Assembly (NCBI RefSeq): GCF_000685395.1
Contig: NZ_AVSQ01000023.1
Coordinates: 1 to 46,991 of the forward strand
Source of the DNA: Candidatus Nitrosotenuis chungbukensis
GTDB taxonomy: Archaea; Thermoproteota; Nitrososphaeria; Nitrososphaerales; Nitrosopumilaceae
Direction: 5' to 3'
Length of the DNA stretch: 46,991 bases
This document shows, piece after piece, positions 1 to 46,991 of the stretch. Below the pieces are notes generated by a model, which saw nothing but the letters and a program-made list of their open reading frames with translations, was not told the DNA's origin and did no database searches. Position numbers and translations under genes: made by a program. How positions within the stretch are numbered: the first letter of the stretch is position 1; each line of letters opens with the position of its first letter.

Positions 1-77
1 GAATTGGAATTGGAATTGGAATTGGAATTGGAATTGGAATTGGAATTGGAATTGGAATTGGAATTGGAATTGGAATT
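1..77. repeat. Hexanucleotide tandem repeat (GAATTG)n
   Basis: Twelve full head-to-tail copies of GAATTG followed by a partial copy begin at the first base of the window, so the array may extend further upstream. One frame reads as alternating Glu-Leu. The copies are identical, which suggests slippage-type expansion. The true copy number cannot be known because the window starts inside the array. Confidence 0.95.
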
Positions 78-231
78 CCCAGATGCGGCATATATTTCTG
101 ATTGGACGTTAAAACCAAATAGGGAAATCAGAGTTATGATAATTACAAGTCGGAGAGCTTTTTGCCCAATAGACACTCACGATTCAACACTTGATCGTAT
201 TTTAACATATATCAAAAATTTTATTATGTAG
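1..231 (+). CDS. Partial hypothetical protein with Glu-Leu repeat (3' end only)
   Basis: The frame is open from the window edge to the stop at 229-231. The N-terminal part seen here is the Glu-Leu repeat translated from the hexanucleotide array. The remaining 50 or so residues are non-repetitive and contain a hydrophobic strand followed by a C-terminal basic and hydrophobic stretch. I do not recognise the family. The real start lies outside the window, or within the repeat at one of many in-frame TTG codons. The unique tail reads like protein, but the repeat alone would keep this frame open, so a real gene is only a moderate possibility. Confidence 0.35.
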   Translation, partial: ELELELELELELELELELELELELEFPDAAYISDWTLKPNREIRVMIITSRRAFCPIDTHDSTLDRILTYIKNFIM

Positions 232-306
232 CAAAAATTTTACGTGTTATTACTTGCGTTATCAATTTAAACTATAATTTGTAATCAAGTAATCGAGTAT
301 CAATAA

Positions 307-1782
307 ATGGAAATTAGAAAAAAAATCATTTTCGAGACAATCATCCTGTCGATAATTTTGGCATTGTTGTCTTTTGTGATCATAAATAACATACTGATTA
401 TTCAAAACAATTTTTCCTATTTAGACAACGAATTAATTCCATCCATGACGATCTTAAAAGACATAAGATCAATTGCATCAAACATCCTAGTATCAACGCT
501 AGAATTTTCAATAGTTGAAGAAGAGATAACACCGTCAGGCAATGACGAGGCTTCAAAATCAAACCAAAAATTAACAGAGGTTATCACAGACATAGATCTA
601 TCAAAGAGCCAATTTGACGAAATGTCTTCATTATACAAAAAGCAAGCTGCCAGCATCAACATGTTATCAATTGAAAAAATTGAACAAAGGTGGCAAGAAT
701 TCGAATTACTTTCAGACAAGTTTATCGAATATAAAAAAAGGGGAATTTCAGGCGATGAACTGATTAAAATAAAAGACGAGTTCAGAGATTCAAAAGATTC
801 TTTATTCAAAGAAATAGATTTGGCCATAATTTTCAATGAGGAAAAAATTCAAGAAAAAAGAAACGCAGTAGAAGAACTAGTAAGAAATACAACAATACTC
901 ATTTTTACCATTTTGATCATATGCATCTCAACTATTGTGATAATACGATACCACATTCTAAAATCAATACTAATTCCAATTTTGAAACTTCGTAAAACAG
1001 TTCAAGAGATTGCAAAAGGCGATTTTAGGGCAAGAATCGACGTTTCTCAAAATGATGAGATGGGAGAATTGCTGACAGACATCAACCAAATGGCGCAGGA
1101 TCTTGAATCGGCCCAGAAGGAATTGCTAAAACATGAAAAGATATCCAACATAGGAATGCTAGCGGCAAGAATGGCGCACGATATACTAAATCCACTATCC
1201 AACATAAAGATAGGCGCCGAATACCTAAGAAGCAGGATAAAACGGGAAGAAAAGGAAATCAAAACGCTAGACATCATAGACAGGGCAGTAGACAGGATTT
1301 CATTTCAGGTTCAGGACGTACTCAATTTCGTTAAAACCGATTCGTTAGAGATTACAAAAGCGTCATTATTAGAATTGTTAAAGCAAGTAATTAAGAATCA
1401 AACGATTCCAGAGACCGTCAATTACACGCTGCCTGAAAACGACATCAAAGTCTTTTGTGACTATAAGAAAATCGAAGTGGTGTTCATAAACTTGCTAAGA
1501 AATTCAATCGATGCGATAAATGCACAGGGAACGATAAAAGTCAGGTTTATCGATTTGGGAGACAAGGTAAGGATCGAGTTTGAAGACTCAGGCAAAGGAG
1601 TTTCAGAAGAACACAAGACGAGAATCTTTGAGCCATTGTTTACAACAAAACAGAAAGGTACAGGGCTGGGACTGACCAGTGTGAAAACAATCATCGAGCA
1701 GCATGGTGGTAGCATTACATTCTCAAATAACCCCACTGTTTTTTCAATAATCTTACCAAAGAACCAACACGAAAAACAATAA
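307..1782 (+). CDS. Membrane sensor histidine kinase (HAMP-HisKA-HATPase)
   Basis: This 491-residue protein has the full layout of a two-component sensor kinase. There is a membrane segment at about 8-32, an extracytoplasmic mostly helical sensor region to about 190, a second membrane segment at 193-214 and a HAMP linker at about 215-267. The dimerisation domain carries the phospho-acceptor His291 in the context MAHDILNPLSN. The ATPase domain has the N box around Asn399 (NLLRNSIDA), the G1 box DSGKGV at 427-432, the F box FEPLFTTK at 441-448 and the G2 box GTGLGL at 451-456. All catalytic boxes are intact. No response regulator lies beside it, so its partner is unknown. The gene is visibly more AT-rich than the genes from 1.9 kb on, which may reflect accessory origin. 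Confidence 0.93.
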   Translation: MEIRKKIIFETIILSIILALLSFVIINNILIIQNNFSYLDNELIPSMTILKDIRSIASNILVSTLEFSIVEEEITPSGNDEASKSNQKLTEVITDIDLSKSQFDEMSSLYKKQAASINMLSIEKIEQRWQEFELLSDKFIEYKKRGISGDELIKIKDEFRDSKDSLFKEIDLAIIFNEEKIQEKRNAVEELVRNTTILIFTILIICISTIVIIRYHILKSILIPILKLRKTVQEIAKGDFRARIDVSQNDEMGELLTDINQMAQDLESAQKELLKHEKISNIGMLAARMAHDILNPLSNIKIGAEYLRSRIKREEKEIKTLDIIDRAVDRISFQVQDVLNFVKTDSLEITKASLLELLKQVIKNQTIPETVNYTLPENDIKVFCDYKKIEVVFINLLRNSIDAINAQGTIKVRFIDLGDKVRIEFEDSGKGVSEEHKTRIFEPLFTTKQKGTGLGLTSVKTIIEQHGGSITFSNNPTVFSIILPKNQHEKQ

Positions 1783-1913
1783 AACAAAATTATTTTTTGT
1801 TCGTGCTCCTTAGGCGCGCTGCTTAAACAATACAACTCGTTGCATCAAGGCAGTTTTGAATAACAGTGTGCCATGTAAGAGACCCATCCAAACAATACTA
1901 GAACTTTATAGGA

Positions 1914-3077
1914 GTGAAAACCACAACCACTCAGTTGCAGCTAGACCAAGACATAACGACCATAACAGAGGGAAAGACGAAAATTCTCGTCCCAAAGGCA
2001 GCCATAGAAAGCAAGGTTCCGCCAATGGATGTTGCGTTCTTCAATCCTCGGGCAAAGCTAAGCCGCGACTTTTCAATCATAGCATATTCGGCGTTTATAA
2101 AAAAATTCCATGGGCCAAAAACTTTTCTTGACTCAATGTCAGGTGTGGGCGCTCGCGGCCTGCGCGTTGCAAACGAAATAAAGGAAATAGAGCACGTCTA
2201 TGTCAACGACCTAAACCCAACCGCACTGGAGTTGGGCAAAAAGTCAGCAGAGATCAACAATTTACAAAACTATACCGCGTCAGAGGAGGAGACGTGCAGG
2301 TTTCTCAGCTCATTTTCAAGAAAGGGAATGCGTGCCGCGATTGTAGATATCGATCCGTTCGGATCCCCCACGAGGCATCTTGACTGCGGGATCAGGGCGA
2401 CGGTTCATGGAGGCATACTTTCTGTCACCGCAACAGACCTGCAGGTGCTGCACGGATTGTTCAATGACGCGTGCAGGAAAAAGTACTATGGCACCCCAAT
2501 CAAGACGCATTATGCAGATGAGATTGCCATAAGGCTGATACTTGGGTGCATCCATTTGATAGCGGCAAGACTCGACGTAGAGGCGACGCCTGTTTTTGTC
2601 GAGAACAACATGCACTACTACCGAGTCTATGTCAGGATCCTAAACAAGTCAGACACCCGCGACATGATGGGATTCATCTCTCACTGCAGGTCCTGCGGAA
2701 ACAGGGAGATTGGAAAGGAGAGAAAAGAACTCTGCGATATATGCAGTGGAACGATGATAGCGGCAGGCCCTCTCTGGATTGGCAGCTTGTTTGAAAAAGA
2801 GTTTCTCAAAGACATGCTAGAAGACATACCAAATCACACAGTCGATAAAAAATGCGCAAAGACGATTCAGCGGTGCATCCTAGAGTCAGAAATGCCAGGA
2901 TGCTACTACACGCTAGACGAGCTGGCAGAGATGAGAAAGAAATCCCCTGCGTCACTTGAAAAATCAATCACAATCCTGCAGAAAAACGGATACGCGTCCA
3001 GTCCCACCTCGTTTAATCCGACAGGATTCAGAACAGACTGCAAAATAAACAAGATACTGGAACTGTTTTCCAGCTAG
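1914..3077 (+). CDS. trm1: tRNA (guanine26-N2)-dimethyltransferase Trm1
   Basis: Trm1 uses S-adenosylmethionine to make N2,N2-dimethylguanosine at position 26 of tRNA. The 387-residue length is usual for archaeal Trm1. The SAM-binding motif I is DSMSGVGARGLR at 73-84, followed by an acidic strand end YVNDLNP near 97-102. The Trm1 signature DIDPFGSP lies at 145-152. Four cysteines, C258/C261 and C274/C277, form a zinc-ribbon pair in the C-terminal part, as in other archaeal members. The start is a GTG. The stop overlaps the convergent methyltransferase gene by 4 bp. Confidence 0.95.
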   Translation: MKTTTTQLQLDQDITTITEGKTKILVPKAAIESKVPPMDVAFFNPRAKLSRDFSIIAYSAFIKKFHGPKTFLDSMSGVGARGLRVANEIKEIEHVYVNDLNPTALELGKKSAEINNLQNYTASEEETCRFLSSFSRKGMRAAIVDIDPFGSPTRHLDCGIRATVHGGILSVTATDLQVLHGLFNDACRKKYYGTPIKTHYADEIAIRLILGCIHLIAARLDVEATPVFVENNMHYYRVYVRILNKSDTRDMMGFISHCRSCGNREIGKERKELCDICSGTMIAAGPLWIGSLFEKEFLKDMLEDIPNHTVDKKCAKTIQRCILESEMPGCYYTLDELAEMRKKSPASLEKSITILQKNGYASSPTSFNPTGFRTDCKINKILELFSS

Positions 3078-3667
3078 ATTCCGTATCCTAGGCAAATGTA
3101 ATACATTTCGCTGCTAGGCTTTCTGCTTGCGTTTGGCTTTCTGAGCTGGACTTTGGCAAACTTTTTTTTCAGATAGTCACGAAACTCCAGCGAGTATTCC
3201 CCGTCAAAGACCTTGAACAGCGCGTTTCCCTTGTGGGTCAGGACCCTGTCCATTATTTTTGAGCATGAATAGTTTAGCGAGATTTGCTTGGCGTGATCCA
3301 CAGACCAGTGTCCTGACACATGGGGCGCAATGTCACAGATCACGGCGTTTGCCTTTGAGCCAAGATATTCTAGCACTTCGTCTGCGACGGACTCGTCCTC
3401 AACTGAGCCTCGAATAAAATATGCTCCTGGCAGTTCTTCCATATAGTCCATGTCCACTCCGACCACCTTGCCCTTGTTTCCTGCAAGTTTTACTGCGACC
3501 TGAGACCAGCCCCCAGGTGCGCACCCAAGGTCCACAACGTAGAACCCAGGTCCGATTATTCGATAAGAATTATTCAGCTCAAGCAGCTTGTATGTAGCCC
3601 TGCTTCGGAATCCTTGCTCACGGGCTAGTTTTCTATAATGGTCTCGCTTTGCATCGATTGGTTTCAT
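3074..3667 (-). CDS. rlmE: FtsJ/RlmE-type rRNA 2'-O-methyltransferase
   Basis: This 197-residue Rossmann methyltransferase belongs to the RrmJ/FtsJ family, which 2'-O-methylates a uridine in the peptidyl-transferase A-loop of large-subunit rRNA. The N-terminal RSRATYKL contains the first catalytic lysine, K27. Motif I is VVDLGCAPGGWSQ at 44-56. The remaining tetrad residues are D112 (CDIAPHVSG), K152 (FKVFDGE) and E187 (SSEMYYIC). The complete K-D-K-E tetrad argues for an active enzyme. It lies directly downstream of the RPC34-like gene (the ATG abuts or overlaps its stop), so the two are probably co-transcribed. Confidence 0.93.
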   Translation of the reverse strand: MKPIDAKRDHYRKLAREQGFRSRATYKLLELNNSYRIIGPGFYVVDLGCAPGGWSQVAVKLAGNKGKVVGVDMDYMEELPGAYFIRGSVEDESVADEVLEYLGSKANAVICDIAPHVSGHWSVDHAKQISLNYSCSKIMDRVLTHKGNALFKVFDGEYSLEFRDYLKKKFAKVQLRKPNASRKPSSEMYYICLGYGI

Positions 3668-4341
3668 TATTCTTTCTTTTTCTTTGGTTTTGACAGTTCC
3701 GCAATTGTCCAGTCCTCAATCCAGCTGCAGGTTTTTGGGCTAACCTCGCCTTCCAAGCTGCATTTTTGCTCAACTGGGCACACGAGGCACGGGGCGTTCT
3801 CAATTGATTCGGTGCTGACTGGAGTCTTTTTTATCTTGAGCACATAGGTCCATCTTTTATTTTCAAGAATTTTTTCTCTTGTGATGATCCCCATTCTTTC
3901 CAGCTTTAGCGCAAGCCTTGATCCGTCCCTGCTTGTCAGTTTGAATTTTTTCCAAAGCTCGCTTTGGATTATACCGTTATCATAATTTGTTAAAAACAGG
4001 CAAACTCTGTTTGTCAACTTTTCCATGTCGACTTTTTCAATTTGGAAATTCTCAATCTCTTCGTCTGTGAGCTGCTCCTCTAGCTCTTCGTCAAGCGTTT
4101 TTTCTGACTCTTCTTCCTCTTCCTTTTTTGATTTCTTGTCTTTTTTCTTGTCTTCTTTTGGAACGGCCTTTTCGTCCTTGGATTTTTTCTCGTCTTTTTT
4201 CTTTTCCTCTTTTGTTGCAGTCTTTTTTGATTTCTTGTCTTCCTTTGCCGGGGATTTCTTGTCTTCCTTTTTCTTGTCCACCTTAGCTGGCAAGTTCTTG
4301 TCTTTTTTTGCAGGTTTGTCAGAGGGTTTTGTTTTTGCCAT
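3667..4341 (-). CDS. Archaeal homologue of RNA polymerase III subunit RPC34/RPC39 with lysine-rich N-terminal tail
   Basis: The first 75 or so residues of 224 are a Lys/Glu/Asp-rich low-complexity tail. They are followed by an acidic helix and a winged-helix domain at about 105-170. The C-terminus holds four cysteines, C185, C188, C194 and C205, in the frame CLVCPVEQKC then a Gly-Glu-Val-Ser-Pro stretch and a final Cys followed by W. From memory, human RPC39 has the same CxxC-x5-C-x10-C spacing and the same CPV and (I/V)SP residues; there the cysteines bind an iron-sulfur cluster. RPC34 orthologues have been reported in Crenarchaeota and Thaumarchaeota. The likely role is transcription by RNA polymerase, possibly at promoter opening. 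The charged tail is unusual. The FtsJ gene follows immediately. Confidence 0.83.
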   Translation of the reverse strand: MAKTKPSDKPAKKDKNLPAKVDKKKEDKKSPAKEDKKSKKTATKEEKKKDEKKSKDEKAVPKEDKKKDKKSKKEEEEESEKTLDEELEEQLTDEEIENFQIEKVDMEKLTNRVCLFLTNYDNGIIQSELWKKFKLTSRDGSRLALKLERMGIITREKILENKRWTYVLKIKKTPVSTESIENAPCLVCPVEQKCSLEGEVSPKTCSWIEDWTIAELSKPKKKKE

Positions 4342-4409
4342 TTTTTATCACGAAACTATAATGAATATTAGTGATTTTCTTTCAAATATATAATATCGCT
4401 TCTAAAAAT

Positions 4410-4862
4410 CTAATTCACAGTAATCTGCTTTTCGGCAGTTAGGAATTTGTTTCCGTCCGAGTCAAAGAGCTGCGCGACAAGCGAGTATTTCCCCGGTTTG
4501 TCGATTTTTTCTGAAAACTCTTCATTTAGAGGAAGTGTGCCGCTTGTTCCATAGCATTGATCAAAGAAGGCGTTTTGGCTTACCGCTTTTTTCTCAGATG
4601 ATATGTCGTATATGGTCAGATACAGGTCGCCGCACTCGTACGCAGGATCAGTTACCGAGACCTGTGCAGATATGTTTTCAGATACGGCGTAATCGCCTTT
4701 GAGCCCGATTATGGATATAGAGCCAGCGTCGCTCGTACTTTGAGAAACCAATCCGGTTCCGGACTGGTCACTTAGTCCCAAGGATAGAACGCTCCCCCCG
4801 TAAACGAAAGAAAACACAATTGGAATTACAAATGCCGCAATTGCAGTACCTCGAAGTGCCAA
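4410..4862 (-). CDS. Secreted or membrane-anchored hypothetical protein
   Basis: The 150-residue product starts with a short basic segment and a hydrophobic stretch at about 8-28, consistent with a signal peptide or anchor. The rest is Ser/Thr/Asp-rich and strand-like, with hydrophobic alternation and a final LTAEKQITVN strand, suggesting one small beta-sandwich domain exposed outside the cell. Two cysteines in the mature part could form a disulfide. The start is TTG. A minus-strand TATA-like AAATAGATATAAAG lies about 30-40 bp upstream. I do not recognise a named family. Confidence 0.7.
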   Translation of the reverse strand: MALRGTAIAAFVIPIVFSFVYGGSVLSLGLSDQSGTGLVSQSTSDAGSISIIGLKGDYAVSENISAQVSVTDPAYECGDLYLTIYDISSEKKAVSQNAFFDQCYGTSGTLPLNEEFSEKIDKPGKYSLVAQLFDSDGNKFLTAEKQITVN

Positions 4863-5026
4863 CGTTTTGTTGAAGGCACCTTTTGGCTTTATATCTATTT
4901 AGAAAATCAGACATTGGCAAACCAAGCCGCGTCACCTCCGCTGACAATGAAAAACAGTAACAACAACCAAAGAGACGACAGAGTCTGACGAATGAGTTAA
5001 ATCGTTGCAAAGTCGATAGTCGCTAG

Positions 5027-7117
5027 ATGAGGCTGCGAAAATTCAGAGTGCGCGCATACAGATGCATACACGATTCTGGAGAAATCAAAGTGGGAGACCT
5101 GGCGGCATTTGTCGGCAGAAACGAGAGCGGCAAGACTACAATTCTTCAAGCACTCACCTTACTGAACAAGGACGAGCGAGTGTCTGATCTTGACATGTGC
5201 GACGAGATGACAGAGGAGCTAAAGTCCGAGATGATCCTAGTCGAGGGCCACTTTAATCTCATACCGTCAGAGACAAAACTGATCAAAGAAAAGTTTCCGC
5301 ACATACCAGACATTCTCACAATGAAAATTTTCAGGACAAACAAGCAGCCCAGAGTCCAGTACGACTTTGGAAGCGTCAAGCTAAGCGAGGAGCAAAACAG
5401 GGCGCTAAACTCGTGGGAAAATTATACTGAAAAAATTCTTGATTTCATATCTACAATTCCAAATCACATCAGAATCCAGTTTGACACAAAGTTCTTTGAG
5501 GGCCCGCCCCCAAGCAGCAAAGAAACGTATGTCCGGGAGATGACAGAGTTTAACAACAACTTGCAGATGCTTGCGTCAGACGAGCCTCAGATTTTATCAG
5601 AGTGGTCCAAGTTCTACCAGAATGCGGAAAAGACATACGACGACCTGCTTGTCGGCACCACCGAGAAGACAGCGCTTGAAAACTTCATACTGGAACACCT
5701 CCACCCAAGGTTTGTCTACTTTTCTGACTACAAGAAAATCTACGGCAACATAAACCTGGACGAGTACGTAAAGGAGATAAAAAGGCCAGAGGGGCTAGAA
5801 TACGCCGAAGAGTTCGACAAGGCAGAGACGGTAAAGAACTTGTTTTACTTGGCAGAGCTTGACACTGAGAAACTCGAAGAATACAAGAACAGCCCTCCAA
5901 AGCTAATCAAGCTTCTAAACGCGGCAAGCAGGAGGCTCACAGACAGGCTCAACCCCGCATGGAAGGGCGACCCCATACACGTGGACCTGAGGTACAACCC
6001 AGGAAACGTCATGAGCGTAGTAATATCTGACGTTCACAAGGACGGAACCGTGACAAACACAGGCCTTCTCAGCAGGAGGGCAGAGGGATTCAAGTGGACA
6101 TTTTCATTTATCGTAAATTTCGCAGCAGAGACGCAAAAGGCAGAGCTAAAAGAGGCAATACTTCTTTTGGACGAGCCTGCAAGGAACCTGCACCCTGCGC
6201 AGCAGATGGGAATATCAGATTTGCTAAAAAATCTGGCAGGATCAAACCAGGTCCTGTACGCGACGCACTCGCCGTTTATGATATTTGACTATACCCCCGG
6301 AAACCTCCTGGTAGTAGAACTAGACAAGAGAAGGCACCTAAGCAGAATCCACTACGACTACTGGAATGCAGACGACGCCACACTGATCCCAATTCTTTAC
6401 GGACTATCGCGCGGACTGGTAGAGTCCATAGTGGACAGGGAAATTGGCACAAACTCAAGGCCAGTCATAATTGTGGAGACAATGTCAGACGCGATGTACC
6501 TTAACGCATTTGACAAGTTCCTAGAGGATCCAAACATCTCAATGAACCCGCTAAACGTGGTTGCGGCATTTAGCAAAAACTCAGTACTGCCGCTTGCGAT
6601 ATTTTACAGAAACCACGGGCACAACGTCTCTGTCATACTTGACAACACGATAGAGTCAAAAAAGATAGCAGAGTACCTCAAGGCAAACGAGTTTACGGAT
6701 TTGCAGATAATCTACCTGGAGCACGGCGGAAAGCAGATAGAGTCGATGGAGGACCTCATAGTCCCAGAGGACTATTTGCATGCAGTAAACCAGACATACG
6801 AGATCAAGCTAAGAAAGGAAGGCTACAGGAACCTGACAAAAGAAGAGGTGGCATCAAAGAACAAGAAGGGAATAATCGAGGATCTGCAGGCAGTGTGGGC
6901 AGAACACCGGGACGACGGCTGGAACGAGTTTGATGTCGAGGAAATAGCCAGATACATTTGCGAAAAAATTGCCCTAAAGGAGGCAGATTTTCTCACAGAC
7001 AAGACAAAGGACCAGTTCAGGGCACTCTTTAGACTAATTGCAGAGCGAATAAGACAGCAGCAGAACATCACTGCCCAAGTGGGGCTGACCAAGTTCCAAA
7101 AAAGCAAGCCAAAATAG
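5027..7117 (+). CDS. OLD-like AAA ATPase with C-terminal Toprim-like region
   Basis: The 696-residue protein begins with an SMC/RecF-type half: a Walker A motif GRNESGKT at 30-37, then a long insert with helical segments, then the ABC-type Walker B LLLDEPARNLHP near 378-389 and an H-loop ATHSPF near 412. The C-terminal half starts with IIVETMSDAMYL near 481-492 and has VILDNTIESK near 536. These sit where OLD-family nucleases carry the Toprim Glu and the Asp-x-Asp. The second Asp is not obvious, so nuclease activity is uncertain. OLD-family proteins often act in phage defence or DNA repair. It is a single gene with a divergent secreted-protein gene upstream. Confidence 0.82.
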   Translation: MRLRKFRVRAYRCIHDSGEIKVGDLAAFVGRNESGKTTILQALTLLNKDERVSDLDMCDEMTEELKSEMILVEGHFNLIPSETKLIKEKFPHIPDILTMKIFRTNKQPRVQYDFGSVKLSEEQNRALNSWENYTEKILDFISTIPNHIRIQFDTKFFEGPPPSSKETYVREMTEFNNNLQMLASDEPQILSEWSKFYQNAEKTYDDLLVGTTEKTALENFILEHLHPRFVYFSDYKKIYGNINLDEYVKEIKRPEGLEYAEEFDKAETVKNLFYLAELDTEKLEEYKNSPPKLIKLLNAASRRLTDRLNPAWKGDPIHVDLRYNPGNVMSVVISDVHKDGTVTNTGLLSRRAEGFKWTFSFIVNFAAETQKAELKEAILLLDEPARNLHPAQQMGISDLLKNLAGSNQVLYATHSPFMIFDYTPGNLLVVELDKRRHLSRIHYDYWNADDATLIPILYGLSRGLVESIVDREIGTNSRPVIIVETMSDAMYLNAFDKFLEDPNISMNPLNVVAAFSKNSVLPLAIFYRNHGHNVSVILDNTIESKKIAEYLKANEFTDLQIIYLEHGGKQIESMEDLIVPEDYLHAVNQTYEIKLRKEGYRNLTKEEVASKNKKGIIEDLQAVWAEHRDDGWNEFDVEEIARYICEKIALKEADFLTDKTKDQFRALFRLIAERIRQQQNITAQVGLTKFQKSKPK

Positions 7118-7205
7118 TGCTTAAAGTATTTTACTCATGAATAATCCCAAACTAACAAAAGGGTAAGCAATTAATGTTAATAGAAAATAAAGTGATTGAG
7201 GGAGA

Positions 7206-9335
7206 ATGAGCAGGATCAATTTTGTAATTTTTAGTATTGCAGTATCTATTTTATTTTCTGGAGTAGCCCTAAGCAGCGCGTTTGCAGACACACCTGCCAA
7301 GAGCACCAATTTTGAAAAGACGACCATAATCGAATTTGAAAACAACGGCAATACCCAGATCAAGACAGTAAAGATGTGGCTTGGCCAAGACAGCGGCGCA
7401 TTCAAGTCATTCAAGACTGAAAGGGACTGGACAGGCACCAAGACTGCGCAGGGAATGCTCGTGTTTTCCACCGAAAAGCCGGTAAGCCAGGGCGAGTCAG
7501 TAAAGTTTGGAATAAAAACAGAAGTTGCAAGCCCCGGAATAAACTGGAAAACAATTGATGCAAGCGGGAACGACATTTCCATCGGAAAGGCAGCGCCAAA
7601 CACAGAACAGGAGGTGACCACGCCGCCAGTCACGCCGCCTGTAACACCGCCAACTACAAAACCGTCATCCAATTTCGACGATGCAACATTTAGAATAATT
7701 CCTGAAAAGCCAAAGAACGGGGACAACATCAGAATAGTAGGAGACGGCTTTCCTCCAAACAGGCAGATTAACTTTTACATTGATAACGAGATCATAGACG
7801 ACTTTATGACAGACGATTCAGGCCACCTGTTAGGAAAGGCCAAGATTCCAATAAACAAATTGGACAGAGTAGAGTTCTCCCTTGCAGATACAGACGGCAA
7901 CAAAAAGACAATCAGCATCAGAATTGACTATGTGGAAAGCCAGCCGGTAAACCCCAAGGAAAAACACATCACAGTAAAAGAGTTCCCAGAAATAGTACAG
8001 CCAGGCCAGACAGTCCATGCATCCGGCACCGGAAGCCCGGGGAGCACACTGACAATCACGTCCAAGGATCCCACTGGCAACAAGATATCCGAAGTCGCAA
8101 TTCCAGTTGACACTCAGGGAAACTGGTCCTATGACACAGTGATACCTCCAAACGTAGGAATCGGCTCAAGGACTGTTGAGATTAGCGACGGAACAGACAC
8201 CATAACAAAAACAGTAAGCATAACAGATCTAAGTTCGGTGGACATCACGTCATCTACCACACAGTACTCCCCAGGGGACAAAATGTTGTTCAATGTAACC
8301 TCGACGGCGGGCAAACCATTAGAAGTAGTGATAAAAGATCCAATCGGAAAGGAAATATTTTTCGACATCATACCAGTTGGCGATTCGGGATTTGTCGAGT
8401 TTGAATTTGCAACGGACGCAACATCGACAAAGGGCACGTACGTGGTGCTTGCAACCCAAGGGTCAGACACAGATGTGATCCGCATAGGCCTTGGTGAGCC
8501 ACCAGGGGAGAGCATTGTTGGGAAATTCGACAAGCTAAACTATTCCACAAGTGACAAGGCAAAGCTGACAATCCAGGGACCTGCAGACGCCAACGTCTCA
8601 ATACTGATCTTGGATCCATCAGACAAGGTAAAGGTCACAGACACCGCAACGCTGGGACTCGACGGGCGCAAAGATTACGAGATTGACCTGGCAGCGTACA
8701 AGTCTGGAGTTTATTCTGTAGTGCTAAAATACCAAAAGTCCCAAGACCTAGCAATATTCACAGTCGGTCTGCAGCTAGGCGCCGCAGGCGAGATAAAGAT
8801 GCAGACGACAAAGCAAGAGTACCAGCAGGGCAACGGCATACTTGTTTTGGGCTCAGCAAAACCAAACTCCCTGCTCAGCTTAAAGTTCAGCGACCCGACA
8901 GGCGCCACGGTAAGACAAAAGGATGTCTTTACTGACAAAAACGGCAAGTTTGCAGACTCGTCATTTAGGATTCCGGCAGACGGTGCGCAAGGAATATGGA
9001 CTGTCAGGGCAGAGAGCGGGGCAAACTATGCTGACGTAAAGATAAACGTTGCAGGCACTGCAAGCAACGAGTTCACAGTCAGCGTCGACAAGACAGCATA
9101 CAAGCCAAAAGACATGATCAAGATTTCCGGAGTCGGCGGAGGCAAGTCCCAGTCGGTGGTAGTTACAGTTTACAACTCGGCTAGCACAAAGATATTGGAT
9201 CTTAACACGTTTACAACTAGCGAAGGCATATTCAAGCTTGACTGGATCATACCAATAGACACGCCGCTTGGTGACTACAAGTTATCAGCAAAGACTGGAA
9301 GCAAGGTTGCCGAAGTAACGGTTTCCATCCAGTAG
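7206..9335 (+). CDS. Large secreted protein with repeated Ig-like beta-sandwich domains
   Basis: The 709-residue product has a clear signal peptide with a likely cleavage after SSAFA (residue 27). A globular domain follows, then a Pro/Thr linker at about 138-153 (TPPVTPPVTPPTT). After that come roughly six beta-sandwich modules of 80-100 residues, each starting with a phrase such as YSPGDKM, YQQGNGI or YKPKDMI and containing a glycine-rich turn. This resembles macroglobulin or Ig-like surface modules seen in archaeal cell-surface proteins. There is no C-terminal anchor, so it is either released or held by other envelope proteins. GGAG lies just before the ATG. An adhesin or S-layer-associated role is plausible but not shown. 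Confidence 0.85.
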   Translation: MSRINFVIFSIAVSILFSGVALSSAFADTPAKSTNFEKTTIIEFENNGNTQIKTVKMWLGQDSGAFKSFKTERDWTGTKTAQGMLVFSTEKPVSQGESVKFGIKTEVASPGINWKTIDASGNDISIGKAAPNTEQEVTTPPVTPPVTPPTTKPSSNFDDATFRIIPEKPKNGDNIRIVGDGFPPNRQINFYIDNEIIDDFMTDDSGHLLGKAKIPINKLDRVEFSLADTDGNKKTISIRIDYVESQPVNPKEKHITVKEFPEIVQPGQTVHASGTGSPGSTLTITSKDPTGNKISEVAIPVDTQGNWSYDTVIPPNVGIGSRTVEISDGTDTITKTVSITDLSSVDITSSTTQYSPGDKMLFNVTSTAGKPLEVVIKDPIGKEIFFDIIPVGDSGFVEFEFATDATSTKGTYVVLATQGSDTDVIRIGLGEPPGESIVGKFDKLNYSTSDKAKLTIQGPADANVSILILDPSDKVKVTDTATLGLDGRKDYEIDLAAYKSGVYSVVLKYQKSQDLAIFTVGLQLGAAGEIKMQTTKQEYQQGNGILVLGSAKPNSLLSLKFSDPTGATVRQKDVFTDKNGKFADSSFRIPADGAQGIWTVRAESGANYADVKINVAGTASNEFTVSVDKTAYKPKDMIKISGVGGGKSQSVVVTVYNSASTKILDLNTFTTSEGIFKLDWIIPIDTPLGDYKLSAKTGSKVAEVTVSIQ

Positions 9336-9377
9336 ATCAAGAAACGCTTTTTATTACTCTACGCAAGGGTAATCGAT

Positions 9378-9890
9378 ATGAATCTAAAAAACATAATTGA
9401 TGAATACCCGAATTTTCCAAAAAAAGGAATATTGTTCCGTGACATTAGCCCGATTTTAAGAAACCCGGCAGCACTCTCGCATGTAGTTGACGAGTTTTCA
9501 AAACGATTCCACACAAACGATGTGGACGTCCTTGCAGGAATAGAGTCAAGGGGATTTCCCCTTGCGTGCGCGCTTAGCCTCAAGTACAACAAGGGCATGA
9601 TGATGATAAGAAAGCAGGGAAAGCTTCCAGGTGCCACGGTCAAAAAGGCGTACGACATCGAGTACGGCAAGGCAATAATGGAAATCCAGAAAAACTCCAT
9701 CAAAAAGGATCAGAGGGTGCTGATCTGCGACGACTTGCTTGCAACAGGCGGAACTGCGAGGGCGGCTGCAGAGCTTGTCGAAAAGATAGGAGGAAAGGTA
9801 ACAGGGTTTGCGTTCATGGTAGAACTAACGGATCTTAACGGAATGAAGAAACTAACAAAGTACAGATGCGAGTCGCTGGTGAAATACTAG
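9378..9890 (+). CDS. apt: Adenine phosphoribosyltransferase
   Basis: The enzyme converts adenine and PRPP to AMP. The 170-residue length is typical of Apt. The N-terminus has the family phrase [16 protein letters not shown] at 9-24. The PRPP-binding loop is [17 protein letters not shown] near 115-131. The gene overlaps the next one by a single base if that gene starts at GTG 9890. The next gene encodes MTA phosphorylase, which releases adenine, so the pair forms a salvage unit: adenine from methylthioadenosine goes to AMP. A minus-strand reading of the same region is not supported. Confidence 0.95.
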
Positions 9891-10678
9891 TGGAGCAAGC
9901 AGAGATAGGGATTTTCGGCGGGACAGGAATCTATGATTCTGGCCTCCTAAAGGAAGTAAAAGAAATCACAGTGGACACGCCGTACGGCAAGACGTCTGAC
10001 TCCATTACAGTTGGCGTGTTTGAGGGGAGAAAAATTGCATTCATGCCAAGGCACGGCAGAAAGCACACCATCCCGCCGCACATGATAAACTATCGGGCAA
10101 ACATCTGGGCCTTTAAGCAGATGGGGATAACCCGAATAATTGCGCCGTCTGCAGTTGGGAGCCTCAAGGAGGAACACGCGCCAGGCGACTTTGTCCTGCC
10201 AAACCAGTTCATCGACTTTACAAAATCGCGCAAGCTGTCGTTTTCAGAGGAGGGACGAGTCATACACATTTCCGTTGCAGACCCGTTCTGCCCTGAGCTC
10301 CAGTCGGCAATCCTAAGGGCAGCCGATGCGCAAAAAATTCCAGTCCACAGAGACTGCACATACGTGTGCATAGAGGGACCAAGATTCTCAACAAAGGCCG
10401 AGTCCAAGTTTTACCGCTCCATGAACGCAGACATCATTGGCATGACACTTGTCCCAGAGTGCCAGCTTGCACGGGAGGCACAGATTTGCTATGCGTCAAT
10501 ATCCACGGTGACAGACTATGACGTGTGGGCAGAAAAGCCAGTCACTGCAAAAGATGTCCTGGAGACCCTGTCAAAAAATGTCGCAAACACGAAAAAGATC
10601 CTCACATCAATTCCAAACGAGATACCCCACACAAGGGGTTGCTCCTGCGCAAAGGCGCTAGAAGAAGCAGAGTTCTAG
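9890..10678 (+). CDS. mtnP: S-methyl-5'-thioadenosine phosphorylase
   Basis: This enzyme phosphorolyses methylthioadenosine to adenine and 5-methylthioribose-1-phosphate. Conserved pieces are the phosphate loop [10 protein letters not shown], the [13 protein letters not shown] segment, [12 protein letters not shown] and MTLVPE. The base-recognition loop TVTDYDVW has the Asp pair typical of adenine-specific members rather than guanosine phosphorylases. The frame is open back to an ATG at 9866, but I prefer the GTG at 9890, which overlaps the apt stop by one base and has a GGTGA ribosome-site-like sequence 7 nt upstream. Either choice changes only eight residues. Confidence 0.93.
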
Positions 10679-10992
10679 TCGTCCACAAAGGACTCTTTGT
10701 CAAGCCCTTCGGGCAGTGTGAGGTTTCCCTGAATCAGGTTTTTTTGCAATTCATCAATTATCTCATCCACGTCAAGCCCCATGCTTTTGAGTTCTTTTTC
10801 CGTAGACTTTGTTATCTTTGCCCCGATGTTGTGGCCGCCGATCCTTCCAAATGCAATTGCTGTAAACGGGAATATTTTTTGAGAAACTGTAAACGTTCCG
10901 GTGATTTTTGCCGCCATCTGCGTTCCCTTGAGGCTTTTGATGGTAACTGAAAGATCCAACTTAGATCTCGATTGCTTTGTTGACGTGATCAT
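10675..10992 (-). CDS. Conserved hypothetical small protein
   Basis: The product of up to 105 residues has a predicted strand-rich N-terminal half and a C-terminal amphipathic helix with acidic residues. I do not recognise the family. The longest reading starts at ATG 10992 and overlaps the upstream gene by 32 bp. A TTG at 10957-10959, with a GAGAT sequence just upstream, would remove the overlap and give about 94 residues beginning with [12 protein letters not shown]. It is the last gene of a three- or four-gene minus-strand group and ends 4 bp inside the convergent mtnP gene. Confidence 0.65.
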
Positions 10993-11359
10993 CTATTAGA
11001 AAACTAGCATATTCTGGGTTGTCGACCTTGTAGTCCCTTACCGGCAGCTCCACCACCTTGTCGTCCGGGTTTTCCACCTTTATGGTGCCGTCCTTCTTTA
11101 GCCTGACAAGGTTCCACCTCTCCTTTCCTTTGAAGAGCTTTCGCACAAGGATTGCCCATTTCTCATCGGCTTCGATTTTCGGCATCCCCACATAGTCAGA
11201 TATGGATTCTATTCCAAGCTGCTTTTCTTCGCAGAATTTCTTTTTGCAGATTGCGCATCGCCATGTATCCACTGAGCCGATTGTCCTTTCGTCTATGTTG
11301 ATGTTTGTAACCCCAAAGTACACTATCTGGTGTTTGCAGGTTTCAGTGTCAACGCTCAT
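10961..11359 (-). CDS. Hypothetical protein with Cys/His metal-type motif
   Basis: The 132-residue protein carries C8-x-H10 near the N-terminus and C35-x2-C38 plus C43 in TWRCAICKKKFC. This looks like a split zinc-ribbon. The rest is mixed alpha/beta and charged, with no membrane segment or signal peptide. The ATG lies shortly downstream of a winged-helix gene on the same strand, so they are likely co-transcribed. A nucleic-acid or protein-binding zinc domain would be the simplest reading, but no function can be assigned. Confidence 0.7.
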   Translation of the reverse strand: MSVDTETCKHQIVYFGVTNINIDERTIGSVDTWRCAICKKKFCEEKQLGIESISDYVGMPKIEADEKWAILVRKLFKGKERWNLVRLKKDGTIKVENPDDKVVELPVRDYKVDNPEYASFLIDDHVNKAIEI

Positions 11360-11381
11360 TATTTCTCACCTTACAAAAGTC

Positions 11382-11744
11382 CTATTTAGTCCTAGTCCTC
11401 GCGTCGTCGTACGGCCTCTCAAGTGCGACGCCGATGTTGTCAACTATCAGATTTTTCTTAAACTCGATGTGTTCCCGGGAGCACATCTTTCTGTACATGT
11501 TTACCGCGGTGAATCTTGGGTGCATTGCCTCAAAGGTGGTCTTTGTCATCTCGATAAAGCCGCCAAGAATCACAAGGCTTTGCGCCACGGTGAGCGCGTC
11601 ATCGTACGGGATTCCAAGCTCAGAGGCGATTTGCGATACGTCCATCTTCCCCTTTGTGGTGACAAGCAGGAACGCCTTTGCCTCTATCGGGTTTAGCTGG
11701 ATCTCGTTGATCAGATCGCTTTCTATTTTGCTCAGGTCCATCAA
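11382..11744 (-). CDS. TrmB-like winged-helix protein
   Basis: This 120-residue protein has a helix-rich N-terminus, then VSQIASELGIPYDDALTVAQSL, a typical helix-turn-helix, with a following strand pair. The phrase NPIEAKAFLLVTTKGKM resembles the first helix of TrmB-family regulators (N-x-x-E-A-K/R-x-Y/F). The sugar-binding domain of full-length TrmB is absent, so this is a stand-alone wHTH. DNA binding is likely; the target is unknown. It heads a run of small minus-strand genes. Confidence 0.72.
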   Translation of the reverse strand: MMDLSKIESDLINEIQLNPIEAKAFLLVTTKGKMDVSQIASELGIPYDDALTVAQSLVILGGFIEMTKTTFEAMHPRFTAVNMYRKMCSREHIEFKKNLIVDNIGVALERPYDDARTRTK

Positions 11745-11772
11745 GGAGTGATGGGCGATTTCTGTAATTAAA

Positions 11773-11994
11773 CTAGACCTGCTTTGCCTTGAAGAGCTTT
11801 TTTGCCAGCTTTAGCGAAAATCCCATTCCGATAAAGTGCACCACGACTCCAATCACAAGTGCGACGTATTTTTCTCCAGTTACAAACCAGCTTATGAAAA
11901 AGGCAGCCAGAGACGGGACGGTGATTATCAGCCCAATTAGAGAGCCCTTGAGAAAAATTTCCCTTGTCGGTCGCGACGGGCCTTGTTTATCCAA
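11773..11994 (-). CDS. Small two-helix membrane protein
   Basis: The 73-residue product has two hydrophobic segments at about 16-36 and 43-62, with a basic N-terminus and a Lys-rich C-terminal tail. The topology suggests both ends inside the cell. No family is recognised. It lies 28 bp upstream of the TrmB-like gene on the same strand and is divergent from the membrane Hsp20-like gene. Confidence 0.6.
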   Translation of the reverse strand: MDKQGPSRPTREIFLKGSLIGLIITVPSLAAFFISWFVTGEKYVALVIGVVVHFIGMGFSLKLAKKLFKAKQV

Positions 11995-12081
11995 TGAATC
12001 GGTTGGATTTAGGCGATAATAAAAATCGACCTTAGATTGAGCGGCGTCTAAAAGCCAAAGATGCTTTATATTTTAGAAGAT

Positions 12082-12567
12082 ATGAATTCATGTGAATTGG
12101 CAAGCTATCGAAGAACCTACCCCAACGGGCAATCCCTGAATTTCATCATTCCAATCATGATCATCTTGTTTCTTGGCATAGTGTACATGATGTCGATGCG
12201 ATATGGACAGGGCTCTGTCAGCTTCATCCTAGTCGGGATTGCAGCTGCAACCATGGTTTACTGGGGATGGGTGCTCAAAAAGATGACAAAGCAGGACAAG
12301 CCAAAGTACACTGCGCGCGACACCGAAAGCAAGAACTGGGTCTATGATTTGATCAAGGGCGAGTCCGAAATTGTCTTTGTCGCAGAGGTCCCGGGGCCGG
12401 ACGACAAGATAACGGTAAGGTTTGTCGACGGCATACTGTACGTGAGGGGCGCAGGCGGTTTCTCAAAGGAAATACCAATAGACGGCGCAACTGACATGCA
12501 AATACAGGACTTCAAGTACAGAAACGGCGTCCTTACCTTGAGAATTAGAAAGGCTACAGACTCTTAG
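12082..12567 (+). CDS. Membrane-anchored Hsp20/alpha-crystallin-like protein
   Basis: From the chosen ATG the product is 161 residues. Two hydrophobic segments (about 20-38 and 47-66) are followed by a short linker. The C-terminal domain has the pattern of an alpha-crystallin domain: a strand with EVPGPDDKITVRF, then DGILYVRG, FSKEIPI and the closing NGVLTLRI. That closing phrase is the hallmark NGVL motif of small heat-shock proteins. The frame is open to an ATG at 12061, but a TATA box (TTTATATT, 12065-12072) lies between that codon and 12082, so initiation at 12082 or the in-frame TTG at 12097 is more likely. A membrane-tethered chaperone is the inferred role. Confidence 0.7.
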   Translation: MNSCELASYRRTYPNGQSLNFIIPIMIILFLGIVYMMSMRYGQGSVSFILVGIAAATMVYWGWVLKKMTKQDKPKYTARDTESKNWVYDLIKGESEIVFVAEVPGPDDKITVRFVDGILYVRGAGGFSKEIPIDGATDMQIQDFKYRNGVLTLRIRKATDS

Positions 12568-13660
12568 ACAGTTCCAGCTTTTGCGGAAGATACTTGTCGG
12601 TGATGTTTGTCAGACCGTACTTTGAGAATGCTTCCAGCTCTGCCTTTCGTTTTATTTTGAGAAATATTTCAAGCTCAGTCTTCCAGATTCCCTCCTGGTA
12701 TCTTGGGTCCTTTTGCAAATCGTAAATCCTCTTGATGTCAGACTCTGTCATAGGTATGGTCGGGAGCTTGAACTTGTCAATGTCAGATGCCCACACGCCC
12801 ATCCACTTTGCGTCAGGCACTGTCAGCTCCCTTAGGTGCGCCGCGTTTGCAGAGCCGGATTTTATCACCATTGCAATGTGCTCCCCGTACACGTCCCCGT
12901 CAGTCAGTATAACAACTGGAAGTTTCATCTGCTCGTGCAGCCTCTTTAGGAGGTACCTTGTTGCCCGCGGCGCCTGACCTGCAGTGTCGACTATAATGGC
13001 CTTGAATTTCTTGTCGACCTTTTCCTCGATGAACCTTGTGAAAAGTCCACCTTTCTCTATTGCAATTACCAGCTCAGCGCTTGTGTCGACCAGCTCCGCG
13101 CTGCTAAGGCTTGGCCCAATCAGGTATCCGTCTGGATGGTTAGAAAGGTTGGTTCTCTTTCCCTCGTATCCTGGAACCGTATACTCTATTGTGAGATCCC
13201 CAAAGATGCTGCTTCGCTCCTCTGGAAATATGTGAAAGTCCTCGCGCGGCCTTGCAAGCACTGCCTCAAGGTCAACTATGATATTGTCAGACTCAGGCTG
13301 GTCCTCAAACTCGACCTCGAATGCCTGCGATGAATAGTAAACGTCTCGAAGCGTTGATGATTTTTTTTCGTGTACCAGCCTGTTTGCAAAAAACGCAAGC
13401 CACATCAGCTGTGTAAAGGAGCGAAGCTGCGACATGTTGCGCGAGCTGCGGAGGCTTGCTGCGTTTCCAAGGATGTACTGCCGTAGTTTTTTGTCATACA
13501 CGATGTTGCTAACCGATCTGCTCGGGACTGAGAATTGTGGGAACTTGCCCTTGTCCAGATCATTATACACCTGGGCGCCCTGGAGCTTGAGCAAGTCCAG
13601 TAGCATGTCTCTCTTTTCGGTTGCCACCTTGGCTGCTTTATTGCTCTTCGACTTGGACAT
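12554..13660 (-). CDS. top6A: DNA topoisomerase VI subunit A
   Basis: Subunit A makes the double-strand break in the type IIB topoisomerase; it is the Spo11 relative. The 368-residue protein has the catalytic tyrosine in LRDVYYSSQ (Y109, the second of the pair). The Toprim residues are E202 (IEKGGLF) and D254/D256 (LTDGDVYGEH). The usual archaeal Pro in TDGDPYG is Val here, a mild variation. The ATG overlaps the end of top6B by 23 bp, so translation is coupled. The gene converges with the Hsp20-like gene and overlaps it by 14 bp. Confidence 0.96.
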   Translation of the reverse strand: MSKSKSNKAAKVATEKRDMLLDLLKLQGAQVYNDLDKGKFPQFSVPSRSVSNIVYDKKLRQYILGNAASLRSSRNMSQLRSFTQLMWLAFFANRLVHEKKSSTLRDVYYSSQAFEVEFEDQPESDNIIVDLEAVLARPREDFHIFPEERSSIFGDLTIEYTVPGYEGKRTNLSNHPDGYLIGPSLSSAELVDTSAELVIAIEKGGLFTRFIEEKVDKKFKAIIVDTAGQAPRATRYLLKRLHEQMKLPVVILTDGDVYGEHIAMVIKSGSANAAHLRELTVPDAKWMGVWASDIDKFKLPTIPMTESDIKRIYDLQKDPRYQEGIWKTELEIFLKIKRKAELEAFSKYGLTNITDKYLPQKLELSKSL

Positions 13661-15476
13661 TGTTTAGATCCTTTATGACTTTCTTGTAGTCTGGCTCTTT
13701 ATTCTTACCTGCCAGCTCTGTTGAAAATTGTGCAATTAATGGAAGATATTTCAGGTAGAGGTTCGCCCTCTTTTTCTCTATTTCCGCAAGGCCGCGCTTT
13801 GACATGTATGCTGCAAGCTTCCTTGACAGATACTGGAGTGCAAGTCTGATTTCTTTTTCTATTTCCTCCCTGTCTGCCACGTTTTCTTTTCCGACTGTCT
13901 TGTACGGTATTCTAGTCGAGCAGATGTGGCTTACTATGACAACTGGGGACTCGTTTTTCACCTTGTACCTGTTCCAGTCAGTTTCGTTTACCACCTTTAG
14001 GACGACGTCGCTTCCCTCGTCATACAGTAGAGGAATTCTGTTTGCAAATCGGTACACGGTCATCTTTCCAGGCGGGATGTTTCCCCCGTACGCTATTCCC
14101 ATTTCCACCACAAACGGGAATCCGGAATACGCAGACGCGCTTCGCTGGTACACCTCCAAAAAGTCAGGCTTGAAGAACTGGCTCATTCCCTTTCGGAGCG
14201 GCTCCTCGCCTAACGGCGCCAGACAGCTTGGGTCCGGCGTCAAAAAGTCCTCGTACTTTTGCAGCGAGTCGCTGAGCTGGACTAGCTCCTCGTTTGTAAA
14301 AGAGCCGATTCTTTTTTCCGCCTTGAGGTTTGCAAATTCTGAAAACTTGATTGCAGTTGCCTGCCCGATTCTCTGGAACCTTTTTGTAAGAAATGTTACC
14401 AGGCTGTCGCCTTGCACGGTGTTTGCCAGCTGCTTGTAGTAGCTGCTTGACTTTGGCATGTCCACCGTCACCAGCTTAGAGTCGCCAAAGTCATAGTACG
14501 TGAGGCGCTTGTGCACAAGGTCGATGTCCTCCAGTCTTATTTTCATTATCTTGTCAAAGTCCATGTTCAGAAACGACATCACGGACACTATCACCCTGAC
14601 AGGTCTTGAGAGGGACGACCATTTTTTTTCCGCCCTTGCCATTATCCCCTCAAAGTTGAGGCTCTTTTTCGACAGTCCCAGCTCCTTCTTGACTTTGTCA
14701 ATCATCGCATTGTCAAGGACAGGCACCTGGTAGTGCGTGTCTGCAATCATTCGGCGTATGGTTTCAACGTCCACCCCGTGCGGGTGGGGCCTGATGATGG
14801 TGGGGGCAGGGGGCATGGTGTCCACTATTCTCTTGTACTGGAATTTCTCGCCCTTTGGATCGTCAAACGTTATTGTAGCATACGGGGTGATAAGCGAGGT
14901 CTGGTAAACATAATCGCGTATTTTTGATCCTGCCTTGGAATAGTCCCCGTCAAGTGTGATGCTGACGTTTAGCCCTTTCTTGTTGGTCTCCTCCTTTGTG
15001 TGCTTCATTATGACTGGCTTGTTTTTTTGTATGTCAAGCATCATCTCGTATTTGTGAAGTGTTTTTCCGTCAACTGAGCTTGACACTGTCACCGGCTTGT
15101 TTGTCGTAATCTGCCCGTACAGGATAGCCATGGTGGCGCCAAGGCCGAACATCCCCCTTGCCTGCTTTAGCCCGAATTTAGAGCCATAAAGAACTGTTCC
15201 AAATGCAAGCGGTATCTGGTTAGAGTCCATTCCAGGCCCGTTGTCCTTTACTGTCAGGACGTACGGCTTTGGGTCTGGCTTTTCAGGGTCGACAGCCTTG
15301 ATGTAAAGATGAATGTCAGGCAGTATTCCCTGCTGGTCGCATGCATCAAGCCCGTTTTCCACAAACTCCCTTACCGCAGTGTACAGCGACCTAGTCGGGT
15401 TGCTAAATCCTGCCAGGTCCCTGTTCCTGTAAAAAAATTCGCTTGGCGAAATCTGATTGAATACTTCTTTAGACAT
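13638..15476 (-). CDS. top6B: DNA topoisomerase VI subunit B
   Basis: Subunit B is the GHKL ATPase that drives strand passage. From the chosen ATG the protein is 612 residues. The ATP site includes E40/N41 (REFVENGLDACD), the DNGPGM loop at 78-83 and the glycine-rich ARGMFGLGATMA at 107-117. The transducer domain occupies the C-terminal half, with its conserved lysine loop not pinned down here. The frame is open a further 26 codons upstream, but that extension is antisense-like Cys/Trp/Lys-rich sequence inside the upstream KH gene. ATG 15476, overlapping that gene by 8 bp, gives the usual N-terminus. Confidence 0.95.
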   Translation of the reverse strand: MSKEVFNQISPSEFFYRNRDLAGFSNPTRSLYTAVREFVENGLDACDQQGILPDIHLYIKAVDPEKPDPKPYVLTVKDNGPGMDSNQIPLAFGTVLYGSKFGLKQARGMFGLGATMAILYGQITTNKPVTVSSSVDGKTLHKYEMMLDIQKNKPVIMKHTKEETNKKGLNVSITLDGDYSKAGSKIRDYVYQTSLITPYATITFDDPKGEKFQYKRIVDTMPPAPTIIRPHPHGVDVETIRRMIADTHYQVPVLDNAMIDKVKKELGLSKKSLNFEGIMARAEKKWSSLSRPVRVIVSVMSFLNMDFDKIMKIRLEDIDLVHKRLTYYDFGDSKLVTVDMPKSSSYYKQLANTVQGDSLVTFLTKRFQRIGQATAIKFSEFANLKAEKRIGSFTNEELVQLSDSLQKYEDFLTPDPSCLAPLGEEPLRKGMSQFFKPDFLEVYQRSASAYSGFPFVVEMGIAYGGNIPPGKMTVYRFANRIPLLYDEGSDVVLKVVNETDWNRYKVKNESPVVIVSHICSTRIPYKTVGKENVADREEIEKEIRLALQYLSRKLAAYMSKRGLAEIEKKRANLYLKYLPLIAQFSTELAGKNKEPDYKKVIKDLNNVQVEEQ

Positions 15477-16038
15477 CTTCTTTTTTTTCCCACAACTGCA
15501 TTCGATCCATCTTTTGCCGTCTACGGTCCGCCTCCAGCTTTCCATACACCACACCGTGTCTGCTTCCGTTTGATATCGACGTGACGGCAGCTATTGCCAT
15601 TTTGATCTGGTGCGGCTCTCCAATTATTGAAACGGTTTTTCCATAAACTGAGATATTTGTGTTAGTAAGATTTTCCATGTTTGTCCTTGCTCTACCTCCC
15701 TCTCCAATTATTCTTCCTTTTATCCTTTCAATTTGCTGCGGAGACTTGCCGGCAAAGTCCCTAAGATCTATCACATGCAACAAGTAATCGCCAGTCATCA
15801 GCTTCATCGCGTTTTGCGGCGAGAACCCGCGGCCTATTGCAGAAATTACCTCCATTGCCTTAAACGGCTGCATGTCCTCCACGTTTCCCTCCGTCATGAT
15901 TTCAATTTCTCCTGACTCGCCGTCTATGTTTAATTTGACAGAACAGCTTTTTTCAATCTCCTGTTTTACTTTTCCAGACTTGCCAATCAGAGCGCCTACG
16001 CGGTCCACTGGAATTCTAACTATTTTCTCAAAGCTCAT
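15469..16038 (-). CDS. Pno1/Dim2-like two-KH-domain ribosome assembly protein
   Basis: The 189-residue protein has two KH domains. The first carries VGALIGKSGKVKQEIE at about 14-29 and the second GRIIGEGGRARTNMEN at about 108-123; both are GxxG-type RNA-binding loops. This matches archaeal Pno1 (Dim2/Krr1-like), which in eukaryotes binds 18S rRNA during 40S maturation together with Rio1. The Rio1 kinase gene is immediately upstream and overlaps its start by 4 bp, which supports a shared role in small-subunit biogenesis. Confidence 0.9.
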   Translation of the reverse strand: MSFEKIVRIPVDRVGALIGKSGKVKQEIEKSCSVKLNIDGESGEIEIMTEGNVEDMQPFKAMEVISAIGRGFSPQNAMKLMTGDYLLHVIDLRDFAGKSPQQIERIKGRIIGEGGRARTNMENLTNTNISVYGKTVSIIGEPHQIKMAIAAVTSISNGSRHGVVYGKLEADRRRQKMDRMQLWEKKEDV

Positions 16039-16862
16039 GATGTTATTTCAGATAAAACGTCTGCTGGGTTTTTCACTGTCAATCCTCGCTTTGCAAAGAA
16101 ATAAGTCATATTTTTAATGTCTCTTTCGAGAAAGTTTAGGGCGTTGGGGTGATGTATGTCGACTGCCGATCCGAGATCAAACAAAACGAGGCCAGAATCG
16201 GTCTTTAGGACGTTGTACTCTGAAAAGTCGCCGTGCACAAGCCTTGCGTCCCGGTACAGCTTGGTCATGATGTCAATTGCCTGGGTGTAGTCAGACTCGG
16301 TTATCTCGGTTTCGTGCAGCGTCGGTGCGGGGACTCCGTTTTTTCCCACAAACTCCATCGCGAGCACGTTCTTTGAGACGTGGATTGTCCTTGGCACAGG
16401 TATGTTGTGCTTTGCGCACTGGCGGAGGTTTCTGTATTCCTTTTTTGCCCACAAGTACACCATGTTCCTAGTCCCGCTCTTTAGGCGCGTAAATCTCGGA
16501 TCCCCAACTATGTACATTGCGCGCTTTTTGAAGCTAACAGTCGACACCAAGTACACCTTGAGTGCCACGTCCGTGCCGTCTGGCGCCACTGCCCAGAACA
16601 GGACAGACTCCTTTCCTGCCTTTACTATCCCGTTTACGTACGAGATGATTTTTGCGTTTATCATTTCATAGAGGGTAAACATCGTAGTCTTGTCAAGCAC
16701 CTGGTTTTCGACTTTGTTGCGGTCAAACCCGTCATCGAGCACCTTGCGCTTTTTTGCAAAAATCTTTTCAAACTTTGCCAGACTGTCGTCCGTACTTTCA
16801 AACTTGTCTAGCTCGGGATCGGTGTTATCAAAATCGTCAATGTCAATATCGTCAGAAGACAT
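16035..16862 (-). CDS. rio1: Serine protein kinase/ATPase Rio1
   Basis: Rio1 is an atypical kinase/ATPase acting in small-subunit maturation. The 275-residue protein begins with an acidic Asp-rich tail of about 35 residues. It then has an N-terminal winged region, a P-loop-like GKESVLF at 83-89, the ATP-site lysine K102, the helix-C glutamate E142, the catalytic loop LVHGDFSEYN with D212 and N217, and the metal-binding D229 in LFDLGSAV. The sequence HHPNALNFLERDIKN after it matches Rio1 rather than Rio2. The DLGSA phrase replaces the more usual DVSQS, a small divergence. Confidence 0.93.
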   Translation of the reverse strand: MSSDDIDIDDFDNTDPELDKFESTDDSLAKFEKIFAKKRKVLDDGFDRNKVENQVLDKTTMFTLYEMINAKIISYVNGIVKAGKESVLFWAVAPDGTDVALKVYLVSTVSFKKRAMYIVGDPRFTRLKSGTRNMVYLWAKKEYRNLRQCAKHNIPVPRTIHVSKNVLAMEFVGKNGVPAPTLHETEITESDYTQAIDIMTKLYRDARLVHGDFSEYNVLKTDSGLVLFDLGSAVDIHHPNALNFLERDIKNMTYFFAKRGLTVKNPADVLSEITS

Positions 16863-16890
16863 GATAAGTTATGTTATGATGTGGAATCGA

Positions 16891-17202
16891 CTAGAAATCT
16901 TTTGGAAGATGATCATTGTTCTTTAACCATTCGACTTGAGACAAGGTAAATCTCCACGTGATGTCCCCCCTGTCGTCCTGCTTGAAATCCCAAGGAGCGA
17001 TAATTACAACGTCGTTGTCACGAATCCAAATTCTTCGTTTGAGTTTTCCCCTGATTCTTCCGCGTCTTGTTTTTCCGTCGGTGCATTTTACCAAAACCTG
17101 ATCACTTCCCAGAAGCTTTATGACTCTGCCCAAAAGTTCACCCTGCTGCGGCAGCTGAATATCTTTAAGCTCACTTTCGTTGAGTACTTTTCTCTTTCCC
17201 AA
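16891..17202 (-). CDS. eif1A: Translation initiation factor aIF1A
   Basis: This 103-residue OB-fold protein binds the ribosomal A site during initiation. The pattern QGELLGRVIKLLGSDQVLVKC then RIRGKLKRRIWIRDNDVVII is diagnostic of eIF1A. The length is standard for archaea. It lies 28 bp upstream of rio1 on the same strand, so the run aIF1A-Rio1-Pno1-Top6B-Top6A is probably one transcription unit. Confidence 0.96.
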   Translation of the reverse strand: MGKRKVLNESELKDIQLPQQGELLGRVIKLLGSDQVLVKCTDGKTRRGRIRGKLKRRIWIRDNDVVIIAPWDFKQDDRGDITWRFTLSQVEWLKNNDHLPKDF

Positions 17203-17244
17203 TACTAAGGGAGATGAATTTTTGTATATAATTGTGGTGTTTGT

Positions 17245-17541
17245 TTACATTTTGAAAACAATCAGAAACGGAACGCCGTCAATTTCTTTCACACCTTGTC
17301 TTGTTCCAATCTTCAGATTTATCGACAGATCAATTGTTTTCTGTCCTGCCATGTTTAGTATCGAGCACTTTCTCATCAGGTCCTCTGCCTCGCTTCTCCC
17401 AATCGTCCTCTGGCCAAAGTAGCTTTTGCTGATGTTCATTACAAAGTCGTCCTTCTTCAGAGTCCTGCCGACCAAGTCCTCGTCGCAGATGTTGAGCATC
17501 ATGTTGCTCTGGTAGTTTGTAGTGCGAATTGAAAATTGCAT
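17245..17541 (-). CDS. DUF424 family protein
   Basis: The 98-residue protein has the DUF424 layout: an ICDEDLVGRTLK phrase near 18-29, a central FGQRTIGRSEAEDLM stretch and a final strand with GVKEIDGVPFLIVF. DUF424 proteins are small, archaeal, and often encoded beside translation factors. The ATG begins directly after the aIF2-beta stop codon (TAA then ATG on the minus strand), so translation is likely coupled. Function is unknown. Confidence 0.82.
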   Translation of the reverse strand: MQFSIRTTNYQSNMMLNICDEDLVGRTLKKDDFVMNISKSYFGQRTIGRSEAEDLMRKCSILNMAGQKTIDLSINLKIGTRQGVKEIDGVPFLIVFKM

Positions 17542-17964
17542 TTATGCGTATTTGCCTTTGAGTGAGGACTTTGCGCCGCATGCCTCGCAGACCAAAAACG
17601 ATATCCTGTTTTCCTTTTCTATTCTGGTGTCCGGGCTCTTGCAGGTAGGGCATTCAAGGTAATCCTTTACGTAAATTTGAAACAAGTTTACAAAGTCATG
17701 CGGGTCGCGCCTTCCGACAAAGATTGCCTTTTCCCCGCTTCGCTCTGACGGCGTTGCAAACTCTTTTGACAGATACTGGAGAAACTTGTCAGGGTCGCGT
17801 CGCAGAATTTTCGGAAAGTCCAAAAAGTTTCTCAGGATGGTTCTTTGTCCCTCCCACACAACGTCTGGTGCCGGAAGCTCAAATCGCTCGACGCTGTCGG
17901 TTTTCTTTTCAGAAATCTTGTCCTGAATTCTCTTTAGTAGCTTTTCGTAATCGGTTTTTGCCAA
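17542..17964 (-). CDS. eif2B: Translation initiation factor aIF2 subunit beta
   Basis: aIF2-beta is part of the heterotrimer that brings initiator Met-tRNA to the small subunit. The 140-residue protein has an N-terminal helix, the central alpha/beta domain with GQRTILRNFLDFPKILRR, and a C-terminal zinc ribbon using C105, C108, C126 and C129. Length and domain order are standard. It heads the pair with DUF424. Confidence 0.95.
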   Translation of the reverse strand: MAKTDYEKLLKRIQDKISEKKTDSVERFELPAPDVVWEGQRTILRNFLDFPKILRRDPDKFLQYLSKEFATPSERSGEKAIFVGRRDPHDFVNLFQIYVKDYLECPTCKSPDTRIEKENRISFLVCEACGAKSSLKGKYA

Positions 17965-18027
17965 TGCATCAATACGGCATGATACCTATATGAGTTTAAG
18001 TTAAAAAGAAGGATGTGGTCTGGCGTT

Positions 18028-18174
18028 TTATTCCATCTTTCCGATTCGGAAAACGTTAGTTCCACATTTTGGACAAGTGCCTTTTACAGCCGGTCGTCCG
18101 TTCTTGAGCTTTGTTTCTTTTGGATTTTTGATGTCCCTTTTTGCTCTACATTTGACACAGTAAGCTTGAACCAT
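18028..18174 (-). CDS. DUF5679-type small zinc-ribbon protein
   Basis: This 48-residue gene is below usual length cutoffs. It reads MVQAYCVKCRAKRDIKNP to the end GTNVFRIGKME, with two CxxC knuckles: C6/C9 and C34/C37. This is the compact archaeal DUF5679 pattern. A minus-strand TATA-like CCTAAATA (18199-18206) is centred about 28 bp upstream of the ATG, supporting a leaderless transcript. The basic composition and the zinc ribbon suggest RNA or ribosome binding, but that is inference. Confidence 0.82.
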   Translation of the reverse strand: MVQAYCVKCRAKRDIKNPKETKLKNGRPAVKGTCPKCGTNVFRIGKME

Positions 18175-18377
18175 TGTGAGCAAACTAGGTTGTGCGTGTA
18201 TTTAGGAGGAGGCTGTAAAAATTATTTAACTATACGATTAGACGAGACTGAATTTATTTCCGCAAAACTTTCACTCATTATATAGTAGTGGAGCATTTTG
18301 GGCAAAATACGGGATCAGGATCGTAAAAATAACACCCGGAGCCAAAAACAGAGCGTTTTTGAGAAATTCCACTTGCA

Positions 18378-18384
18378 TTATAAA
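18378..18384 (+). promoter_or_regulatory. TATA box for the TTG-start gene at 18408
   Basis: TTATAAA is centred 27 bp upstream of the TTG codon. That is the normal archaeal TATA-to-start spacing for a leaderless transcript, and it supports the TTG as the true start. Confidence 0.6.
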
Positions 18385-18407
18385 CAACAATTTCCAACAA
18401 AATCAAG

Positions 18408-18902
18408 TTGAAACAAAAAAGGGGCATAATCATTACCGGGATAATACTTGCCGCAATTACGGCAGGCAGTTTTACAATTTGGATGATGCCGCAGGCAACC
18501 CAGACAAAATTCGTAGTGACAGATGCCGCCGAAAACTTGGACGGAATAATAGAGCAGCAAAAGACGATTTCGGACACCATGTCAGAGGAATACTCCAGGA
18601 TGCTAGAGGGGCAGATAACGCCGGAGAACTACATCGCAATAGCTCAGATTTCGTCATCGCAGGTGAACTCTTTCATAATCAGCATAGTCCAAAGCGACGT
18701 CCCGGAGCAGTGGAAGGAAAGCTATTCGGCATACATGGATTCTTTGAGGGAGTACAACGCGTACTTGCAGGAGACAATAGTCATAGCAAACAAGCTAAAG
18801 GAGAACTCGGCAGCTGACATCACAGAAGACAAGGCAAGGGCAGAGTCAATCCTAGGCGATGCGTCTGCAAGCATAGATGCGTCGTACAAGGCAAGGCCAT
18901 AG
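18408..18902 (+). CDS. Membrane-anchored helical hypothetical protein
   Basis: The 164-residue product has a Lys-rich N-terminus and one hydrophobic segment at about 7-27, then an almost entirely helical acidic region that could form a coiled coil. It has no cysteines and no recognised domain. The TTG start is supported by a TATA box centred 27 bp upstream. The mature part is probably outside the cell. Function unknown. Confidence 0.7.
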   Translation: MKQKRGIIITGIILAAITAGSFTIWMMPQATQTKFVVTDAAENLDGIIEQQKTISDTMSEEYSRMLEGQITPENYIAIAQISSSQVNSFIISIVQSDVPEQWKESYSAYMDSLREYNAYLQETIVIANKLKENSAADITEDKARAESILGDASASIDASYKARP

Positions 18903-18980
18903 CCCACGGCTGGATTCCTATTTTTAATAATTTCAAAGGTTGGAAATGGTTAATAGGTAATTTCGTACCACATACAAGCA

Positions 18981-20135
18981 TTGTCCCTAAAAGATAGCAA
19001 GCTGGAAAAGAATCTTGAAAACCTTGCGACAAGCAGGCTGCTAGTAATCTGCGTCGACAGGGACAACGACGTCGGAGAAAAGGCAGGAGTCGCAACCCCG
19101 GTAGTAGGACGAAACGCGTGCATAGAGGCTGCGCAAAAGCTTGCACTTGAGGATCCGGAAGACGCAGATGCAAACTCTATCTTCTATGCAATCAAGACAT
19201 ACGAGGACCTGGCAAGAAAGGGATACCAGGTGGAGGTAATCGTAGTGGCAGGGGTGGGTGACAGGGGCGTACAGGCAGACGAAAAAATTGTCCGCGAGGT
19301 AAAGTCAGTCCTAGAGAAATTTTCTGCAAACGGCGCAGTTATTGTGTCTGACGGCGAGGACGACGAGTCGGTAATTCCAATCATACAAAACGTAATTCCA
19401 ATTGTTTCGGTGCAGCGCGTAGTTATGAAAGTCAGCAGGAGCGTCGAGTACTCTTACGCAGTCTTTGGAAAATACCTAAAGATGATTGCATATGATTCAA
19501 AATATTCAAAGTTCTTTTTGGGGGTGCCAGGAATTCTTTTGCTGATCGGCGGAATCGGGACAATATTTGGATACACCCAGCAGATCTTTGCAGTCCTGAT
19601 CAGCATTTTGGGAGGAGCATTTTTGATAAGAGCGTTTGACATAGACAGGGCATGGGCCATGTGGGCAAAGCCTACGCCGGCAGGACTGATCAGGGCATTT
19701 ACAGTTGTCACAGGCGCAATAATCATTTTGGCATCCGTGCTGTCGGGATTTTCTACAATCCACACAAACATACTTGATCCAAAGATCCTAGACTCCAACA
19801 TTCCAAACATAATTGCAGACAGGCAGACACTTGGCCAGTTCATTTCAGGCGTGCTGCCGTTTTTGTGGATGGGAATCGGCTCAATATTTGGAGGGATACT
19901 CCTAAGCAACTGGCTCAAGGGAAGCCTCAGAAAAATAACAGACGTCCTAAGGCTAATCGTGCTGGCATCACTTTATCCTACGATATACCAGTTCACAAAT
20001 ATTCTGATATACGACGAGAGCTCATTTACCCTCATTCCGCCGTTCTTTGCAGGACTGGCAATAACGCTCGTGTCTGCAACGGTCCTGTTCCGCAAGTACA
20101 GGAAAAAGCGCGGCGGCGAAGTCCTGACAGAGTAA
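18981..20135 (+). CDS. DUF373 family membrane protein
   Basis: The 384-residue protein has a cytoplasmic N-terminal domain beginning with LLVICVDRDNDVGEKAGVAT, the signature of DUF373, and including an Asp-rich SDGEDDESVIPII segment near 118-130. About six to seven membrane segments follow from residue 178 to the end, ending in a Lys/Arg-rich tail. DUF373 is a widespread archaeal family of unknown function; the acidic N-terminal motifs suggest nucleotide or metal binding. The start is TTG. The next gene (cis-prenyltransferase) follows on the same strand but has its own TATA-like box. Confidence 0.88.
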   Translation: MSLKDSKLEKNLENLATSRLLVICVDRDNDVGEKAGVATPVVGRNACIEAAQKLALEDPEDADANSIFYAIKTYEDLARKGYQVEVIVVAGVGDRGVQADEKIVREVKSVLEKFSANGAVIVSDGEDDESVIPIIQNVIPIVSVQRVVMKVSRSVEYSYAVFGKYLKMIAYDSKYSKFFLGVPGILLLIGGIGTIFGYTQQIFAVLISILGGAFLIRAFDIDRAWAMWAKPTPAGLIRAFTVVTGAIIILASVLSGFSTIHTNILDPKILDSNIPNIIADRQTLGQFISGVLPFLWMGIGSIFGGILLSNWLKGSLRKITDVLRLIVLASLYPTIYQFTNILIYDESSFTLIPPFFAGLAITLVSATVLFRKYRKKRGGEVLTE

Positions 20136-20204
20136 TCCGGAAAAGCACTCGCTTTTTTTCAAACGACCTAAATATCGCCTGAATTACCTTCGTTTGATCT
20201 AGGG

Positions 20205-20996
20205 ATGAACGGAATAAAAGAAACGACACTTTACCTTTCAGGATTTTACAAGTTATACGCGCGGAAACTGGAAAGAGAAATCAAAAAAGACGTAATTCCA
20301 AACCACATCGCAGTCATTTTAGACGGGAACAGGAGGTGGGCAAAAAGGGCACTTGCCGCATCCGAGAAGGGCCACACCAGGGGAGCAGACGCAGTCGAGA
20401 ATCTCTTGGACTGGTGTGAGGAACTTGACATCAAGATAATCACGCTCTATGTCCTGTCAACTGAGAACCTGGAGAGAAAGGACGACGAGATAGAATACCT
20501 GTTCCAGCTAATACACCAAAGGCTCGAGAAACTGTACAACGATCCCCGAATCCACAAAAACAAGATGCGAGTAAAGGCAATAGGCAGAACCGAGCTCCTG
20601 CCAGAATTTATCAAAGACGTCCTAAAGAGACTAGACGAGGCGACAAAAAACTACGACGAGCATTACCTGAACATAGCTATCGCGTACGGCGGGCAGAACG
20701 AGCTAGTCGACGCAATAAGAAAGATTGGCACGCAGATCAAGGAAGGAAGCCTGCAGGTCAAAGACATTGACAAAAAGGTAATCGAGTCAAACCTGTACAC
20801 TGCGCACCTTCCCCAGTCGGCGCCTGACCTGATACTTAGGACGTCAGGCGAGCAGAGGCTTAGCGGGTTTTTGCTCTGGCAGAGCGCATACAGCGAGCTG
20901 ATATTTTTGGACATACTGTGGCCGGAGTTTAGAAAAATTGATCTGATGAGGGCAATTAGAATTTTTCAAAAGAGAAATAGGAGAGTCGGGAGATAA
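20205..20996 (+). CDS. uppS: Cis-prenyltransferase (undecaprenyl-diphosphate synthase family)
   Basis: The enzyme adds cis-isoprene units to make the long polyprenyl lipid carrier for protein glycosylation and envelope glycans. The 263-residue protein contains the catalytic Asp40 in ILDGNRRWAK, the LYVLSTEN segment, the IAYGGQNELVDA segment and the terminal RTSGEQRLSGFLLWQ signature that binds the pyrophosphate. A TATA-like TAAATATC (20169-20176) lies about 32 bp before the ATG. The Nudix gene begins 4 bp after the stop. Confidence 0.95.
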   Translation: MNGIKETTLYLSGFYKLYARKLEREIKKDVIPNHIAVILDGNRRWAKRALAASEKGHTRGADAVENLLDWCEELDIKIITLYVLSTENLERKDDEIEYLFQLIHQRLEKLYNDPRIHKNKMRVKAIGRTELLPEFIKDVLKRLDEATKNYDEHYLNIAIAYGGQNELVDAIRKIGTQIKEGSLQVKDIDKKVIESNLYTAHLPQSAPDLILRTSGEQRLSGFLLWQSAYSELIFLDILWPEFRKIDLMRAIRIFQKRNRRVGR

Positions 20997-21000
20997 AGCC

Positions 21001-21411
21001 ATGTTTGACGAAAGGTCAGCCGGAATAGTGCTTTTCAGGGAGGATTCAGGCAAAAAGCACTTTTTGCTTCTCCACTACCCTTCAGGCCACTGGGACTTCA
21101 TAAAGGGGAGAATAGAAAAAGACGAGACCCCAAAACAGGCGGCAATCAGGGAGGCCAGAGAAGAGACTGGAATCACCGACATAGAGTTCATCGACGGGTT
21201 TGAGGAAAAGATACAGTACAGCTACCAGTACGGCGGAAAGGCGGTAAGAAAGGAGGTAGTGTTCTTTTTGGCAAGCACTCGCACAAAGGACGTAGAGATT
21301 TCGCACGAGCACCTAGACCACATCTGGCTGGAGTTTGAGGACGCCATGAAAAAAACAACATACCAGAACGCAAAGAGCCTTTTGGAAAAATCAAAAGTCC
21401 TATTTAGCTAG
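21001..21411 (+). CDS. Nudix hydrolase (diadenosine tetraphosphatase-like)
   Basis: The 136-residue protein has a perfect Nudix box from G36 to I58: G-x5-E, x7, then REAREETGI. The N-terminal SAGIVLFRE and the downstream WLEFEDAMKKTTY resemble asymmetrical Ap4A hydrolases of archaea. The substrate is inferred from this resemblance only. It is co-transcribed with the cis-prenyltransferase gene (4-bp gap), and its end overlaps the convergent pyrF gene by 12 bp. Confidence 0.9.
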   Translation: MFDERSAGIVLFREDSGKKHFLLLHYPSGHWDFIKGRIEKDETPKQAAIREAREETGITDIEFIDGFEEKIQYSYQYGGKAVRKEVVFFLASTRTKDVEISHEHLDHIWLEFEDAMKKTTYQNAKSLLEKSKVLFS

Positions 21412-22137
21412 ATCAAACAAAGACCTGGCAGTCTCTTTTGGGTTTTTTGAATTAAGGATGGTTCGCCCAACTATCAGATAGTCAGATCCTGACTGGATTG
21501 TCTTTTGTATGTCACCCCCCTGGGTGCCTATCCCCGGAGAATAGATGCCCAGCTTGCCCCTGCTTTTCTTCTTGCAAAAAGACACGATATCAGGAAATGT
21601 CGCGCCAACTATTATTCCGTCTGCACCAAGCGATGTAGCCCACTCCAAAAACAGGTGATACAGAATTGTCTTTTTTGACTTTAGCTGCACTGGCAGCTCG
21701 TATGTCATCTGCGCCTCAGGTGAGCTCATGTGGCACAGCGAGATGACGCCGTTGCCGTTTTTGTGCGCATGCAAGATTAGTTTTTCCAGATTTCCAGGGC
21801 CCATTATCGGGTTTGCTATGACAGAGTCAAAGCCCATGCCCCACAGGGTCTCTGCGGTGACGCTGTTTGTGTTTCCAATGTCGTTTAGCTTGATGTCAGC
21901 TATTGTCTGCAGGTGGTGGTCGTGCGCAATCTTGTTGATTTTGGCAATTTGCCTTTGGCCAAGCGGAAGCAGAAAGTGAAAGTTGAACTTTATTGCGCAC
22001 AGGTACGGGCTGAGCGTCTTTATGTTTCGGATCGTCCTTGATTCCATATCAGAGACGCCGCTTTCGTAGTCGTTTGCAAGAATAAGGGGGCTTTTGTCAG
22101 AAGAGAGTTTTTTGATCCGAGACTTGAAGCTAGCCAT
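21400..22137 (-). CDS. pyrF: Orotidine 5'-phosphate decarboxylase
   Basis: PyrF makes UMP from OMP, the last step of de novo pyrimidine synthesis. The 245-residue TIM-barrel has the catalytic loop DIKLNDIGNT (D-x-K-x-x-D) near residues 81-90, the LGADGIIVGAT strand and the phosphate-binding SPGIGTQGG and YLIVGRTI segments near the end. The upstream hypothetical gene overlaps its start by 8 bp, so the two are likely co-translated. Confidence 0.94.
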   Translation of the reverse strand: MASFKSRIKKLSSDKSPLILANDYESGVSDMESRTIRNIKTLSPYLCAIKFNFHFLLPLGQRQIAKINKIAHDHHLQTIADIKLNDIGNTNSVTAETLWGMGFDSVIANPIMGPGNLEKLILHAHKNGNGVISLCHMSSPEAQMTYELPVQLKSKKTILYHLFLEWATSLGADGIIVGATFPDIVSFCKKKSRGKLGIYSPGIGTQGGDIQKTIQSGSDYLIVGRTILNSKNPKETARSLFDLAK

Positions 22138-22789
22138 AGTTGATTATCGGGTGTGTCTCTTGGAGCTTTATTATCTTGATATACGAATAGCCGTGTTCGT
22201 TTAGGTTATCGGTAAACACAGGCATGTTGCCGTTGTGCATTGCATACTTTAGGAAGGGCTGCTTTGGCTCAGAGTCTAGGGCAAAGTGGCAGAAATACGA
22301 AGGCCCGTCCTCGTTGAAATTCATGAACACGCCGATTAGCCACTTGGAATTGTGCGGGAACGCAAAGAGCGGAAACGGCGCCTCCTCGTAGCCGTAACTC
22401 AGCTTTGCCAGGCTCGCAAGGTCGTCTAGTTCGAGCAACTCGTACTTGTCAGGCTGGACCTCAGACGCAGGCCTAAGCGACGCAGGCAGGGACTTTATCT
22501 TTACGATAGGCGAGTAAATTTTTGTAGATTCTGATATGGAATCAACTACGCCTGCCTCCTCCTTTCCGTTTTTGAAGCCGTACGAAAGATAGTGGCCGAG
22601 CCTGTCTGCGGGGATGTAGTAGATGACTGGGCGCTCCTTTAGTAGGTCCATTTGTATTGCAAGTATTTTTGTGCCGTTGTAGTCGTGAAGAAACGATATG
22701 CGTGGCGTTCTCTCTAGCGCGCAAACGAGGCGTGAAAAGTCAAGCTGTGATGCGAGCTGAACATAGTTTGGAGATTTCGGCTGTTCCAC
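22130..22789 (-). CDS. Conserved hypothetical protein upstream of pyrF
   Basis: The 219-residue protein starts at GTG. It is soluble with mixed alpha/beta character, Tyr-rich and Pro-rich in the middle, with no signal peptide, cysteine cluster or known motif that I recognise. The 8-bp overlap with pyrF suggests co-translation, but this does not identify a role. Confidence 0.7.
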   Translation of the reverse strand: MEQPKSPNYVQLASQLDFSRLVCALERTPRISFLHDYNGTKILAIQMDLLKERPVIYYIPADRLGHYLSYGFKNGKEEAGVVDSISESTKIYSPIVKIKSLPASLRPASEVQPDKYELLELDDLASLAKLSYGYEEAPFPLFAFPHNSKWLIGVFMNFNEDGPSYFCHFALDSEPKQPFLKYAMHNGNMPVFTDNLNEHGYSYIKIIKLQETHPIINYG

Positions 22790-22839
22790 AAGTCCAATAA
22801 AATTATTGGCAAATTAAAGCTTGGCAAAAATTTTTCGAG

Positions 22840-23841
22840 CTACGTGCGCAAGTCAATGATGTCGCCAACACCTGCGCCGGTTCCAATTAGCAGCACAGGC
22901 ACGTTTAGCTCGTCCTCGATTTTTGTCACGAACGATTTTGCAGCCTCGCTCAGTTTCTCAAATGACTGCACGTGCGCGCACTCTGGAAACAAGACGTCAA
23001 GCTTTGTCAGGGCAATCTGCGTTGCGCTGTTTAGTAGTATTGCTCTTTTTGCGAGGCTGAAATTAAATTCGGCTGCGCGCCTCTGCCTACCTGTGACCGT
23101 GCCTACTTCGGACCATCCCCTTGAGGCCGTTTCCTGCGCAGAGATCTCGTTCTCAAGCACGCCCTCGCCCACGCGCGTCACGTACGACTTGAAGACAACC
23201 ATGACATCGTCTACGTTTTTTGGCCCAAGGCCAATGTCTGCGCATATTCCTGATGCAGTAACGTCCTTTGACGTTACAAAAGGATAGCCTCCGTGCCACA
23301 GAGAAAGAAATGTTCCCTGCGTTCCCTCGACTAGGACCGTCTTGTCATTTTCAAGCGCAGTGTTGATTTCGCCTGGAACGTCGATTAGATATTTTTTTAG
23401 CGAGTCAATCTCTTTTGCCATCTTTAGCGTCCTCATTGCACGGTCTGCGTTTGCAGGGCCGGTCCCCGAACCCGTGCTTCCAATTTTTTCCTTCAGCCTT
23501 CCCGCAGAGTCTGCCTCCAGGTGACTTGCTTCTATAATTCCACAGTTAAAATCAACAAACGTTCTGCTTGAGCAGTCAAACTCTGAAATCTCCTTGTGCA
23601 ATACGTCCGGGTTTACAACCACCCCGGGCCCCACCATGAGCCTTGCCTTTTTGTTTAGAAATCCGCTTGGGAGCATTCTGACCTTGTATTTTTTGTCCCC
23701 GTCCTCTATGGTGTGTCCCGCGTTTGGACCTGCCCCACCCCTTACCACGATTTCGGGGTTGTCCTTTTGCGCAAGATATGAAATGATCTTTCCCTTACCC
23801 TCATCTCCGAAAAATCCACCAACCACAACTGTCGAAGGCAT
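22840..23841 (-). CDS. purA: Adenylosuccinate synthetase (short archaeal form)
   Basis: PurA joins IMP and aspartate using GTP, the first committed step to AMP. The 333-residue length is the compact archaeal form, about 90 residues shorter than the bacterial enzyme. The P-loop GFFGDEGKGK lies at 9-18, with the IMP loop GPNAGHTI near 38-45, and the TGTFLS-type segment EGTQGTFLSLWHGGYP near 175-190. A TATA box (TTAAATAA on the minus strand, 23863-23870) is centred 25.5 bp before the ATG, giving a leaderless transcript. PurB, the next enzyme, is encoded at the far end of the window. Confidence 0.95.
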   Translation of the reverse strand: MPSTVVVGGFFGDEGKGKIISYLAQKDNPEIVVRGGAGPNAGHTIEDGDKKYKVRMLPSGFLNKKARLMVGPGVVVNPDVLHKEISEFDCSSRTFVDFNCGIIEASHLEADSAGRLKEKIGSTGSGTGPANADRAMRTLKMAKEIDSLKKYLIDVPGEINTALENDKTVLVEGTQGTFLSLWHGGYPFVTSKDVTASGICADIGLGPKNVDDVMVVFKSYVTRVGEGVLENEISAQETASRGWSEVGTVTGRQRRAAEFNFSLAKRAILLNSATQIALTKLDVLFPECAHVQSFEKLSEAAKSFVTKIEDELNVPVLLIGTGAGVGDIIDLRT

Positions 23842-23862
23842 GTTTGGCTTCAGCGTTTTGAG

Positions 23863-23870
23863 TTATTTAA
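23863..23870 (-). promoter_or_regulatory. TATA box for purA
   Basis: TTAAATAA on the minus strand is centred 25.5 bp upstream of the purA ATG at 23841. The same AT-rich octamer could also serve the divergent gene at 23905, with a leader of about 12 nt, but that is less certain. Confidence 0.55.
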
Positions 23871-23904
23871 GCTAAATCACGGAAAATCGTCTAATACAAT
23901 TTTA

Positions 23905-24390
23905 ATGTCCCAAGTGGCACCACATTGCGTGTCAGAGCCAAACTATGCAGGAAACATCATAGTAAACCTGGCAAGCCTTCCTGACTTTCTCAGAAAGCCG
24001 ATCCTCAAAAAAAGAATGGAAGAGTTCTTCACAATGAGTCTGCCCGAGCGGCAGGTGATCATAAACAACGCCCTTGAGGCAGGCCCGACCATCCCGTTCC
24101 CGAACTTTTCAAAACTCTTTGCCACGTGGCTTGACATACTTGCCACCATATCGGAGGAGAAGAGAAACATGATGTTCTCAACGTACATTTCGGAAATTAC
24201 AAAAAACCCGCAAAAACTAGTGTCATTTAATCTGGACGGAATCCTTGAGATATTCCTGTCATTAGAAAAATCAAAGCAGGACGCAATATCAGGCACCATC
24301 CGAAGTATAGTACTGTCACTGCCAGAGGAGGACAAAAAGAGGCTGTTTTTGGTAATGCCCCAGAGCGCAAAGGCGCGCCTTGGAATCTAG
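23905..24390 (+). CDS. Helical hypothetical protein
   Basis: The 161-residue product is predicted almost all alpha-helical, with repeated phrases of the type LPDFLRKPILKKRMEEFF and LSLPEEDKKRLFLVMP, suggesting a small helical-repeat (armadillo-like) fold. It has no signal peptide, membrane segment or metal motif. The family is not recognised. Its stop overlaps the convergent YggX-like gene by 4 bp. Confidence 0.65.
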   Translation: MSQVAPHCVSEPNYAGNIIVNLASLPDFLRKPILKKRMEEFFTMSLPERQVIINNALEAGPTIPFPNFSKLFATWLDILATISEEKRNMMFSTYISEITKNPQKLVSFNLDGILEIFLSLEKSKQDAISGTIRSIVLSLPEEDKKRLFLVMPQSAKARLGI

Positions 24391-24665
24391 GCCTGCGGCT
24401 TGTCTGGCTTGCGGTTGTCCTCGTTTGCAAAGTCGATGACGTCGCCCTGCGGGGACAGCACGCCTGCAAATATCTTCTCGTTCTTTTTTAGCAGTTTTCT
24501 GTGATCTGGAAGAGACATGTCCAACCTCAACTCGTTCATCACCATTATTCGGTATTCCTTCCACTCCTTCCAGCACTTGGCGCAGCACGGATAGGTTGCC
24601 GCCGTCGGCTCAAGTTCCTCAGAATCTGGAATTTCGGATTTGCATTTAGTGCATGTTCTTACCAT
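24387..24665 (-). CDS. Zinc-ribbon protein with YggX-like (Fe(2+)-trafficking) domain
   Basis: The 92-residue protein has four cysteines in CTKC (C5/C8) and CCAKC (C28, C31), a zinc-ribbon pattern. After that, KCWKEWKEYRIMVMNELRLD and the following PDHRKLL closely resemble the core of bacterial YggX, which I recall as [20 protein letters not shown] followed by HRKLL. YggX is linked to iron traffic and protection of iron-sulfur clusters under oxidative stress. The bacterial N-terminal Cys is replaced here by a full ribbon. The assignment rests on memory of the E. coli sequence. Confidence 0.65.
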   Translation of the reverse strand: MVRTCTKCKSEIPDSEELEPTAATYPCCAKCWKEWKEYRIMVMNELRLDMSLPDHRKLLKKNEKIFAGVLSPQGDVIDFANEDNRKPDKPQA

Positions 24666-24734
24666 GCCTAGACTCCAGATTATGTCAATTTATTCTTTGA
24701 CAATAGATAATAACAGAAAACGCCAATTCAGATC

Positions 24735-24944
24735 GTGAAAATAAAGTGCCCCAAGTGCAAGGACGTAGCGGAGCTTTCGCCGGACTTTGCATTTGTCAGA
24801 TGCGAGCACTGCAGCTTGGACATCTCATATGGAGAATACGTAAAGTTCGTAGCTCACAACGACGTCACGTATTCTGACATACTTGGAGACTACATACCAA
24901 GTACCGAGGGACAGACACACGGAACGCTAGACGAGTGGGATTAA
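24735..24944 (+). CDS. Small zinc-ribbon protein
   Basis: The 69-residue product has a classic zinc ribbon with C5/C8 (CPKC) and C23/C26 (CEHC), followed by an acidic tail with Tyr/Asp/Thr. The start is GTG. Such proteins bind nucleic acid or act as small adapters; no specific family can be named. The following membrane protein gene is on the same strand, 36 bp downstream, with its own TATA-like sequence at 24946-24953. Confidence 0.75.
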   Translation: MKIKCPKCKDVAELSPDFAFVRCEHCSLDISYGEYVKFVAHNDVTYSDILGDYIPSTEGQTHGTLDEWD

Positions 24945-24980
24945 CTTTTAAAATCAAGTGCATGAAATAGCTGGTGTAGC

Positions 24981-25619
24981 TTGGAAATTTTTCTTGAAAA
25001 CATATTGAATTTAGTCGGATTCATCGTAGGGATGGTAATCGGAATCATATCATACATCGGATTTAGAAACACCGGCAGCCCGACACTGTTCAGGCTGACA
25101 CTTGCGTTTTTTTCAATAGGTGCTGGATTTTTCATAATGTGGTTCGGGCAGACACTTGACATTGTCGTATACCAGACAGGGCATGTCGAGAGGTGGGTGC
25201 AGACACTTGGAATCGCAGTCCAGACCGTCGGGTATTTTTTCATCGCGTTCTCGCATACGATAAAATCATTTTTCCCAAAGTCAAACTATCTCAGATCAGT
25301 CGGAATGGTGCCGCTGTTTTTGATTTCGTTCATATCAATTGAGAACATCATCAGATCAATTTCGTTTATCCTTCTTGCATACGGGGCAATTGAGACACTC
25401 ATGTCGTATTTTGCAAGCAGGAGAAAGACTGCAATACTAGTTGCGTGCGGCCTGTGGGCACTTGCGTTTGGCGAATTTCTAGGATGGTACTATTTCGTGT
25501 TTCCGCAATCAATCCTAAACGTGGTCTCAATTTCAATGAAGATATCGGGCCTGATTATGCTCTTTGTACCGGTGACAAAGGTCCCGCTGACCAAGATAAA
25601 GTTTGACGAGAACATCTAG
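24981..25619 (+). CDS. Seven-helix integral membrane protein
   Basis: The 212-residue protein is dominated by about seven hydrophobic segments, spaced evenly from residue 7 to residue 200, with short loops and a short basic tail. It has no soluble domain and no retinal-type lysine pattern that I can identify. The TTG start sits 31 bp after the centre of a TTTTAAAA box. A winged-helix gene follows. Sensor or transporter roles are both possible; none is shown. Confidence 0.7.
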   Translation: MEIFLENILNLVGFIVGMVIGIISYIGFRNTGSPTLFRLTLAFFSIGAGFFIMWFGQTLDIVVYQTGHVERWVQTLGIAVQTVGYFFIAFSHTIKSFFPKSNYLRSVGMVPLFLISFISIENIIRSISFILLAYGAIETLMSYFASRRKTAILVACGLWALAFGEFLGWYYFVFPQSILNVVSISMKISGLIMLFVPVTKVPLTKIKFDENI

Positions 25620-25687
25620 GCTCGGAATCTAGGCAATAATATAATTTTGTCAACTATTTTTAGCCCTCCAATATATTGAAGGATCGC

Positions 25688-25704
25688 GTGTGAGTAACTC
25701 ACAC
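25688..25704. promoter_or_regulatory. Perfect palindrome, likely operator of the winged-helix gene
   Basis: GTGTGAGT-A-ACTCACAC is a perfect inverted repeat with 8-bp arms around one base. It lies between a TATA box (AATATATT, 25670-25677) and the ATG at 25708, and spans the expected transcription start near 25699. A dimeric winged-helix protein bound there would block initiation, so autoregulation by the gene it precedes is the simplest inference. Confidence 0.55.
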
Positions 25705-25707
25705 AAC

Positions 25708-25995
25708 ATGTCATCATACAGGACGCACATGCAGATAATTGGCGATATTTTGCTGACAACCCGAGACAACACTCCAGACGAGCAGGGGGCAAGCATCACA
25801 TACCTGATTCGAAAGGCAAACATTTCTCACGGAAGAATTTCCAAAATTCTAAACAACCTGGTGGCACAGGGGCTGCTTGAGCAGTCAAACTCTAGCGGCG
25901 CATGCAAATACAAAATAAGCCACGTAGGACGGGAATTTCTGCAGGCATACAACACGTTTAACAAATTTGCAGACGGCTACGGCCTTACCATCTAG
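25708..25995 (+). CDS. Winged-helix DNA-binding protein (paralogue 1)
   Basis: From ATG 25708 the protein is 95 residues. It opens MSSYRTHMQIIGDILLTT and has the recognition-helix region KANISHGRISKILNNLVAQG, followed by a wing with YKISHVGREFL. The protein encoded at 34381 opens MTTYRTSMQIVADLLVAT and has the matching KANLSHSRLSKFVENL, so the two are paralogues. The frame continues upstream to a GTG at 25690, but that codon lies within the palindrome and before the expected transcript start, so the ATG is preferred. DNA binding as a dimer is likely. Confidence 0.82.
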   Translation: MSSYRTHMQIIGDILLTTRDNTPDEQGASITYLIRKANISHGRISKILNNLVAQGLLEQSNSSGACKYKISHVGREFLQAYNTFNKFADGYGLTI

Positions 25996-26081
25996 TCAAA
26001 GTCTTCGTCCTCGATTTCCTCTTCTTCTGCATCCTCAAAGTCATCCTCAAAGTCGTTGTCCAGATCAGGTTTTGTGCTCAA
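25992..26081 (-). CDS. Candidate acidic microprotein
   Basis: A 29-codon frame starts at TTG and encodes STKPDLDND followed by an almost pure Asp/Glu/Phe tail containing the repeated phrase DDFEDDFED-like. It ends within the convergent stop of the winged-helix gene (overlap of 3-4 bp). A TTTTTAAAAA box lies about 35 bp upstream on the minus strand. The biased composition could be an acidic tail or chance, so this is a weak call. Confidence 0.3.
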   Translation of the reverse strand: MSTKPDLDNDFEDDFEDAEEEEIEDEDFD

Positions 26082-26149
26082 CTATTTGATAATAGTCCTG
26101 ATCAGTTATTTAGTTTTTAAAAAATCCGCAAGGCATCAGAGACAGGCTG

Positions 26150-26500
26150 TTACTCGTTCCATATTGGCTGCTTTTTCAACCATGACACCAGGTCCCGATA
26201 GAGATAGCTTTTTTGTATGTTTATGATGTTGATCTCCACGTTGTTTGACAGCTTTGCAGTCTTGGTGTACTTTTCATATTTTGTAAACATGATTCTGTCC
26301 AGGTATGTCTCACCCTGAAGCTCTTTTTTTGCAAGCTCCTCTGATTCGTTCATTGCAAAGATTACAAAGAGCACCCCGTCGACCCAGTACACGTTTCCAA
26401 ATTCAAGTGTAGACACCATGTTGACCAGATCATCGAGGCTTGTTTTTATCAGATCTCTGACATGGATGGTCTTGTACGGCTCGTGAACAAAATCAGTCAT
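26150..26500 (-). CDS. Hypothetical protein
   Basis: The 116-residue protein opens MTDFVHEPYKTIHVRDLIKT and has a central strand pair with VYWVDGVLFVIFAM, then charged helices with many Lys/Tyr and a C-terminal WLKKQPIWNE. It is soluble, with no cysteines. The family is not recognised. The codon pattern and length suggest a real gene. Confidence 0.65.
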   Translation of the reverse strand: MTDFVHEPYKTIHVRDLIKTSLDDLVNMVSTLEFGNVYWVDGVLFVIFAMNESEELAKKELQGETYLDRIMFTKYEKYTKTAKLSNNVEINIINIQKSYLYRDLVSWLKKQPIWNE

Positions 26501-26583
26501 TTGACTTTCTTACCAGTCTAGGTTTATCAGTTTTTGTAGTATGCGATCATTCTCTTGCCAATTTGCCGCATTTTAGGAGTCTC

Positions 26584-26706
26584 CTAATTTCTTGAATCCA
26601 TCGTGATTATTTTGTGGCACATGCAGGTGCAGCCGACATGAGGCATGTCGTGAGCATTCCTAAACGCGCATTGCTTGGTGTGCTCCATACGAGCCATCCA
26701 GAACAT
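26584..26706 (-). CDS. Cys/His-rich microprotein
   Basis: A 40-codon frame encodes MFWMARMEHTKQC with a following HDMPHVGCTCMCHK core. Seven possible ligands, C13, H19, H23, C26, C28, C30 and H31, fall within 19 residues, suggesting metal binding. A TATA box, CTTTAAAAATTC on the minus strand (26719-26730), is centred about 27 bp upstream of the fourth codon, which is also Met, so the in vivo start may be at 26697. It is too short for most annotation pipelines and matches no family that I can name. Confidence 0.55.
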   Translation of the reverse strand: MFWMARMEHTKQCAFRNAHDMPHVGCTCMCHKIITMDSRN

Positions 26707-26805
26707 ACTTGGAATTAAGAATTTTTAAAGAATTAATCAGGCCCCAAATCAAGCTAGAAACTTTCAAACAGTATAATACTGAACAAGGGAAATCCCAGAT
26801 CACAA

Positions 26806-27321
26806 TTGGACCTGATGGTTACATGTGCAAGGCATTTTGAGGGAGAGACGAGGGCTGAGATAGGTTCCATACTAGAAGAGATGGGCGACTCTGATCCTCA
26901 GATAACAATCACAGAAATGTCAGGAATCCTGACTGTAAAGACCAAAATCAGCCCAAAGGACATTGTAAAAAAAATTCACGAAAAAATCGAAGACGAGCCG
27001 TGGGCCATGCGGTACACGCTCAGGGTGATTCCGATTTTTGCCACCACAAATACGGACGTAGAGTCAATTGCGGGCACCGTGATGGAGCAGGCTGGCAAGC
27101 TAAAGCCGGATGACACTTACAGGATCACAGTAGAAAAGAGGCACTCTGAGATTCCGTCAAGTGAGATAATCACCAAGATTGCAAATCAGATAAAAAACAA
27201 GGTATCACTTGAGAAATACGACTGGATAATCCTAGTCCAGGTGCTAGGCAAGATATCAGGCGTTTCCATCCTCAAAGACGAAGACATACTGTCTGTCGAA
27301 AAAGAAAAGCGCATCATCTGA
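26806..27321 (+). CDS. THUMP-domain protein, Tan1-like tRNA acetylation factor
   Basis: The 171-residue protein has an N-terminal ferredoxin-like half and a C-terminal THUMP domain with YRITVEKRHSEIPSSEII and DWIILVQVLG. Tan1 guides the acetyltransferase that makes N4-acetylcytidine in tRNA. No catalytic domain is attached, as expected for Tan1. The frame starts at TTG 26806; ATG 26815 is an equally good choice. It converges with the ubiquitin-like-Cgi121 gene and overlaps it by 8 bp; both are linked to tRNA modification. Confidence 0.85.
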   Translation: MDLMVTCARHFEGETRAEIGSILEEMGDSDPQITITEMSGILTVKTKISPKDIVKKIHEKIEDEPWAMRYTLRVIPIFATTNTDVESIAGTVMEQAGKLKPDDTYRITVEKRHSEIPSSEIITKIANQIKNKVSLEKYDWIILVQVLGKISGVSILKDEDILSVEKEKRII

Positions 27322-28087
27322 TCAGGACTGCCGCCTTTTCTGCAAGAATATCCTCAAGCGGGGCCTTAGAGTCAACGGAATCAAGATGTTTTTTTGTGAT
27401 TTTGAACTGTTTTTGGATCACACCAGAATTATTTTCAAACGAAACCCTAGTCAGAAACGGCTCCAGGAATTTGTACAGCCCGTCAAGGCTTGGTTTTTTT
27501 CCTATTGCAATTATGGCAAACACATCAGAATTTGCAATGCCGACTGTCTGAACTGCGTCAGATATCTGGGTGGTCACCCCAAAGCGCAGCAAGATGTCAG
27601 TCTCTAGCTTTTTTGACAGAAGCGAGTTGTGTTTTTGCGCAAAAAGCGAAAGCCCGACTATCTTTTTTGCGTGCGGTATCCCAAGGATGTGCCTTGATGA
27701 TATGCCCTCAAGTACCAAGTCTGGAAAGTTTTTTCTTGCAGAATTTAAAAAGTCATAATTTTTTCCAGGCACTTTAACGCAGAACAGCTCTGCTGACTTG
27801 GCGCAGACCCGAAATCTGCTCCTTGCATGGGCGCCCCCGTGGATTATTGGAATTATTGTTATCACGTCGTTTTTGTGAAGGACGGTGTCATACCCATCCA
27901 GTGCTGACGAGTCCACGCCGTTTACTGCGACAAGGATGTTTTTTGTATCAAGTGTCAGAGTGTCCTTTGGCTTTATCGACAGGAGGTGCTCGAGCAGGGT
28001 CTTGATTGGAATATCATCGAGGTCAACTTGCAGAAGGTCCGTTCCGAATGATTTTTTGGCACCGCCGAGCAGTTTGATTGAAAGCAA
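27314..28087 (-). CDS. Fusion of ThiS/MoaD-type ubiquitin-like domain and KEOPS subunit Cgi121
   Basis: The 257-residue protein has two parts. Residues 1-85 form a beta-grasp domain ending DVITIIPIIHGG, with the diglycine at 84-85 that normally ends ThiS, MoaD and SAMP proteins. Residues from about 92 to the end match Cgi121: SSRHILGIPHAKKI, then KKLETDILLRFGVTTQISDA, then a GIANSDVFAIIAI strand and a terminal LEDILAEKAAVL. This parallels M. jannaschii Cgi121 as I recall it, with MEILVRASGQTQIHEAI and RVLEKIALI. Cgi121 binds tRNA in the KEOPS complex that makes t6A. Upstream on the same strand lies eS17 (28-bp gap). No frameshift or internal start separates the parts. Confidence 0.88.
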   Translation of the reverse strand: MLSIKLLGGAKKSFGTDLLQVDLDDIPIKTLLEHLLSIKPKDTLTLDTKNILVAVNGVDSSALDGYDTVLHKNDVITIIPIIHGGAHARSRFRVCAKSAELFCVKVPGKNYDFLNSARKNFPDLVLEGISSRHILGIPHAKKIVGLSLFAQKHNSLLSKKLETDILLRFGVTTQISDAVQTVGIANSDVFAIIAIGKKPSLDGLYKFLEPFLTRVSFENNSGVIQKQFKITKKHLDSVDSKAPLEDILAEKAAVLIR

Positions 28088-28115
28088 CTTGTTTGGTTTA
28101 GATGAATTGGCTAGA

Positions 28116-28439
28116 TTAACTTGATTCTTTGATTGGCTCTTCGACTATCTCGATTTCGTCTGGAGTCTCTGCCATTTCTTCTGCTATGGATTCCTCGGCC
28201 TCGTCTACTAGCTCCTCTGACTCTACCTCGACATCTTCCTCAGTTGGCAGTTCTTTTGAGGATTTTTCGCGTTTGATAAATTTCGTAATGTAACCTGCGA
28301 TTTCATTTTTCAGGCCCTTTGAGCGTATGATAGAAATTTGTTCCAGGATTTTTTTGTTCTCGCTAAAGTCGCTTGTGAATTTGGCACCATATCTGTCTAT
28401 GGCTTGCATTGAAAGTCGCTTTATTCTATCCACGCTCAA
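28116..28439 (-). CDS. rps17e: Small-subunit ribosomal protein eS17 with acidic tail
   Basis: The first 57 or so residues match eS17: DRIKRLSMQAIDRYGAKFTS then the NKKILEQISIIRSKGLKNEI region and an AGYITKFIKR end. The C-terminal 50 residues are Glu-rich and low in complexity, an extension longer than the usual archaeal eS17. It lies between TatD (23-bp gap) and the Cgi121 fusion (28-bp gap), so the three are probably one operon. Confidence 0.92.
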   Translation of the reverse strand: MSVDRIKRLSMQAIDRYGAKFTSDFSENKKILEQISIIRSKGLKNEIAGYITKFIKREKSSKELPTEEDVEVESEELVDEAEESIAEEMAETPDEIEIVEEPIKESS

Positions 28440-28462
28440 GTTGCTTTGGGGGGTTTTTTATA

Positions 28463-29239
28463 CTATGCTTCGAGGTAGCGCGTGGAATTTTCCTCAAGCA
28501 TCGATACAGAGTCGTCGTAGCTTTGTCCCAGTATTTTCGATAGGCAAAATATCACACTTGGAATGAAGCTGATTTGAGCTGATTTCATGCCAAAGCAGTG
28601 TGAGAATCTCACAGGACCGTCTGTCTCAACTAGGATCTTGTCGCGGCGCGTGTTGGAAAGCAGCACCTGCTTGTCCTGAGAATACACCATTACAGGCCCG
28701 TATGACACAAAGCACCCAAGATCCATTGCCCTGCTTAGCTGCTTTTTGCTCCCGTCAAACCAGTGCAGCAAAAACCCAGAGATGCGGTACGACGGAATTA
28801 TCTCAAGTATTTCGTCTAGCGTCTTTCTCGAATGGACAGACACTGGCTTTTTGAGACTCTCTGCAAGTCCCAAGAGTTTCGTAAAGACGTCTTTTTGCCT
28901 TTTGAAATCGCCATCAGTCCTGGTGTATGTCTTGTCAAGGCCTATTTCTCCTATACCGGATATCACATCAGAGTTTGCCTCAATTAGGTGGACCATCGAA
29001 TCCAGATTGTCTGCAAACTTTTCCGGGTGCATTCCTACAAACGGCAGCACGAGGTTGCTTTTTGCCGCAAGCTCAAGTGTTGTCCTTGATGAATCGTTAT
29101 CCATCGATACTGCGCATGCGCGGATGCCGAGCCGTTTCATGGAGGCAAGGATTGTTTCCATGTCTGCCTGGTACTCGGGATCGGAGAGGTGAATGTGCGC
29201 ATCAAGCATGGCCATGTTTTTGATGAAACGTGCTGGCAT
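28463..29239 (-). CDS. TatD-family metal-dependent hydrolase (deoxyribonuclease-like)
   Basis: The 258-residue amidohydrolase-fold protein has the metal ligands H15/H17 in MLDAHIHLSD, the GEIGLD glutamate near 95, VHSRKTLDE near 134-142, LLHWFDGS near 156-163 and the ETDGP aspartate near 205-209. These are the TatD landmarks. Members are 3'-5' exonucleases or aminoacyl hydrolases. The frame starts eight codons before MAMLDAHIHL; the Met at residue 9 or 11 may be the true start. Confidence 0.9.
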   Translation of the reverse strand: MPARFIKNMAMLDAHIHLSDPEYQADMETILASMKRLGIRACAVSMDNDSSRTTLELAAKSNLVLPFVGMHPEKFADNLDSMVHLIEANSDVISGIGEIGLDKTYTRTDGDFKRQKDVFTKLLGLAESLKKPVSVHSRKTLDEILEIIPSYRISGFLLHWFDGSKKQLSRAMDLGCFVSYGPVMVYSQDKQVLLSNTRRDKILVETDGPVRFSHCFGMKSAQISFIPSVIFCLSKILGQSYDDSVSMLEENSTRYLEA

Positions 29240-29319
29240 ACTTAAGTTTGCGAAAATCCATTACTGTGTGGAACTTTTTAGCTATAGTCTTTTATCAGAA
29301 GGACCCTTGAGATCCGATT

Positions 29320-29541
29320 ATGAAGTCATCAGAATTGGGATTATCTGCAATGTATAGAATTCTAAAAAAGGCAGGAGCCGAAAGGGTGAGCGACGAGTCT
29401 GCAGACGAGCTAAGGCGCGTGCTGGAGGACATCGCGACCACGATTGCGGCAAGCGCAGTTGACATGTCAAACCACGCCGGAAGAAAAACAATACGCGGCG
29501 AAGATGTCAAGCTTGCATCAAAGGCTTTTGTGAAATCATAA
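29320..29541 (+). CDS. Archaeal histone
   Basis: The 73-residue protein has the histone fold: SELGLSAMYRILKKAGAERV then helix 2 with SDESADELRRVLEDIATTIA and the closing RKTIRGEDVKLASKAF. The KTIRGEDV phrase matches the loop 2-helix 3 boundary of archaeal histones. It would form dimers and wrap DNA. It is a monocistronic gene, followed by a microprotein candidate with its own TATA box. Confidence 0.95.
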   Translation: MKSSELGLSAMYRILKKAGAERVSDESADELRRVLEDIATTIAASAVDMSNHAGRKTIRGEDVKLASKAFVKS

Positions 29542-29580
29542 GCTGGATTCGATCCATTTTATGGAACGGTATTTTCAGGC

Positions 29581-29588
29581 TTAAATAT
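29581..29588 (+). promoter_or_regulatory. TATA box for microprotein gene at 29610
   Basis: TTAAATAT is centred 25.5 bp upstream of the ATG at 29610, the spacing expected for a leaderless archaeal transcript. It is the main evidence that the small downstream frame is expressed. Confidence 0.55.
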
Positions 29589-29609
29589 TACAAAACATAT
29601 TGCTATGGA

Positions 29610-29726
29610 ATGAATCAAGACGATGAAAAATTCGTAGAGGAGTTTATGAAAAAATACGAGGCATTGTTTGACGCTCTAGGTAATGAGAAAAAAGATGATC
29701 TATACCAAGACGAAAAAACAAGCTAG
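29610..29726 (+). CDS. Candidate acidic microprotein downstream of histone
   Basis: A 38-codon frame reads MNQDDEKFVEEFMKKYEALF then an acidic and polar tail ending QDEKTS. It looks like one amphipathic helix with a charged tail. A TATA box centred 25.5 bp upstream supports it. There is no recognised family. It may be a small DNA- or protein-binding helper, but its place next to the histone may be chance. Confidence 0.5.
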   Translation: MNQDDEKFVEEFMKKYEALFDALGNEKKDDLYQDEKTS

Positions 29727-29822
29727 TCTTTTCCCAATTTAGAAATATTATAAAAGCAAACACATGATTGATTTATCCGCATCTAAAGAGTTTAATTCTC
29801 GTTGAATCGACTGGTTCACTGC

Positions 29823-29895
29823 GGTGAGGTGGCAGAGCGGTTATGCGTTCGCCTGCAAAGCGAATTTTATAGGGGTTCGAATCCCTTCCTCACCT
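29823..29895 (+). tRNA. tRNA-Cys (anticodon GCA)
   Basis: The acceptor arm pairs GGTGAGG with CCTCACC. The D-arm is GCAG-AGCGGTTA-TGC, the anticodon arm TTCGC-CTGCAAA-GCGAA with anticodon GCA, and the T-arm has the TTCGAAT loop. The discriminator base is T, as in most tRNA-Cys. CCA is not encoded. It opens an AT-rich accessory stretch with toxin-antitoxin genes, a common insertion setting. Confidence 0.95.
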
Positions 29896-30011
29896 CTTAT
29901 TTTCGCTAGATGTCTGTTAATGGAATATTGTAATTGAAAAAACTCATAATCAAATAACTGGATGAGATTTTCTAGTGAATTTGTTTATCACTCAATATGA
30001 CTCAATAGAGA

Positions 30012-30020
30012 TTAAATAAT
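30012..30020 (+). promoter_or_regulatory. TATA box for the frameshifted hicB
   Basis: TTAAATAAT is centred 27 bp upstream of the ATG at 30043, so the broken hicB still has a normal promoter position. Confidence 0.5.
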
Positions 30021-30042
30021 AAAACGAGGCAATAAGACCCAG

Positions 30043-30253
30043 ATGAAATACAGAATAACACTGCAAAAGGACGAAGACGGAATATACGTTGCAAGATGTC
30101 CATCACTTTCAGGCTGTATTTCTCAGGGAAAAACGAGAAACGAGGCACTGGACAACATCAAAGATGCAATAGTTGGACATATTCAAAGTCTGAAAAAACA
30201 GTGAACCAATTCCAGCACCAATCGATGAGGAATTGGTGGAAATCAATGTCTAA
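30043..30253 (+). pseudogene. HicB-family antitoxin with a one-base frameshift
   Basis: The frame from ATG 30043 reads as a HicB antitoxin: MKYRITLQKDEDGIYVARCP then SLSGCISQGKTRNEAL. It stops early at 30202-30204 after 53 residues. Removing one A from the run of six A at about 30192-30197 restores a frame that reads SLKNSEPIPAPIDEELVEIN, the normal HicB C-terminus, and ends at 30251-30253. So this is either a recent frameshift, a sequencing error in a homopolymer, or slippage. The reconstructed length of about 69 residues fits HicB. No HicA partner lies directly after it. Confidence 0.75.
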
Positions 30254-30337
30254 ACTTTTAGAAACATCATAACAAACCAAATTGGATATAGTAAAAATTT
30301 ACTTGGTTCTTCTTTTTCCAGATTTTGTATTGTCTAA

Positions 30338-30347
30338 TTTTATATAG
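30338..30347 (+). promoter_or_regulatory. TATA box for hicBA
   Basis: TTTTATATAG is centred about 26.5 bp upstream of the hicB ATG at 30369, giving a leaderless hicBA transcript. Confidence 0.65.
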
Positions 30348-30368
30348 CAAGTAAGCTAAATTACATTC

Positions 30369-30581
30369 ATGGGAGAAGAACGAAAATTCACAGTTCGAGC
30401 TACGAAAGACCCAACTGGCGGATATTCAGGAAGATGTCTTGAGCTTCCCGCAGCAATAAGTGAAGGAGAAACACTAGATGAGTTATTAGAAAACATGAAA
30501 GAGGTAATCCAACTTGTTTTGGAGTCAATCGAAAAAGATTGCCCACCCAATGAAAAAATAACAGTAACAATCCCAGCATGA
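30369..30581 (+). CDS. hicB: HicB-family antitoxin
   Basis: The 70-residue protein has the HicB partial-RNase-H-like fold: FTVRATKDPTGGYSGRCLEL then ISEGETLDELLENMKEVIQL and a final strand KITVTIPA. There is no C-terminal DNA-binding domain, as in short archaeal HicB proteins. It would bind and neutralise HicA. The stop overlaps the hicA start in an ATGA-type junction (30578-30581), so the two are translationally coupled. Confidence 0.9.
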   Translation: MGEERKFTVRATKDPTGGYSGRCLELPAAISEGETLDELLENMKEVIQLVLESIEKDCPPNEKITVTIPA

Positions 30582-30793
30582 GTTTAAGGAATCACAACTG
30601 GCGCGAGGTTCTAAAAGTTTTAACAAGATTTGGTTATGTTTTAGATAGACAGCGCGGAAGTCACATGATTCTAAAAAATTCTTCTGGAAATAGAGTTCCA
30701 GTTCCAAGGCATGATCCAATAAAACCTACAACTTTGAAATCAATATTAGACCAAGCTGGAATCTCATTAGAACAGTTTTTGAAAGAAGTTTGA
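30578..30793 (+). CDS. hicA: HicA-family mRNA interferase toxin
   Basis: The 71-residue protein has the double-stranded-RNA-binding-like HicA fold: a first helix NWREVLKVLTRFGYVLDRQR, the catalytic histidine in RGSHMILKN, the VPRHD strand and the terminal KSILDQAGISLEQFLKE helix. HicA cleaves mRNA and arrests growth. The catalytic His is present, so the toxin looks active. It forms a toxin-antitoxin pair with the preceding hicB. Confidence 0.92.
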   Translation: MSLRNHNWREVLKVLTRFGYVLDRQRGSHMILKNSSGNRVPVPRHDPIKPTTLKSILDQAGISLEQFLKEV

Positions 30794-30825
30794 TTAACCG
30801 AACAAAATTTGAATATCATTACACC

Positions 30826-31233
30826 TTATTTCACAGTGACTGTTCCTGCCATCCAAGGATGCAGTGTGCAGTAGTATGGAAAATCGCCCAGATTCTCAAA
30901 CGTGTAGGAGAATGTCTTCCCGGGATCAATGTGCCCGCTGTCAAACATTCCATCAGGATTATCGTAATGCCCGCTGGTTACCGTGTGAAACCCGCTATCC
31001 TCGTTTAGCCAGGTTATGGTTCCGCCGACACCAGTGGTAATCTCAGACGGCAAATAGCACCAGTCTTTTTCCTCGCATCCGGGCCGCGATGCAGATGTCG
31101 GGATCACCACGTCTGGCTTTTCCATCGGAATGACGGCAGTCTCAGTAGTACCAGCCTGAGTGCTGCCAAGAAATGCAGCCGCTGCCAGGACCAATGCTGC
31201 AGATATGCACACTGCGACAAGTTTTGCTTTCAT
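30826..31233 (-). CDS. Secreted type I copper protein (plastocyanin-like cupredoxin)
   Basis: The 135-residue protein has a signal peptide at about 1-27. The cupredoxin domain holds the copper ligands H83 (GFHTVTSG), C122, H125 and M128 (YYCTLHPWM). C53 and C59 may form a disulfide near the N-terminus. Such small blue copper proteins carry electrons outside the membrane and are abundant in ammonia-oxidising archaea. It follows the 81-residue hypothetical gene after 16 bp on the same strand. Confidence 0.93.
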   Translation of the reverse strand: MKAKLVAVCISAALVLAAAAFLGSTQAGTTETAVIPMEKPDVVIPTSASRPGCEEKDWCYLPSEITTGVGGTITWLNEDSGFHTVTSGHYDNPDGMFDSGHIDPGKTFSYTFENLGDFPYYCTLHPWMAGTVTVK

Positions 31234-31249
31234 CTTTCAAATGGTGAGA

Positions 31250-31495
31250 TTATGAGCCGTCTTTTTTATTTTTGGCAGCCCAGTCATTGTACATTGCAAG
31301 CAAGTTCTCAACGTCGTCTCCTTGCTCAGAATACGTCACTATTACGCCAAACTTGCCCTTCTTGTCGTGCCCCTTTGCAAAATATCCCCAAAAGTTGTCA
31401 GGGAGTTTCTGAAAGTTAGACGGATTCCCTGCCACGCCCAAGAGATTTTCTGCAACTGTCTGCAGCACCTTGACTGCGTCGTCTTTTTCTATCAT
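31250..31495 (-). CDS. Small hypothetical protein upstream of cupredoxin
   Basis: The 81-residue product has an N-terminal helix, a middle part with DNFWGYFAKGHDKKGKFGVI and a helical acidic/basic tail. There is no signal peptide or cysteine. A minus-strand TATA-like GAAATAAAGG lies about 25 bp upstream of the ATG. It is probably co-transcribed with the cupredoxin, but its function is unknown. Confidence 0.65.
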   Translation of the reverse strand: MIEKDDAVKVLQTVAENLLGVAGNPSNFQKLPDNFWGYFAKGHDKKGKFGVIVTYSEQGDDVENLLAMYNDWAAKNKKDGS

Positions 31496-31586
31496 GTTCT
31501 GGTGTCTGCTATTTCCTTTATTTCAACGTCGTTAGGGTATAATGTAATAACCAGCTTTTCTAAATACAGTACTCCCAGAGCAAGCC

Positions 31587-33341
31587 GTGATGGAAAAAAA
31601 TCCTGGACTGCTAGAGTACATCCCAGGATCACAGTCGCTCCTGCTCCAAAAGAAAAACGAGCAGCCCCTTGAAGGATTTGCAGAAAACATCAAAGACAGC
31701 CTCATCGAGTACACGGAGGCTGGCAAAAGCGACGTTGAAAAAGGGCACAACTTTCTCCAGTGGGTCCTGACGCGGGTCTACGAGGCGACAGAGGACGACG
31801 CGGCAGATGCGATAATAGACGGCGCAAACGATCTTGGCATAGACGCGTACCTCCCAGTTGATTTTTCAGATAACAAGATTAGATTATTCCAGTCAAAGTA
31901 CGGAACGTCGCACTCTAACGAGGCAATAGCCAAGTTCAAAGACGATGTCAAAAGGCTCCTGAACCGGGACGTGACAAAGATGCGGCCAGAGCTTGCAAAT
32001 CTGGTGACAAAGATTCAGGAGAAAAACCTCAAGGTAGAGTGCTGCTACGTGACAAACCAAAAGGTGGACTACCAAAGCGACGAGTCAGTTGAGATACTTG
32101 ACATGGACAAGATAGTGCAGAACCTGTGGGACCGCATCAAAAAGCCAGCGGCAGGCAAAAAGTCCCGCATAAAATTAGAAAAAATGATCCACTACAAGAA
32201 CACGGTTCTTGGAGTTTTGAAATTGCGCGAGCTGACAGACTTTGTCGCAAAGAATCGCGATTATGTCTTTGAGTCAAACATCAGGCAGTGGATGCAGTTT
32301 AAGACAAACGTAAACAAGGGAATCAGGGAGACGCTTCAGAGCTCACCTGACAAGTTCTTTTATTACAACAACGGAATCACCATAGTAGTAAACGATTTTG
32401 AGGAGCTAGAAGAAAACAACATGATGCTGCACGCCCCGCAGATAGTCAACGGTGCACAGACATCAAACTCGATTTTGGATCACGCAAAGAGGACAAACAA
32501 TTTGGACGGAAGCATCACTGTTACAATCATAAAAGCAGACGACGAGCTAGACCAGAACAACATAACAAAGTACAGAAACTCGCAGAATTCAGTCAGGGGC
32601 AAGGACCTGGTATCCCTCATGGACTTTCACAAGTCCATCAAGTCGCAGCTTGAAAACTATGGATACTTTTATGAAATTCAAGCAGGCTCGTTTGACAGCA
32701 AGACAAAATCCCAGCAGACAGAGTTCAACGGCGATACCATATACAACAGGTACCTGCCTGACAATCACAAAAAAGTAATCGTTGCCAAAGACGCAATCCA
32801 GGTCTTGGTTGCAGGAATAGAGCAGAGGCCGACAGAGTCGTACAGCTCGCCTGCGCAGTTTTTGCCGCGGGGAAGCAAGTACGACGACGTGTTCAACGAA
32901 AATCTAAAGGACGACTACAGGCTGTTGCTCTACCCGTATCTCGTAAAAGAGTACGCAAAGAAGACTTTAGGGTACGGCAAGCGGGGAGGACACAAGACGA
33001 AAAGGTACGCTACTTTGTTTTTTGTCGGCGCATACTTTAGAATACTGCACCGAAGCGTGCTTGGGACAAAATCTGACTTTAAGGAAGACGTCATGAAGCT
33101 AGAGCCAATATTCAAAAGCTACAAGCTAAACGAGCGAATCATGAAGCTGACAGATGTCGTGGTGACAAAATTCCTAGAGGACACAGTAGTTGACGACGAA
33201 ATGGAGATAGCAAACACAAAGCACAACTTTTTCTCGCATCACGTGTGGAACGAGGCGATGCTCAGGGTAATTGACAAGAAGATAAGGCAGGAAGAGGACG
33301 AAATAGAGAGCATCAAAAAGCTTGTCAACAGCCTGCTGTGA
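31587..33341 (+). CDS. AIPR-family protein (abortive infection phage resistance) with nuclease-like N-terminus
   Basis: The 584-residue protein carries the AIPR core: FFYYNNGITIVV near 257-268 and APQIVNGAQTSNSIL near 282-296, followed by KYRNSQNSVRGKDL. The N-terminal quarter has a PD-(D/E)xK-like pattern, with NDLGIDAY (D86) and RLFQSKY (Q102, K104). AIPR proteins take part in phage abortive infection and in some restriction-like systems; in this family the N-terminal domain is a candidate nuclease. It has its own TATA-like CTAAATAC about 25 bp before the GTG. No methyltransferase is nearby. Confidence 0.85.
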   Translation: MMEKNPGLLEYIPGSQSLLLQKKNEQPLEGFAENIKDSLIEYTEAGKSDVEKGHNFLQWVLTRVYEATEDDAADAIIDGANDLGIDAYLPVDFSDNKIRLFQSKYGTSHSNEAIAKFKDDVKRLLNRDVTKMRPELANLVTKIQEKNLKVECCYVTNQKVDYQSDESVEILDMDKIVQNLWDRIKKPAAGKKSRIKLEKMIHYKNTVLGVLKLRELTDFVAKNRDYVFESNIRQWMQFKTNVNKGIRETLQSSPDKFFYYNNGITIVVNDFEELEENNMMLHAPQIVNGAQTSNSILDHAKRTNNLDGSITVTIIKADDELDQNNITKYRNSQNSVRGKDLVSLMDFHKSIKSQLENYGYFYEIQAGSFDSKTKSQQTEFNGDTIYNRYLPDNHKKVIVAKDAIQVLVAGIEQRPTESYSSPAQFLPRGSKYDDVFNENLKDDYRLLLYPYLVKEYAKKTLGYGKRGGHKTKRYATLFFVGAYFRILHRSVLGTKSDFKEDVMKLEPIFKSYKLNERIMKLTDVVVTKFLEDTVVDDEMEIANTKHNFFSHHVWNEAMLRVIDKKIRQEEDEIESIKKLVNSLL

Positions 33342-33496
33342 TTCAAAGGTACGATAGAAGTCTAACCACGTAAAAATTGCAGGAGATTTACAATGGCCAG
33401 ACGCTCTATCGTGATTTTTCTGCAAACTACTGATATTTAACAAATATTTTTGGACCGGATGAATAGGGTTTTTATATAGAAATCAAAGATGCGACC

Positions 33497-33667
33497 ATGT
33501 TGAAAGCCGTCGAAAAATGCTCCGTGTGCAAGGGTCCTATTGTGCAAAAATACATGCCAATGAAATCATGGAACGTAGACGGCATATTGTGCAGCGCGTG
33601 CTATTCCAAAAAGCTCGGAGAGTACTATCCAGGCGAGCATGTCAGGGTAAACACCGACAAGGAATAA
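33497..33667 (+). CDS. Small zinc-ribbon protein
   Basis: The 56-residue gene reads MLKAVEKCSVCKGPIVQKYM then a GILCSACYSKKL segment and a short charged tail. C8/C11 and C32/C35 form two CxxC knuckles. A TTTATATAG box (33471-33479) lies about 22 bp upstream of the ATG. It is below common length cutoffs. Nucleic-acid or protein binding is plausible. Confidence 0.78.
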   Translation: MLKAVEKCSVCKGPIVQKYMPMKSWNVDGILCSACYSKKLGEYYPGEHVRVNTDKE

Positions 33668-34291
33668 TCATTCAGAATTTTTGTACTTGTTGACATAGAT
33701 GCAGTTCCACGCAAGTGAGTCGTCCTTGACGTCCTTTTCTTCCAGAAACTTGATGTTTGTCACTGTTTTTTTCTTTTTTAGCAGGTTCACCACAAAGGAC
33801 TCGAATTTTTGGCACTCGCATGCCTCCACCAGACATGTGTCCTCGTGATCGTCTTTTCTGTGGCCGCAGTTGCATACTGTCTCATCCTTTGCGTTTGACT
33901 CGTTTTTTTCAGCATACACTGCAAACCTGATGTAGGCCTCGCCTGCGTGCCCCTTTTTGAACCGCTCATAGTTTTCCGACTTTTGCAAGACCTTGAAGAA
34001 CCCCCTGTTTTTGTCAGGTCTTTTGGAGTCTGAGCCCATTATGAACCAGTACTGGTCGCCGTTTTCGACAAACCGAATCTTGATGTCGTGATCGTTCCAC
34101 CAGTGAACCACGTTGTTCCACAGATCGTTTGCTGTTTTCCGCTCAGAAAACAAAGGAACGACGTTCATCCTAAGGTCATAGTACCTGTACGCAACCCCAA
34201 GAAAATCATCATACCATGGAACGGGACTGGACAAGCTTACCGGAAAAACACAGGATTCATTATTAATATGATCGGCGCATACAGAAATCAT
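33668..34291 (-). CDS. Hypothetical protein with C-terminal Cys/His zinc motif
   Basis: The 207-residue protein is soluble, with aromatic-rich N-terminal sequence (WYDDFLGVAYRYYDLRM, NNVVHWWND). Near residues 138-163 it has the ligand-rich stretch CNCGHRKDDH then C, C-x-C and a Phe. That gives five or more cysteines and two histidines in 25 residues, enough for one or two zinc ions. The N-terminal start is uncertain. It converges with the small zinc-ribbon gene (adjacent stops). No family assigned. Confidence 0.68.
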   Translation of the reverse strand: MISVCADHINNESCVFPVSLSSPVPWYDDFLGVAYRYYDLRMNVVPLFSERKTANDLWNNVVHWWNDHDIKIRFVENGDQYWFIMGSDSKRPDKNRGFFKVLQKSENYERFKKGHAGEAYIRFAVYAEKNESNAKDETVCNCGHRKDDHEDTCLVEACECQKFESFVVNLLKKKKTVTNIKFLEEKDVKDDSLAWNCIYVNKYKNSE

Positions 34292-34380
34292 CGATCAGCC
34301 CCAAGGACGCTCAAATCGTGAGTGAAATGATCGTGAGAAACATTAATACCCTTATATCTCAGTAAACCCGACTATCAGTC

Positions 34381-34662
34381 ATGACCACATACAGAACCAG
34401 TATGCAAATCGTAGCGGATCTGCTAGTTGCTACTGACCAGTGTGGACAAGAAGGCATCAAGGTAACATCCCTTCTAACAAAGGCAAATCTGTCACATTCG
34501 AGACTGTCCAAGTTTGTCGAAAACCTGACCGGTGCTGGCCTGATTAACAAAATTGACTTTGACGGCAAGAACACCTTTGTCATAACAACAAAGGGAAAGC
34601 AATACCTCGAGTCATACAGACGATTCCATGATTTAGCAGAATCGTTTGGTCTAGACATGTAA
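34381..34662 (+). CDS. Winged-helix DNA-binding protein (paralogue 2)
   Basis: The 93-residue protein aligns along its length with the product of 25708-25995: MTTYRTSMQIVADLLVAT, then the helix-turn-helix KANLSHSRLSKFVENLTGAG and a wing with FVITTKGKQYLESYR. A TATA box TTATATCT (34352-34359) is centred 25.5 bp before the ATG. The direct repeat ATCGTGAG (34315-34322 and 34330-34337) lies just upstream and shares GTGAG with the palindrome of paralogue 1. Confidence 0.83.
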   Translation: MTTYRTSMQIVADLLVATDQCGQEGIKVTSLLTKANLSHSRLSKFVENLTGAGLINKIDFDGKNTFVITTKGKQYLESYRRFHDLAESFGLDM

Positions 34663-34839
34663 TTATCGTCGTTTTGCTCTTGGCTGAGTTCGTCTTCTTT
34701 TGATTGTAGTGTATACGATTATGACCAGCGCACCTGCCAGCTGGGCGTAGAACAGCACCAGGTTTGGCGGGTCCCTCATTATCGCAAATACCATTCCCAT
34801 GGCAAGCATTACCATGATAATAATGAGGTACTTGCTCAT
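34663..34839 (-). CDS. Small two-helix membrane protein, divergent paralogue A
   Basis: From the chosen ATG the protein is about 58 residues: MSKYLIIIMVMLAMGMVFAI, a short DPPN turn, a second hydrophobic segment with AGALVIIVYTTI and a basic RRR-rich tail. The frame is open 13 codons further, but those codons would lie upstream of the expected transcript start set by the shared TATA box. The divergent gene at 34890 has the same layout (MSK, two helices, D-x-P turn, AGGALAIILY, basic tail). Confidence 0.65.
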   Translation of the reverse strand: MSKYLIIIMVMLAMGMVFAIMRDPPNLVLFYAQLAGALVIIVYTTIKRRRTQPRAKRR

Positions 34840-34861
34840 GCAAAGTCTAGATAAAAAAACA

Positions 34862-34867
34862 ATATAT
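34862..34867. promoter_or_regulatory. Bidirectional TATA box midway between two divergent genes
   Basis: The self-complementary core ATATAT is centred at 34864.5. It lies exactly 25.5 bp from the first base of the ATG at 34839 (minus) and 25.5 bp from the ATG at 34890 (plus). A single TBP site read in both directions would give leaderless transcripts for both genes. Confidence 0.6.
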
Positions 34868-34889
34868 CTTTTCAACATTGAGACAACCC

Positions 34890-35060
34890 ATGAGCAAGAC
34901 TCTGGAACTCATCGGCTTTGCACTGATCGGCGGGACGGCGTATTCGTTTTTGTTCATGACGGATAATCCTCTGCGATGGCCAGTGTTCTGGGGCTGTGCC
35001 GGCGGCGCACTTGCCATCATACTGTATAGAAGATCAAAACAGAAAAAAGCGCAGACATGA
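34890..35060 (+). CDS. Small two-helix membrane protein, divergent paralogue B
   Basis: From ATG 34890 the product is 56 residues: MSKTLELIGFALIGGTAYSF, a DNP turn, a second hydrophobic segment CAGGALAIILY and a basic tail RRSKQKK. An upstream in-frame TTG at 34878 would lie before the expected transcript start. It matches the divergent gene in length, topology and several positions, so the pair probably arose by duplication. Function unknown. Confidence 0.65.
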   Translation: MSKTLELIGFALIGGTAYSFLFMTDNPLRWPVFWGCAGGALAIILYRRSKQKKAQT

Positions 35061-35170
35061 GATCAGAAATTGTTTTTGTGGATCAGAAATAGAATTTGCA
35101 CAAATCAAGATAATGCGATTTATCAACCGACAGATCTATAAAGGAGGATTTTACGGTATTATTGGGGAGT

Positions 35171-35251
35171 ATGACGGAACAGACTAGTAAATGGTGGCAA
35201 GGACTTGCAAAAGAACTTGAGATGGACATAGAATCCCCAGAAGAACAATAA
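35171..35251 (+). CDS. Candidate 26-residue microprotein
   Basis: The frame reads MTEQTSKWWQGLAKELEMDI and ends with an acidic ESPEEQ tail. It would form a short amphipathic helix. A TATA box CTATAAAG (35136-35143) is centred about 31 bp upstream of the ATG, leaving a leader of about 5 nt. It is too short for a family match by eye. It sits between a membrane microprotein and tRNA-Thr. Confidence 0.4.
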   Translation: MTEQTSKWWQGLAKELEMDIESPEEQ

Positions 35252-35278
35252 ACGATCTTTTTTAAAATTAAATTTTAC

Positions 35279-35352
35279 AGCCTCGAGCGGGATTTGATCC
35301 CGCGACCTAACGCTTACGAGGCGTTCGCTCTACCAGGCTGAGCTATCGAGGC
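35279..35352 (-). tRNA. tRNA-Thr (anticodon CGT)
   Basis: On the minus strand the acceptor arm pairs GCCTCGA with TCGAGGC. The anticodon arm is AACGC-CTCGTAA-GCGTT, giving anticodon CGT. The T-arm has GCGGG-ATCAAAT-CCCGC, and the discriminator is T, as in archaeal tRNA-Thr. No CCA is encoded. Its TATA box (35375-35382) is shared in position with the divergent phosphohexomutase gene. Confidence 0.95.
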
Positions 35353-35374
35353 ATGTTTCGCAGAGTTATCAGAG

Positions 35375-35382
35375 TTTATAAA
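35375..35382. promoter_or_regulatory. TATA box shared by tRNA-Thr and phosphohexomutase gene
   Basis: TTTATAAA is centred at 35378.5. The tRNA-Thr 5' end (35352, minus) is 26.5 bp away and the TTG codon at 35406 (plus) is 27.5 bp away. Its near-symmetry allows use in both directions. Confidence 0.55.
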
Positions 35383-35405
35383 AAGCCTTTCTGACTTTGG
35401 AGCAA

Positions 35406-36683
35406 TTGAAAAAATCCATTTCTGGAATACGGGGGATTTTTGGAGACGACCTCACACTAAAAGACATATTGAAATTTTGCGGCAACTTTGCGCCGCTAAT
35501 AAAATCAAAAAAATGCGCAGTCGGAAACGACACCAGGCCGTCAGGGGACATGGTTCGGGAGACCGCAATTGCGGCACTGATGGGGCGGGGAATAGACGTG
35601 TACAACTTGGGAATGGTGCCAACGCCAGTTGTATTTAGGGAGGCCCGTAGGTACGGCGCAGGACTAGTCATCACGTCATCGCACAACCCGCTTGAGTGGA
35701 ACGGCCTCAAGTTTGTCATAGACGGCCGCGGTCCAAACGAAAAAGAATTTGAAAAAATTCTGCAGGAAAAGAAACATTCCTCTGGAAAAATCGGCACGGA
35801 ACATAAAATTTCATCAAAATACGTGCAGGAGGCATCAAGGATAATCGGAAAGGCAAGAAAGGTCAAAGTCACAGTAGATGTGGGCGGGGGCGCGGCGCTA
35901 GATGTTGCACCTTCCCTGCTCAGAAAAATTGGATGCATTGTCCAGGTGATCAACCCAAAGAGAGGTCCAGACCCGACTGCAGACCCGCTGACGCAGCTAG
36001 TTGGAATTAGCAAAAAGGCAGACATCGGGTTTGCGTTTGACCTGGACGGTGACAGGTTGGTAGTGGTAAAGGATGGTAAAAAACAGTCGCCAGACACAAC
36101 GCTTGCACTTGGAGTATCAAAGGCACTTGACCTTGGCTACAAGAGATTCTGCCTTAGCATAGACACCAGCATCGCAGTTGAGAGATACATCACAGATAAC
36201 GGCGGAGTGGTGGTTCGCTCAAAGGTCGGCGAGGCAAATGTCATAGATACGATGCTAAAGAAAAAGTGTCAGGCAGGTGGGGAGGGAAGCAGTGGCGGAT
36301 TCATACTGCCAGAGTTCAACATGTGCCGCGACGGAATACTGACCAGCGGACTGATTGCGGCAATGGATGGAAACAAAGTTGATCAGATAATACAGTTTGT
36401 AGACAGGTATTCCCAGCTCAGGACAAAAATCGCAATAGAGTCAAAGATTCACGACAAAGTATTAGAAAAATTCCAGAAAAACGTAAAGGGAAAATTCGGC
36501 AAAATCATAACGATTGACGGAGTAAAGGTAATTGTCGATGAGGACACGTGGGCCCTTGTTCGCAAGTCAAACACGGAGGACATCATTAGGATTTCCGTAG
36601 AGTCAAACGACTTGCAGAAGGCAAAGAGAATTCAAAAAGATATAACCGCGCTAGTAAAACAAAGCCATGACCAAGTTAGATGA
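35406..36683 (+). CDS. glmM: Alpha-D-phosphohexomutase (phosphoglucosamine/phosphomannomutase type)
   Basis: The enzyme moves a phosphate between the 1 and 6 positions of a hexose, supplying sugars for glycans. The protein of about 425 residues opens with SISGIRGIFG, has the catalytic serine loop VITSSHNPLEWNGLKF near 90-106, the metal loop FDLDGDRLVVV near 210-220 and the sugar loop GGEGSSGGFI near 290-300. GlmM versus ManB cannot be settled by eye. The frame reaches a TTG at 35397, but the TATA box at 35375-35382 puts the transcript start near 35405, favouring TTG 35406. The stop overlaps thiL by 17 bp. Confidence 0.88.
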   Translation: MKKSISGIRGIFGDDLTLKDILKFCGNFAPLIKSKKCAVGNDTRPSGDMVRETAIAALMGRGIDVYNLGMVPTPVVFREARRYGAGLVITSSHNPLEWNGLKFVIDGRGPNEKEFEKILQEKKHSSGKIGTEHKISSKYVQEASRIIGKARKVKVTVDVGGGAALDVAPSLLRKIGCIVQVINPKRGPDPTADPLTQLVGISKKADIGFAFDLDGDRLVVVKDGKKQSPDTTLALGVSKALDLGYKRFCLSIDTSIAVERYITDNGGVVVRSKVGEANVIDTMLKKKCQAGGEGSSGGFILPEFNMCRDGILTSGLIAAMDGNKVDQIIQFVDRYSQLRTKIAIESKIHDKVLEKFQKNVKGKFGKIITIDGVKVIVDEDTWALVRKSNTEDIIRISVESNDLQKAKRIQKDITALVKQSHDQVR

Positions 36684-37599
36684 AAAGGAAATAATCAAAA
36701 TATTTCAGAAGGGGTTTGGCAGGCAGGTCTCTGAGGATGTCGAGACGTTTCCACTTGGCAAAAAATTATGCGTGATCAAGACTGACACGCTTGTTGAGAG
36801 CACGGATATTCCCCCAAAGATGACACTGCACGATGCTGCAAGAAAAAGCATTGTGGCGTGCGTTTCTGATTTTGCATCAAAGGGTGTGCGACCGTCATAC
36901 TGCATCATATCTGTCGCAATACCAAGAAAATATTCTGCAAAAAAAATAAAAGAAATTGCAGACGGTTTCAGAGACGCATCGAAAGAATTCGGATTTAAGA
37001 TTCTCGGAGGAGACACAAACGAAGGCGAGGAACTTGTGCTGTCAGTGTCATTTTTTGGAATTGCAGACGACATAGTGCACAGAAAAGGCGCAAGAACAGG
37101 CGATTCCATAATAGTTACAGGTCCGTTTGGGAACGCATCTGCGGGACTAAAGCATGTGATGAGCGGGAAAAAGGCAGAGCCGAAATTTGCCAGGAAGATA
37201 AAGGATACGGTGTACCACCCCATGCCAAGGCTAGGCTTTGGGGTGTCTGCAGCCAAGTACCTCTCGTCTGCAATGGACTCTAGCGACGGGCTTTCCACCA
37301 CGCTAGTTGAGATGTCAGCCCAGAGCAAGAAGAAGTTTGTGATCAGCAGCCTGCCAATGGATCCTGATCTGGAACGATTTGCCAGGCAGAACAGGCTGGA
37401 TGTGATTGATCTTGTGTTCAACGGAGGCGAGGAATACGAAATTGTCGCAACTGTTCCGCAAAAAAATCTAAAAAAAGTAAAACAGATTGCAAAATCGCGC
37501 AAAATTTCCCTAATTGAGATAGGGATGGTCGAAAAAGGCAGTGGCGTGTTTCTCGCAGACAAGAAAATAAAGGCTGGCGGCTGGCTGCACTTTAGATAG
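36667..37599 (+). CDS. thiL: Thiamine-monophosphate kinase
   Basis: ThiL phosphorylates thiamine monophosphate to the active cofactor thiamine diphosphate. The 310-residue protein has the PurM/ThiL fold with the metal and nucleotide motifs KTDTLVESTDIPP near 38-50, KILGGDTNEGEE near 115-126, VTGPFGNASAGL near 156-167, AMDSSDGLSTTL near 201-212 and FNGGEEYEIV near 257-266. The start overlaps the phosphohexomutase gene by 17 bp, so both are translated from one message. Confidence 0.92.
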   Translation: MTKLDEKEIIKIFQKGFGRQVSEDVETFPLGKKLCVIKTDTLVESTDIPPKMTLHDAARKSIVACVSDFASKGVRPSYCIISVAIPRKYSAKKIKEIADGFRDASKEFGFKILGGDTNEGEELVLSVSFFGIADDIVHRKGARTGDSIIVTGPFGNASAGLKHVMSGKKAEPKFARKIKDTVYHPMPRLGFGVSAAKYLSSAMDSSDGLSTTLVEMSAQSKKKFVISSLPMDPDLERFARQNRLDVIDLVFNGGEEYEIVATVPQKNLKKVKQIAKSRKISLIEIGMVEKGSGVFLADKKIKAGGWLHFR

Positions 37600-37751
37600 C
37601 CGCGACATACGTTTTTCTATATTCAGCATACCACATGAATTGCCTAGCAATGAGGAGAAATAGAGCATGATAGAAAGATGATCACTGTTTCACGATCCGA
37701 GCTAGGTAACTCTGATTTTAGATTCAAATCCCGCAGAAGCCCTCTAAAACG

Positions 37752-37760
37752 TATTTTAAA
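37752..37760 (+). promoter_or_regulatory. TATA box for rps11
   Basis: TATTTTAAA is centred 27 bp upstream of the uS11 ATG at 37783, so the ribosomal protein gene here has its own promoter and a leaderless transcript. Confidence 0.6.
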
Positions 37761-37782
37761 CCCCCCAATGTTTCGATAAGCA

Positions 37783-38181
37783 ATGTCAGAAGACAAGGTC
37801 GAAAAGTGGGGTATTGCTCACATCTACAGCAGCTACAACAATACCATAGTACACATGACAGATCTGACAGGCGGAGAAACCATCGCAATCAGCTCAGGTG
37901 GACGACATGTGAGCGCAGACAGATACGAGTCATCCCCATTTGCCGCAATGAAGTCATCTAACGCAGTAGTAGAGGCAGCAAAGATCAAAGGATTCACAGC
38001 GTTTCACATTCGAGTCAGGGCAGTCGGCGGAGTAGGCTCCAGAGTGCCAGGACCGGGCGCACAGGCAGCAATTAGAGCTTTGGCAAGAGGCGGATTTAGA
38101 ATAGGAAGAATCGACGACGTTACACCAATTCCTCACGACACCACACGAAAGAAGGGTGGAAAGAGAGGAAGAAGAGTCTAG
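37783..38181 (+). CDS. rps11: Small-subunit ribosomal protein uS11
   Basis: The 132-residue protein is a standard uS11: [20 protein letters not shown] then [38 protein letters not shown] and the basic terminal [10 protein letters not shown]. It binds the platform of the small subunit. It stands alone here, not in a ribosomal-protein operon. The end overlaps the convergent hypothetical gene by 4 bp. Confidence 0.97.
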
Positions 38182-38504
38182 ACCTCAACTAGTTTTACTT
38201 TAACCTTACATCCCTTTGATTGGAAATAGTCAGTTAGAAAATTTGTAAATTTTTCTTCGTGCTTGCTTCCTTTTGATTTTTTGATCATGTCGGCAAGTCT
38301 TTGCTCGATTTGCATCTGAAAGTTTGGCTTTATCCAGACCTTGAAAAATGTCCAGCCAAATCGCGATGTCGGCTGTCCAAAATCAAACTCGTTTTGCAGC
38401 CCGCACTTTGCTGCCAGTTCGGAGAGCGCGTTGTTGATTATCAGTTTGTCATCAAGATAATTGATTGAGCTTATTTCGTAGACAGCGTTAATCATTTGAA
38501 TCAT
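38178..38504 (-). CDS. Hypothetical protein downstream of PDCD5-like gene
   Basis: The 108-residue protein is soluble, with a helix-rich N-terminal half, a central [12 protein letters not shown] strand and a Lys-rich C-terminus ending VKVKLVEV. Family not recognised. Its start overlaps the preceding PDCD5-like gene by 17 bp, and that gene overlaps rtcB by 4 bp, so the three form a coupled unit. Confidence 0.7.
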
Positions 38505-38889
38505 CTTTGGTTGTCAGTTTGTCAGAGAGTGAGACGAACTTGCCGTCCTGCTCTACGCTGATCTTAGTTGCCATCCTCACGCTGATTCCAACTGATCTAA
38601 ACAGTGCAAGCAGTTTTCCACCGTCAAGCTCCTCGTTTATCTCGCCAGCCTGGATTAATTCCCCAAGCTTGTCAACTATCATCTTGGTTTCATTTGGGAA
38701 CTGGCGCTCTGCATTTTGCAGCACCTCCATCCCCCGGTATCCAAGTTTTGAAATCAAAGTGTCGCGGAACGGCACGGTTTTTTTCTGCTCTGCTGCGGGC
38801 TGCGGCTTTGACTGGGACGTGATGTTTTTTTGCATTTCTGCCAGGCGCTTTGCCTTTAGCATTTCAAGCTCGTGGTCTTCGTCGCTCAT
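38488..38889 (-). CDS. PDCD5/TFAR19-like DNA-binding protein
   Basis: The 133-residue protein opens MSDEDHELEMLKAKRLAEMQ, which matches the N-terminal helix of archaeal PDCD5 (a run of E-x-L-x-x-[IL]-[RK]-x-[KR]-[RK]-x-x-E-[ML]-Q). A Lys/Gln linker and a helical bundle with LISKLGYRGMEVLQNAERQF follow, then an extra strand-rich end with GKFVSLSDKL that is longer than the usual PDCD5. DNA binding is known for archaeal members; the tail is unusual. Translationally coupled to rtcB. Confidence 0.55.
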   Translation of the reverse strand: MSDEDHELEMLKAKRLAEMQKNITSQSKPQPAAEQKKTVPFRDTLISKLGYRGMEVLQNAERQFPNETKMIVDKLGELIQAGEINEELDGGKLLALFRSVGISVRMATKISVEQDGKFVSLSDKLTTKDDSND

Positions 38890-40334
38890 CCCTTTATCAC
38901 GCCGATGGGGATGAGCTTTGCTACCTTTGTTGCAATTCCAAGCTCGTGCGATACGTTTACCACTGCGTCCACATCCTTGTATGCCTCCGGAGTCTCCTCT
39001 ACCACCCCGTCCCTTGTTAATGACTTGATGAAAATTCCTTTATCACTGAGTGATTTTTTGACCTGGTCCTCCGTGAAGTCGCGCCTTGCCTTGGAACGCG
39101 ACATCATCCTGCCTGCGCCGTGCGCAGTAGAGCCAAAGCTTAGGCTCATCGAGTTTGGCTTGCCCAGCAGGATCCAGCTTCCGGTTCCCATGGAGCCTGG
39201 AATCAAAACCGGCTGTCCCAAGTCACGGTACTTTAGTGGAATCTCTTCTCTGTTTGCAGGAAACGCCCTAGTTGCTCCTTTTCTGTGCACCACCACTGAT
39301 CTCTCGCGTCCGTCAACTTTGTGCTTTTCAACTTTAGCAATGTTGTGCGCCACGTCATAGACTAGTCCCATGTCAAGGTCAGATTCGGACTGCTTGAACA
39401 CTCGCTCAAATGATTTTCTTGTCCAGTGGGTGATCATCTGGCGGTTGCTCCACGCAAAGTTCAAAGCTGCAAACATTGCTTTTCGGTATGATTCTCCTTC
39501 CTCAGACGAGTTTGGAACGCATGCAAGTTCCCTGTCAGGCAGATGAATGTCGTATTTTTGCAGTGCTTGTTCTGATACCCTAAGATAATCGCTGCATATC
39601 TGGTGCCCAAATCCGCGAGAGCCGCAGTGAATCAGGACAGTTACGTTTCCCTCCTGTATGCCCATCCTCTTTGCTGCCTCCTCGTCGTAAATTTTTTCAA
39701 CCTTTTGAACTTCTAAAAAGTGATTGCCAGAGCCCAGGCTGCCTAATTGTGGTGCGCCCCTTTTTCGAGCAGTGTCAGAGACCTTGTTTGGGTCGGCGTT
39801 TCTTATCTGCCCGTTTTCCTCGCAGACGTCTGCGTCATTTGTCGTGCCGTATCCGTGCTCGATTGCCCAGTTGACGCCCCTCACCAGCACCTCGTCTAGT
39901 TCAGAATAGTTTAGCTTGACAGCCCCCTTGGAGCCGACACCTGATGGAATCGAATTAAAAAGATCAGTTACAATTTCTTTAAGCTTTGGCCTAACGTCTT
40001 TTTCTGTCAGGTTGGTGCGAAGCAGTCTTACTCCGCAGTTAATGTCATACCCGACACCACCTGGACTAATCATGCCCTCTTCTGCATCCATTGCGGCCAC
40101 TCCCCCGACTGGAAATCCGTATCCTTCGTGCCCGTCAGGCAGAACGACTGCGTGTCCCAAGATTCCCGGAATTGTGGAGACGTTTGTTGCCTGCAGTATG
40201 GTCCTGTCTGTCATCATTTTTTGCATTAGCGACTCGTCTGCGTATATGGTGACTGGAACCTTCATGCCCTTGCTGGAATCAGCTTCGATTCGATACTGCA
40301 TGTTTCCAATTTTTTTTGGAGTAATTGACGACAT
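38886..40334 (-). CDS. rtcB: tRNA-splicing ligase RtcB
   Basis: RtcB joins tRNA exons after intron removal by linking 2',3'-cyclic phosphate and 5'-hydroxyl ends with GTP and manganese. The 482-residue length is usual. The active site includes D97 and C100 (GYDINCGVRLL), the GSGNHFLEVQ loop, HCGSRGFGHQ and the guanylylated histidine in the HGAGRMMSRSKA segment near residue 403. No intein is present in this copy. It heads a three-gene coupled unit. Confidence 0.97.
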   Translation of the reverse strand: MSSITPKKIGNMQYRIEADSSKGMKVPVTIYADESLMQKMMTDRTILQATNVSTIPGILGHAVVLPDGHEGYGFPVGGVAAMDAEEGMISPGGVGYDINCGVRLLRTNLTEKDVRPKLKEIVTDLFNSIPSGVGSKGAVKLNYSELDEVLVRGVNWAIEHGYGTTNDADVCEENGQIRNADPNKVSDTARKRGAPQLGSLGSGNHFLEVQKVEKIYDEEAAKRMGIQEGNVTVLIHCGSRGFGHQICSDYLRVSEQALQKYDIHLPDRELACVPNSSEEGESYRKAMFAALNFAWSNRQMITHWTRKSFERVFKQSESDLDMGLVYDVAHNIAKVEKHKVDGRERSVVVHRKGATRAFPANREEIPLKYRDLGQPVLIPGSMGTGSWILLGKPNSMSLSFGSTAHGAGRMMSRSKARRDFTEDQVKKSLSDKGIFIKSLTRDGVVEETPEAYKDVDAVVNVSHELGIATKVAKLIPIGVIKG

Positions 40335-40420
40335 TACTGGTATGGCGACTGCAAAGACAATTTAAATGATAAGCGAAATTTGCCAGTTGAATTTGAATCC
40401 GAAGGGATTGTCAGTGGGCA

Positions 40421-42496
40421 CTAGATTTGGTTCTTTTTGGATCTATCTTTGAGTTTTAGAATCACAAGTGCAGGCAAAACAAAGTACATTCCAATGTTTA
40501 GCAGCATGATTCCAATCCCATATGCCAACAGATCTTGTTCTGAATCGATGTCTACATAGTTCAGGATTGACAGAGTTGACAGCATTGGCGTTATTGTCAT
40601 CTTTACAATTTCTTTGAATGCAGGGTTCTGTCGTTCCCAGTCTGCAATTGTGGGGCTAAACAGGTAATAGAACTGATTAAAGCCAGTCATGAAACTTGTT
40701 CCAGAATTTGTACTGAGAAGCACGTTATCTCTCATCTCCCTGAGCAGCTGAACCTGCGGCGCTAGCTCAGAGCCAAATGCGGCAGTGGCAATCAGGCATC
40801 CACCGCTTTTAGGTGTTGTGGTCGGCGGTTCTGCTTTGACAGTTGTGTCCCACCATTTGTCAGTTGATGCGACATCCAGTTTTGTCTTTTCAATTTTGTC
40901 GGCAGATACCAGGATAGAGTCCCCGGCACTTATTGTCATTATCGAGTCAATGGCATCATAAGGCACGACATATACTTCGCCTTCCAACACATTCAGTTTT
41001 GTTGCTCCATCTTGTACGGTGACGGTAAATTCCGTTCCATGTGGGACCAGTGCTGCATCAGGAGTGAAAATTATGTTATTCTGCTCTTCCTCGGAAACAC
41101 GGGTGTCATAGTCATAATACAATGAACCTACAATCATAAGATAGCCTGTCGCAATCAGGGCCGCTGATGTTCCGCCTGACGGAATCAACCCAATCAGACC
41201 TCCAGCGAAAAAGCTTGAAGCCAGCAAGTATGTTTTTTCATCACTCAGTCCTGTTTTTTCTAAAACTGGACGTATCTGTTCATAGACTTGTTCTGTCCTA
41301 GATTTTTGTTTGAGATCATCTACGGTGTCAAAAAGGAAGCTCAGATCCTGATCAACGCCCGTGTTTTGAGCAGAGTCCTGCTTTAGCTTGTCAACTGTGT
41401 CAAAAAGGAAGCTCAGATCAGAATCATCTTGTATGACTATTCCAGCAGTATCAATCTTGGTGTTTTCCCGCATAGATATAACTCCAGCACCGTTTTCAAG
41501 TGCGATTTTTACATTGGTATCAGCGTTTTCTCCAGTCTGTATCATGTCGCCTATTTTTAGATCATTAGAGTCCACAATGGTTCCATCATCTGTTGTTATG
41601 GTTGCACTCCCTTCATGTACCTGAAGGTTTCCAATTTTACGATCCTGTAAAATTTGTTTGATGTCTTCGCCGACAGACGATTCCCCTGTTTCAGTCCAAT
41701 CTTGTGACTCAGATTCGTTTTCTACATCGTTGAGGTCATCAGATTCGGCAGGGTCTTCTTCGGCCCAATCTTGCGACTCGGATTCGTTTTCTACATCGTT
41801 GAGGTCATCAGATTCGGCAGGGTCTTCCTCGGCAAACTCATCTGCCTGATCATCCTCAGGACAGCCATCTTCTATTCCAACCGAGTCCTCAGGATCATTT
41901 GGGCATGCATCATCAGAGTCCGGAAATGTGTCGCCATCGCCATCGGGTTCTTCTGGCATTTGGCAGATTCCATTTGTTTCCTCCTCTCCCGCAGGACACT
42001 GGCACTGATCACCTACTAGTTCCTGGTCTGCCCTGCACTGGGGAGCAGGCTCGTCTTGCTGGTACGCTGGAGGCGAAAAGCCGGTTGGAGACAACTGGGT
42101 GGTACCATGACCCCAGTCAGCTGCAAAGTCTAGCTTGATTCCAGAGCTTGCATACCAGCCGGAAAAATTTATGCCGCTATGATCAAAAAGCGTTACTCTT
42201 GACCCGTCAATTGTTCCATCTACAACCAGATCCCACGGCTCATACGAGCAGGTGTCATCTGTCGTACTTGTCGGAACAAAGGAAAACTCGCCATGCAGAT
42301 CATTTCCATCTTGCTCAAAAAAGCCGTTTACTTTGCCTGAAACTGCGCAGGTGGTACCATCGTATGAGACCTGTGCAAACCCCGACCACTCCCCTGTCAG
42401 ATCGGCAACAGGGGTCAGCGCATAGGCATTTCCAGTCAGAGTGAACGGGGAAAGCAGGATGAATAGGAAAAACGGGAATGAAAAAGTATGCCTCAT
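40421..42496 (-). CDS. Exported protein with calcium-repeat, FecR-like and CFI-box regions
   Basis: From ATG 42496 the protein is 691 residues. It has a signal peptide, a beta domain with Cys pairs, a Cys-rich EGF-like stretch, then DGDGDTFPDSDDACPNDP, a thrombospondin type 3 calcium repeat. Acidic tandem repeats follow (23 residues, two copies) and FecR-like strands (IGDMIQTGENADTNVKIALE). A membrane segment lies near residue 430, more FecR-like strands follow, and a CFI-box region begins GGCLIATAAFGSELAPQV. The C-terminus has a last membrane helix and basic tail. It overlaps the upstream gene by 4 bp (ATGA). Anchored surface adhesin is the likely role. Confidence 0.83.
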   Translation of the reverse strand: MRHTFSFPFFLFILLSPFTLTGNAYALTPVADLTGEWSGFAQVSYDGTTCAVSGKVNGFFEQDGNDLHGEFSFVPTSTTDDTCSYEPWDLVVDGTIDGSRVTLFDHSGINFSGWYASSGIKLDFAADWGHGTTQLSPTGFSPPAYQQDEPAPQCRADQELVGDQCQCPAGEEETNGICQMPEEPDGDGDTFPDSDDACPNDPEDSVGIEDGCPEDDQADEFAEEDPAESDDLNDVENESESQDWAEEDPAESDDLNDVENESESQDWTETGESSVGEDIKQILQDRKIGNLQVHEGSATITTDDGTIVDSNDLKIGDMIQTGENADTNVKIALENGAGVISMRENTKIDTAGIVIQDDSDLSFLFDTVDKLKQDSAQNTGVDQDLSFLFDTVDDLKQKSRTEQVYEQIRPVLEKTGLSDEKTYLLASSFFAGGLIGLIPSGGTSAALIATGYLMIVGSLYYDYDTRVSEEEQNNIIFTPDAALVPHGTEFTVTVQDGATKLNVLEGEVYVVPYDAIDSIMTISAGDSILVSADKIEKTKLDVASTDKWWDTTVKAEPPTTTPKSGGCLIATAAFGSELAPQVQLLREMRDNVLLSTNSGTSFMTGFNQFYYLFSPTIADWERQNPAFKEIVKMTITPMLSTLSILNYVDIDSEQDLLAYGIGIMLLNIGMYFVLPALVILKLKDRSKKNQI
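41696..41833. repeat. 69-bp tandem duplication in the exported protein gene
   Basis: Two copies of 69 bp (41696-41764 and 41765-41833) differ at only a few positions. They encode two 23-residue acidic units containing PAESDDLNDVENESES. A second, looser duplication at 41325-41347 and 41397-41419 is an identical 23 bp encoding the LSFLFDTVD phrase with a 72-bp period. Confidence 0.9.
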
Positions 42497-43935
42497 GTCT
42501 TCACTTTTCCTGTCCCAAGGCTTTTTTGATCTTTTGCAAATGCCTCCCACTTGATTTCGGCATTCTTGCTATCAACTTTTAATTTGGCTTGAATTGCGTC
42601 AGACGGATGCAGCGGCGAGGATGTCGTTTGATACATGACAGAGTCAGGACCAAGGCGCTTGTGCGTCCAGTCGTTTATTTTTATGAAATTTGTTATCTTG
42701 CCGTTTGCAGATGTTAATTTAATGCCATAAACATCGCCTGATGAATCCTTTGAATTTTTAATTACAAGGCTCACCAAATTGTCTTTCTGGCTGGCCTTGA
42801 CATCAAGCTGGAACTGTTTTTGTTTTAGCGGCGGCTCTTGGGTTTTTGCAGTAGCAGATGGTTTTGTGCTGCCCTCGTTTACTTGAAACGAAACAGAACC
42901 AATGCTCTCTGAGCCATATGTGGCAGATATTGTATAAATCCCATAAGGCCAGCTGCTGTCAAGTTTTAGGGGAAACCTGAAATTCCCGTCCTTTGTTACC
43001 ACTGCGTTTTGTTGTGTGGTTCCCTTGTCCGGCTTTGCAATGTTTAGTGTAAGAAGAACTCCCTTTTGGTAATGGATGATTTTTCCGGACACTATCACTT
43101 CAGCTGGCGAGTACTTTGAAGAAGTAAATTGGTCCGAGTTTATCTGCAGTTCGCCTGTGCTTGATTTGACATATGGTGCTGAGGATTCAGGCGATGTTTG
43201 TTCTCCCTTGTAGTTAAAAATTGAAAACGAATCAGACATGTCGGAGAAGACAAGCGAGTTCTGTTCATTGTCTACAACGGAAAGATTGCTAGCCAGCAGC
43301 ATCCAGCTGTTATTGCCGTCAGGAATCACAGCTATGCCCACAGGGGCAATCTGAGCTGTAGCTTGTGCAGACGACATCTGGGCTACAACTCCCAGTACGC
43401 GTCCCTTGTAGCCGTTTTTACTGGTATAGACATCTTCAAAAACATCCACCAGGCAAGTGGCTCCGGCAGGCGCTTGCGAGCAGAATGCAGGCTTGAATTC
43501 GCTTTTGATTTGATTGTCAGTTTCATCTAAAATTTTTCGGGAGGTTCCTTTGTCGTTTTGTATCAACTCTATCTCAAGTGCCGCGTCCTTGGAAGGATTT
43601 TCAAATCGCACCAGGTTTATCATGTTTGAAAAAGTGCCGTCTTTCTTTAGCAGTTCGATTTTTGCCCAAGTTGACGGGTATTTTATTGAAAATCCGTACT
43701 GCTTGTTTTGATATGAGAGATATTTTACAGTTGGAGGGGTTGTTTGCGTTGTGGAGCTATCCTGATCAAGGGCGTATTGGGCACCGCTTTTTGGCAAATT
43801 TGCGTCAAACGTGATATCAGCACTCACCACACCAGATCGTACGAGGGTATACGGATCTGCATCGCTTGCCGGCAGAGATCCAACCATACATGACAACAAT
43901 ATCGTTAGCGCAAATATTGCGCCAATGCTTACCAA
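42493..43935 (-). CDS. Exported protein with PsbP-like N-terminal domain
   Basis: The 480-residue product starts at TTG with a signal peptide of about 25 residues. Residues from about 70 to 240 begin YLSYQNKQYGFSIKYPSTW and end YSFSIFNYK-like, the pattern of the PsbP/DUF1795-like fold of secreted lipid-binding proteins. Two beta-sandwich modules follow, linked by a Pro/Lys/Gln stretch near 360-375. There is no C-terminal anchor. The next gene is coupled through a 4-bp overlap, so both are made together and may interact at the cell surface. The start codon is uncertain. Confidence 0.78.
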   Translation of the reverse strand: MVSIGAIFALTILLSCMVGSLPASDADPYTLVRSGVVSADITFDANLPKSGAQYALDQDSSTTQTTPPTVKYLSYQNKQYGFSIKYPSTWAKIELLKKDGTFSNMINLVRFENPSKDAALEIELIQNDKGTSRKILDETDNQIKSEFKPAFCSQAPAGATCLVDVFEDVYTSKNGYKGRVLGVVAQMSSAQATAQIAPVGIAVIPDGNNSWMLLASNLSVVDNEQNSLVFSDMSDSFSIFNYKGEQTSPESSAPYVKSSTGELQINSDQFTSSKYSPAEVIVSGKIIHYQKGVLLTLNIAKPDKGTTQQNAVVTKDGNFRFPLKLDSSWPYGIYTISATYGSESIGSVSFQVNEGSTKPSATAKTQEPPLKQKQFQLDVKASQKDNLVSLVIKNSKDSSGDVYGIKLTSANGKITNFIKINDWTHKRLGPDSVMYQTTSSPLHPSDAIQAKLKVDSKNAEIKWEAFAKDQKSLGTGKVKT

Positions 43936-44028
43936 GTGAGAATTTTATTTAGTACAAATAGATAAAGCCTCTCATGAAATCCAAGCGATTCCAGATTCTT
44001 TGGATCTGCGATTTTCTGACGGAATAGT

Positions 44029-44853
44029 TTACTCTTTGATTTTGCTTTCGTGAAAAACATCAGAGCCGTACCAGCAGTACCTAAAGTAGTCAAGGCACCA
44101 CTCGTGAAACATCGGATCATCAGAATAGAAAAGCTCCGTGATGTCTGACTCCCCGTCGATGTTTGGAAATGCGACAGATGCCTCCTTTTCGTTTAGCACT
44201 ACTACCACCTGGACTGTCTTTGCCATCTTTCGCTCGACTAGCCCGTCGTCGATCAGCCCGTCAAACTCCAATTCCTTGAGCAGTTTTTTTCTCCCCTTTG
44301 GAATTACTGCAGATTCAGACAGGACGTAATGGTACTTGGTTCCCTTTTTGACGCGCTGGACTAGCGGCTCGATTTTGTCCAGCGGAATCTCTGACACTGT
44401 CTCGTAGATGTACTGATTTGCGTTTTTGTAAATTGACTTCCACTGTTCCAAAGTGTATGATATTCCCTTGAGGTGCTTGCCTGCAGATAGCTGCCCTATC
44501 CTCATGATAAACTTGGTTGGAATGTCGCCAAAGTCGTGATCCTCAAAGTACTTGCGATTCTGGGAGAGAAACACGATAGACGGCACCTGGGAGCAGATGG
44601 TCATGCCGTATGTAGTAAGCGAGTAAAACCCGTCCTTGTCCTTTGTGATGAACCCTCCGTCTTCCAGTCTTGTGAAATTTCGATGGACCTCCTGGTTTGT
44701 GGAACCGAGCTCCTTTGCCATTACTGCAACCTTTGACTTTCTCTCAAGAAGCTTGAATATTATTTGCAGCCTCTGGTGGCTTGATAATTCCAAAAAGTTG
44801 TTTGCCGATTCCTCGTAATGGTCTATCACGGAATGGTTTAGGAATCGAGTCAA
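44029..44853 (-). CDS. HTH transcriptional regulator with FilR1/DUF1724-type output domain
   Basis: The 274-residue protein has an N-terminal winged helix (SSHQRLQIIFKLLERKSKVA then AKELGSTNQEVHRNFTRLED) with a wing FYSLTTYGM. The rest is a single soluble domain with the order seen in the FilR1-type methanogen regulators (DUF1724): ALL-helix region, then KYHYVLSESAVIPKGRKKLL, and a final LFYSDDPMFHEWCLDYFRYCW. The family is well represented in thaumarchaea. The TTG start is 51 bp from the divergent purB frame. Confidence 0.85.
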   Translation of the reverse strand: MTRFLNHSVIDHYEESANNFLELSSHQRLQIIFKLLERKSKVAVMAKELGSTNQEVHRNFTRLEDGGFITKDKDGFYSLTTYGMTICSQVPSIVFLSQNRKYFEDHDFGDIPTKFIMRIGQLSAGKHLKGISYTLEQWKSIYKNANQYIYETVSEIPLDKIEPLVQRVKKGTKYHYVLSESAVIPKGRKKLLKELEFDGLIDDGLVERKMAKTVQVVVVLNEKEASVAFPNIDGESDITELFYSDDPMFHEWCLDYFRYCWYGSDVFHESKIKE

Positions 44854-44886
44854 TTTAGGGTTTTTTGATAAAATGCGGCAAGTAGA

Positions 44887-44894
44887 TTTATTTT
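44887..44894 (+). promoter_or_regulatory. TATA box for purB
   Basis: TTTATTTT is centred 26.5 bp upstream of the GTG codon at 44917, which places the transcript start on that codon and argues against the earlier TTG at 44905. Confidence 0.6.
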
Positions 44895-44916
44895 CGATGC
44901 GGTTTTGGATAAAATT

Positions 44917-46278
44917 GTGCCAATACTACCAATAGACAGCGGCAGGTACGGAACAAAGGAAATGCTGGCAGTGTTTGACGATCAAAAAAAGATTGACTAC
45001 CAATTACAGATAGAGGGCGCAACTGCGCTTGCGCAAAGCGAGATAGGCATGATACCCAAGTCTGCAGGGGCGAACATTTTCAGGACTGCAAACTCTGGCA
45101 AGATAACTGCGAAAAGAATCAAGCAGCTCGAGGCAAAGTCAGACCACGACACGGCGGCACTGGTTGAGGCGCTAAGCGAAAAATGCCAGGTATCTGCAAG
45201 GCCGTGGGTGCACTATGGCCTTACCAGCAACGACTTGGTAGACACAAGCAACTCACTTCAGATTAAAGACGTATTATCCATAATAGAGCCAAAGGTCGCG
45301 CGCCTTGGACTGATTCTGGCAAAAAAAGCCACGCAGTACGGCGACGTTCCGGCAGTCGGCAGGACTCACGGCCAGCATGCAAGCATCATATCGTTTGGGC
45401 TGAAATTTGCAAACTGGGCAGCGGAGATGGCAGCCCACATAGAAAGACTAGAGGAGGTCAAAAAGAGAATACTGATTTGCAAGACACTTGGAGTGGTCGG
45501 CACAGGCTCCCTGATGGGCGCAAAGGCAGTAGAGATTCAAAAAAGAGTTGCAAAAAGACTAGCGCTGTACCCGGCAGAGGTTGCAACGCAGGTAATCCCA
45601 AGGGAGAGGTACGCAGAATACATTTTCCATCTTGCGCTTTTGGGCTCTACATTAGAAAAAATCGCAATCGAGATTCGAAATTTGCAGAGGACTGAAATCG
45701 GCGAGGTGGCAGAGCACTTTAAGGCAGGTCAGATGGGAAGCAGTGCGGTTCCGGTAAAGCGAAACCCGATCAAGAGCGAGCGCATATCATCGCTGTCAAA
45801 GCTGCTGCGAAGCCAGATGAGCACCGCGTTTGAAAACATCCCGCTGTGGCACGAGCGTGACTTGTCAAATTCCGCAAACGAGCGATTCACCATCCCAATG
45901 TGTTCCATTTTGCTTGACGAGATGCTTGAAACAATGATCAGGATAATTGACAATCTGAAGATCAACGTTGAAAAGATAACTAGCAACCTACAGGTGACAA
46001 ACGGGCAGATTTTTGCAGAGTTTGTGCTGGAAGCACTTATCAAAAAGGGAGTGCCAAGGTTTGTCGCATACAGGGACGTGCAGCGAGTGGCGTTTTCTGC
46101 ACATGACCAGGGGATGGACTATGTCGATGCCGTAAAAAATGACCAGGCCATATCATCAAAATTATCCGAGGAGGAAATCGAGAAAATATTTTCACCAGAG
46201 AGCCACCTTGGAGCATCACCAGAGATAATTGCAAACGTGAACAGTTTGGTGCAGAAAGCCTGCAAGAAATTCATCTAG
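44917..46278 (+). CDS. purB: Adenylosuccinate lyase
   Basis: PurB cleaves adenylosuccinate to AMP and SAICAR to AICAR. The protein of about 453 residues begins PILPIDSGRYGTKEML, the standard N-terminus for the family. The fumarase-type signature is GSSAVPVKRNPIKSER near 270-285, and HYGLTSNDLVDT and GRTHGQHAS are further conserved parts. Starting at TTG 44905 would add four residues, but the TATA box spacing favours GTG 44917. The stop overlaps the convergent asparagine-synthase-like gene by 8 bp. Confidence 0.95.
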   Translation: MPILPIDSGRYGTKEMLAVFDDQKKIDYQLQIEGATALAQSEIGMIPKSAGANIFRTANSGKITAKRIKQLEAKSDHDTAALVEALSEKCQVSARPWVHYGLTSNDLVDTSNSLQIKDVLSIIEPKVARLGLILAKKATQYGDVPAVGRTHGQHASIISFGLKFANWAAEMAAHIERLEEVKKRILICKTLGVVGTGSLMGAKAVEIQKRVAKRLALYPAEVATQVIPRERYAEYIFHLALLGSTLEKIAIEIRNLQRTEIGEVAEHFKAGQMGSSAVPVKRNPIKSERISSLSKLLRSQMSTAFENIPLWHERDLSNSANERFTIPMCSILLDEMLETMIRIIDNLKINVEKITSNLQVTNGQIFAEFVLEALIKKGVPRFVAYRDVQRVAFSAHDQGMDYVDAVKNDQAISSKLSEEEIEKIFSPESHLGASPEIIANVNSLVQKACKKFI

Positions 46279-46991
46279 ACTTTATCAGGGCTTTGTGAAT
46301 CAGAGAGCCGTACTGTAAGGCTTTTTTTCTCTTGCTTGCCGAAATTTCCGGAACCCCTACTTGTGATGCAAGTTTTCTAATGATGTGCTTTCGCTGCAAG
46401 TCATCAGAGTCCAGTATCTTTTCTGAAACAGGCACGATTTTTGCGTAATTTATGAAATTTTCCGACAGGAGGGGCTGCAGTATCTCCACTGAAAACTCGG
46501 ATGATACCAGGTTTGCTGCCTTCATCATCTTTAGCTCGTTTTCAAGCTTCGAATTCATGAGTTCCATTATTTTTGATTCGCCTTCCTTGAACGCATCGCG
46601 GTACCCGTTGTACCCGCAGAACAGCTCGTCAATCCCGTTTGCAGTCACTACGGTATCCAGTCCAAGACTGCGCGCCAGTTTTGCAACGTGGTAAAACGCA
46701 ATGCAGTTTTCGTTCCATGACAGATTGTCAGTCGATATGGTATCGCGGATTTTCTTTGAAATTGCTCCAAACTCGTCCGGGTCTATCTCCAGGATGTGGT
46801 GGGGCAGTTTCAGAATTGCGTTTACCTCCCTCGAGAACAGGATGTCGTGCGAGCCTGCAAAGCCGATCGTAAGCAGCGTGACATCATACCCCAAATCGGA
46901 GCAGACCTTTGCAACCAGCGTACTGTCGACTCCACCTGAGAACGCCACTCCTATTTTTTGCGTGAGGACCGTGTGGAGCACTGCCTTTTTG
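46271..46991 (-). CDS. Asparagine-synthase-like ATP-pyrophosphatase (5' end beyond window)
   Basis: The PP-loop VAFSGGVDSTL (residues 12-22 of the visible part) binds ATP for adenylation. The later NGIDELFCGYNGYRDAF is typical of the asparagine synthase C-terminal domain, where the Asp-Glu-Leu-Phe-x-Gly-Tyr phrase lies. There is no glutaminase domain in the visible part, so ammonia may be the nitrogen donor. A GTG is possible at 46981, but the frame stays open to the window edge and the family is expected to start further upstream, so it is treated as partial. Confidence 0.85.
   Translation of the reverse strand, partial: KKAVLHTVLTQKIGVAFSGGVDSTLVAKVCSDLGYDVTLLTIGFAGSHDILFSREVNAILKLPHHILEIDPDEFGAISKKIRDTISTDNLSWNENCIAFYHVAKLARSLGLDTVVTANGIDELFCGYNGYRDAFKEGESKIMELMNSKLENELKMMKAANLVSSEFSVEILQPLLSENFINYAKIVPVSEKILDSDDLQRKHIIRKLASQVGVPEISASKRKKALQYGSLIHKALIKSR

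Follow-up and report, generated by a model that had tools for sequence, protein, structure and literature searches.

The stretch analysed here (the window, 46,991 nucleotides of contig NZ_AVSQ01000023.1 of Candidatus Nitrosotenuis chungbukensis) contains two very small genes in head-to-head orientation. Gene A (34663-34839, minus strand, stop codon included) encodes a 58-residue membrane microprotein with a predicted helical hairpin and a basic C-terminal tail, and gene B (34890-35060, plus strand, stop codon included) encodes a paralogue of 56 residues. Their ATG codons, at 34837-34839 on the minus strand and at 34890-34892 on the plus strand, are separated by an intergenic gap of 50 bp, in which a self-complementary TATA hexamer common to both genes, ATATAT (34862-34867, without strand), is located. 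The initial annotation had placed the centre of this hexamer 25.5 bp from both start codons, and the coordinates were confirmed. The hexamer is flanked by an A-rich, BRE-like element for transcription towards B (34853-34859, plus strand) and by a BRE-like element for transcription towards A (34868-34875, minus strand, reading TTGAAAAG on that strand). The predicted transcription starts, deduced from the spacing and from the pyrimidine that precedes them, are the first bases of the start codons of A (34839, minus strand, leaderless) and, in the window's genus, of B (34890, plus strand). Beyond A, and convergent with it, lies a winged-helix gene (34381-34662, plus strand) that belongs to Pfam HTH_45, with NCBIfam Sso10a_fam below its cut-off. 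The genome of the window encodes three TBPs.

An in-frame ATG further upstream, at 34878, was rejected as the start of A, as nothing is conserved above the MDK residues and an in-frame stop codon lies within 45 nt in 115 of 146 genomes. Between B and a tRNA-Thr gene, a 26-codon open reading frame (MTEQTSKWWQGLAKELEMDIESPEEQ; 35171-35251, plus strand) was noticed; similar reading frames occur on the same side in 50 of the 146 loci, peptides resembling WWKGLAKEL can also be read in stretches from genus g9, which are devoid of A and B, and it has the appearance of a conserved micro-ORF. The first nine bases of A (34831-34839) and B (34890-34898) are identical (ATGAGCAAG) only in G000 and G076 among the 17 genus members compared, generating an inverted repeat around the promoter in these two genomes, whereas A of most relatives has GTGGACAAG; either local conversion or coincidence would account for this.

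The initial annotation had regarded A and B as paralogues, and the pairwise alignment bears this out, with 31% identity and an E value of 1e-7 (BLASTP). A comparison of profiles built from two alignments of 32 rows each gave an hhalign probability of 97.6% (E 4.2e-12), and in a tree built from 32 proteins of each kind, A and B separated cleanly, with a support of 0.999 and none of the 64 sequences misplaced. Profiles expanded from either protein converged on the same 341 open reading frames, and stricter profiles assigned every one of these to either A or B, with zero ambiguous cases. Because of this convergence, the clean separation by profiles and tree and the strong profile-profile match, A and B are ancient paralogues. 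AlphaFold2 models predict helical hairpins for both proteins, with helices at residues 3-21 and 27-51 of A (pLDDT 83) and at residues 2-22 and 29-55 of B (pLDDT 78.5). The two helices per protein that had been proposed were thus recovered as predictions. At a Kyte-Doolittle cut of 1.6, both helices of A pass, as does the first helix of B; the second helix of B does not and is therefore only a presumptive membrane helix. Besides M1, F30 and G36 are invariant in the A alignment, while the 32-row B alignment has invariant F33, C36 and A37 and nearly invariant K3 and E6. Two smaller points of likeness apply less widely than had been assumed: the common MSK start is found in the window and in G076, but A of the other 15 genus members reads M-D-K or M-G-K, and the D-x-P turn is not a feature of relatives in general.

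Neither A nor B could be placed convincingly in a family of Pfam or NCBIfam, the weak matches being to helical membrane regions. For A, no family of either collection exceeded its curated cut-off. B reached a score of 16.6 with LPXTG_anchor (cut-off 15.9) over 24 residues, with no single stretch passing alone, which we read as similarity of a hydrophobic segment followed by a basic tail. A Foldseek search of the PDB with the B model yielded no match at E <= 0.001 and 18 weak ones.

When 200 genomes of the window's family were searched with each protein singly, 151 had an A-like match and 152 a B-like one. In 146 of the 200 genomes, representing 19 genera, A and B lie on one contig, and they are divergent in all 146. 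The winged-helix gene lies beyond A and convergent with it at every one of these loci, and at least 115 have a GlmM-like gene after B, a count bounded by the length of the flanks examined. The genomes outside the 146 are four of genus g6 with B only, one of genus g8 with A only, G101 with A at a contig edge, G015 and G033 with A and B on separate contigs, 37 of genus g9 with neither gene, and nine others with neither gene or one weak, unplaced match. In these nine, the locus seems to be missing from the assembly, because their best match to the winged-helix protein has a far poorer E value. A second B-like gene is present on another contig in G125 (L142, L141). When 300 genomes of the class were searched with the B profile, 138 matched, and among the matches listed all belong to the window's family.

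The core promoter itself was compared in 128 of the 146 genomes (core score above 5), which represent 17 genera. Aligned on the hexamer, they yield the consensus acAAAAca-ATATAT-CTTTTTGA, and an A-rich, BRE-like element is present on both flanks, giving the arrangement BRE-TATA-BRE. Positions -3 to -5 match their own reverse complement at 0.92-1.00, so that AAA on one side is mirrored by TTT on the other. A 21-bp form of the core was found in 104 stretches among 84,980 species genomes, and the matches with a title stem mostly from Nitrosopumilus, Nitrosarchaeum and Thaumarchaeota. Eighty of the 104 stretches were fetched, and 75 of them carry A and B in the expected orientation; the remaining five comprise three with A only (two near the end of the stretch) and two unrelated ones (Pelagibacterales and Lachnospiraceae records). 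The Pelagibacterales-labelled contig (L263) contains the 21-bp core with no A, B or winged-helix gene within about 1200 bp, and either chance or a stray contig would explain it.

For comparison, a model of ordinary promoters was trained on 215 and 256 upstream regions, and it recovered the expected BRE and TTTAAATA-like signal near -30 to -24. Measured against the TTTAAATA-type model of the same genome, the core ranks at the 62nd percentile in the direction of B and at the 35th in the direction of A. The core is therefore ordinary or weak by this measure, and the model gives no help to a bidirectional reading. What argues for such a reading is the conservation of both flanks together with the spacing, and on these observations we consider it highly probable that one bidirectional BRE-TATA-BRE core promoter serves both A and B. 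Factor binding, transcript starts and co-expression of A and B are what we infer from them.

With start codons assigned on the protein alignment (many A genes start with GTG), the distance from the TATA centre to the start of A is 25 bp in 134 of the 146 genomes, 26 bp in six, 27 bp in two, and 28, 29, 35 and 180 bp in one genome each, the values of 35 and 180 bp belonging to weak or absent cores (G006, G049). The distance to the start of B is 25-28 bp in 39 genomes, 31-40 bp in 81, at most 23 bp in 23, 29-30 bp in two and 55 bp in one, with a range of 13-40 bp outside genus g16. In the window's genus, A is located at 25 bp and B at 25-27 bp in 17 of 17 genomes, the two distances being exactly 25 bp in 12 and within 1 bp of each other in 16. 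The exact midway position of the TATA box is a trait of the window's genus and not a rule of the family; outside this genus, the B spacing drifts to about 36 bp, corresponding to a short leader, or to about 20 bp. A single central TATA in a gap of about 50 bp thus characterizes the window and its genus, and familywide it applies to A, but B has this spacing only in the 39 genomes with 25-28 bp, if the start codon is equated with the transcription start. Relatives with the spacing preserved at just one of the two genes had been singled out in the initial annotation as evidence against a shared element; such relatives were found to the extent that A keeps its distance while B drifts outside the window's genus.

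The spacing also bears on whether a single box is universal. In 19 of the 28 genomes of genus g19, the hexamer ATATAT is replaced by ATTTAT (ATTAAATCATTTATC), with an AT-rich ATTAAA just before it, and in 18 genomes of this genus B is at 19-23 bp, too close for the 25-bp rule to be applied from the box of A. It is an even question whether part of g19 has two overlapping TATA boxes, one for each gene. Such a split would be restricted to this one genus and both boxes would still overlap the same core, so that it is a variant compatible with one bidirectional core promoter. At the g19 loci with ATTTAT (L053-L060 and others), the intergenic gap frequently measures 45 bp, which gives the impression of a single box that has turned into an overlapping pair.

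The sequence context of the start codons, counted in 144 of the 146 genomes (g16 and G006 were dropped), points to leaderless transcripts for A. A pyrimidine occupies position -1 of A in 94% of the 144 genomes, compared with 42-70% at positions -8 to -2. At -1 of B a pyrimidine is present in 17 of 17 genomes of the window's genus; the 39 genomes with B at 25-28 bp have it in 56% (raw) or 40% (weighted by genus), and outside the window's genus this signal at B is weak. The two hallmarks of leaderless genes, the distance to TATA and a YR step at the start, are thus present at A, and at B in the window's genus; they are lacking at B outside this genus, where the gene lies 31-40 bp away in 81 of the 146. 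In genomes with B at 31 bp or more, the frequency of YR steps peaks at 25 bp from the TATA centre (0.46, and at most 0.38 at other positions), a modest hint that B transcripts there may carry a short leader, and among the 81 genomes with B at 31-40 bp an SD-like motif within 15 nt was found in three. The earlier idea of two leaderless transcripts from one TATA box is thus upheld by comparison for A, and for B in the window's genus, while a short B leader is predicted for most relatives. A literature search yielded no mapped transcript starts for the window's family.

A near-palindromic core could also be an operator. According to this explanation, the core would mainly bind a specific regulator, such as the product of the adjacent winged-helix gene, and would overlap two ordinary promoters. 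Apart from the symmetry of the core, the constant presence of the winged-helix gene next to A and the far better conservation of its product compared with A or B speak in its favor. However, samples of two genomes (0.35 Mb and 0.40 Mb) contain no comparable second site, the best other sites scoring 5.1 and 8.9 compared with 28.2 and 39.0 for the respective cores; the winged-helix protein is also retained in g9 genomes that lack the pair; and the distance to the start codon of A is that of a core promoter. We consider an operator unlikely.

It should be noted that the rigid spacing of A and the drifting spacing of B would also be expected if the core were the promoter of A only and B used another, weakly conserved element closer to its start. 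The lineages in which the pair is incomplete bear on this point. Usually, the core is gone where the pair is broken, which favors a promoter shared by both genes: in the three genomes of g16, A and B are apart (on different contigs in two and 235 bp apart in one) and the core is absent, and the four g6 genomes, which lack A, show a degenerate core and a separate TTTAATATAA situated about 26 bp ahead of the B start. The single g8 genome (79% complete), in which no B was found, retains the whole core with A alone, and therefore the B half of the core may also serve A. While g6 and g8 agree with a promoter of A only, the flanks of the core do not. Over ten positions in the 128 genomes, they contain 10.8 bits upstream and 12.9 bits downstream of TATA, compared with 11.3 bits upstream and only 4.3 bits downstream in the one-way promoter of the neighbouring winged-helix gene, used as a control (135 of 146 genomes). 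In addition, no second AT-rich element exists in the five genomes of the G+C-rich genera g2 and g11, in which the core is the sole AT-rich island in the gap, and the constant 25-27 bp to B in the window's genus would not be expected. A promoter of A only is accordingly a very unlikely explanation. The control promoter itself (AATACcC-TTATAT, window positions 34320-34380, plus strand) is strongly conserved and directional, and its TATA centre is mostly 26 bp from the start codon (82 of 135 genomes).

Divergent neighbours with gaps of 45-56 bp also occur elsewhere, in 3 of 54 cases in a sample of the window's genome and in 5 of 72 in a sample of G030, and some of these gaps also have a central TATA-like stretch; the architecture itself is therefore not unique. 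Nevertheless, a chance AT-rich hexamer between two unrelated small reading frames can be dismissed, as the pair and its spacing are conserved in 146 genomes of 19 genera.

One bidirectional core promoter for A and B would operate as follows. TBP would bind to the self-complementary ATATAT, and TFB would dock on the A-rich BRE of either side, thereby orienting RNA polymerase towards A or towards B. In each direction transcription would start about 25 bp from the TATA centre, so that the A mRNA would be leaderless throughout the family, as would the B mRNA in the window's genus; in most other genera, B transcripts would have about 6-15 nt ahead of the start codon. The encoded proteins, two paralogous microproteins predicted to form membrane hairpins, may work in one membrane complex. 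Expression of A and B in a fixed ratio may occur, and it does not follow from the shared TATA, because the BRE on each side sets the orientation of TBP-TFB.

Divergent promoters of bacteria and archaea reportedly arise from sequence symmetry (Warman et al. 2021). The core described here resembles such promoters, as discussed in PMC10268837, in its near-symmetrical element and in the predicted two-way initiation. The bacterial form, according to the same source, has a symmetrical -10 element, starts that are usually 18 bp apart, and no TBP or TFB. The closest parallel is found in Pyrococcus furiosus. As described in PMC6640164, its BRE-TATA-BRE promoters have one TATA box with a BRE on both flanks, located midway between opposite starts 50 bp apart, and one case with starts 49 bp apart was proven in vitro, with similar output both ways. 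The model advanced there is that TBP binding is symmetrical and that the direction is determined by TFB, and PMC7289017 likewise attributes direction to the contact between TFB and BRE. The P. furiosus cases analysed in PMC6640164 consist of a gene and an antisense RNA described as probable noise, whereas in the present case a conserved protein-coding gene lies on each side, and the core is retained with the pair in 17 genera. Like the leaderless archaeal mRNAs treated in PMC7289017, A, and B in the window's genus, would have the start codon at the transcription start and TATA at a fixed distance; unlike in those mRNAs, a single element appears to serve two leaderless genes in the window's genus. 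The literature search found nothing on bidirectional promoters in Nitrosopumilus, or on a small membrane protein together with its promoter. Thus, the type of promoter is already known, while the A/B case is new and unusually well conserved.

Paralogy and synteny suggest joint action of A and B, and we tentatively propose, with somewhat less than even confidence, that the two proteins work in one heteromeric membrane complex with the basic tails in the cytosol. The genomes of g6 and g8, in which one gene persists without the other, argue against joint action. A more speculative scenario, to which we assign a low probability, derives A, B and their palindromic promoter together from one small gene that was duplicated in inverted orientation around its own TATA box. 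The site would have been kept since polymerase can take only one direction in each round, and the two subunits of a hetero-oligomeric membrane complex would thereby be coupled without a regulator; the A spacing would be rigid since the mRNA must be leaderless, and changes in the length of the B leader would be free to adjust B translation in individual genera.

In genus g9, from which the pair is absent, the order of winged-helix, GlmM-like and ThiL-like genes is kept in seven of eight loci read, the eighth having no GlmM-like gene within the stretch read. The locus offers a natural, deeply conserved case of an archaeal two-way core promoter that apparently drives two coding genes, and lineages without one gene, both genes or the linkage provide natural controls. 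The choice of direction by TFB and BRE, and the evolution of leader length next to a promoter that is fixed in place, can be examined here in a compact system. Neither of the two microprotein families corresponds to a named one, and both are widespread among archaea of the Nitrosopumilus-Nitrosarchaeum group.
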